This document shows, piece by piece, positions 1 to 43,689 of a stretch of DNA of 43,689 nucleotides. A program made the position numbers and the translations under genes. The stretch is from Bdellovibrionota bacterium. Lineage in GTDB: Bacteria > Bdellovibrionota > Bdellovibrionia > Bdellovibrionales > JAEYZS01. Location: NCBI GenBank assembly GCA_963169515.1, contig CAUJEF010000039.1, positions 1 to 43,689 of the forward strand, read 5' to 3'. Below the pieces are notes generated by a model. The model had not been told where the DNA came from, ran no database searches, and was given only the letters and a program-made list of their open reading frames with translations. The first letter of the stretch is position 1, and each line of letters opens with the position of its first letter.

Positions 1-539
1 AAGGTGACGCCAGGTTTACGCCTGATGGGAAAAAAATAATTTATTCTCAGTTTTCAAATCAAAACTTCATATTACGCATTATGAATTTACAAACAGGCGC
101 TTTTGAAAAATTAAAATTAAAATACACAAACCTTCGCTGGCCGACGATGGTCTATCGCGAAAAACAAAAAAAAATCGCCGGCATTTTAGAAACGCCAGAG
201 TATTCACGGCTAGTGGTTCAAGACGCCATCAGCCCAAACATAGTTTATGAAACAACAGACTCCTCTGTTTATCAGCAGCCCTATTGGCACCCAAAAGACT
301 ACAAATTGGTTGTAAGCAGTAACCGTCTGAATAAAAATAACTTTGATCTTTTCGTCTATGATTTTGAAAAAAGCTGCGTTCAACGGATAACTTACAGTAA
401 CGCCCTAGACCAAGAGCCTGCCTTTAATCCCAATGGTGATAAGATTCTATTTACCAGCAATCGATCTGGAAAAAATCAGATCTTTATGATTCGTTATGAT
501 GCGAGCCAGCCTTGCGAAAGTCTTCCAACTAGCATTTAA
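1..539 (+). CDS. TolB/PD40-like beta-propeller protein, 3' portion (5' end outside window)
   Basis: Open frame runs from base 3 (GDARFTPDGKKIIYSQ...) into the given ORF; WD40/PD40-like repeats such as 'EPAFNPNGDKILFTSNRSGKNQIFMI'. Confidence 0.75.
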   Translation, partial: GDARFTPDGKKIIYSQFSNQNFILRIMNLQTGAFEKLKLKYTNLRWPTMVYREKQKKIAGILETPEYSRLVVQDAISPNIVYETTDSSVYQQPYWHPKDYKLVVSSNRLNKNNFDLFVYDFEKSCVQRITYSNALDQEPAFNPNGDKILFTSNRSGKNQIFMIRYDASQPCESLPTSI

Positions 540-546
540 TAAAAAC

Positions 547-1056
547 ATGATGCTTGTTTCAATCTTGTCTTTGGTCCTGTCAGTTTCGGTAAATGCAGCG
601 CGAATCGATGTGGACTATTTCAAAAAGTATTATGTTTCGGAAAAGGGCTTTCGCGTTACACTTGAAAACTCTCGTTGGCTTAAATCCAATTTTGAAAAAA
701 ACGAAAATCTAGAAATGGTTTTCCAAACGACAGAAAATCCCACGGCGACACTTTCTGTTCGCATAGACGAAGACACCGCAGCAACAAGTTTAGTTAGCTA
801 CGTTAAAACATGGGTCCCAAAGTTTTCACAATTCGGTTTAGATGTTCAAAACAATCAATACTTTAAGCTCACGCCAAGCTTACAAGCTTATATCGTGGAT
901 CTTATCAATTCGTCCTCTGGTAAATATGTACGTCAGGTTATCTTTCATAAGGATAAGAAAGCCGTCATCTTCACCTGCATGGACGAAAGCAAAACATTTC
1001 GCTCAACTGTATTAAGCTGCAATAAATTAATTCAAACTTTTGCTTGGGTTCAGTAA
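547..1056 (+). CDS. Hypothetical secreted protein with N-terminal signal peptide
   Basis: ORF 496-1056; start at 547 gives MMLVSILSLVLSVSVNAA signal-like N-terminus. No domain recognised. The exact start (496/502/547) is uncertain. Confidence 0.6.
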   Translation: MMLVSILSLVLSVSVNAARIDVDYFKKYYVSEKGFRVTLENSRWLKSNFEKNENLEMVFQTTENPTATLSVRIDEDTAATSLVSYVKTWVPKFSQFGLDVQNNQYFKLTPSLQAYIVDLINSSSGKYVRQVIFHKDKKAVIFTCMDESKTFRSTVLSCNKLIQTFAWVQ

Positions 1057-2715
1057 CTAATCGAACAGTTTTTTGAGAAATCCAGTGATCTTCTGGATTG
1101 TTCCGCCCGCCCCCGTAGGCGCCGATGCGTTTGATCGCACGCCGGACGTGCGCACGTTTTTATTTGGGTGGTGCTTGCGAAATTGATTCCTGTTTTGTTG
1201 TCGATGGTCTGATCGCCCCTGCCCCTGAAGTTGCTGTTGCTGCTGATTCGACCGAGGTTCACCGTGACGTTTTGTGCGACGATCACGATGGACATTATCA
1301 CCTTGTTGGTGTTCGTTACCTTCATGCCTTCGCCCCTGTGGACGAGGGTGCCTTTGTGGTGGACGCTGATTTTCATGACCCCCGTAAGGTCTCTCCGATC
1401 GCCCTGGACGCTCCCGGTATGGACGCGGCCTACGCAGCGATTGTTCAAATGGCGGACGATCCTTCGCGGCTGCTAAACCCGTCTTTCGAATTCGACTATC
1501 ACGGTCATGCCCAGAGCGCACCGGCTTATATTCTTTGATCAAATCTGCGTCCTCTAGCCACCCAATGTTAATTTTATTCTTTAGATAATCTTCAATTCTT
1601 GAAAGCGCCGGCAGATCTTTGTCGCTGACCAAGCTAAACGCCTTCCCCTTTTCGCCCGCACGGCCCGTACGACCAACACGATGCACATAGTTTTCAGCAT
1701 CGTCCGGCATCTCTACGTTAATCACAAGATCAACACCTTTAATATCTAGCCCCCGTGCCGCAAGATCCGTCGCAACCAGAATATTTTTTTCGTTTTGGTT
1801 TTTAAATTGAGTGATCACACGATCACGCTGGGCTTGCGTAAGCAAGCTTGAAATTCCTACCGCCGGCAATTCGTTGTCATTTAAAAAATCTGTAATGCGA
1901 TCAACCGAGTGCTTAAAATTACTGAAAATAATAGCTTGCTTTGGTTTTTCTCGCCTTAAGATAGACAACAAAAATGCTGGCTTTTGTTCATCGCCAACAT
2001 GATATATTTCATCTGTGACATCGACCGCTTTTGCTTGGTCACGACTGACGTTTAATTCAATTGGATGAGAGTTAAAACGATACGCCGTATTTAAAACATC
2101 GAAATTTAACGTCGCACTAAACAATAAAATTTGTCGTTCTTGGGGGGACCGCTGAAGGATAAAGACCATGTCATCTTTAAAGCCCATATCGAACATACGG
2201 TCGGCTTCATCAAAGACCAATGCCCGAGAATGTTTAAAGTGAATGACGTGATTATTGTATAAATCTAACAGTCGTCCCGGGGTACCAATGACGATATCAA
2301 CACCACTTTCAATCGCCTTTTTTTGTGGTTCATAATCCACGCCACCAATTACAGACGCACACCGTATTCCACAAGGGGTACCAATCTTTTTACACACTTC
2401 CGAAATTTGATCCACAAGTTCTCGTGTGGGCGCCAATACTAAAACAAAGTGGGACGGTTTCCATTCTGGAAAAATTCGCTTCTTCAGATCTGGATCCGTT
2501 ACTTCATCCGGCCTTTTTGATCTTAATATTTTTTCAATGATGGGAACCAAGAACGCAAAAGTTTTCCCTGTTCCTGTTTGCGACAAACCGGAAACGTCTT
2601 TATTATCTAAAACGAGCGGGATTGCCTTTTCTTGTATGTCGGTGCAGGTTTCGATACCTTGATCACGAATGGCCTGGAGTAACTCCGGCACCAGCTTCAA
2701 CTCTTCAAACTTCAA
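1057..2715 (-). CDS. DEAD-box ATP-dependent RNA helicase with long basic/Gln-rich C-terminal tail
   Basis: SQTGTGKT (Walker A), VFDEADRMF (DEAD), SATLN (SAT), HRVGRTGRAG motif VI. Confidence 0.95.
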   Translation of the reverse strand: MKFEELKLVPELLQAIRDQGIETCTDIQEKAIPLVLDNKDVSGLSQTGTGKTFAFLVPIIEKILRSKRPDEVTDPDLKKRIFPEWKPSHFVLVLAPTRELVDQISEVCKKIGTPCGIRCASVIGGVDYEPQKKAIESGVDIVIGTPGRLLDLYNNHVIHFKHSRALVFDEADRMFDMGFKDDMVFILQRSPQERQILLFSATLNFDVLNTAYRFNSHPIELNVSRDQAKAVDVTDEIYHVGDEQKPAFLLSILRREKPKQAIIFSNFKHSVDRITDFLNDNELPAVGISSLLTQAQRDRVITQFKNQNEKNILVATDLAARGLDIKGVDLVINVEMPDDAENYVHRVGRTGRAGEKGKAFSLVSDKDLPALSRIEDYLKNKINIGWLEDADLIKEYKPVRSGHDRDSRIRKTGLAAAKDRPPFEQSLRRPRPYRERPGRSERPYGGHENQRPPQRHPRPQGRRHEGNEHQQGDNVHRDRRTKRHGEPRSNQQQQQLQGQGRSDHRQQNRNQFRKHHPNKNVRTSGVRSNASAPTGAGGTIQKITGFLKKLFD

Positions 2716-2810
2716 CAGTTAGGACTCCTTCTAAATCGTGGGCCTGTTTCGTGGGTAAGTTAAACTAACCCGTCAAATCACAGATTGTCAAAGAAAGTAA
2801 CTTATTAGAT

Positions 2811-3602
2811 TTATTTAAGAAAGTCCCTTACGGCCTCTGTGAATTCTTCAGGCTTATCAAAATGAACCCAATGCCCCGCCCCCGAAATTGTAGTCCCCTG
2901 TGAATTAGGATTTCTTTTTAGCATTTCGCGAAAAGTATCCTTGGAAAAATCTGGTGAGTTCTCACCACGGATTACGAGTATGGGGCATCTGATCGCCTCC
3001 CACTCTGGCCATCGGTCTTTTAAACGAACCAGCGAAACGCTTGCCAAGATTGCGCTTTTTGAAAACCTCCAATCCACTAACCCATTTTCTTTTTCAACTA
3101 GATTTGCGTAAAAGTAATTCCCCAAAACTGGGTTTCCAAAATCATTTAGCAGAAAATTTTTTGCTGTCAGCTTGTCCGGAAACGGAGTTGGCACCCGACC
3201 CAAAAGCTTGTTATATCGATCTATGTCCCCTTCTGATCCATTTGGAGCAATGTCTTCAATAACAAGTTTATTGACTCTGTGCGCAAAGCGAGAGGCAAAA
3301 TTGATGGCATTCCTTCCGCCCATGGAATGACCAACAAGGTCAATTTTTTTCCAATTGAATTCATCTATGATGTTCAACAAATCGTCAGCGTAATCTTCTG
3401 GCCTGTATCCTGTCTCTGGTTTCATGGACTTTCCATGGCCGCGCTGGTCGTAGGTCAAAATTTCAGAAGTCTTTTCTAACCGACTGGTGATACGGCGCCA
3501 GTTTGCTCCAAAGCCCATAAGCCCATGCAAAAACACAATTTTATGAGCTGATTTCCCAACAGTTTGATAATGGAAGTTGTCTAAATATCCCATATCGGGC
3601 AA
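2811..3602 (-). CDS. Alpha/beta hydrolase
   Basis: HGLMGFGANW, nucleophile elbow GHSMGG, C-terminal GAGHWVHFDKPEEF. Confidence 0.9.
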   Translation of the reverse strand: MPDMGYLDNFHYQTVGKSAHKIVFLHGLMGFGANWRRITSRLEKTSEILTYDQRGHGKSMKPETGYRPEDYADDLLNIIDEFNWKKIDLVGHSMGGRNAINFASRFAHRVNKLVIEDIAPNGSEGDIDRYNKLLGRVPTPFPDKLTAKNFLLNDFGNPVLGNYFYANLVEKENGLVDWRFSKSAILASVSLVRLKDRWPEWEAIRCPILVIRGENSPDFSKDTFREMLKRNPNSQGTTISGAGHWVHFDKPEEFTEAVRDFLK

Positions 3603-3649
3603 TTATCGTAGATCGCCTTAAATGGATCAATAGGATTGCGGAGCCCAGA

Positions 3650-4849
3650 GTGGAAATCAAACCAAGGCCTAAATTGCATCGTGATTGGATTCATCCCGAA
3701 GCCTTCAAAATCACACAGGCACTACAAAAAACAGGCTACCTAACATACTTAGTCGGCGGCTGCGTAAGAGATTTGCTATCAGGCGTACCACCAAAAGATT
3801 TTGACATCACCACGTCTGCAAATCCGCGCGAAGTGAAGCGAGCACTTCACAATGCATTTATTATTGGACGTCGATTCAAGCTGGTGCTCGCAAAGCGTGG
3901 CGAAGACCAGTTTGAAATCGCGACCTTTCGCCGAGAGCTGCAACCTGGCGAGATTGTCCAGGACGACCATCCTGAAGGCGACAATATCTTTGGCACTCCT
4001 GAGCAAGACGCCGTCCGTAGGGATTTTACAATCAATGCATTATTTTATGACCCTATAAAAGATGAATTAATCGATTATGTAAATGGACGCCGCGATATTG
4101 AATCACAAACGATCCGCATGATAGGCAACCCTGATGTACGCTTGGTCGAAGATCCCATTCGAATTTTACGCGCAATCCGCTTATCACATAAACTTGATTT
4201 TGTGTTGGCTCCAGAACTACGAAAGGCAATCTTGACCCACGCCCATGAACTAAAAAAATCGGTCTTACCCCGACGCCGCGAAGAAATACTAAAAATACTG
4301 CGAATCGATAACCCGACCCTTCCCCTCCTGGAGCTTTATGATTTAGGAGTTCTAAAACATATTTCTCCAACGATCGACAAGCTTTATAGCAACACTGAGG
4401 CAATGAAGGATTTTAATTTTTACCTCAGGAAAATTCATTCGTTCGTAATTGATCGGGAAAACCCAATGGAATTGTATGGATATTTTTGCCTGGCTTATTT
4501 TAGAGCCTTCATCAATAACAATCCAGATTACAAAATGTCACCAGATGATTTAATAAAAAACGAAAACCTCAAGAGCTTGCTGCGCGACGAATTGGGTATG
4601 TACAACGTGGAACAAAGCATAACAATTAAAGCTTTAGAGCTTGAACGCCGTTTGCAACGGATAGATAAATTTATGCAAAAAAAGGGGGAACAAAAAATTC
4701 AATTTTTACAAAACGATGCATTCCCATTAGCACTTATGTTGGCCAAAGCTGACTACACATTGTCCCCAGACAAAATCATGTTTTGGGAAAAAGCGCTGCG
4801 TGACCTGGCCCCGCGTGAAAAGCCTGCCCGCAAACCTCGCCGTCGTTAA
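3650..4849 (+). CDS. pcnB: Poly(A) polymerase / class II nucleotidyltransferase
   Basis: LVGGCVRDLLSG..KDFDITT catalytic core, IIGRRFKLVL (PAP-type signature), RRDFTINALFYDP; probable GTG start. Confidence 0.85.
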   Translation: MEIKPRPKLHRDWIHPEAFKITQALQKTGYLTYLVGGCVRDLLSGVPPKDFDITTSANPREVKRALHNAFIIGRRFKLVLAKRGEDQFEIATFRRELQPGEIVQDDHPEGDNIFGTPEQDAVRRDFTINALFYDPIKDELIDYVNGRRDIESQTIRMIGNPDVRLVEDPIRILRAIRLSHKLDFVLAPELRKAILTHAHELKKSVLPRRREEILKILRIDNPTLPLLELYDLGVLKHISPTIDKLYSNTEAMKDFNFYLRKIHSFVIDRENPMELYGYFCLAYFRAFINNNPDYKMSPDDLIKNENLKSLLRDELGMYNVEQSITIKALELERRLQRIDKFMQKKGEQKIQFLQNDAFPLALMLAKADYTLSPDKIMFWEKALRDLAPREKPARKPRRR

Positions 4850-4854
4850 AACTT

Positions 4855-4875
4855 AGCGGCTGAAACTTAGCCGCT
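4855..4875. terminator. Hairpin between convergent pcnB and transglycosylase genes
   Basis: AGCGGCT-gaaactt-AGCCGCT perfect 7-bp inverted repeat in the 38-bp convergent intergenic region; T-tract weak on both strands. Confidence 0.4.
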
Positions 4876-4887
4876 ATAATCTGACCG

Positions 4888-6714
4888 CTAAATTTTACAT
4901 AAATTTTGCTTTAACGGGGAATACATTTCCGAACATGTAAGCTTATGCCCTGGCTGATTGCGGTTGATTTTATGCGATTCTGGATTTGCCCCAATAAAAT
5001 AAATTCCTAAAAATCGACGAACGTATTCGACACCTTTTATCCTAAGGGTGTTCACCTTTTCAAAAGTGTATCCCAAGTCTTGAGCAACCTGGAGCGATGA
5101 AAAATCTTCTGCTCCAAACTTGTCCGTTACTTTGTCTGTCGAACCTGGGCCCAAATTATAGGCCATGATTCCAAACACAGGCTCGTCTGGAAATTGTGAA
5201 ATCAAATACGACAAGTACCGCGCGGCCGCTTCTGTCGCGGTCGCCACGTACAATCGATCATCATTTGCGTCTACTTCGATCTCATTTCTAATGTTTTTGC
5301 ATCTATCAACAAACTTCCCGTCTCGCTTTGGCCTAAACACGTTTTCTAGAGCAGTTTTCAGCAAAGGTACCTTTGCCGTGCTATACATGAACTGCCAGGG
5401 CCCCAACTCGCAGTCGTCCCCAACATAGTTTGGCTTGAGTGGATCAAATCCATCCGGGTTCTTAAAAAAACCCGTTTCCCAAGATGTCACATACAGCAAT
5501 GTTGCAGGCACACTGTTATCATCGAAGTGTTTTTTCAATTTGACAGAGGCATCTTTAATATTGTTGAAAAAGCGTTGTGTTCCATCAAACGATTTATCAG
5601 AAATCAATTTTCTTTGAATACTTGGAAGACCGCCCCAGTTCCTATATTTTTCAAATCCTTTAGTAATCTCGATCACACGCTTGTCTTTTGTGTTAACAGG
5701 AATTATGTACGATCGAACAACAGCAGACACAGTATCGTCATTGATGTTTTGAGGGACCAGAGATCGCTTTTCTGGCACATCAGAACGATTCGCTTCGATA
5801 TATACGCGCTCTCCTAGTTTATCTTGTAGCAACAATAATTGATCGGCCGCCGTTGGGCTGTCATCGCCATCAGAGGCTGCGGTTCCTGTATTCCCGACAA
5901 GGGTTACAGATATGTCTTTATCTTTTAAACACTCCTCGCTTACCTCATGTACACTCGTGTCCGTCTGCAAATTGGAAATGCTCAGACAAAGAGATCTCTG
6001 TCCTAGCGGAATTTGCATCTCTGAGGTAGAGATCCCTTCCGCGACGACATAATCATTCACTGTGTTTTCTTTCTTGTCCCTGTATTGTTCATAGACCGAA
6101 CGAAGCTCAGAATTTGAAATGCTGGTTACTCCCTTTGGCAAACGTGCCTGCAATTCAATTTTTCCGGGACGGAAGATGAATCCTGATTTTGCCAATGTTC
6201 GTTTTTGATTTTGTTTAGAAATAAATATTTGAACCTCAGAACACTCCTGGTCAAGGCAGCGTCCGGTCAGGACATAAAACACATTTTCCGAAGCATTTAT
6301 GTTGCGAGACGCGACGATGTGATATTCATTCCCGCTGATCGAAAAGATAGAGTTAAACTTTAATTTCGTCGACCCAACCTTCAACTGCGCTGTTAGCGTC
6401 GAGGGCTGGTTATTCTTAGTTTGAATAACAACCTTCATTTGCGATAACGCTCGAGATAATTTTTGGCTTTCAGATTGGATTCCCTTTTCTTTCCAAAATT
6501 GCTCAAGCTCATTTTTTGTTTTCTGAAGCGTGCCGGTAGCTTTGGTTTCGGTGTAGGCAGATTCATTTCCACGACGATCGGTTCTCACAAGGCCAGTGTA
6601 TGCGGGATCATTTTTAAGCCTATCGAGATTATAATCTTGATTTATTCGCGTCTGCCCGCAAGCGGCCAGAAAGAACAATAATAAAATAAAAGAAACTTGC
6701 TTTAAAACCATCAT
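4888..6714 (-). CDS. Lipoprotein with C-terminal SLT-type lytic transglycosylase domain
   Basis: Signal/lipobox LLLFFLAACG; VTSWETGFF...GPWQFMYSTAK...AYNLGPGS resembles SLT catalytic motifs. Confidence 0.75.
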   Translation of the reverse strand: MMVLKQVSFILLLFFLAACGQTRINQDYNLDRLKNDPAYTGLVRTDRRGNESAYTETKATGTLQKTKNELEQFWKEKGIQSESQKLSRALSQMKVVIQTKNNQPSTLTAQLKVGSTKLKFNSIFSISGNEYHIVASRNINASENVFYVLTGRCLDQECSEVQIFISKQNQKRTLAKSGFIFRPGKIELQARLPKGVTSISNSELRSVYEQYRDKKENTVNDYVVAEGISTSEMQIPLGQRSLCLSISNLQTDTSVHEVSEECLKDKDISVTLVGNTGTAASDGDDSPTAADQLLLLQDKLGERVYIEANRSDVPEKRSLVPQNINDDTVSAVVRSYIIPVNTKDKRVIEITKGFEKYRNWGGLPSIQRKLISDKSFDGTQRFFNNIKDASVKLKKHFDDNSVPATLLYVTSWETGFFKNPDGFDPLKPNYVGDDCELGPWQFMYSTAKVPLLKTALENVFRPKRDGKFVDRCKNIRNEIEVDANDDRLYVATATEAAARYLSYLISQFPDEPVFGIMAYNLGPGSTDKVTDKFGAEDFSSLQVAQDLGYTFEKVNTLRIKGVEYVRRFLGIYFIGANPESHKINRNQPGHKLTCSEMYSPLKQNLCKI

Positions 6715-6740
6715 ACGTACAATTTTATTTCCTAGTAATG

Positions 6741-7391
6741 TTACTTAAGGAATCTAACTCCTACCATTTGCGCGGTTTTCTTTTCATCCGCTCTATCCGC
6801 CACGCTCCATACAACTTCTCCAAGCACTTGATGTTCTTTATTGAGCAGCGGAAGAAACACCTGCATATTTACTTGGTCACCTTTTTTTAGACTTTTTCCA
6901 AAAACTCGAAGCTGAGCTCCTTTTGTACCCAGATTAAAAAGCCAACTTGGGCAAATCCCAGAATCGCTATTATGCAATGAAACCTGATGGCTTGTTCGAT
7001 ATCTTTGATTGTCGCGAACCACGACTGGAAGATTTTTTAACATCTTTGCGAGAACCCCGGGGATATCGCGCATTTCAGTTTTCGCGTCCAAAACAATAGC
7101 TTTTTTATATTTCACAACCTGTTGCTTTAAATCAAAGTCAGGCCCATCAGTTACAACAACAAGTGGAAGTTCTGGAAATCGCTTTTTGATTTGGTGGACA
7201 ATTTCAGCTTGGGTTGACCCAAACGTATCTGCAACCATAACAAGGGCACTGTACTCTTGGGATTTTAATCCCTGTGCCGCACGAAATGCGTTTGTGTATG
7301 ATTTGACTTCAAAAAGATGATTTTTATGAATTTCTGTTCGAGCAAGAACCAGGTCCCGTCCCGGTCTAGCCAATACCCCTATCTTAAACAT
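6741..7391 (-). CDS. Degenerate receiver-like + PilZ domain protein
   Basis: N-terminal receiver-like fold text, C-terminal PilZ-like (RDNQRYRTS...FNLGTKGAQL...GEVVW). Start at ATG 7391 preceded by GGAGG. Confidence 0.6.
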   Translation of the reverse strand: MFKIGVLARPGRDLVLARTEIHKNHLFEVKSYTNAFRAAQGLKSQEYSALVMVADTFGSTQAEIVHQIKKRFPELPLVVVTDGPDFDLKQQVVKYKKAIVLDAKTEMRDIPGVLAKMLKNLPVVVRDNQRYRTSHQVSLHNSDSGICPSWLFNLGTKGAQLRVFGKSLKKGDQVNMQVFLPLLNKEHQVLGEVVWSVADRADEKKTAQMVGVRFLK

Positions 7392-7513
7392 AAAAAACCT
7401 CCACTCTATAGGTATGTAGTGCAACCGCCATGCTTGCCCTTTGCTATTTAACTATTTTCCAGGAATTTCAAATGGTTAGGCTATTGACAGGTGCCCAAAA
7501 CTTCCGCGTATCA

Positions 7514-7573
7514 TGAGACAGTGCGGAGCCAGTGTCTCAGTCATCGATATTTTCATTTTGAGACATTTTTTTT
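7514..7573 (+). promoter_or_regulatory. Overlapping inverted repeats ending in a T8 tract (terminator/alternative-hairpin candidate)
   Basis: TGAGACA (7514-7520), TGTCTCA (7533-7539), TGAGACA (7559-7565) followed by TTTTTTTT (7566-7573). Confidence 0.55.
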
Positions 7574-7668
7574 GGTATAAATTACAGCTATGACTAACAA
7601 TTGCTGTCGCCTTTGAAGGCAAAAAGACTTATATATTGAGAGTAATCGATCTATTGGGAGTAGCGTTT

Positions 7669-7854
7669 ATGGGGCTTAGTTTTTGGCATGTAATTTTGGT
7701 ACTTTTGATCGTATTAATTTTTTTTGGACCAAGCCGCCTGCCTGGTTTAGGAAAATCACTAGGGTCAGCAATCAAGGGTTTTAAGGACGGACTTGATGGC
7801 GACGAAAAGAATAAAAACGACAAACTTAATAAAGGCGACGACGGACAAGCCTAG
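7669..7854 (+). CDS. tatA: Sec-independent protein translocase TatA/E
   Basis: MGLSFWHVILVLLIVLIFFGPSRLPGLGKSLGSAIKGFKDG: TatA transmembrane-hinge-amphipathic helix with FGxxxLPxLGxxLG motif. Confidence 0.92.
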   Translation: MGLSFWHVILVLLIVLIFFGPSRLPGLGKSLGSAIKGFKDGLDGDEKNKNDKLNKGDDGQA

Positions 7855-7859
7855 CTTTC

Positions 7860-8810
7860 TTACCTTAATGCAGATTTTACGGTCTTCGTAATGCCTTCGA
7901 TATCAAGGCCGTGTTTTTTGTAAAGATCTTCTGGCAATCCGCTTTCCCCATAAACATCTTGGACCCCAATTCTAACAAGGCGGGATTTTCCTGCGACCTC
8001 GGCCATGGTTTCGGCAATTGCCCCGCCAAGACCGCCGATCACATTGTGATCTTCGGCAGAGAAAATGACAGGAACTTTTTTAGAGTATTCGTTAATAATA
8101 TCGCGATCGATTGGCTTTATTGTGTGAATATTTACCACAGCGATACTAAATCCCTCAGCCTCTAATTTCTTTGCAGCCTCAAGAGCATTTCCGGTCAATG
8201 CGCCCGTTGCAAAAATTGCTGCGTCCTTGCCATCTTTTAATTTTACACCTTTTCCAAATTCAAATTTATAATCGGATTTGTTGACGTCGATCACATTTTG
8301 TCGGGTTAATCTAATATAGGCTGGCCCCTGGTGCTTCACCAAATATTTCATCATATGCTTGGTTTCAACATCGTCAGCCGGTTGCAAAACTGCAAATTGT
8401 GGCAGCGTCCGCAAGCAGGCCAAATCCTCAAGCGCCATTTGACTGCAACCATCGTCGCCGATCCCTACCCCGGCATGCGTTCCCACTAAGCGAACATTGG
8501 CTTGGGCGTATCCGACAGTTACGCGAATCGTATCAAAGCGGCCGGTTAAAAACGCGCCAAACGAGCAAAGAAATGGAATTTTACCTGCGAAAGCCATTCC
8601 GGCAGCAACGCCGATCATGTTGGCTTCCTGAATCCCCATTTGAAAAAATCGCTCTGGAAATTCTTTTCCAAAGCTTTCAGACTTTGTAGATTTAGACAGG
8701 TCTGCGTCCAATACAACAACATTTTTATGCTCTCTTCCCAGCTCAACTAATGCCTGTCCAAAACTGACCCGTGTTGCATTTCCCATTTTAATCCTTTTAT
8801 TGGTCGACAA
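7860..8810 (-). CDS. Transketolase, C-terminal subunit
   Basis: Pyr/C-terminal transketolase motifs: DADLSKSTK, ..FFQMGIQEANMIGVAAGMA.., VGTHAGVGIGDDGCSQMALEDLA. Confidence 0.92.
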   Translation of the reverse strand: MSTNKRIKMGNATRVSFGQALVELGREHKNVVVLDADLSKSTKSESFGKEFPERFFQMGIQEANMIGVAAGMAFAGKIPFLCSFGAFLTGRFDTIRVTVGYAQANVRLVGTHAGVGIGDDGCSQMALEDLACLRTLPQFAVLQPADDVETKHMMKYLVKHQGPAYIRLTRQNVIDVNKSDYKFEFGKGVKLKDGKDAAIFATGALTGNALEAAKKLEAEGFSIAVVNIHTIKPIDRDIINEYSKKVPVIFSAEDHNVIGGLGGAIAETMAEVAGKSRLVRIGVQDVYGESGLPEDLYKKHGLDIEGITKTVKSALR

Positions 8811-9624
8811 TTTTTAATTCTTGCAATGCTTTTTGAAGCTCTTCTTTGTTCGGAGCAACTCCATGCCACTTATTTACATTTTCCATAAACGAAACACCCT
8901 TGCCTTTAATCGTGTGTGCAAGAATCATCGTAGGCTTATTTTTTTCCTCACGCGCTTTTTTCAGAGCTCCCAAAATCTCGTCCATATTGTGTCCGTTGAT
9001 TTCCAAAACATTCCATTTGAACGACTCGATTTTTTGTTTGAGTGGTTCAATATCCATGACATCTTTTGTTGATCCATCGATTTGGTATTTATTAATATCC
9101 AAAAACACACAGAGATTCGACAGTTTGTAGTTTCCTGCGGACATGAAACATTCCCACGCCTGACCCTCTTGCACCTCTCCGTCACCCATCAAGCAATACA
9201 CGCGAGAACTTTTGTTATCCAGCCTGAAAGCCATCGCTATCCCCTGGGCAACAGATACCCCCTGACCCAACGACCCTGTAGATGCTTCAAGTACCGGCAT
9301 CCGGACGCGATCTGGATGGCCCTGAAACGGACTGCCCAATTGTCGCAGTGTTAGTGTTTCTTTCGGATCGTAATACCCACGGTATGCGAGTGTCGCATAG
9401 AGCGCCGGAACGCCGTGACCCTTGCTCAAAATGAAACGATCTCGATCGGTCCACATTGAATTCTTTGGATCAACTTTCATCTCGTTAAAAAAAAGAGCCG
9501 TGATAATATCAATTGCAGACAGTGAGCCTCCTGGATGGCCCGATTTTGCCTCAGTCAGCATTTCAAGAATTAATTTTCGGCTTTGCAGAGCTTGTTGTTT
9601 CAAATCTTTAACGGTCATTTGCAC
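8797..9624 (-). CDS. Transketolase, N-terminal (TPP-binding) subunit
   Basis: AKSGHPGGSLSAIDI, RFILSKGHGVPALYA, GDGEVQEGQAWE; overlaps C-terminal subunit start. Confidence 0.93.
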   Translation of the reverse strand: MQMTVKDLKQQALQSRKLILEMLTEAKSGHPGGSLSAIDIITALFFNEMKVDPKNSMWTDRDRFILSKGHGVPALYATLAYRGYYDPKETLTLRQLGSPFQGHPDRVRMPVLEASTGSLGQGVSVAQGIAMAFRLDNKSSRVYCLMGDGEVQEGQAWECFMSAGNYKLSNLCVFLDINKYQIDGSTKDVMDIEPLKQKIESFKWNVLEINGHNMDEILGALKKAREEKNKPTMILAHTIKGKGVSFMENVNKWHGVAPNKEELQKALQELKIVDQ

Positions 9625-9739
9625 GCGGACTCCCGTGGAAAATCGATCAGATGAATTAGTGTTGTTTTACCCACGATTTATATTTGCGTCATTCACATTT
9701 TCGTATGACGCGTAAGTGTTATTTCATATATAAATACCT

Positions 9740-10735
9740 ATGGATTTAAAGGGGCTAAAAAAGGTTGAGTTACATTGTCATCTAGAGGGCGCTGTTCGAA
9801 TTTCCACGTTAACAGAACTGGCAAAGGCAAAAAAAATTGACCTCCCCTATTCCGATCCTATTAAGCTCAAAAAATCTTTGTGCGTGGTAGAGCCTCTTAA
9901 AAATTTATCTGATTTATTAGAGCGCCTACTTCGTATGCGCGACCTTCTTGACTCCGAAGAGCTTTATGAGCGTGTTACTTTTGAATATATTGAAGACTCT
10001 TTCAATCAGGGCGTGCGGTTATTGGAACTTCGCTACAATCCTGTATTTGCTGCCGAAGCAAGCCCCAGTTTAACTCTTGATCGAATTCATCGCGGAATTT
10101 TGTCTGGAATTGAAAGAGCTCAGAAAAAATACAAGATTGGCGTGGGCCTAATAGGAACCCTGGGGCGAATTCTGCCCATGAATATCGTAAAACAAGAAAT
10201 GGAGTTCATCATCGCAAACAAAGATACCTTTTGCGGAATCGACCTTGCCGATAAAGAAGATGGATTTGAGCCAAAACCATTTGCTCCTTATTTTGAAAAA
10301 GCACGTGAAGCAGGATTAAGAATTACAATTCATGCTGGCGAAATCAATGTTCCTGGCGCCTCTAAAAATGTCTATGATGCAATCACGTATTTGTATGCAG
10401 AACGCATCGGACATGGTGTTCGTATTTTTGAGGACAAAAAGGTAATGGATCTGGTAAAGGAAAAGGGAATCGTTTTGGAAATGTGTCCGATGAGCAATTG
10501 GCTTTCCTCTGCTGTAGATGGCGGACACCCGGCCCACCCTATCAAAAAGTATTTGGATTATGGAATCAAGGTCACTATTAACTCGGACGACCCAGGCCTG
10601 TTTGGGTCGTCTTTAATAGATGACTATAAAATACTGGCCGAGCACCACGGCTTCACTGAAAAAGAATTCAATCGCTGCAACCAAATTGCCTTTGATGCTT
10701 GTTTCATCAAAGACAAAGAAAAATATTGGGTTTAG
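9740..10735 (+). CDS. add: Adenosine deaminase family protein
   Basis: KVELHCHLEGAVR, HAGE, RIGHGVR, CPMSN, NSDDPGLFGS. Confidence 0.93.
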   Translation: MDLKGLKKVELHCHLEGAVRISTLTELAKAKKIDLPYSDPIKLKKSLCVVEPLKNLSDLLERLLRMRDLLDSEELYERVTFEYIEDSFNQGVRLLELRYNPVFAAEASPSLTLDRIHRGILSGIERAQKKYKIGVGLIGTLGRILPMNIVKQEMEFIIANKDTFCGIDLADKEDGFEPKPFAPYFEKAREAGLRITIHAGEINVPGASKNVYDAITYLYAERIGHGVRIFEDKKVMDLVKEKGIVLEMCPMSNWLSSAVDGGHPAHPIKKYLDYGIKVTINSDDPGLFGSSLIDDYKILAEHHGFTEKEFNRCNQIAFDACFIKDKEKYWV

Positions 10736-10737
10736 AA

Positions 10738-11280
10738 TTAGCCTCCGAATTGGAACATGAATTGAACCATTGGAATAACCAATGTTTCTTCACGATCAGA
10801 CGTCAAGCTTGCGCCGCCGGATTTGTCATAAGTAAATTTACGATACTGAAGGACTGGCCCCACTCCCCATGACCCCGCTGAAAAAGTGTATCCAACGTCA
10901 ACGATGTAACCACTGCCATCGTAATTCGTGTTTCCCAATTCATTTTTAGAATTAAACAAATACGAAAAAGATGCGTTGAATCCACTGTCCCCAATATATC
11001 CAATCGTGCCGCCATACGAGGTTCGATCACCGTTATTGCTTGCCGCACCTGCGTCGTCTGTTTCTACATCGTAAACGCCACCAAGATACATCCCTGAAGC
11101 CATTTTATACGCCAGCTTTAAATTATAAAAAATTTCTGTTGATTCAGTTTCAGTGCCGCCATTTTCTGGTTTTACGGCTTCTGATCGATACATGATCGTT
11201 GGTGAAAACACAAAACCCTCGCCGCCAGCAGCAAACACATTCGAACTTAAAAGGGTTAGTAAAATAAAAAGTTTTTTCAT
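10738..11280 (-). CDS. Outer-membrane beta-barrel-like protein (paralogue A)
   Basis: Signal peptide LFILLTLLSSNVFAAGG; alternating aromatic beta-strand pattern; C-terminal aromatic strand; aligns by eye with neighbouring ORF. Confidence 0.65.
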   Translation of the reverse strand: MKKLFILLTLLSSNVFAAGGEGFVFSPTIMYRSEAVKPENGGTETESTEIFYNLKLAYKMASGMYLGGVYDVETDDAGAASNNGDRTSYGGTIGYIGDSGFNASFSYLFNSKNELGNTNYDGSGYIVDVGYTFSAGSWGVGPVLQYRKFTYDKSGGASLTSDREETLVIPMVQFMFQFGG

Positions 11281-11290
11281 ATTAAACCTC

Positions 11291-11322
11291 CAAAAAAAAG
11301 CAGCTCACATTTGAGCTGCTTC
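11291..11322 (-). terminator. Intrinsic terminator between tandem OMP genes
   Basis: Minus strand: AAGCAGCTCA-AATG-TGAGCTGCTT followed by TTTTTT; 10-bp perfect stem. Confidence 0.75.
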
Positions 11323-11325
11323 TTT

Positions 11326-11357
11326 GTCCGAATACCGGACACCGGGTGCCTGGCACC
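11326..11357. repeat. Paired palindromic element (REP-like candidate)
   Basis: GTCCG-aatac-CGGAC (11326-11340) and GGTGCC-T-GGCACC (11345-11357), directly after the stop of the upstream OMP gene. Confidence 0.5.
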
Positions 11358-11358
11358 A

Positions 11359-11931
11359 TTAAAACAAAAATAGGAATTGGAGACCAAGACCCATGCTGTT
11401 GAATTCTTGTTCAACTCCAGCGACTACTGCGCCGGCCAATTTTACTTCGTCAAAGCTATAAGAAGCGTAGGAAATTTGTGGACCAAATCCCCAGTTGCCA
11501 AACATAAATGAATAGCCAACATCTACTAGCATACCTGTGCCATCATATTCTAATTTAGGGGCAGAGTTTCTTTCGCCTGATCCCATAAGCAAGTAAGAAC
11601 CGATGATATTAAAACCACTGCTATGAATCCAACCAATAGACGCGCCCATTCCTCCCATTGTCGTTTCAGATCCGGTGCCTGTGCCGATGGTAGTTGTTGC
11701 TGTGTTGTAAATACCGCCGAAATACAAACCACTGCTCATGGTGTATCCAACTTTTCCGCTGATTGATAAAAAGCTCAGTTTGCTTTCTGTGCCCGGAGTA
11801 GGCTTATCTGTGTATGTATTGTATCCGAACGACGGAATAACCGTAAAACCAGAACCGCCACCTTTTGCAAAAGCTTGGGAAGCCAAACCTAGCGCAAGGG
11901 CAAACGCTAAAACGATATTCGTAAATTTCAT
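11359..11931 (-). CDS. Outer-membrane beta-barrel-like protein (paralogue B)
   Basis: Signal peptide ..LALGLASQAFAKGGGSG; shared pattern with 10738-11280 (SG(M/L)Y(L/F)GG(V/I)Y, YDG(S/T)G..VDVGY(T/S)F..G(S/N)WG.GP). Confidence 0.65.
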   Translation of the reverse strand: MKFTNIVLAFALALGLASQAFAKGGGSGFTVIPSFGYNTYTDKPTPGTESKLSFLSISGKVGYTMSSGLYFGGIYNTATTTIGTGTGSETTMGGMGASIGWIHSSGFNIIGSYLLMGSGERNSAPKLEYDGTGMLVDVGYSFMFGNWGFGPQISYASYSFDEVKLAGAVVAGVEQEFNSMGLGLQFLFLF

Positions 11932-12025
11932 AATAAATCTCCTATTTAAGATGTGACGCCTTCCAAAGAAAGCTCTGTCCTTTTGTTTACTTACACCTTG
12001 ATCGTTCTCTTACAGACGTGTTTTG

Positions 12026-12664
12026 TCAAGTCGTCTGCACCCGACCATTGTCCAGGTAAATAACCTTGCTCGCTAGCTCCTTAAGATCATCGTCATCGTG
12101 TGTGACCAACAGCGCCGGAATATTATGTTTAGCAACAATGCTTTTGATTAGTTTCCTCGCTTCAGTTCTAAGATGTTTATCGAGCGCCGAAAATGGCTCA
12201 TCCAGAAATAGCATCCTCGGTGAGCCAATCAAGGCTCGCATCAGGGCAGTCCTTTGTTTTTCCCCGCCAGACAAAACGCTCACGCTTTGGTCTAAAAAAT
12301 GATCTACATTCAGCAAATTTGACAGTTCCTTTAGTTTGCCTTCGGCTTCTGTTTTTGAAATATTCCGTGCGCTTGCGGCAAACATTACATTTTGTCGTGC
12401 GCTCATGTGGGGGAATAATTCTAAACCCTGAAAAACTACTCCGATCTTTCGATCGGCAGGCTTTAGCCTTGCAAGGTCTTCGCCCTTGAAAACCCACTCC
12501 ATTCCTGTTGCTTTTTCTAGCCCCAAGAGCGCTCGTACAACTGTGGTTTTTCCCGATCCATTTGGACCACACAATGCTGTCACACCCTGGTCCAACAACT
12601 CGAGCTTTGGAATTGAAATGGTAAAATTGTCATATTTAAGATACAGATTTTTGACTTCCGACAT
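12026..12664 (-). CDS. thiQ: Thiamine ABC transporter ATP-binding protein
   Basis: CGPNGSGKTT Walker A, LSGGEKQR signature, LFLDEPFSALD Walker B; adjacent to thiP/thiB. Confidence 0.85.
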   Translation of the reverse strand: MSEVKNLYLKYDNFTISIPKLELLDQGVTALCGPNGSGKTTVVRALLGLEKATGMEWVFKGEDLARLKPADRKIGVVFQGLELFPHMSARQNVMFAASARNISKTEAEGKLKELSNLLNVDHFLDQSVSVLSGGEKQRTALMRALIGSPRMLFLDEPFSALDKHLRTEARKLIKSIVAKHNIPALLVTHDDDDLKELASKVIYLDNGRVQTT

Positions 12665-14093
12665 ATCCCAATCCTATAAAAAACAAATAGCAAAGGCCAC
12701 CACACAAAAGCATTGGCCAAATTAAAACGCTTGCAGATTCAATTCGGTATGAGCCAATCAGCCCTTGAATGACGAGCGCAACAGAAATATCCCTATCTGC
12801 AACGATGCTAGAAATTGCAAAGTCGCCCGTGGCCCAGAAGGCGCAAAGACCCGCCAAACGACAGGCGATCTTAAAGCATTGCGGATACAAAATTTTTGAA
12901 AATATCAAAAATGGTCCGGCCCCAAGCAAAGCCCCCATCTCAACCTGTGGGGCAAGGGCGTCCAGAACACTATACCATCGCAAACGATAAATCAGCGGAA
13001 ATATAATCAACCCAAATCCTAAAATAATTTTGAAAAAAACATTTTCTATTTCAGGCATTAACAGTAACGAAAAGCCAACCAATGCCGTGCTTGGAGCCAC
13101 GTAGGAAACAAGAATCTTTCGAATACGAAGCGAAGGGTAAAATAAGGCCAAAAAGATTAACATCCCAAGACACAAAAGCCCCGAGCCAATACCGACCACC
13201 AGCGATCCAAGAATCTGATCTGAAAACATATCCCATAAAACGGGTAGGTTTTGAATCTGCCGAACTCCTGCCGGCAAACCGAGCAAAGGGCCAGTCAAAA
13301 GCAAAGCAGAAATGAAAAGTGGAATTAAGAAACCTGTTTTGGATCCTAGAGCAGAAAAATCGCGCCATTTATAATCGATGATTGGCCTGTTCTGACGAAT
13401 AAATAACGTAAGCCCAATTAGAACTAAACTTTGAAGTGCGCTTAAACTCAACGCCTCTGACCATTGGGCCATAATTTTAATTTTTTGATAAATTAAAATT
13501 TCAAATGTCGATGCCGAAGGTCCGCCTAAAATAAGCGGAATTGCAAAGCTTGAAAAACACAGGGAAAATACAGTTATAAAGCACAAAAATAAATCTCGCT
13601 TGAGCATCGGCAGAACACCTTGCAATAAAATTTGAAATCGACTCGCGCCCTCGATCATCGCAAGCTCTACGACGCCACCCAATTGATTTTCAAATGAATC
13701 AGACAAAATAAATGCAACAAGACCCACATTGATCAGCACATGCACTATTACAATTCCTGCAACGCCGTATGGAAAAGGCTGAAAGAAATTTAGAACAGAT
13801 AAAACAACAAATATAGACGGAAGAAAGTTCGGTAACATAAAAATAAATTTAAAAATTTCACGTCGTTTGCCTGAAATTTTTAAAAGCCCTAAGGCGCCCC
13901 ATGCCCCAAAAAACAAAGATCCAGTTGCGCTCAAGAATGCCTGCCAGAGCGTTTTGAGCAATACTGGTTGAGCTTCACTCCACGACGGAAGATGTGCTTG
14001 GGGTATATGCCAAATTAATATAAGGTAAGGCAAACTAAGAATTGTAATAAAAAACAAACCGCCCAATTGAGTCATTGAATTAAAGAATTCCAC
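12636..14093 (-). CDS. thiP: Thiamine ABC transporter permease
   Basis: Two-half permease with EGA-loop sequences (MIEGASRFQILLQGVLPMLK); overlaps thiB and thiQ. Confidence 0.8.
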   Translation of the reverse strand: MEFFNSMTQLGGLFFITILSLPYLILIWHIPQAHLPSWSEAQPVLLKTLWQAFLSATGSLFFGAWGALGLLKISGKRREIFKFIFMLPNFLPSIFVVLSVLNFFQPFPYGVAGIVIVHVLINVGLVAFILSDSFENQLGGVVELAMIEGASRFQILLQGVLPMLKRDLFLCFITVFSLCFSSFAIPLILGGPSASTFEILIYQKIKIMAQWSEALSLSALQSLVLIGLTLFIRQNRPIIDYKWRDFSALGSKTGFLIPLFISALLLTGPLLGLPAGVRQIQNLPVLWDMFSDQILGSLVVGIGSGLLCLGMLIFLALFYPSLRIRKILVSYVAPSTALVGFSLLLMPEIENVFFKIILGFGLIIFPLIYRLRWYSVLDALAPQVEMGALLGAGPFLIFSKILYPQCFKIACRLAGLCAFWATGDFAISSIVADRDISVALVIQGLIGSYRIESASVLIWPMLLCGGLCYLFFIGLGYVGSQKSVS

Positions 14094-15076
14094 GCATTGA
14101 AAACGACTTCCTTGTCCGGCCCGATCATTAATTCGATAACCTTAAGCTTGGGAAGCTTTGCAAAAGCTGTATCAGCTTTAATACCGTCAAGTACTGGGTA
14201 CATAAAGTTCATCATCATTATTTTTCTTTGAATCTCAGGTCGTAATAGAAATTTTACGAATTCTTCGGCTCCAGAGCAGTTGTGACAATCACTTAGGACA
14301 CCCGCAAACTCGATATGGTAAGGAACTGGGTCCCGAAACTCGGCGGCTCGATATTTAAGGTCTTTGTCATGCACCCAGTGATACACGGCAGACGTTACAT
14401 AGGAAAAAGCTAGCCGCGCTTGTTTTTTTTGAAACAGACCGTAGCCTGTGCTCCATGATGGAGTAATTGTTAAAATATTGTCTTTTATCGAACTAAAATA
14501 TGATTTTGCTTTATCGGCCCCCAGCGCCCTTACAATCCAATCTGCAAAAAGAAATCCCGGCGTACTCATCCGCGGATCATAGATTACAAGACTTTTTTGG
14601 TAGTTGATAGCGCCAAGCTCTTCTAATGTTCGCGGCGGGGGGATCTCCCCTTCTCGGTATATAAAAGTCATCGGCGCCCAATCGAATGGAACAAACTTAT
14701 CGAATGCGATTTTTTTTTCAGGAAAGTCTTTCGAATAATTTATACCCGGGGCCTTTATGTTTTTCCAATTCGTAATTTTCAAAGCTTCGTTTAAAATCAA
14801 ATGATCCAAACCGACCACAACGTCTGCTTTCGATTTATGCTTTTCAAGCTCTATTCGTTGAAGGATTGTGCGCGCATCGCCCGCATCAACCAAAGAAACC
14901 TTAACATTATTTTCAGCTTCAAAGTCTTTTACAATTTCAGGCCCCGCCCCCCACGGACTTGCAAAAGAGGAATAAGAATAAACTACGAGTTCGTGAGATG
15001 ATTGTGGAGTTTTTTGAGAGTAGTAAAACAGTGCTACCGCAAAGAGAGTCAATACAATGGCAATTAATTTTTTCAT
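14072..15076 (-). CDS. thiB: Thiamine ABC transporter substrate-binding protein
   Basis: VVYSYSSFASPWGAGPEIVKDFE, SKADVVVGLDHL, DPRMSTPGFLF, WSTGYGLFQK, MYPV: close to ThiB pattern. Start ATG 15076 overlaps upstream TGA (TGATG). Confidence 0.88.
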   Translation of the reverse strand: MKKLIAIVLTLFAVALFYYSQKTPQSSHELVVYSYSSFASPWGAGPEIVKDFEAENNVKVSLVDAGDARTILQRIELEKHKSKADVVVGLDHLILNEALKITNWKNIKAPGINYSKDFPEKKIAFDKFVPFDWAPMTFIYREGEIPPPRTLEELGAINYQKSLVIYDPRMSTPGFLFADWIVRALGADKAKSYFSSIKDNILTITPSWSTGYGLFQKKQARLAFSYVTSAVYHWVHDKDLKYRAAEFRDPVPYHIEFAGVLSDCHNCSGAEEFVKFLLRPEIQRKIMMMNFMYPVLDGIKADTAFAKLPKLKVIELMIGPDKEVVFNAWNSLIQ

Positions 15077-15558
15077 CACCACCAGATTCCACGATTGCGC
15101 TTATAGAAATAATAATCCAGGCCCAGGCAACGCCCGGCGCCAACCCAGAGCAAGGTCACAAACGTGGCATTAAATGTCATATACAATATATCAAGTTGGA
15201 CTGGACTAAAGAAAACATAATGTAAACAAATTATGATCCCCAGCAAACACATTGGCCTAACTAAAAACCCTAAAATTAAAGACAAACCCACTAAAAATTG
15301 TGCCCCAACTACAAAATTTGAAAAAAATTGCCAATTTGGAAAAACGATCACTTCAAGAACCGATTTATACCAATCATAGACCTGCGTAGTCGCCAATTCC
15401 ATTTTCAGCTCTTCCACATATAGAGATGCCGTAAATAAACCATTATTGTACAGATGTGTCGCTACGTTGATCCAGTAGTAACCTAAAAAAATTCTAAGAA
15501 ATGCAATGGGAAATAAGTGTCCAACATACTTAAAGCTCTCAAAAAAGGCATAAATCAC
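15076..15558 (-). CDS. DoxX-like membrane protein
   Basis: Four hydrophobic segments, LRIFLGYYWI...FVVGAQFLVGLSLILGFLVRP typical of DoxX/DoxD-like proteins. Confidence 0.65.
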   Translation of the reverse strand: MIYAFFESFKYVGHLFPIAFLRIFLGYYWINVATHLYNNGLFTASLYVEELKMELATTQVYDWYKSVLEVIVFPNWQFFSNFVVGAQFLVGLSLILGFLVRPMCLLGIIICLHYVFFSPVQLDILYMTFNATFVTLLWVGAGRCLGLDYYFYKRNRGIWW

Positions 15559-15641
15559 ATCAGCTCCAGCGACCGTTTATCGAGTGAATTTATTGTGGAC
15601 TCACGAGTGCCCGCGTGTCAAATTAGATTTTGGAGGCAAAC

Positions 15642-16568
15642 TTGCAATCATTAATACTTTCACTCTTAATTTCACTTCAGGTTTTTGCTGCAGACGTACC
15701 TAAAACAACAGACTCAAAAGATGCCTCTGTCCCTGAATTGATGATTGAGATTAGAAATCGTATAAAGCGCTTCAAATGGGATAACAGTGTATTTTCACAC
15801 ACGGACTGGAAGCAACAGGGCATCACCGTCTATGGTCGTCCCTTGATTTATTGGACCTGCGGCGACAGTAAAAATCAAAACACAACGCTTGTATTGTCTG
15901 CCGTCCATGGCGATGAAGTAACCCCTGTTTATTTTGGATTTAGATTGATCGAATGGATTAAAGCACGTCCAGAGGTTTGCAAAGATTCCTTCATCGTTGT
16001 TGCTCCGATAGTAAACCCCGATGGATTTTTGCGTTATACAAACGGCACACGTACAAATTATAATAAGGTGGATTTAAATCGGAACTTCAATACTCCCGAC
16101 TGGGATAAAGATGCTTTAAAAAACTGGAAAACAAAATACAATTCCCAGCAACGCTATTTCCCTGGTCACCAACCAGAAACAGAGCCCGAAACTCGTTTCC
16201 AAAAATGGCTCATCGCTGAATTTAAGCCCACAAAAATTTTAAGTGTTCACGCGCCCTTGGACTCGCTTGATTACGATGGCCCAAACGACGTAACAAAATT
16301 TGATAAGGAATATGTAGATTCTGCGAATGCACTTCGAAAAACTTTATCCGAAGACACTTCGTCAGGAATGAAACTTTCGTCTTTCGGAACTTATCCTGGT
16401 AGTCTCGGAAATTATGCTGGAAAGATTTTAGGAATTCCGACATTAACAATTGAGTTACCCACCGCAAATTCTCAGCTCGCTGGGGCATATTTTGGAATGC
16501 TTGAATCGAGCTTTAAGAACTTCCTACAATACAACCTAAAAATTGCACCAAAAATCACACAACAATAG
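15642..16568 (+). CDS. Secreted M14-family (MpaA-like) zinc carboxypeptidase
   Basis: HGDE zinc motif, NPDGFLRYTNGTRTN..VDLNRNF, SVHAP, TIELPT. Likely TTG start at 15642 preceded by GGAGG; signal peptide LQSLILSLLISLQVFAAD. Confidence 0.85.
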   Translation: MQSLILSLLISLQVFAADVPKTTDSKDASVPELMIEIRNRIKRFKWDNSVFSHTDWKQQGITVYGRPLIYWTCGDSKNQNTTLVLSAVHGDEVTPVYFGFRLIEWIKARPEVCKDSFIVVAPIVNPDGFLRYTNGTRTNYNKVDLNRNFNTPDWDKDALKNWKTKYNSQQRYFPGHQPETEPETRFQKWLIAEFKPTKILSVHAPLDSLDYDGPNDVTKFDKEYVDSANALRKTLSEDTSSGMKLSSFGTYPGSLGNYAGKILGIPTLTIELPTANSQLAGAYFGMLESSFKNFLQYNLKIAPKITQQ

Positions 16569-17237
16569 TTACGCGTGAACGGCGACACCAATCTTTGGAC
16601 ATAATTTATTTACAATGCAACTAGAACACTTTGGTTTTCGTGCGACACACGTTTGTCGCCCATGAAAAATCATGATGTGGGAAAACTGCGTCCACGTTTC
16701 TCTGGGTATGATTTCTGCCAATTCATATTCTAACTTAACGGCATCCTCGCCCTTAGCAAGTCCCATTCGATTGGACACGCGCATAACGTGCGTGTCTACG
16801 ACCAATCCTGGAATATCGAACGCATTGCCAAGCAAGACATTTGCTGTTTTTCTACCCACGCCAGGCAGGGCGGTCAATTCATCCATCGTTTTGGGAACCT
16901 CTCCTTTAAACTCCTTAACTATTTTTTCAGAGGCACCCTTAATATTTTTGGCTTTGTTCTTGTAAAAGCCAGTCGATCGAATCAAATCTTCGATTTTTTC
17001 GATCGAAGCTCCTGCGAACTCTCTGGGGGTTGAGAGCGCGTTGAACAAAATTGGCGTTACTTTGTTCACTCGCTCGTCAGTGCATTGGGCAGAAAGAATT
17101 GTTGCAACCAAAAGTTGAAAAGGATTTTCATGTATCAACGCGCACTTGGCATCGGGATATCTTTTTTGAAGTAGTTTTATTATTTGAATCGCGCGTTTTT
17201 TCTTTTGCTCCATTGACTCTTTAGGCTTCGCCATCAT
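16569..17237 (-). CDS. nth: Endonuclease III
   Basis: LPGVGRKTANVLLGNAF helix-hairpin-helix, VDTHVMRVSNRMG, C-terminal Cys cluster CVARKPKCSSCIVNKLCPK. Confidence 0.95.
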   Translation of the reverse strand: MMAKPKESMEQKKKRAIQIIKLLQKRYPDAKCALIHENPFQLLVATILSAQCTDERVNKVTPILFNALSTPREFAGASIEKIEDLIRSTGFYKNKAKNIKGASEKIVKEFKGEVPKTMDELTALPGVGRKTANVLLGNAFDIPGLVVDTHVMRVSNRMGLAKGEDAVKLEYELAEIIPRETWTQFSHIMIFHGRQTCVARKPKCSSCIVNKLCPKIGVAVHA

Positions 17238-17457
17238 TACCTATTGCCTCAACCGGGCAACTGTCCATGGCCTCTTTACAGGCAGCCTCTTCTTCTGGCG
17301 AATTGGGCTGCTTTGTAACAAATGCGTGGCCGTCATTTTCGTCTATAGAAAAATTCGTCGGGGCCGCACAAACACAAGCGTCACAAGAAATGCACGTTTT
17401 ATCGACGTAAAACTTGCCGTTAACATTTTCTTTCCATTTGTCAGTTTTATTTGCCAT
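17221..17457 (-). CDS. Ferredoxin, single 4Fe-4S type
   Basis: CISCDACVCAAP...CPVEAI; overlaps nth start. Confidence 0.88.
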   Translation of the reverse strand: MANKTDKWKENVNGKFYVDKTCISCDACVCAAPTNFSIDENDGHAFVTKQPNSPEEEAACKEAMDSCPVEAIGNDGEA

Positions 17458-17546
17458 GGCACCTATTCTTATACGGTTTTCAGGCTTAGGTCGAGTCTTT
17501 TCAAAGATTTAGCCCCATTCTCGGACAGATATTTTATACTATCTCC

Positions 17547-18638
17547 ATGGACACACGCTCGCCATCCATCAACGAATACGACAATGTTGTTAAATTTTTG
17601 GATCAAAACTTGCGCCCCAATGCTCAGTGGTCTATCAGCGCCGAATATCCAACCGCACTAGTCAAAGAAAATATTCACAATATCAGAATTATAAAAGATG
17701 GAGACAAAGTTTTGTCTCACGCCGTAATTCGCCCAATGATTTTGAAGACGCAAACGGCGATTTTCAAAGTTGCAACCATCGGCAGCGTGGTCACTGAAAC
17801 GTCTCATCGCAACCAGGGCTTGAGCAAAATGATTTTGAACGATTGCCTTCAACAAGCTTTGTCACTGAATTGTGATTTTGCAGTATTGTGGACGAATCTT
17901 TATGATTTTTATCGCCAGCTCAATTTTGAACTCTGCGGCTATGAAATCAGCATGATAATCGACAAGGATTTAGGCGCCGAACTAAATGGGCTTAAAGTTA
18001 TTAAGGGAACAAACGTAGACCCTAACGCTGTTTTGCGCTTGATGAACCAACACTTGGTAACATCAGTAAGGACGGCTGATGATATAAAAAAATATTTTTC
18101 TATTCCGAACGCGCGAATATATACCGCATGGAGCCCCCAAGGAAATCTCGAGGCCTACGCTGTCGAGGGCAAAGGTGCGGACCTTGATGGGTATATTCAC
18201 GAATGGGGCGGTGGGGTTTCGAAACTTCTGCCGCTCTTTAACTATATTTATCGTGATCAAAAACGTCCAATAAATGTAATTGCTCCTCCACATTCTGAAA
18301 ACCTAATTCGTTCAATGGTCCAACAGGGGGCCACAACGCACGAAGGTTACCTGGGAATGTTTCGTATACTAAATATCCAAAACTTTTTTTCTAAAATTCA
18401 TCGCCATGCCCGCCAGGACCTTGGCATCACAGATTTTGTGCTCGAAGAGTCAAACGGCCAGTATAAGATTGGAACTCAAAAAGAAATTTTAACCACTTCC
18501 AACCCCCTAGAAATGAATCAAATCATTTTTGGGCCAAAGGACGTAAGGGAAATACTCAGGTTTTCAAACGAAACCGCCGAGGTTTTAAATAGGATATTCC
18601 CATTACGTATTTGGTTTTGGGGTTGGGATTCGGTATGA
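17547..18638 (+). CDS. GNAT acetyltransferase (two-lobed, Eis-like architecture)
   Basis: ATIGSVVTETSHRNQGLSKMILNDCL (motif A), LWTNLYDFYRQLNFELCGYE. Confidence 0.75.
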   Translation: MDTRSPSINEYDNVVKFLDQNLRPNAQWSISAEYPTALVKENIHNIRIIKDGDKVLSHAVIRPMILKTQTAIFKVATIGSVVTETSHRNQGLSKMILNDCLQQALSLNCDFAVLWTNLYDFYRQLNFELCGYEISMIIDKDLGAELNGLKVIKGTNVDPNAVLRLMNQHLVTSVRTADDIKKYFSIPNARIYTAWSPQGNLEAYAVEGKGADLDGYIHEWGGGVSKLLPLFNYIYRDQKRPINVIAPPHSENLIRSMVQQGATTHEGYLGMFRILNIQNFFSKIHRHARQDLGITDFVLEESNGQYKIGTQKEILTTSNPLEMNQIIFGPKDVREILRFSNETAEVLNRIFPLRIWFWGWDSV

Positions 18639-19516
18639 CAAAAGTCCATGGTTGGATATTTGCCACTCTACACTTTCTGGGTAGTCTAGCACTTATCATT
18701 TTATTATCTCTATTAACGGGCTGTTTGCGGGACGCGTCGCTTGACACTGACAAAAAAGACGAAGTCTCTGCGGCAAAGATCGTCGATGAAATTTTGAGAC
18801 ACGCTCCAACGCCGGATACATTGAATGCCGGCGACAAGGCCTGGACCGCACACTATGCACGTACATTTACAAACCCATTTACAGTCATCGAACAAAACAC
18901 CTATGAAGTTACTAAAAAGCAATATGCTGAAGAAAATACCGATGACGGCCCCGTGAAATATAATTTGTATGATATTAAACACATCAATGCCGACCCCAAC
19001 GGAAACATTATTCAGATCCGCGAAGGACAATGTCGTTTGATTCTAGACCCACTTTTAGGGTGGTATCCAGAATGTGCAATTATGCTCCCTCCGTTTCAAG
19101 ACCAGTTCTATGTTCTCTCCGCTGGCGAACGGTCCTCGACAATGGGATTTATGAGCCCATTGTCCTACAGATCATCAAATGTTCAGCCTATGGCTACAAA
19201 ATTTTATAATTTAAAATCAAAATTCGGAAAGTTATCACTTCCACCCAAAATGATTAGTGCAGGAAAATGCTTCGATTTTTCCAACTGCGAAGTTCCGGGA
19301 CAAATAATTGAGTTTGATCTGCAAGGCGAAAACAACGCGGGCCTCTCAAGTCGCCAGCATTACACTCTGACTGTTTCTAATGGTCTGCCGTATATGGCAT
19401 CGAATTTGGAAACCTGCGTGAGCTACCAGACCCTTGTTGATGGCAACCCCGCTTTGGTGGATGAGTGCTTCCGAGTTCTAGATTTCGACGTTGCTCAAAA
19501 TCCAGGGGCTTTATAA
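18635..19516 (+). CDS. Hypothetical lipoprotein
   Basis: ATG 18635 overlaps GNAT stop (ATGA); N-terminus ..LLSLLTGCLRD lipobox. Confidence 0.7.
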   Translation: MTKVHGWIFATLHFLGSLALIILLSLLTGCLRDASLDTDKKDEVSAAKIVDEILRHAPTPDTLNAGDKAWTAHYARTFTNPFTVIEQNTYEVTKKQYAEENTDDGPVKYNLYDIKHINADPNGNIIQIREGQCRLILDPLLGWYPECAIMLPPFQDQFYVLSAGERSSTMGFMSPLSYRSSNVQPMATKFYNLKSKFGKLSLPPKMISAGKCFDFSNCEVPGQIIEFDLQGENNAGLSSRQHYTLTVSNGLPYMASNLETCVSYQTLVDGNPALVDECFRVLDFDVAQNPGAL

Positions 19517-20191
19517 ATCACTGAGTAAATTACGATAAACGTCGGATGCATGGATGAACTCTAATCCTATTTGCCTGCCTTCTTTTGATCCGTTCGTCAC
19601 CCAAACGATGCGCGCATTCACTTCATATTGTCGCGACATCTGATCCAGCTCAATATTGAGTTTAATAATTTTCCCTACCTCAACATTCAATTCGCCAAGC
19701 TCGATATTGGCGCCGCCCTTTGACAGGTTCAGCATTTTTGCAGGCATTGCCTTATCTTGACCATAAAGAGCCAGCGAGGCCGGCTGATTTGTGCGAAACC
19801 GACGATGCTGTTTTTGTTTTATATCTCTTCCGGTAATCATTTTTGAAACGATACCCATAAAGTCTTTTTCCTCAAATGGCTTTTCTAAGAGGATCAGTCG
19901 AGAAATCTTTTCTACTTTTGCAAAACATGTTTTTGAGAATGTTTTTCCTAAAATTAAAATTGGAAACCCATAGCCCAAGCGTTTTAAATTCGATGCCAGC
20001 TGAATTCTATCGTCCGTTACATGTTCTAGGTCCATTATCACTAAATGATAGGCCTGGTGAGAAAGCGACGTCACAGCCATATCGATCGATTCGACAAGCT
20101 TCACCGAGTACGTTCGATTGCGAACTAGTTTTTGTTTTAATTCGTGGATGCTTTCTGTGCGATTTCCGATTATGAGGATCTTTGAAATCAT
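19511..20191 (-). CDS. Degenerate receiver + PilZ domain protein
   Basis: ILIIGNRTESI...HLVIMDLEHV...LLEKPFEE receiver-like; PilZ: HRRFRTNQPASL..MLNLSKGGANIEL..ARIVWV. Confidence 0.75.
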   Translation of the reverse strand: MISKILIIGNRTESIHELKQKLVRNRTYSVKLVESIDMAVTSLSHQAYHLVIMDLEHVTDDRIQLASNLKRLGYGFPILILGKTFSKTCFAKVEKISRLILLEKPFEEKDFMGIVSKMITGRDIKQKQHRRFRTNQPASLALYGQDKAMPAKMLNLSKGGANIELGELNVEVGKIIKLNIELDQMSRQYEVNARIVWVTNGSKEGRQIGLEFIHASDVYRNLLSDL

Positions 20192-20383
20192 TCATTACCC
20201 CTTAGAATAAATAGTTCAGCAACTCTACCCATACTATCGGCCAGATATCATAAATTATTAAAATTATTGCTATTTTTTTAAAATTTTAGTTTTTTTTGAC
20301 GAACTTTTGATCAAAAAAAGGGCTAACTCTCTAGAATGAATATGTATCAATTTGCAACGCTCTGCACATCAAAAAGGTACGGC

Positions 20384-21508
20384 CTACCTTTTCAGATTGC
20401 GGTTGCCGGTGTACTCGCCGCGCGGGCGATAAATGCGATTATTTGAATACTGTTCAAAAATATGCGCAAGCCACCCTGAAATTCTCGACACCGCAAAAAT
20501 CGGAGTGTACAGGTCGATCGGGATTCCCATGCTGTAGTAAACAGTCGCAGAATAAAAATCAACATTTGGCAAAAGCCCCTTTTCACTCTGTACGGTGTCA
20601 TCAATCAACTTCGACATTTCATACCAGTGCCCCTCGCCCATCTTTTTAGTCAGCTTCTCGCTCATCGTAGCCAGAATTTTGGCGCGCGGATCCCCGTTTT
20701 TATAAACGCGGTGACCGAATCCCATGATTTTTTCTTTGTTATCAAGCGCGTCCTTAATCCAAGACTTCGCTTTCTCAAGAGAGCCGATTTTTTTCAGCAT
20801 CAACATAACCTGTTCGTTTGCCCCACCATGCAGCGGCCCCTTTAACGCGCCAATGGCGCTGACCACCGAAGAGTAAATGTCACTCAACGACGATGACGTC
20901 ACGCGTGACGCAAAAGCCGAACAATTCAGCTCATGATCAGCATGTAAAACCAAGCATGTATCAAAAATTTTTACAAGATCTGTTTCTGGCTCTTTCCCCT
21001 TCAATGTGTACAAAAAATTCCAGGCAACAGACTTTTCTTTCACGGGTTCAATAATCTCTTTTCCCATTCGAATTCTTTCAAAAGCTGAAACCAATTGTCC
21101 CATTTTTGAAGTTAGACGAATCGCAACCGCCCTGCGACCTTCCGGCGTAGTTGCCTCCGCCTGACTATCATAAAGGCCCATCAACGAAACCGCCGTACGC
21201 AGCCACGCCATTGGATGAATATTTTTTGTAGGAATTGTTTTTAAAACCTTTACGAGCTCAGTTTCAAGTTTAATATTTGAAGCAATGTCTTTTCGAAGCT
21301 GCTCTAATTCATTCGGTTTTGGCAAACGATTATTCCATAGCAAGAATACCACTTCCTCAAAATTCGAGTGTTCCGCAAGGTCTTCAATTGTGTAACCAGC
21401 ATAGGTTAAAGTCGCATCGATAATAGATGAAATTTTAGTCGTACAGGCCACGACGCCCTCTAGCCCCTTATCAACTGCTCCGCTGTAAATTTCCGTTGCA
21501 CTTGCCAT
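20384..21508 (-). CDS. Citrate synthase (or 2-methylcitrate synthase)
   Basis: LHADHELNCSAFASRVTSSS, GALKGPLHGGANEQV, MGFGHRVYKNGDPRA. Confidence 0.92.
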   Translation of the reverse strand: MASATEIYSGAVDKGLEGVVACTTKISSIIDATLTYAGYTIEDLAEHSNFEEVVFLLWNNRLPKPNELEQLRKDIASNIKLETELVKVLKTIPTKNIHPMAWLRTAVSLMGLYDSQAEATTPEGRRAVAIRLTSKMGQLVSAFERIRMGKEIIEPVKEKSVAWNFLYTLKGKEPETDLVKIFDTCLVLHADHELNCSAFASRVTSSSLSDIYSSVVSAIGALKGPLHGGANEQVMLMLKKIGSLEKAKSWIKDALDNKEKIMGFGHRVYKNGDPRAKILATMSEKLTKKMGEGHWYEMSKLIDDTVQSEKGLLPNVDFYSATVYYSMGIPIDLYTPIFAVSRISGWLAHIFEQYSNNRIYRPRGEYTGNRNLKR

Positions 21509-21551
21509 AAAAAATACCTTTCTCCTTGATCTCTTTTAACTATACAAGAAT

Positions 21552-22328
21552 TTACTTCTCCTGAGAAGCAACTCTCGCCAAGCGTCTCATCACAGTATCA
21601 AGAACTTGATCATTGTAGAGTAGCCCCATGTGACCAACATGCCTAAATTCAACATTTTCAAAAGACATCTTTGGCGCGCCCTGCGCGATACAATTTTTTC
21701 GCGGCCAAACAAGAATGTCATACGGCGTATACACGCTTGTAATCTTAGACCCACGAGGCAGAGCATGGCCCTGCAAAGATTTGACAAAATACGACCCGGC
21801 GCGCAAGTCAGAGTTGAGGCTTCCTCGAGACATTCCTCTTAAAAAAACACTCATCTCAGTGCCTTGGTGAGGAGTTCCTAGCGTAACAAGATTTCTAACC
21901 TTTCCTCGACCAACACCAATCGTCATGAAATACCGAGAAATAATCCCACCCATGGAATGAGCCACAATATCTATTTGTCCACTCTTCGTTTGTTCGAGAA
22001 TCAAATCAACTTTTTTAGCAAGAATTTCGACCATCTTAGTAAGGCTACCGTGACTGGTAGAATAGTTGATTGTATAGACATTTTGCCAACCCTCTTCATC
22101 CATTTTCTTTTTTAATTTATAAAATGCAGATGGGTTGTGAACAATTCCGTGTACAAGCAAGACTGGGCGTTGGTTATATGCCCGTCGCGGGTGTGGGTAG
22201 CCTTTTTCATTTCCAGAAAATAATCCCAGTGGGTAAAGATTCAAAGCCATAAAATTCGCGCCAAGTTCACGAATCGTAAGGCGAATAAGCTTTTTCCCGT
22301 GATCGATTCTTTTCCTTAAAGACATCAA
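21552..22328 (-). CDS. Lipase/alpha-beta hydrolase (triacylglycerol lipase-like)
   Basis: RPVLLVHGIVHNPSAF, IVAHSMGGIISRYF, NLVTLGTPHQGTEMS. Confidence 0.85.
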   Translation of the reverse strand: MMSLRKRIDHGKKLIRLTIRELGANFMALNLYPLGLFSGNEKGYPHPRRAYNQRPVLLVHGIVHNPSAFYKLKKKMDEEGWQNVYTINYSTSHGSLTKMVEILAKKVDLILEQTKSGQIDIVAHSMGGIISRYFMTIGVGRGKVRNLVTLGTPHQGTEMSVFLRGMSRGSLNSDLRAGSYFVKSLQGHALPRGSKITSVYTPYDILVWPRKNCIAQGAPKMSFENVEFRHVGHMGLLYNDQVLDTVMRRLARVASQEK

Positions 22329-22352
22329 TTCAAATTTTAGGCGGGGATTTTA

Positions 22353-23243
22353 TTACTTGGCAAGCTTTAGAACGCGATCTTTGACCTCTGCCACTATTAC
22401 CGTAGCGTCCTTTTTAAGCTCTTTTGACGCACGAAACTCCTGCAATTGGTATAAAACTTCATTGCGAATTTCATGCGGCGACGTCTGCGCTTTGTCATAT
22501 ATAATATTTTCTAATCGCTTTGTGCCAAACGCCTCATTCGCTGGGCTTTGAGTCTGAATTACGCCTTCAGATACAACCACCAAACAGTCGCGTGGATTTA
22601 AAGACTCCGTCTCTATCTTGAATGTGGGGTCCATATTTTTTTTTAAGGGGTCTGAGGGGCGGGCTAACTGAACGACCTCTTTTTCAGAAAATTTATACAA
22701 AAATGCAAGGTTCGAACCTTTGTTGCAAAACTGAAGCTCAAAATTCCTGCGATCAAGGATCGAATAAAAAATGTTTGCATATTCTTTTTCTTTTATTTGC
22801 GATTCAATTTCTTTAAAAATCATCTTTACGACTTTGTCTGGGGGAGTGCCTCTGCGGGCCTCAATTTGTCCTGTCAGTTTTAATAAAATCGACAAAAACA
22901 AGGCGGAAATTCCGTGCCCTGACGAGCTAGCCATTAAAATTCCAAAGCGAAAACGATCTTCGAGCTCAAAAATATCAAAATAGTCACCACCGGAATGAAT
23001 GCTCGGAACAAATTTCGTGCTGAACTCAAAACCTGGAATGTTTGGAATTTCTGTTGGCAACAAGGTTGCTTGAATTTTTTGAGCAACTTTAATTTGGTCG
23101 TGAATTTTCGATACCAGAACTTCGATATTTTTATTCAACTTAGCAACGTCTTTCTTAAAGTTTTCAAGCTCTGATTCTTTTGCCAACAGTTTTGTCGTCA
23201 AATCTTTGATTTGATCTTTTGATTTTTTCGTATCTTTCGCCAT
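22353..23243 (-). CDS. SpoIIE/RsbU-like PP2C-family protein with coiled-coil N-terminus and divergent catalytic motifs
   Basis: AQKIQATLLPTEIPNIPGFEFSTKFVPSIHSGGDYFDIF...SSSGHGISALF...VVSEGVIQ...KKDATVIVAEV. Confidence 0.8.
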   Translation of the reverse strand: MAKDTKKSKDQIKDLTTKLLAKESELENFKKDVAKLNKNIEVLVSKIHDQIKVAQKIQATLLPTEIPNIPGFEFSTKFVPSIHSGGDYFDIFELEDRFRFGILMASSSGHGISALFLSILLKLTGQIEARRGTPPDKVVKMIFKEIESQIKEKEYANIFYSILDRRNFELQFCNKGSNLAFLYKFSEKEVVQLARPSDPLKKNMDPTFKIETESLNPRDCLVVVSEGVIQTQSPANEAFGTKRLENIIYDKAQTSPHEIRNEVLYQLQEFRASKELKKDATVIVAEVKDRVLKLAK

Positions 23244-23263
23244 CGAATGAATCCTTACCTGAT

Positions 23264-24700
23264 TTAGTTCTTAATGTCATCCCACTTTAACCATTCGACT
23301 ATGGGGAGCGCGGCGTTCATTTTGTATAATGTTGCTGGCTTAATATTGCTCCAGCCGAAAAGCCTTGCTTTTAAGTCCGGCGAAACCTCTGGCCCCTTAA
23401 CACCTAAAATCTTGCGTGTGTCCAGCTTCCAGATTTCTTTAGCGATGCGTATGGATGGGATATGAAACACCATAAAATTGCTCTTGTTGCTTTCAGAAAA
23501 AGCTTCAACCCCATAAATCAAGAAATCCACGAGCTTAATCTGCGATAACGAATCGCAATCCTGCACATAAAGCACCCGCTGAGATTTCACGTTTTGGGCT
23601 AAAACATTATCCAGCCGGGGAGCCTCGCACGAAACAATGGCTTGCTGATTTACCTCCGGCTGGGCATATCCAACCCGGACCCGTGTCAATCCCGGCAAGA
23701 CATAAAAGCTGTCGTGATTGCGAATAAGAATATTCGTATCTGGAAATTCAAGGGCCGCATTTATTAAGTCATCGTACTGGAAAATATTAAATTGTTTTTT
23801 CGTCGATACAACATAAAAATCGATTGCAGTCGAACGTGCCCGAATACCTATTTTACCAGAAACCACCTTATAGGCGTTTGCTAAGCTTGTTAAATCAGTG
23901 ACAAATGGAATTTGAAAAGCATCTGACAATACTGATAAATTATATGAAAAGTCTTTCGAATACTGTAGCTTCTCAAAGCCGCTCAGTTTTAAATAACCGT
24001 TCCAAAAATCTTTAACCAATAGCGGCCGTAAGCTCCACGACGATACCTCTTCCAAGCTTCGAATCTGCCCCCGAAGAGTATGTGAGGCCAGGTGCAGGTC
24101 TTCACAGAACATTTGGCGCTCGATCGGACGCCAACTGGAGCGGCACAAGCTTTCTTCAGTCATTACATCATCAAGCCAGCGGCTTCTGCCCATTTCAAAA
24201 TCTGGCTTTGCCCAAATCATGAGTACATAGATATCCGTCAACGTATCAAAAAGGACTTTGTTTTGCCTGACGGCTGGCTTTAAAAAGTCTTGTAACCAAG
24301 CTTGAACCAACGCTCGTCTAAATCCAAACGCCGTTTCAAAAAAATCAATTCCCAGGTCAAGCTGCAAACCACGCCACTCAAATTTCTGCGGCTTGGATAG
24401 TAAGATCTTAATGTTTCTTCTTGGTGAGTACGATGGATCTACTTGTTGCTTAAAAATTTCAAACTGAGTGATCTCGCTCTGAATTTTAAAATAGCTCGAT
24501 TTGGTGGCCAGGGGCAAATCAGACTCTGTTGCCGAATTTTGGTAACCACACGACCACAAAGAATACAGCCCTGCACTTGATTCCAGGTCTATCTTCTTTA
24601 CTACACTTGAATTTAAGCAGACTGGGTCCTGGAAAGACCATACAATCAGCCCCAGAGTCACAAATATTGCCAATAATGTCGAGTACTTAAACAGGCTCAT
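23264..24700 (-). CDS. Hypothetical membrane-anchored protein
   Basis: From ATG 24700: MSLFKYSTLLAIFVTLGLIVWSFQDPVC, one N-terminal TM; no domain recognised. The longer ORF start overlaps the divergent gene and is unlikely. Confidence 0.6.
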   Translation of the reverse strand: MSLFKYSTLLAIFVTLGLIVWSFQDPVCLNSSVVKKIDLESSAGLYSLWSCGYQNSATESDLPLATKSSYFKIQSEITQFEIFKQQVDPSYSPRRNIKILLSKPQKFEWRGLQLDLGIDFFETAFGFRRALVQAWLQDFLKPAVRQNKVLFDTLTDIYVLMIWAKPDFEMGRSRWLDDVMTEESLCRSSWRPIERQMFCEDLHLASHTLRGQIRSLEEVSSWSLRPLLVKDFWNGYLKLSGFEKLQYSKDFSYNLSVLSDAFQIPFVTDLTSLANAYKVVSGKIGIRARSTAIDFYVVSTKKQFNIFQYDDLINAALEFPDTNILIRNHDSFYVLPGLTRVRVGYAQPEVNQQAIVSCEAPRLDNVLAQNVKSQRVLYVQDCDSLSQIKLVDFLIYGVEAFSESNKSNFMVFHIPSIRIAKEIWKLDTRKILGVKGPEVSPDLKARLFGWSNIKPATLYKMNAALPIVEWLKWDDIKN

Positions 24701-24812
24701 ACGCTTATAATATAAAGCAATTATTGGGCCCGATTTGAAAGTTTCCTCGGCCATTGGCCATTGAATAAGCCCCTCCGTTAAACGATAATATAAGTGAGCG
24801 GCGGAGGCAGCC

Positions 24813-26201
24813 TTGGCTACCCAACACATAAAGTCTCTTCATGATAAAGCACGGTTCATAAATATGAACTCCCCTGCTTACGGCTCCTTTGCAGAAATCG
24901 GCGCAGGACAAGAGACCGCACGAAATTTTTTTATCGTAGGGGGCGCCTCGAAAACGATTGCAAAAACCATGTCCGCCTATGACATGGTATTCAGTGATGC
25001 AATCTATGGCTCTGAAAAAAACGGCCGCTACGTATGCGAAAGTCGCTTGCTGAAAATGCTTGAACATGAATATAACCTTGTCGTCGATCGACTGCGGGAC
25101 AAGCGTGACAATCAATTCTTTGCCTTTGCAAATACCGTCGCCGCGCGATCTTCGCGGGGAATTGAGCACGGCCACGGCTGGTTGGGCATTCGCTATCAAC
25201 CTTCTGCACACGCAGCCCCTCACGATATTGTCTTACATGTAAAAATGCTTGATCCTCGGAACGTACTACAACAGGAAGCCCTTGGTATTGTCGGAGTAAA
25301 TTTGATTTATGGGGCCTATGTTTTAAAAGATAATCCTGAAAAGCTGATTGAATCGCTCTTTGATGGGTTTGATGAAAAACGCATAGAAATCGACATGATT
25401 CGATTCACAGGCCCTGAATTTAGTAAATACGAAAACCACATATTAAATCTTCATCTGGTACAAAAAGAAATGACAGATGCAGTGATGTTTGATGCCAATG
25501 GAGAAATTATTCAGCCATTGGATTTATTATTTAAAAAAGAAGTCGCCTTGCTCCGTGGGCGCTTCCGACCATTCACAAAAGTTCACTTGGATATTTTAGA
25601 AAGTGGAATAAAATCTTTTGTTGCCGAAGGTGTCGAGAAAAATTCTATTGTGCCAGTTTGCGAGCTCACAATGAAAAGCCTAATGGTGGCAGAAAAACTG
25701 GATATCTCAGACTTTCTTCATCGCGTAGAAACCCTAACTGCCAATAAAATTCCGGTGATGGTTTCCAATTTTTCTGAATACTACAAATCACGTATGTTTT
25801 TTGAGGATCTAACCAAGTGTAAATTTCGGCTGCTTATGGGCACCGCGCACATGAAGGATATATTTAACGAATCCATCTATAAAGATTTGCATGGGGGATT
25901 GTACGAAGCCCTGGGTGACCTGTTCCGCGGCGATTCCAAAATCTATTGCTACCCCATGAAAGAACGGGAAACCGTGTTAACAACCAAAACATTCCAGCCG
26001 CCGACACATCTAAAAAATATTTTTAACCACTTTGTAGAGTCCGGAAAGATCGATGACATTGAGGATTTTAATAAAGAATATTTAACTATTGTAACTGAAA
26101 AGATAGTGGAAAAAGTAAAAAGTCACAGTAAAGATTGGGAAGAACAAGTTCCCATAGAAACCGTACGCATTATTAAAAACAAAAAATTATTTGGATATTA
26201 G
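24813..26201 (+). CDS. Conserved protein of uncertain function
   Basis: 462-aa uninterrupted ORF, probable TTG start at 24813 with GGAGG at 24802-24806; 'SFAEIGAGQETARNFFIVGGASKTIAKTMSAYDM'. Confidence 0.65.
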   Translation: MATQHIKSLHDKARFINMNSPAYGSFAEIGAGQETARNFFIVGGASKTIAKTMSAYDMVFSDAIYGSEKNGRYVCESRLLKMLEHEYNLVVDRLRDKRDNQFFAFANTVAARSSRGIEHGHGWLGIRYQPSAHAAPHDIVLHVKMLDPRNVLQQEALGIVGVNLIYGAYVLKDNPEKLIESLFDGFDEKRIEIDMIRFTGPEFSKYENHILNLHLVQKEMTDAVMFDANGEIIQPLDLLFKKEVALLRGRFRPFTKVHLDILESGIKSFVAEGVEKNSIVPVCELTMKSLMVAEKLDISDFLHRVETLTANKIPVMVSNFSEYYKSRMFFEDLTKCKFRLLMGTAHMKDIFNESIYKDLHGGLYEALGDLFRGDSKIYCYPMKERETVLTTKTFQPPTHLKNIFNHFVESGKIDDIEDFNKEYLTIVTEKIVEKVKSHSKDWEEQVPIETVRIIKNKKLFGY

Positions 26202-26212
26202 AATAAAAATTT

Positions 26213-27127
26213 TCAAATCTTTGGGAACCCTGCTTTTGAAAATTTTGCTGGTAGTTGCTTTTCCATCTTTAGGCCGATCCAATGATTGGTCATCTGAAGC
26301 TTGCCCAAGTCAACCCCTGTTTTGTAACCCATACCATGAAGCATATAAACCACATCTTCTGTAGACACGTTCCCTTGTGCGCCAGGCGCATAAGGACAGC
26401 CCCCCAACCCGCCCAGGCTTGAGTCAAAGGTTACAATCCCTAGCTTCAAACTTTCTAAAACATTGGCAATCGCCGTTCCGCGGGTATCATGAAAATGCAT
26501 CGCTATCGCCTTTGTGGGCAAAACTTTCTTCAACCCTTTAATGACAGTTGAGACCTCGTTCGGTGTGGCCGCTCCGATTGTATCTCCGATAGAAAGCTCG
26601 TAAACTCCAAGTTTTTTCATGCGAGCGGCAAGCTTGAAAACGACGCTTGGATCAGTTTTTCCCTCGTACGGGCAATAAAAACAAGTCGACAGGTAGCCTC
26701 GAACCTTGATTTTATTTTTTTTTGCCAATTTCATAACTGGAGCAAATCGCTCAAAGCTTTCATCAATCGAACAGTTGATATTCTTTTGGGAAAAAGTCTC
26801 TGTTGAAGAAGCAAAAATAGCCACCTCTTTAATTCTGGTCTTTATGGCCTCTAGCATCCCGCGTTCATTGGGAACCAACGCGCGGAACCGCACCCCATTA
26901 TATTTTCCCGATCTTTGTTCCTCCATTATGTGTGTAATCAGTTCTGCTGATTGAGCCATCTGAGGTATTTTTTCAGGCGAAACAAAAGAGCCTATCTCTA
27001 CATTTTTTATACCTCCGTCCACAAGTTGCCGTATAAGCTCGTATCGAACGTGGTTGTCGATTATTTTGGCTTCATTTTGAAGCCCATCTCGCGGCCCCAT
27101 TTCTACAATCTTGATCATCTTAGGCAT
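26213..27127 (-). CDS. liuE: Hydroxymethylglutaryl-CoA lyase
   Basis: IVEMGPRDGLQNE, HFHDTRGTA, GLGGCPYAPGAQGNVSTEDVVYML. Confidence 0.93.
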   Translation of the reverse strand: MPKMIKIVEMGPRDGLQNEAKIIDNHVRYELIRQLVDGGIKNVEIGSFVSPEKIPQMAQSAELITHIMEEQRSGKYNGVRFRALVPNERGMLEAIKTRIKEVAIFASSTETFSQKNINCSIDESFERFAPVMKLAKKNKIKVRGYLSTCFYCPYEGKTDPSVVFKLAARMKKLGVYELSIGDTIGAATPNEVSTVIKGLKKVLPTKAIAMHFHDTRGTAIANVLESLKLGIVTFDSSLGGLGGCPYAPGAQGNVSTEDVVYMLHGMGYKTGVDLGKLQMTNHWIGLKMEKQLPAKFSKAGFPKI

Positions 27128-27444
27128 ATTAATATATCCCCAGCATTTACTTGGCCCCCCACTGAACAGCGAATCTCGGCTATTATGCCATCTCGCTCAG
27201 CCTTTAGGGTGTATTCCATTTTCATGGCTTCCATGACTACCAAAACTTGTCCTTTTGACACCCTGTCATCGGGTTTTACCAACACATCGGTAATTTTTCC
27301 GGGCATAGGCGCGGCAATGTCCCTCTTATCAGCTTCCCCAGCACTCGTTTTTCGTTTTTTTGAACCACTAGTTTCATAAACAAAAGTTTTACCATTAATA
27401 TGCACCCAAAGTCTTTGACCAACCATTTCTGCAAACGGTTTCAT
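27115..27444 (-). CDS. Biotin carboxyl carrier protein / C-terminal part of a split carboxylase alpha subunit
   Basis: VVMEAMKMEYTLKAERDG biotinyl motif; ATG 27444 overlaps the biotin carboxylase TGA (ATGA). Confidence 0.88.
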   Translation of the reverse strand: MKPFAEMVGQRLWVHINGKTFVYETSGSKKRKTSAGEADKRDIAAPMPGKITDVLVKPDDRVSKGQVLVVMEAMKMEYTLKAERDGIIAEIRCSVGGQVNAGDILICLR

Positions 27445-28910
27445 ACGTTTCTCCAGAAATGGCCCCACGGCGACGCCGCCGATCCTATTTCCGCTATCGC
27501 AGAGGGTGACGTCATAGTTTGCAGCATCTTTTCAGAAAAGATTTTTTCTTCTTCTGTTAATTCTATCGCAGGAAGGGGCTCTGAAAAATACTTTTCAATA
27601 AATTGTGTCGTCATTTGCCCAGATCGAAATTCAAAGTGGTTCAATATTTCCTTTAGAAATGGAATGTTGGTATAGACACCAAAAATGACTGTTTCATCCA
27701 ATGTTCTTAACATCTTTTCGATACATCGGTCTCGATTTTCGTCCCAAACAATAACCTTTGCGATCATTGAATCATAGTAAGAGGTGATTTCATCCCCCCT
27801 TTCAAATCCGAAATCAAATCTGCGCCCAGGCCCCTCAGGGAAAATACACGTTCCGAGCACTCCTGTTGATGGAGCCCCCCCCACATATGGATTTTCCGCG
27901 TAAATACGACATTCGATTGCGTGTCCCCGTGGAATTATATTTTTCTGTATCCAAGTAAGCGGTTTTTTCTGTGCCGTCCGGATCTGTGCCTTTACCAAAT
28001 CAACATTTAAAATGCTCTCCGTCACGGGATGCTCTACCTGTAACCGTGTATTCATTTCCATAAAATAATATTTATTGTCATAAAATAAAAATTCTACCGT
28101 TCCCGCCCCTCGGTATTGAACAGCCGTCGCCGCTCGAACGGCAGCTTCGGACATTTGATTTCGAATTTCGTCGTTTAAGCTTGGCGACTGCGCTTCTTCA
28201 ATTATTTTTTGGTGCCGTCTTTGAACTGAACACTCTCGTTCAAACAGATGAAATATGCGGCCTGTGCAGTCACCAAAGATCTGAAACTCGATGTGCTTCG
28301 CCCCTTCGATATATTTTTCCAAAAAAATACGTTCTGAACCAAATGCGGCGTTCGCTTCGCGCTTGGCAGATTCAATCATAGAGGCAAACTCTTTTTCGGA
28401 TCTAATGATTTTTATTCCTCGTCCACCGCCACCATTTGCAGCCTTTGAAATAACGGGAAAGCTAATTTTTTTTGCTTCATTCAATAGCGTTTCGTTTTTC
28501 TGATCCTCGCCCTGATACCCAGGAACAACCGGAACGCCTGCTTTTTGCATTAAAGCACGTGCGGAAACTTTGTCACCCATCGCACGGATAGAGTGAGGGC
28601 TTGGGCCAATGAACTCTAAATTATTTTTTAAACATAACTCTGCAAATTCCGCGTTTTCAGATAAAAATCCAAATCCCGGATGAATCGCATTTGCCCCTGA
28701 GGCAATAGCCCCCCGAATAACACTTTCCACATTGAGGTAGCTGTCTTTGACATTCGCCGGTCCAATGCAGACCTGTTCGTCACTCATCCGGTAGGCTCGG
28801 GATCTCATATCGCATTCCGAATGAAGCAGTACCGATTGAATTCCAAGCTCACGACAGGCTTGAATGATTCGAACCGCCACTTCACCGCGATTTGCAATAG
28901 CCACTTTCAT
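27441..28910 (-). CDS. Biotin carboxylase subunit of methylcrotonyl-CoA carboxylase
   Basis: ANRGEVAVRIIQACRELGI, GGGGRGIKI, ECSVQRRHQKIIEEAQSP, EMNTRLQVEHPVTE. Confidence 0.92.
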   Translation of the reverse strand: MKVAIANRGEVAVRIIQACRELGIQSVLLHSECDMRSRAYRMSDEQVCIGPANVKDSYLNVESVIRGAIASGANAIHPGFGFLSENAEFAELCLKNNLEFIGPSPHSIRAMGDKVSARALMQKAGVPVVPGYQGEDQKNETLLNEAKKISFPVISKAANGGGGRGIKIIRSEKEFASMIESAKREANAAFGSERIFLEKYIEGAKHIEFQIFGDCTGRIFHLFERECSVQRRHQKIIEEAQSPSLNDEIRNQMSEAAVRAATAVQYRGAGTVEFLFYDNKYYFMEMNTRLQVEHPVTESILNVDLVKAQIRTAQKKPLTWIQKNIIPRGHAIECRIYAENPYVGGAPSTGVLGTCIFPEGPGRRFDFGFERGDEITSYYDSMIAKVIVWDENRDRCIEKMLRTLDETVIFGVYTNIPFLKEILNHFEFRSGQMTTQFIEKYFSEPLPAIELTEEEKIFSEKMLQTMTSPSAIAEIGSAASPWGHFWRNV

Positions 28911-28925
28911 TTTTATTTTGCGCCC

Positions 28926-29705
28926 CTACAGCCAATTCGGCTTTCTTTTTTCAAGAAATGCTTTGAGTCCCTCTTGCCCTTCAGGGCTGACTCTCCGCTC
29001 AGAAATTGCTTTTACAGCATATTCTTTGGCCTGAGCCCAGTCCATACCTTCAAGGTCATTCAAAAGTTTTTTAGTTAAGCGAACAGCCTCTTGGCCAGAG
29101 CTTTGAATGGACTTAATTTTATTATCTATTTCAGAGTAAAGATCTTTTAATTCCCCAGATTGATGAATTAACCCCATGTCTTGGGCCTTATGAACACCGA
29201 ACAGATCTCCTGTCAGCATAAACTCTCGCAAAAAAGTACTCGAAACTTTACGCTTTACAAATGGACTGATCACGGCGGGTATTAAGCCGAGCTTCACTTC
29301 GCTAAAAGAAAATCTGGTGTCTTTTTCAGCATAAACAATGTCACATGCGGCAACCATACCCAGCCCCCCACCAAAAACATTTCCATGGACAAGGCCCATC
29401 AGTGGCACCGGACAACGAGCCATAACGTCAAACATATTAAAAAGCTCTTTGGCATCCTTCAGATTTTCTTCGAATGAAAATTTCACCATGGACTTCATCC
29501 AATTCAAATCACCGCCGGCGCTAAAACTCGGGCCTTCGCCCCGAAGAACGACGCACACGTATTGTTCCAAATCTTTCGTGTCCGAAAAGACAGCCGTCAG
29601 TTCTTGAACCATTTCTGGATTAAACGCATTGTGCACATCCGGACGATTTAATTTTATATGTAAAGATTTGTTATCTGGTTTCAAAATAAGAGTACTCATG
29701 GTCAC
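28926..29705 (-). CDS. liuC: Enoyl-CoA hydratase/isomerase (methylglutaconyl-CoA hydratase-like)
   Basis: [57 protein letters not shown]; operon context. Confidence 0.88.
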
Positions 29706-31330
29706 ATCCTATAGTTATTTGTCGCAATTTGCGGCCACATTTGATTGAGGCTTGCCGAAATCCCCAGAGCCAAAACTTTTCTTGTATCCGCTGGATCAAT
29801 AATTCCATCGTCCCAAAGGCGGGCTGTCGAAAAATATGCTGAGCTCTCTATTTCGTATTTTTTTAATGTTGGATCCTTGAATTTTGCTTGCTCTTCTGGT
29901 GACATTTTTTTTCCCTCTTCGGCAAGTTGATCCAGCTTTACCGTTAACAAGACATTTGCCGCCTGCGCCCCACCCATGACAGAAATTTTTGCGTTCGGCC
30001 ACATCCACAATTGCCTCGGCTGATAGGCGCGACCACACATTCCATAATTTCCAGCCCCGTACGAACCGCCAATAACAACTGTAAATTTTGGAACATTGGC
30101 GTTGCTTACGGCCGTCACCATTTTTGCGCCGTCTTTAGCAATTCCCTCATTTTCATATTTTTTACCAACCATAAAGCCCACAATGTTTTGTAAAAATACA
30201 AGAGGAATCTGTCTTTGAACACAGAGTTCGATGAAGTGTGTTACCTTTAGCGCACTTTCACTAAACAGAACTCCGTTATTTGCAATTACGCCAACTGGGT
30301 ATCCCCAAATATGTCCCCAGCCCGTAACGACTGTTTTTGCGTATAGTTCTTTAAATTCATGGAACCGACTGCCATCTAAAATGCGCGCAATGACTTCCCG
30401 AACATCAAACTGCTTGCGACTGTCCGGCGGAATAATTCCGTACATTTCTTTCGGGTCAAATAATGGCTCGATTGGGGTAATTTGATTTAATTGATTCGCT
30501 TTTTTTTTGTTCAGGTGAAACACGATGCTTCGGCAAATTTCAAGCGCGTGTTCGTCGTCTTCCGCTATATGATCGGTGACTCCACTCTTTTCGCTATGAA
30601 CCAAAGCGCCACCCAAGCTCTGTGCATCCACAACCTCGCCGGTAGCCGCCTTAACAAGCGGGGGGCCTCCTAAAAAAATTGTACCATTACCTTTAACAAT
30701 AATATTTTCGTCGGACATCGACGGGACATATGCGCCACCCGCAGTACAGCTTCCCATAACAACAGAAATTTGAGCAATTCCGGCCGCAGACATCCTCGCT
30801 TGGTTATAAAAAATACGTCCAAAATGATCTCGATCTGGAAAAACTTCACTTTGTAGCGGTAAAAAAGCTCCACCACTATCCACCAAATAAATACACGGCA
30901 GACCATTTTCCATCGCGATTTCTTGTGCTCGTAAATGTTTTTTTACCGTCATTGGGAAATAGGTCCCACCTTTTACAGTGGCGTCGTTCGACACAATTAT
31001 GCATTCTTGATTGTGAATAACGCCTATCCCCGTGACTATACCCGCCGCTGGAGCCTCGGAATTATACATTTCCCAGGCGGCGAGCGATGAAAATTCTAAA
31101 AAACTGGACTGGGGATCTATTAGCTTTTCAATGCGCTCACGCGCTGTTAGCTTTCCGCGGGATTTGTGTCGCTCAATTGCCTTTTCTCCTCCGCCTTTTT
31201 TGACTAATTCAACCCTTTCGCGCCACTGGGACAATTGCGACAACATCCACTCCTGATTTTCTTGGAAATCTTTAGAGTCTTTAGAAATTTTAGATCCTAT
31301 TTGAAACATATTTTTTTTCCGAATAGCCAT
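29702..31330 (-). CDS. liuB: Methylcrotonyl-CoA carboxylase beta (carboxyltransferase) subunit
   Basis: [67 protein letters not shown]. Confidence 0.93.
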
Positions 31331-31422
31331 TAGCCAATTGCACGGACGAGCTTTAATTATTATTAGAAGGACTTTACAGAAAATCCAACAAATGTTATGT
31401 CCCCACCTAGGCAGGGCGTGTC

Positions 31423-32238
31423 ATGCAAGTTTCAGTTCCATACGGCAAAGGTCGAATTACTCATATCTGTGTTGAAACAAGCGCAAAGCTCAGCACTTTG
31501 CTCCGCGACGGCCTTTCAATCGATGAAAATACTGCACAATTTTTACTTAAAATTGGTGCTGTTTACACGAACTTTAAACGAACCACGACAGACATTGATG
31601 TTTTTCCACAGACTGTGCTTCGGGTGCACCAAAATCCCTTGCGATTTGACATAAAACACGATTGGAAAGCGCGCCTTATCCATGAGGCTTCGGATTTTAT
31701 AGTTGTTAATAAACCACAGGGCCTTCCGACGCACGCGACTCTGGATAACTCAGTTGAAAACCTACACTACCAATTTCAAACCCATATGAATATTCCACTT
31801 TTTGTAACCCACAGGTTAGATATTTTAACAAGTGGACTTATCGTACTCGCAAAGACACGTGCTTTTCAGAAAGCTTTCAATTCACTATTACAAAAAAGAG
31901 AAATTAAAAAGTTTTACACGGCTAAGACCGAATCTTTTCCAGAACCCGGGCACTATGTCCATTACATGGAGCCGTCCGATTACTCTCCGAAAAAAATCTC
32001 TGATTTGGCTTTAGCGGGATGGCTAAAGTGTGAGCTCCTTGCCCTGCCCGACGGCCGCATACAGCTTTTGACGGGGAGGACTCACCAAATTCGCGCGCAA
32101 TTGGCCCATATGGGTTTTCCTATTGTAGGTGATCCAATTTATTCAAAGACAGTAGATCAATTTGAATTAATCTGCATGGGGCTAGAATTTGATTGTCCTT
32201 TGACTCAAAAGCAATATTCATTCAGTATTGACACATGA
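31423..32238 (+). CDS. RluA-family pseudouridine synthase
   Basis: VVNKPQGLPTHAT, THRLDILTSGLIVLAKT (catalytic Asp), GRTHQIRAQLAHMGFPIVGDPIY. Confidence 0.9.
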   Translation: MQVSVPYGKGRITHICVETSAKLSTLLRDGLSIDENTAQFLLKIGAVYTNFKRTTTDIDVFPQTVLRVHQNPLRFDIKHDWKARLIHEASDFIVVNKPQGLPTHATLDNSVENLHYQFQTHMNIPLFVTHRLDILTSGLIVLAKTRAFQKAFNSLLQKREIKKFYTAKTESFPEPGHYVHYMEPSDYSPKKISDLALAGWLKCELLALPDGRIQLLTGRTHQIRAQLAHMGFPIVGDPIYSKTVDQFELICMGLEFDCPLTQKQYSFSIDT

Positions 32239-32660
32239 AATACATCAGCCTAATTCTTCTCATTCTTATTATTTTTGCGACCCAATATTTGGTCAGCAGC
32301 CCCGGCACCGTTTCTTTGGAAACACACAATAATATGCAAATGGAAATCCGCGATATTATCCAAAAGGCTCTGCAAGACAACATTCCGACAATTCAAGAAT
32401 TTAAGCTTTTAAACGTCTTGTCCGAAGCAATCGACGACAACAACGTAAAAGTGAATTTCATTTATAGCTACAAAATTGCTGACGCCACCCAAGGAAACAG
32501 TAAAACTGAAAACTCTGGCTTTGTGATGTTAAAACGAATCGAAAAAAATCAATGGTCTTTTGAGACCGCTCAAATCGAAGATCAAAAAATTGAATTCTCA
32601 GACCCAATTATTATTTCGCCTGAAACCGTGCCTACCGATGAAGTTCCTGCAGATCGATGA
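32235..32660 (+). CDS. Small membrane-anchored hypothetical protein
   Basis: ATGA overlap with RluA stop; N-terminal TM YISLILLILIIFATQYLV. Confidence 0.65.
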   Translation: MKYISLILLILIIFATQYLVSSPGTVSLETHNNMQMEIRDIIQKALQDNIPTIQEFKLLNVLSEAIDDNNVKVNFIYSYKIADATQGNSKTENSGFVMLKRIEKNQWSFETAQIEDQKIEFSDPIIISPETVPTDEVPADR

Positions 32661-33657
32661 AGAGGGCTTCCCGTCGCTAAACGGTCTTCGCGTAAACCGC
32701 GAATATGGAAGCGAGCTCCTAAAAAACATTTCAAGGCTTGACGAGAATGGGAAAATTTTCTGCATTCGAAAGCCCGATGAAAAAATTTATATAGAAGCAT
32801 TCGATCAACCATATGTTGCGCAATCCATAGAAAGAATGGATGGGAAATTTCAGATTCGCATACCTTTTGATATTGCATTTGAATTTTCACTTGATTCACT
32901 CTGCCTCGACGAATGGGATCGCTTTCATGGTTTTACTGCGGCGGGAATTCCATTTGTGTTTTCAAGAAAAGCGCAGGCTGCTTTTTTTGATCTTTTGGAC
33001 GAGTTTGACGATACAAGTATTACGGTAAATTCCATGAAGTTTGAAGTCCCCAATCTGTTTTCCAAACCGCAAGCTATCGAAAAAAGCAAGTTTTGGAATG
33101 AAATGTATGACGCTCAGAACACACCCTGGGATAGAGGCCCTCACCCTTCATTAAAGTATATATTACCGCAATTGAAAATTCCCAAATCTCGCGTTCTTGT
33201 TCTTGGGTGTGGTTACGGCCATGATGCTGCATTCTTAGCTCAAAATGGCCATTTTGTAACTGGCATAGATTTTAGTGACGAGGCCATCGACCACGCACGT
33301 AGAAAATATGGCAGTATTCCAAATTTAAAATTTGAAAAGCATGATCTCTTCAACCTTCCTAATTCCTACCTCAACTCGTTTGACATTATGTTTGAACACA
33401 CCTGCTACTGCGCAATAGACCCTGGTATGCGTAGCGAAATTGTTAAGATATGGAGGAATTGCCTCGCTGACCAGGGCCATTTACTTGGTATTTTCTTTGT
33501 TCACAATTCCTATTCTGGAATTCCTTATGGTGGAACCGAATGGGAGTTACGCGAAAGGCTCAAATCTCGATTTTTATTTTTATTTTGGACCCGCTGGCAT
33601 GGCGAAACAACGCGAGCTCCCACACAAGAACTAATCATTTACGCAAAACGCAGATAA
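32638..33657 (+). CDS. TPMT-like class I SAM methyltransferase with unrecognised ~140-aa N-terminal domain
   Basis: FWNEMYDAQNTPWDRGPHPSLKYIL, VLVLGCGYGHDAAFLAQNG, GIDFSDEAIDHARR; start ATG 32638 (MKFLQIDEEGFPS). Confidence 0.8.
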   Translation: MKFLQIDEEGFPSLNGLRVNREYGSELLKNISRLDENGKIFCIRKPDEKIYIEAFDQPYVAQSIERMDGKFQIRIPFDIAFEFSLDSLCLDEWDRFHGFTAAGIPFVFSRKAQAAFFDLLDEFDDTSITVNSMKFEVPNLFSKPQAIEKSKFWNEMYDAQNTPWDRGPHPSLKYILPQLKIPKSRVLVLGCGYGHDAAFLAQNGHFVTGIDFSDEAIDHARRKYGSIPNLKFEKHDLFNLPNSYLNSFDIMFEHTCYCAIDPGMRSEIVKIWRNCLADQGHLLGIFFVHNSYSGIPYGGTEWELRERLKSRFLFLFWTRWHGETTRAPTQELIIYAKRR

Positions 33658-33687
33658 TTGTTACCGTTAAGTATCGGGGGGATTTCA

Positions 33688-34578
33688 ATGAAAAGGCTAT
33701 ACGTATTTCTTTTTTTGTTTCTCGTTTGCAGCCCTATTTTTGCTGCTCCAAATTTAACCCAATGGTGTTTCAACGAAGAATCCAAATTTGAGGCCCGAAC
33801 TATCCAATGGAAATATTGTATATTTTTGACCGAGGGAAGTAAAAATTCAGACGTTATTTATCATTTTCATGGGCTCGGCCGTGAAAATATCGAAACCGGA
33901 GGATGGTCCGCCATCTCTGGACACTATGGATTAGCTGTTAGAGAGCTTTGGGCAAAGGCGAATTTTGATCCACCAACAGTCGTTTCGATTTCATTTGGAG
34001 AGCTTTGGCTATTGGCAGAAAAAAATAGTAGTGCCGTCAGCGGTCTCTATGATTTTTTGGTTAGCATTGTAATTCCCAAAATAGAAAAAAATATTAATTC
34101 AAACATAGGCTTAATCGGCAAGCGACACCTGATAGGCGAATCAATGGGCGGGTTCAATGTAAGCCAGATGGTTATTAAAAAACCAAGCCTATTTACAAAA
34201 GCAGCCATGATTTGTCCGGCAATTGCCAACCTGTCCCCTTTTGCGACCGAGCCACAAATAGCTGCCTACATTGCGCGAACCGGTGCGAATGTCGATCGCG
34301 TTGATGGAATGATTTTGATGAGCCGTTATTTTTTCCCTACGCCAGAGGACTGGATGAAGCACTCGCCACTTGATCTTGCAAAAGAAAAGTTAGGCGTCGA
34401 CAGCCCGCAGCTATATGTGAGCTGCGGAGATAAAGACGAATATGGATTTCAAGAGGGCGCAAGCCTATTTGCTCAAATCGGCATCGAAAAAAATATAAAT
34501 GTGACTTGGGTCCCTATTTCAGGAGGACTTCACTGCTCGGTCGATCCAACGTCTGTGGCGCGATTTTTTAGCAATTAA
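33688..34578 (+). CDS. Secreted alpha/beta hydrolase (esterase-like)
   Basis: Signal peptide MKRLYVFLFLFLVCSPIFAA; IGESMGGFN nucleophile elbow; LHCSVD. GGGGGG upstream of ATG 33688. Confidence 0.75.
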   Translation: MKRLYVFLFLFLVCSPIFAAPNLTQWCFNEESKFEARTIQWKYCIFLTEGSKNSDVIYHFHGLGRENIETGGWSAISGHYGLAVRELWAKANFDPPTVVSISFGELWLLAEKNSSAVSGLYDFLVSIVIPKIEKNINSNIGLIGKRHLIGESMGGFNVSQMVIKKPSLFTKAAMICPAIANLSPFATEPQIAAYIARTGANVDRVDGMILMSRYFFPTPEDWMKHSPLDLAKEKLGVDSPQLYVSCGDKDEYGFQEGASLFAQIGIEKNINVTWVPISGGLHCSVDPTSVARFFSN

Positions 34579-34593
34579 CCTAAACCGTTGACC

Positions 34594-34630
34594 TAAAAAA
34601 GATGGGGCCTACCCTTCGGCAAGCCCCACA
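34594..34630 (-). terminator. Intrinsic terminator downstream of rnpB
   Basis: Minus strand GGGGCUUGCC-GAAG-GGUAGGCCCC followed by AUCUUUUUU. Confidence 0.8.
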
Positions 34631-34654
34631 ATGCGCGCCTGGCACGCAAGACCG

Positions 34655-35016
34655 ATTAACTGGTTTTTCGTAAGCCGGATTCTGTCTTGGAAGTCAATTT
34701 CGATCAAAATCAACTGCCGAGATAATCATTCCTCTGGGATGAATATTACTATTCACCTCATGCGATCTTACCCGAGAGTATCGTGCGGGCCGCACACTCT
34801 CCTATTTGATCTTGCTCCACGCTGAGTTTGGCTGTTTTCACTCCAGCGGCTCCCCTGAAGGCTCCCGTTCCCGCCTTCAAGATCAATGCCCTGGACATTC
34901 TTTCTGTTCCACTGTTCCTCACCTTGCGGCGGAGGGGCGTTACCCCCAGTGTTGCCCTATTGGAGTCCGGACTTTCCTCTTTAGTTTCCTAAAGCGATCA
35001 TCTAAAAAACCACTGA
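34655..35016 (-). ncRNA. rnpB: RNase P RNA (bacterial type A-like)
   Basis: Minus strand contains GAGGAAAGTCCGGACTCC (34962-34979), and ACAGAATCCGGCTTAC near the 3' end; P1 candidate UGGUUUUU/AAAAACCA; P3 CUUUAG-GAAA-CUAAAG. Confidence 0.93.
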
Positions 35017-35170
35017 CAAATTACACCGGAAGTCTTCAAAGGTCATCTTGACTAAATAAAAAATTTTTGCTTCCCAAATAGCTAAAATCCCTTGTGTTTT
35101 CAGCCTAGCCATTGGTCTGGCGCTCTTAAACACTTAATTTTTCAAGGATATTGCCGAATAGGTCTCTAGA

Positions 35171-35260
35171 ATGAATCCGAGACAATTTGCAATTTTAGTT
35201 TTTCTCTTTATTGGAATGATTTTCGTATATCACCAAATTCAAGCAATGGTGAGTTGGTAA
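35171..35260 (+). CDS. Putative 29-aa membrane microprotein
   Basis: MNPRQFAILVFLFIGMIFVYHQIQAMVSW*, hydrophobic TM-like; fills the gap between rnpB and the convergent RNase HI-GNAT stop (35261). Below the ORF-track length cutoff. Confidence 0.4.
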   Translation: MNPRQFAILVFLFIGMIFVYHQIQAMVSW

Positions 35261-36283
35261 TCAGATCTCTAAAGTCATCAAAACAATGTCCGTATATTGG
35301 CCATTGTATTTACTAGCATTTTTTTGAACTCCATCAATCCTAAACCCGAATTTTCTATAAAGCGAAATCGCAGCGATATTTGTTCCAAAAACAGATAAAT
35401 TGATTTGTTCAAAACCCTTTTCTTCTGCTTGCGCAATACACGCTTCCAAAAGTTGAGTGCCGACACCCTGTCCGCGAAATTCCTCTAATACCCCCATCCC
35501 CAACCATCCACGATGAGAGAATCTGGGTTCTCCCCCGCGAGTAATATCTGCCCAACCGACAACTCTATTTTTGGCTTTGGCGAGGATAAAAACACCGTTT
35601 GTTGTGATAACTTTTTTAAAAAAATCTAGGCTTTGCTCGCGTGGCGGAGATTTTACAAAACAAATATGGGTCTCTTCCCGTGCAACGGTATCTAAAACAT
35701 GCCGATATTCATCCAAATACTCTTCTTCCATATTAACAACTTCAACGTCAATCGCCTCTGGCTTAACGGTCAATGCTGGCGAACTCTCAAAATTAAATGT
35801 CGCCTGCTCTAGCTCCCCTTGGGACGCGCTCATTTTGAACTCCATCGGCTCTTTTCCCGTGTCCAATGCTTTGTTTGCAAGGCGATCGGCTTCTTTATTT
35901 TTTTCTCTGCGAATGTGTTCCAATTTTACGGCTTTAAATTTTTTTATAAGACTTTTTGCCTCATGAAACAGCGGCAAGATTGTAGCAGACTTTACTTTAT
36001 ATTCGCCCTTAAGTTGTTTAATCAAAAATTCACTGTCACTTTTCAGGTGTACATGAGTTACATCATTTTTCAGAGCCTTTCTTAACCCCTCAAGGACAGC
36101 AAAATATTCTGCAAAATTATTTGTTTGATCGCCTATTGCCTCACAAATGGTGTCGATTTCATCGCCCTTGCTGTTTGTAAAGACGACACCTATGGATGCA
36201 GGCCCCGGATTTCCACGACTTGCACCGTCGGTATACATAACAACACTTTTCAACCATTTCCCCACCGTCAACTCCAGCCACAT
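35261..36283 (-). CDS. RNase HI - GNAT acetyltransferase fusion protein
   Basis: N-term YTDGASRGNPGPAS / NNFAEY / LKSDSEFLIKQL / NKEADRLANKAL (RNase HI D-E-D-D); C-term FRGQGVGTQLLEACIAQAEEKGFEQINLSVFGTNIAAISLYRKFGF (GNAT). Confidence 0.9.
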   Translation of the reverse strand: MWLELTVGKWLKSVVMYTDGASRGNPGPASIGVVFTNSKGDEIDTICEAIGDQTNNFAEYFAVLEGLRKALKNDVTHVHLKSDSEFLIKQLKGEYKVKSATILPLFHEAKSLIKKFKAVKLEHIRREKNKEADRLANKALDTGKEPMEFKMSASQGELEQATFNFESSPALTVKPEAIDVEVVNMEEEYLDEYRHVLDTVAREETHICFVKSPPREQSLDFFKKVITTNGVFILAKAKNRVVGWADITRGGEPRFSHRGWLGMGVLEEFRGQGVGTQLLEACIAQAEEKGFEQINLSVFGTNIAAISLYRKFGFRIDGVQKNASKYNGQYTDIVLMTLEI

Positions 36284-36290
36284 TTCAATA

Positions 36291-37322
36291 TTAAATTACC
36301 TGCTCGATGCTTTCTATGCCACCAATATTAACTGCAATCTTGAAGAATTTAGCAGTAACTTCGCCAGGTTGTCTCCTAAAAAAGATTTTTGTATCGCTTT
36401 TCGAAAGAGAAATGTTTGCGTATGCGTATAGCTCTTGCGGCTCTGACCTGATTACTTTTTGCAGGTTGAATTTCAACACCTCTTTTATTCCGCATGGATA
36501 ATCATTTTTTAAGTAAGACCTTAGATTAAATTTTCTTCTGAAATAGACAACGTCATGCTTTGCTCCATAACCATGGATTGCTCTGGCGACTCGTCCCGGT
36601 AACTGGCCTACGTCAATCACCCGAAACCAATCATGAAAAGTCCCAAATTCTCGATTCCTTTCGTTAAGAATGCGTATACGGTCAGGACCGAAGCGTCTGG
36701 CAAATTTAGTAATAAACGTAACAGGACCGTGAGGCAATTTGTTATATACATCCACTGGAATCTCTGCCTGCCTTTGAACAAAGTCTTTTTCTTGTTGCTC
36801 ACCCATACCTTTTGTTGCCACCATTTGAGCAAGATGTTGATCCAGCTCTTTAATACCAGGTAACTTTAGGGCGCCGTCTCTTCGAATAATGTTCTGGGCC
36901 AGCTGAACGACTAAATCCATCTCTGCAAGCCTTTGATTGGGCAAAGAAAAGTATTCTTCAAAAAGAGCGGCTAAATGACGGGCCTGGGTAAGCACTTCGT
37001 TTTTTATTTCGATCAACGGGTGCCCCTTTAAAATATGTATTTGAATTTCATCTATAAGTCGTTGCAACAGCGAAATCTCATAAACTACATTTGATAAATT
37101 AACTTCATCTGCGGCCACAGTTGGCAGGCTGATTCGACATGAAAAATCAGAAAAAATTTCATTTTTTGTCCATGATTTAATTTTTAGATCGGTCGGAACA
37201 AATAAAAAGAGTTCCATATTTCCAGATATTTCGGAATTACTATACGATAACGATGACCTCAGCTCAAGCGTTGTCGGCTGCCGATTATCACTTTGAGCAT
37301 TAAATAAGAGATCCAAATCCAT
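36291..37322 (-). CDS. Hypothetical protein, no recognised domain
   Basis: 343-aa ORF ending 8 bp upstream of the RNase HI-GNAT ORF, same strand. Confidence 0.65.
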   Translation of the reverse strand: MDLDLLFNAQSDNRQPTTLELRSSLSYSNSEISGNMELFLFVPTDLKIKSWTKNEIFSDFSCRISLPTVAADEVNLSNVVYEISLLQRLIDEIQIHILKGHPLIEIKNEVLTQARHLAALFEEYFSLPNQRLAEMDLVVQLAQNIIRRDGALKLPGIKELDQHLAQMVATKGMGEQQEKDFVQRQAEIPVDVYNKLPHGPVTFITKFARRFGPDRIRILNERNREFGTFHDWFRVIDVGQLPGRVARAIHGYGAKHDVVYFRRKFNLRSYLKNDYPCGIKEVLKFNLQKVIRSEPQELYAYANISLSKSDTKIFFRRQPGEVTAKFFKIAVNIGGIESIEQVI

Positions 37323-37445
37323 TTGACCCCCAAATTAAAATTCTAGCGTCGTCACAGCAGTGAATCAATTGACTAAAACCATAACGCTCCGTAGAAGCTG
37401 TGTCCCTAATTTGCACTATTGGAAAATTTGAATAACTATTTTTAA

Positions 37446-38996
37446 ATGGAAAAGCTCACCACAGAACAACAAGAATACTTGCGCCGCCAGGATGGCTTCC
37501 TGAACCTTGTTTTTATGGTTGATACCAACGGTGAAGCTATATATTACAGTCGAGCTTTCGAAAAATACACAGGCGTTCCGCTTCATAAGGATCTGCGATT
37601 TTCTTGGCAAAATGTTTGCCATCCTGATGATCTCGAGGCCATTTCAATTGAATTTTTTAATGCCTTTTATGCAAAGGTGCAATTTTGTTCCCAATATCGT
37701 CTTAGAAAGTTTGATGGGTCTTACAATGTCGTGTTTGTCTTTGGTGAACCCTTTTATTCCATAGATGGTAAATTTCTTGGCTACGTTGGTACCAGCGCCG
37801 AAATGTCTGAACTAAATGGTCTAAAGGTAAATCTAGAAAGCGAAAAATCTAGGCTTGAAGCCATTCTAAAAAATTCACCTGACCACATAATGCAAATCAA
37901 TCACTCTGGTCAGATCATTTCTGTTAATAAACTGCATAGCTTATCCTTTATAGAAGACCTTCTTGGACAAAATATAAATGACAAAACAAATAACCCAATC
38001 GCGTTGCTTTTTCAAAGTCTCACAACTCAAGCACAGAGTTCTTATACAACTCTCGAGGTTTGTTTTATCCACAAGGTCTCTGACAGAAATAGGTATTTTC
38101 ACTGTCGGGTGGCTCCATTCAGGTTTGGGCCAGATCAGAGTATTCTTGTATCTACAACCGACATAACAGAAAGAGTTATTCAAAGTCTTCTTGAAAAAGA
38201 AAACAGGGCCTACGTGGAAGATCAAAAATATAAATTGGCGCACAAATCACAATTGGCATCGCTCGGGGAACTTTCCACGTCATTAGCTCACGAGCTTGTA
38301 AACCCACTAACTATTTTTAGTGGGCATATCGAACAATTGAAAGCCAAGATCCAAAGCAATACTTACTGCAATAAAGATTACATGAATCATATCAGAGCGC
38401 TTGAACGAAACCTGGAAAGGCTTATAAAAATATCAAAGGGTCTTTCTCATTTTGCGCGTGATGTTTCGAACGATCCTTTGGCGCTTGTTTCTGTCAACCA
38501 AATATTATGGGAGACCCTCGAGTTCATGGGTATGAAAATAAGAAAACATGATATTTCTTTAGTGGTCGGCACATTTGACGATATCAAAATCGAGTGCCAA
38601 GACGTTAAGATTTCTCAAGTTTTGGTAAACCTTATTACAAACGCCGTACAGGCCATCTCTGATCTGCCGGAGAAGTGGATCAAAATTGATGTGAGGGATC
38701 TCGGAGAAACTATTCAAATTTCTGTCAAAGACTCCGGCCTGGGCATCCCTGCGGATAAGCAACGCCTCATCTTTTCTCCTTTCTTTACTTCAAAACCATC
38801 ACGCGTTGGCACGGGACTCGGCCTTTCTATATCACAAAAAATATTGATGAGCCATCATGGGCGCCTAAGACTGGATACCGAAACAATAAACACTTGCTTC
38901 CTTATGGAGCTGCCGAAAAAACAACCTATCGCCGGTTCAAGCTCTGTCCCACATTTTTCAAATCGTAAAAACTATTTTCAAGAAATACCGATCTGA
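37446..38996 (+). CDS. PAS-domain sensor histidine kinase
   Basis: PAS-like N-terminus (FMVDTNGEAIYYSRAFEKYTG), H-box ASLGELSTSLAHELVNPLTIF, N-box NLITNAVQAI, G-boxes VKDSGLGIP/TGLGLSISQKI. Confidence 0.93.
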   Translation: MEKLTTEQQEYLRRQDGFLNLVFMVDTNGEAIYYSRAFEKYTGVPLHKDLRFSWQNVCHPDDLEAISIEFFNAFYAKVQFCSQYRLRKFDGSYNVVFVFGEPFYSIDGKFLGYVGTSAEMSELNGLKVNLESEKSRLEAILKNSPDHIMQINHSGQIISVNKLHSLSFIEDLLGQNINDKTNNPIALLFQSLTTQAQSSYTTLEVCFIHKVSDRNRYFHCRVAPFRFGPDQSILVSTTDITERVIQSLLEKENRAYVEDQKYKLAHKSQLASLGELSTSLAHELVNPLTIFSGHIEQLKAKIQSNTYCNKDYMNHIRALERNLERLIKISKGLSHFARDVSNDPLALVSVNQILWETLEFMGMKIRKHDISLVVGTFDDIKIECQDVKISQVLVNLITNAVQAISDLPEKWIKIDVRDLGETIQISVKDSGLGIPADKQRLIFSPFFTSKPSRVGTGLGLSISQKILMSHHGRLRLDTETINTCFLMELPKKQPIAGSSSVPHFSNRKNYFQEIPI

Positions 38997-39574
38997 CGGC
39001 CAATTTGTTCTCGAAGATCCCTGCGCGTGTATACATTGAACTGCCTTAACAATTGGCTGACATGATACTTGACGGCCTGTTCGGTAACTCCCACTGAGCT
39101 TGAAATTTCTTTGTTTGATTTTCCCATAAGAAGATTTTCAACAACAGAGATTTGTCGAGTCGTCAAATTTAGATGCTTAAGGTTTTCTAAATGGGTGTTA
39201 AATCTGTTTGAAATTATTTTTTCAATAGATCGCGCCACATCAGCACGCGTAAATGGCTTTTCTATAACATCAGTAAGGCCCAACTTCACCGCACGAACCA
39301 TATGATGAATCTCCAACGCGCCCGATACAATAATGAACGGGCTGGTTGGTGAAATTTTCCTAATACTTTCAAAAAGGTCTATTCCAGTTAATCCTGGCAT
39401 CCGAACGTCACTAATAACCAGATCAAATCCCGTTTTTAAGAAAAGGTCGAGCGCTGCGCCCGCATCATGCGCACGAGAAAAGCTTTCAACGTATGGAGAT
39501 GCCGCGGATTCAATCAAGTCAATAATTTCAGGTTCGTCATCAACGATGAGTGCGGATTTTAGACTTTTTTCCAT
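38978..39574 (-). CDS. FixJ/NarL-type response regulator (receiver + LuxR HTH)
   Basis: ALIVDDEPEIIDLIE, LVISDVRMPGLTG, VIEKPF; HTH LTTRQISVVENLLMGKSNKEISSSVGVTEQAVKYHVSQLLRQF. Start ATG 39574. Confidence 0.92.
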   Translation of the reverse strand: MEKSLKSALIVDDEPEIIDLIESAASPYVESFSRAHDAGAALDLFLKTGFDLVISDVRMPGLTGIDLFESIRKISPTSPFIIVSGALEIHHMVRAVKLGLTDVIEKPFTRADVARSIEKIISNRFNTHLENLKHLNLTTRQISVVENLLMGKSNKEISSSVGVTEQAVKYHVSQLLRQFNVYTRRDLREQIGRQIGIS

Positions 39575-39785
39575 TCCAAATTTTACGGTTAATGTTTTCT
39601 GAGAGCAAGTTCCGAATTTGCCCATCAATTCGTCTCACCTTTGCTTTAATGCGCTGAGACCCGTTCATATAAATCAAGGCTTTCAATTCCCCACGGATAT
39701 TGTTAAGTGACGTATAGAACTCCCCGACCCTTGCGAGCGCTTTTATTTCACTTATTTTGGCTGCCAAACCTTTTTGTGCCACCAA
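39540..39785 (-). CDS. Small basic hypothetical protein overlapping the response regulator start
   Basis: 81-aa ORF with GGAGG (39787-39791) directly upstream and GTG/TTG start; overlaps regulator ATG by 35 nt. Confidence 0.5.
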   Translation of the reverse strand: MVAQKGLAAKISEIKALARVGEFYTSLNNIRGELKALIYMNGSQRIKAKVRRIDGQIRNLLSENINRKIWNGKKSKIRTHR

Positions 39786-39928
39786 GCCTCCATGATCATC
39801 TTATCCCTAAACGATGAACCGCGTGGTATAAATTTGGTATAGGATTTCATTTTCAAAGTGGCATTTTGGGGATCTATCTAGGCACGCTTAAAATATTTTT
39901 TAATTTAAGGATGTTATTCAAAATAAAT

Positions 39929-40005
39929 TGGTAGGCCGTCCAGGACTTGAACCTGGGATCCTCCGGTTATGAGCCGGATGCTTTAACCAACTAAGCTAAC
40001 GGCCC
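39929..40005 (-). tRNA. tRNA with CAU anticodon (Met elongator or lysidine-type Ile2), CCA encoded
   Basis: Minus strand GGGCCGTTAGCTTAGTTGGTTAAAGCATCCGGCTCATAACCGGAGGATCCCAGGTTCAAGTCCTGGACGGCCTACCA folds as a cloverleaf; G1-U72 wobble. Confidence 0.95.
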
Positions 40006-40010
40006 CTAGA

Positions 40011-41852
40011 TTAGTCGATAAACGACTTTAATCGTTTAGAACGACTTGGATGTCTAAGTTTACGAAGTGCCTTTGCCTCAATCTGACGAATTCTCTCTCG
40101 AGTCACGTTGAAATCTTGACCCACTTCCTCAAGGGTGTGGTCGCTTTCCTCGCCAATACCGAACCTCATGCGAAGAACTTTTTCTTCGCGCGGGGTTAGC
40201 GTCGCAAGCACTCTTCTCGTTTGTTCAGCCAAATTTAAGTTAATAATCGCTTCCGCAGGATTTATAACTTTTTTATCTTCTATGAAATCACCCAAGTGCG
40301 AATCTTCTTCCTCGCCCACTGGGGTTTCTAAAGAAATTGGTTCTTTTGCAATTTTCAGTACCTTGCGAACTTTTTCTACGGGCATTTCCATTTTATCGGC
40401 AATCTCTTCGGGGGTTGGCTCGCGCCCAAGCTCTTGCACCAAATATCTAGAAGTACGTACCAGCTTATTGATGGTTTCTATCATGTGAACGGGAATACGA
40501 ATCGTTCTTGCTTGGTCGGCAATCGCACGCGTTATTGCCTGGCGGATCCACCACGTTGCATAGGTTGAAAACTTATAACCACGGCGGTATTCGAATTTAT
40601 CAACGGCTTTCATCAGGCCGATGTTTCCCTCTTGAATTAAATCCAAAAACTGCAATCCACGGTTTGTATATTTTTTGGCAATCGAAACCACAAGTCTTAA
40701 ATTCGCCTCAACCAGCTCTGACTTTGCCTTGTCGGCCTCTCTTTCGCCCTTCCAAATTTCAGTATACGTGTCTTGCAACCATTTCGGATTCATTTCCGTT
40801 TCGGCCAGCAGACGTTCTAAACGACGTTTAGAATCAAACGCTTGGATACAGTATGTGCGAAGGGCATCGTAGCTTAAGCCTGTTTCTTTCAATAACTTAG
40901 TCAATTCTTGATCGCTCTTTTGAATCAACTCATACCGAGCAATAAGTGTATCAACGTCCTTAGAGAAAGTTCTTTCAACCGCCACCTTCATTCGTTTTCT
41001 TAAGATGTAAATCCGGTTTGTGATATTTCTAAATTTAATTACAATTCGATTTATAATTTTTCTGTTAAAACTGATCTCTTCAAAGTTTGTCATCAGCTTT
41101 TCGTTTAGCTTTAACATATCAGCTTTAATTTTATCGCCGTCGGCCTGCAGTGCGCTTTCGTTTCTCATAAGCACAAATGTTGGAGCGACTTTCTTTTGAT
41201 ACTTTTTAACTTCATCAATCAAAGAATGAATTTTATCAATATATTCTTTTTCATCATATTGTGTGTCTTCGTCCTCAAGGCCGCGAAAAATAGATTTTAC
41301 TTTGATTCTTCCGCTATCAAGATATTTCCCTAACAAAATAATTTCATTTGTTCCTATCGGCGATAGCAGAATTGCCCGAACGATTTTTCGCTCGCCTTGC
41401 TCAATACGCTGAGCAATTTCAACTTCCCCCTCGCGGGTAAGAAGTGACACGGACCCCATTTTTCTTAAATATAGACGGACAGGATCATTTCCCTTGGCTT
41501 CTCCCTCGCTGGCGGCCTCTTCTTCCTCTTCGTCGTCATCCTCACTTTCGCCTTTGGATGCGTCGAGCATGAACCCTTCGCCGTCTTTATCTTTGTTACC
41601 AGAAGCCTCTATAATTTTTACACCGTGAACGTCCAAGGCGCCCATCAATTCATCAAGCGCGCTTGCCTCAAGAATTTCAGGCGCTAAAAGTTCGTTGATT
41701 TCTTCAAATGTCAGATATTCTTTTTGTTTTGCTAGGGCGATAAAGCGTTGGATTTCTTCTTGAACTAGCGATTTTTGCTGTTCCAAAGATAAAACTCTCA
41801 ACTCGGCTTTTACTTCATTTTTTTCATCGTTTTTTGTCATAACTTTAGTCAT
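40011..41852 (-). CDS. rpoD: RNA polymerase primary sigma factor
   Basis: [110 protein letters not shown]. Confidence 0.98.
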
Positions 41853-41868
41853 TCTCCGCCTAAAAACG

Positions 41869-43653
41869 TCACTTGTTTTTTTCCGATAAGGCTTTACGGT
41901 CCTTAATCACATTCATAAACTGTTCCAACTTTTGGGGGTCATCATCCACCTTGATTTCTGTCAATAATTGGGCCGCTTTCAATTTTAATGCCCGATCCCT
42001 AACTCGTTGGAAACAGTCGCTTTTCAATTTTTGTTTGTCTATCCCCTGAAAATACCCCTGGTCCAGGTAGCCCGTTACCACCCCAGCGTCCTCCACCTTC
42101 GAACAAAGAATGCTGGTCAGCTTATCAAAAAATGTCCCTTTGTGTCTATATTCATGCAACATTATTTCAAACAGTTTCTTTATGCCTGGCGCGGTGAAGT
42201 TCTCTAGGATTCCCGACTCACATATTTCATCAAAAATAGTTTTATCTTCTAAGGCGAGATTTAAGAGTATTAGCTCTTCTTTAAATGGGTTTAAAATCTT
42301 AATCAACTTTTCATCTTCTTTTTCTGAAGTTTTGCGCTCGTCTGGCACAATTTTTGATTGAGAATTTCTTCGCAGTTTAATTGATTTTATAACCCACTGC
42401 GGGGTAGCACTAATACGATTCGCAAATTCATTTATGTAGAGTTCCTTTAGACTTTCGCTCTGAACAGAATTTAAAACTGCTGCAAACTCTCGAGTTATTT
42501 TTTCTTTGTGAGCCTCTGTCGCATTAAAATCTTTCATTTTTTTCAAAAGAACCAGCCAGATTAGTTCGGGGGCTCTATCAATCAATTTTTTAAAATTTTC
42601 CACCCCTTTTGTTTGAACGTATTCATCTGGGTCAAGCTCTTCTGGAAGCGTTACGCCCTTTGGAAGCAAGCCCTCTAAAAGCAAAACAGAAAGGCTTCGC
42701 TCTTGCGCCTCTTGCCCGGCCTGATCGCCGTCAAACAACACAACAACATTGGTTGTGTATCGCTTCAATAATTTTGCGTGCTCCGCAGTGAGCGCCGTAC
42801 CCAATGTCGCAACCACGTTTCGGATGCCCGCTTGGTATAAAGCCAAAAGATCCATATACCCTTCGACAACTAAAACTTGATCCTCGGTTCTTATATGCTT
42901 TGTCGTTTCAAAAATCCCGTATAAGGTCCTGCCTTTACGAAACACGGGAGAGTCCGAACTGTTAAGGTATTTCGGCTGACCTTCGTTCACTACGCGCCCC
43001 CCGAAACCAACGACATCGCCTGTTACAGACAGAATAGGGAACATAATGCGACCCCGGTATATGTCAAAATATCCCGTTTTATTTGGCCGCTTCTTGATTA
43101 GTCCCAGCTTTTCAGCCTCGCTCATTGGGGCTTTTACGGACTCAAAATGATTTGACAGCTCTGACCACTCCGCAGGCGCATAGCCGATTTTAAATGTTTC
43201 AATGGTCTCGGCATTTAAGCCTCGTTCTTTTAAATACCTTTTTGCCGCATGTGATTCCGGCAACTGCTGAAATGTTTTTTTATAAAAGCTTCCGGCTCGA
43301 AGATTTAATTTAAACAGGGGGTTTTTATCGATTTCATGCTTTGGCCTGTCGTCAATTTCAGGCAATGGAATTGCCGCTTTTTTCGCAAGATACTCCACCG
43401 CCTCACCAAAGCTCATCGCGCTGTAATTGGTTAAGAAGTTAAAAATATTGCCGCTCTTTTTACATCCAAAACAATGATATACTTGCTTGCTTTCGCTAAC
43501 AGAAAAACTTGCAGTCTTTTCTGCGTGATCTGGAAACGGGCATCGAGCCATCAGATTATGGCCCATCCTTTTAAATTCTGTATACTGTGAAATGACGTCG
43601 ACAATATTATTCGCGTCCCTCACACGATCTATAAAATCAGGCGAGTATCTCAA
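41869..43653 (-). CDS. dnaG: DNA primase
   Basis: [32 protein letters not shown] zinc motif; [26 protein letters not shown]. Confidence 0.97.
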
Positions 43654-43689
43654 ATTAACCTCATCTTAAGAAACAATGAGCGATGAAAA

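Follow-up and report, generated by a model that had tools for sequence, protein, structure and literature searches.

Does the single reading frame at this locus, in which a ribonuclease HI (RNase HI) domain is followed by a GNAT acetyltransferase domain, encode a genuine fusion protein, and do its two halves work together? RNase HI removes RNA from RNA-DNA hybrids. An earlier note, made from the letters of the window (the whole stretch of 43,689 nucleotides that was analysed), had suggested that the fusion could link R-loop processing to acetylation of a nucleic-acid-associated or aminoacyl substrate.

One reading frame with two enzyme domains

The RNase HI-GNAT frame is a real observation. 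The uninterrupted frame of 340 amino acids described in the earlier note, which named no strand, is present on the minus strand (Table 1). The order of RNase HI, linker and GNAT also held, but the linker spans about 35 residues rather than the ~50 first proposed. Judged from the sequence, the true start may be the GTG at codon 7 instead of M1, as this gives a better fit to the N-termini of relatives. An internal start at codon 151 is possible as well, and would yield a separate GNAT.

Table 1. Features of the RNase HI-GNAT locus, in positions of the window.
Feature	Position	Strand	Size or basis
Fusion ORF, RNase HI then GNAT	35261..36283	-	340 aa plus stop
RNase HI domain, residues 12-142	35858..36250	-	Pfam RVT_3/RNase_H, invariant residues, model pLDDT about 97
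Linker, residues 143-177	35753..35857	-	between stand-alone RNase HI ends and stand-alone GNAT starts; low pLDDT; coding-like codon use
GNAT domain, about residues 178-338	35270..35752	-	Pfam Acetyltransf_1, alignment, 2ge3 match
Likelier start, GTG codon 7	36263..36265	-	GGAG six bases upstream; predicted from sequence
Possible internal start, ATG codon 151	35831..35833	-	GGAG six bases upstream; predicted from sequence
rnpB, RNase P RNA class A	34656..35013	-	Rfam RF00010, 196 bits; anchors gene order

The N-terminal half matched the Pfam families RVT_3 (3.8e-26, 91.9 bits, residues 18-139; curated cut-off 21.6) and RNase_H (PF00075; 1.2e-15, 58.3 bits, residues 12-139; curated cut-off 25.8). 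The four catalytic acidic positions that had been reported as intact, D19 (TDG), E59 (AEY), D83 (SDS) and D133 (EAD), were all invariant in alignments of 13 and of 47 sequences. Moreover, this half kept each of the 25 positions that are invariant in 12 relatives, and its branch in the tree was of ordinary length (0.67). It is an RNase HI of the compact type, without a hybrid-binding domain, and the N-terminal space is too short for one. The closest solved structure by sequence was 3u3g (residues 13-142), which we take to be an LC11-type RNase H. In an AlphaFold2 model, a check proposed in the earlier note, the RNase HI domain was confidently predicted and the linker had low pLDDT, as for a disordered stretch; the run had zero alignment rows for the GNAT half, so that the low confidence there carries no meaning and the model is sound for RNase HI but uninformative for GNAT. 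A profile search of the host genome found one RNase HII, but no PF00075 or RNase HI-family match other than the fusion. For this reason, the N-terminal half would serve as the housekeeping RNase HI, presumably cleaving the RNA strand of RNA-DNA hybrids by a two-metal mechanism.

The C-terminal half matched Acetyltransf_1 (PF00583; 3.3e-19, 69.7 bits, residues 206-314; curated cut-off 20.7) and carries an intact acetyl-CoA motif (R270-GQGVG) that agrees with the R/Q-x-x-G-x-G/A pattern, in line with the complete-looking GNAT domain with RGQGVGT that had been noticed before. Its closest solved structure by sequence was 2ge3 (residues 183-336), a 'probable acetyltransferase', presumably the Agrobacterium enzyme Atu2290. 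All substrate-defined NCBIfam equivalogs scored below their cut-offs, the best being ArsN1a (69.4 of 170 bits) and RimI (50.9 of 86.4 bits); hence, the domain appears to be of an ordinary type to which no substrate can be given by name. It would be an acetyltransferase for a small amine, an amino acid or a peptide, held on a flexible linker. A PADLOC search returned one weak match (PDC-M11A, 17 bits, 4.1e-4) over a generic GNAT stretch, and lent no support to a defence or toxin reading of the fusion.

Other families of the order contain stand-alone relatives of the GNAT (~40% identity), among them the closest; the two same-family genomes had no close GNAT at an E-value of 1e-12. The fused copy joins stand-alone GNATs of its order in a loose group (support 88/92), on a long branch of 2.5, which the tree program flags as long, so its exact placement is unsure. 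It differs at 11 of the 45 positions that are invariant in eight stand-alone relatives. The GNAT thus seems to be the less constrained half: its substrate may have changed, selection on it may have relaxed, or the searches may have missed closer members of its subfamily.

These losses, set against a fully conserved RNase HI on an ordinary branch, could also mean that the GNAT has become an inactive passenger in decay, retained solely through the frame that it shares with RNase HI. We consider this unlikely: about 160 codons of it are free of stops, 34 of the 45 invariant positions and the acetyl-CoA motif are intact, and codon usage is coding-like.

Gene order and the join between the two halves

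The host genome is a metagenome-assembled genome (MAG) of 2.38 Mb in 173 contigs, probably of the order Bdellovibrionales, with the fusion on contig 39. An assembly or base error could therefore have joined adjacent RNase HI and GNAT genes through the loss of a stop codon or frame break; the fusion is known from this one MAG only and is absent from every relative searched. The gene order argues against a chimera within the gene, because both flanks are as expected from the same-family relative G001. In the window the order is methyltransferase (+), esterase (+), rnpB (-), a micro-ORF (+) and RNase HI-GNAT (-); in G001 it is methyltransferase (+), rnpB (-), a micro-ORF (+), a 126-aa ORF (-) and a stand-alone RNase HI (-). 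A chimeric contig is thus unlikely, and was rejected.

Neither half shows a frame break, and the linker has an in-frame codon score (0.234 per codon) like those of the two domains (0.205 and 0.211). The other two linker frames contain three stops each, but the score of one of these frames (0.213) comes close. Furthermore, a run of 35 random codons has a chance of about 12% of containing no stop, so the open linker by itself is weak evidence. Overall, the in-frame joining looks real; a stop codon lost through an error at one base is possible in a MAG assembly, but we regard an assembly error of any kind as distinctly unlikely.

The same region yielded several other observations. RNase HI has rnpB close by in the window and in three other genomes (G001, G135 and G008), so that two genes of RNA processing form a conserved neighbourhood in this bacterial order. 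The micro-ORF between the fusion and rnpB has 29 codons (35171-35260, +) and encodes a peptide resembling a single membrane span, MNPRQFAILVFLFIGMIFVYHQIQAMVSW; its stop abuts that of the fusion. Similar peptides occur at the same position in G001 (L101, 5124-5264) and perhaps in L105, so that it is possibly a conserved microprotein. Seven bases upstream of the fusion lies a 343-aa ORF (36291-37322, -). Searches of Pfam, NCBIfam and PHROGs gave no match to it, and the loci of relatives that were compared have no counterpart.

Distribution of the fusion and possible coupling of its halves

No match spanning both domains was found in 40 relatives, 141 genomes of the order, 144 of the class or 369 of the phylum (sets that overlap); in all other phylum genomes searched, RNase HI and GNAT each stand alone. 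Outside the phylum we searched ~1,160 genomes in three groups. A second fusion was absent from the matches in 400 genomes (class of G369), 380 genomes (phylum of G370) and 384 genomes (phylum of G371), although the strict limit of 1e-37 used for the last two sets could have masked a more distant one. Plasmid, phage and viral collections gave no second case either, and a GNAT profile search of viral contigs returned zero matches. A literature search found no paper describing an RNase HI-GNAT fusion. The rarity of the architecture, suspected in the earlier note, was thus borne out by the 369 phylum genomes, about 1,160 others, plasmids, phages and viral contigs.

Candidates for a second fusion were rejected. 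A hit in the phage collection (H21) that seemed to run across both halves (query 105-336) is a lone GNAT ORF of 172 amino acids, and a match in Photobacterium that appeared to extend over the linker is a GNAT with an in-frame stop further upstream and no RNase HI. The long frames at the RNase HI of G022 (422 aa) and in L059 (398 aa) owe their length to open sequence on the N-terminal side and are not fusions to a GNAT.

Could the two activities nevertheless be coupled, with hybrid binding by RNase HI placing the GNAT at the nucleoid or nascent RNA, where it would act on a nucleic-acid-bound target? Both domains sit on one chain with the acetyl-CoA motif intact, and the 11 changed GNAT positions could mean a new substrate. 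Yet the fusion is not recurrent, the RNase HI is of the compact type that lacks a hybrid-binding domain, and in the loci examined there was no neighbourhood link between the two families: none of the stand-alone GNAT relatives adjoins an RNase HI gene. In addition, the analogous RNase HI-CobC pair of actinobacteria is dissociable in vivo (PMC7466739). Functional coupling of this kind is therefore very improbable, and the suggested link of R-loop processing to acetylation finds no support, given that precedent and an ordinary, less constrained GNAT. Similarly improbable is a two-headed enzyme whose RNase HI would bring a GNAT with a new specialisation to hybrids or the nucleoid, to acetylate a nucleic-acid-bound target there.

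Fusion as the preferred reading, and comparison with known systems

The locus is probably best explained as a lineage-specific gene fusion of RNase HI and GNAT with little or no functional coupling. The sequence itself shows the one open frame, the intact RNase HI catalytic residues, the intact acetyl-CoA motif and the conserved flanking order. Both same-family relatives have a stand-alone RNase HI gene; here, this gene of the rnpB neighbourhood would have gained a GNAT gene just downstream, after which the two genes would have merged into one reading frame. By analogy with known fusions, the two halves most likely work independently.

The RNase HI-phosphatase fusion of actinobacteria, named as a precedent in the earlier note, exists as RNase HI-CobC (PMC7466739). 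This protein of the Actinomycetales (RNase HI-CobC/acid phosphatase: Rv2228c, MSMEG_4305, SCO2299; NF005567) has the same plan of an N-terminal compact RNase HI, a linker and an unrelated C-terminal metabolic enzyme. The RNase HI of the fusion matches the N-terminal part of NF005567 (4.6e-37, residues 13-161 only), but the protein falls outside the family (128.2 of 326 bits), its C-terminal half being a GNAT and not a phosphoglycerate-mutase-type phosphatase. Moreover, RNase HI-CobC spans a whole order, whereas RNase HI-GNAT occurs in one genome. In Mycobacterium smegmatis, MSMEG_4305 without its CobC half had hardly any effect on growth, fitness or hybrid levels; the authors considered the fusion most probably fixed by drift (PMC7466739). 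In SCO2299, whose linker has about 120 residues, the two activities are independent, whereas in Rv2228c, with a linker of about 10, CobC influenced RNase activity in vitro (PMC7466739). The ~35-residue linker described here is intermediate, though nearer to that of Rv2228c, which makes some coupling possible.

The unfused relatives differ in other ways. The stand-alone RNases HI of the two same-family genomes (G001 and G002) are 55-57% identical to the fusion, and G001 shares the rnpB neighbourhood; both carry a short acidic tail (DDDFD) at the C-terminus, which is absent from the fusion, and neither adjoins a GNAT gene. The stand-alone GNATs of the order and Atu2290 are 34-41% identical over the whole domain. 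A 2007 survey of prokaryotic RNases H lists the RNase HI of Bdellovibrio bacteriovorus with a C-terminal hybrid-binding domain (PMC1950709), an arrangement that differs from that of the fusion.

In about 12 genomes of Coriobacteriia (L032, L192, L193 (=L024), L194, L195 (=L025), L196, L198, L205, L208, L209, L210 and L220), we found RNase HI fused in frame, through a variable linker, to QueD/PTPS (PF01242). TIGR03367 scored 100.6 and 103.1 bits on these proteins (cut-off 89.25), and a literature search with the terms tried gave no paper on the fusion. It shares its RNase HI type and domain order with RNase HI-GNAT, but the partner is a 6-carboxytetrahydropterin synthase. The recurrent RNase HI-QueD is a better-supported oddity than the singleton RNase HI-GNAT.

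RNase HI-GNAT is thus the third, apparently independent, C-terminal fusion of an unrelated enzyme to a compact RNase HI, after CobC in Actinomycetales and QueD in Coriobacteriia. With three cases it becomes a testable question whether the activities are coupled or whether RNase HI merely tolerates C-terminal passengers, and we lean towards the latter.
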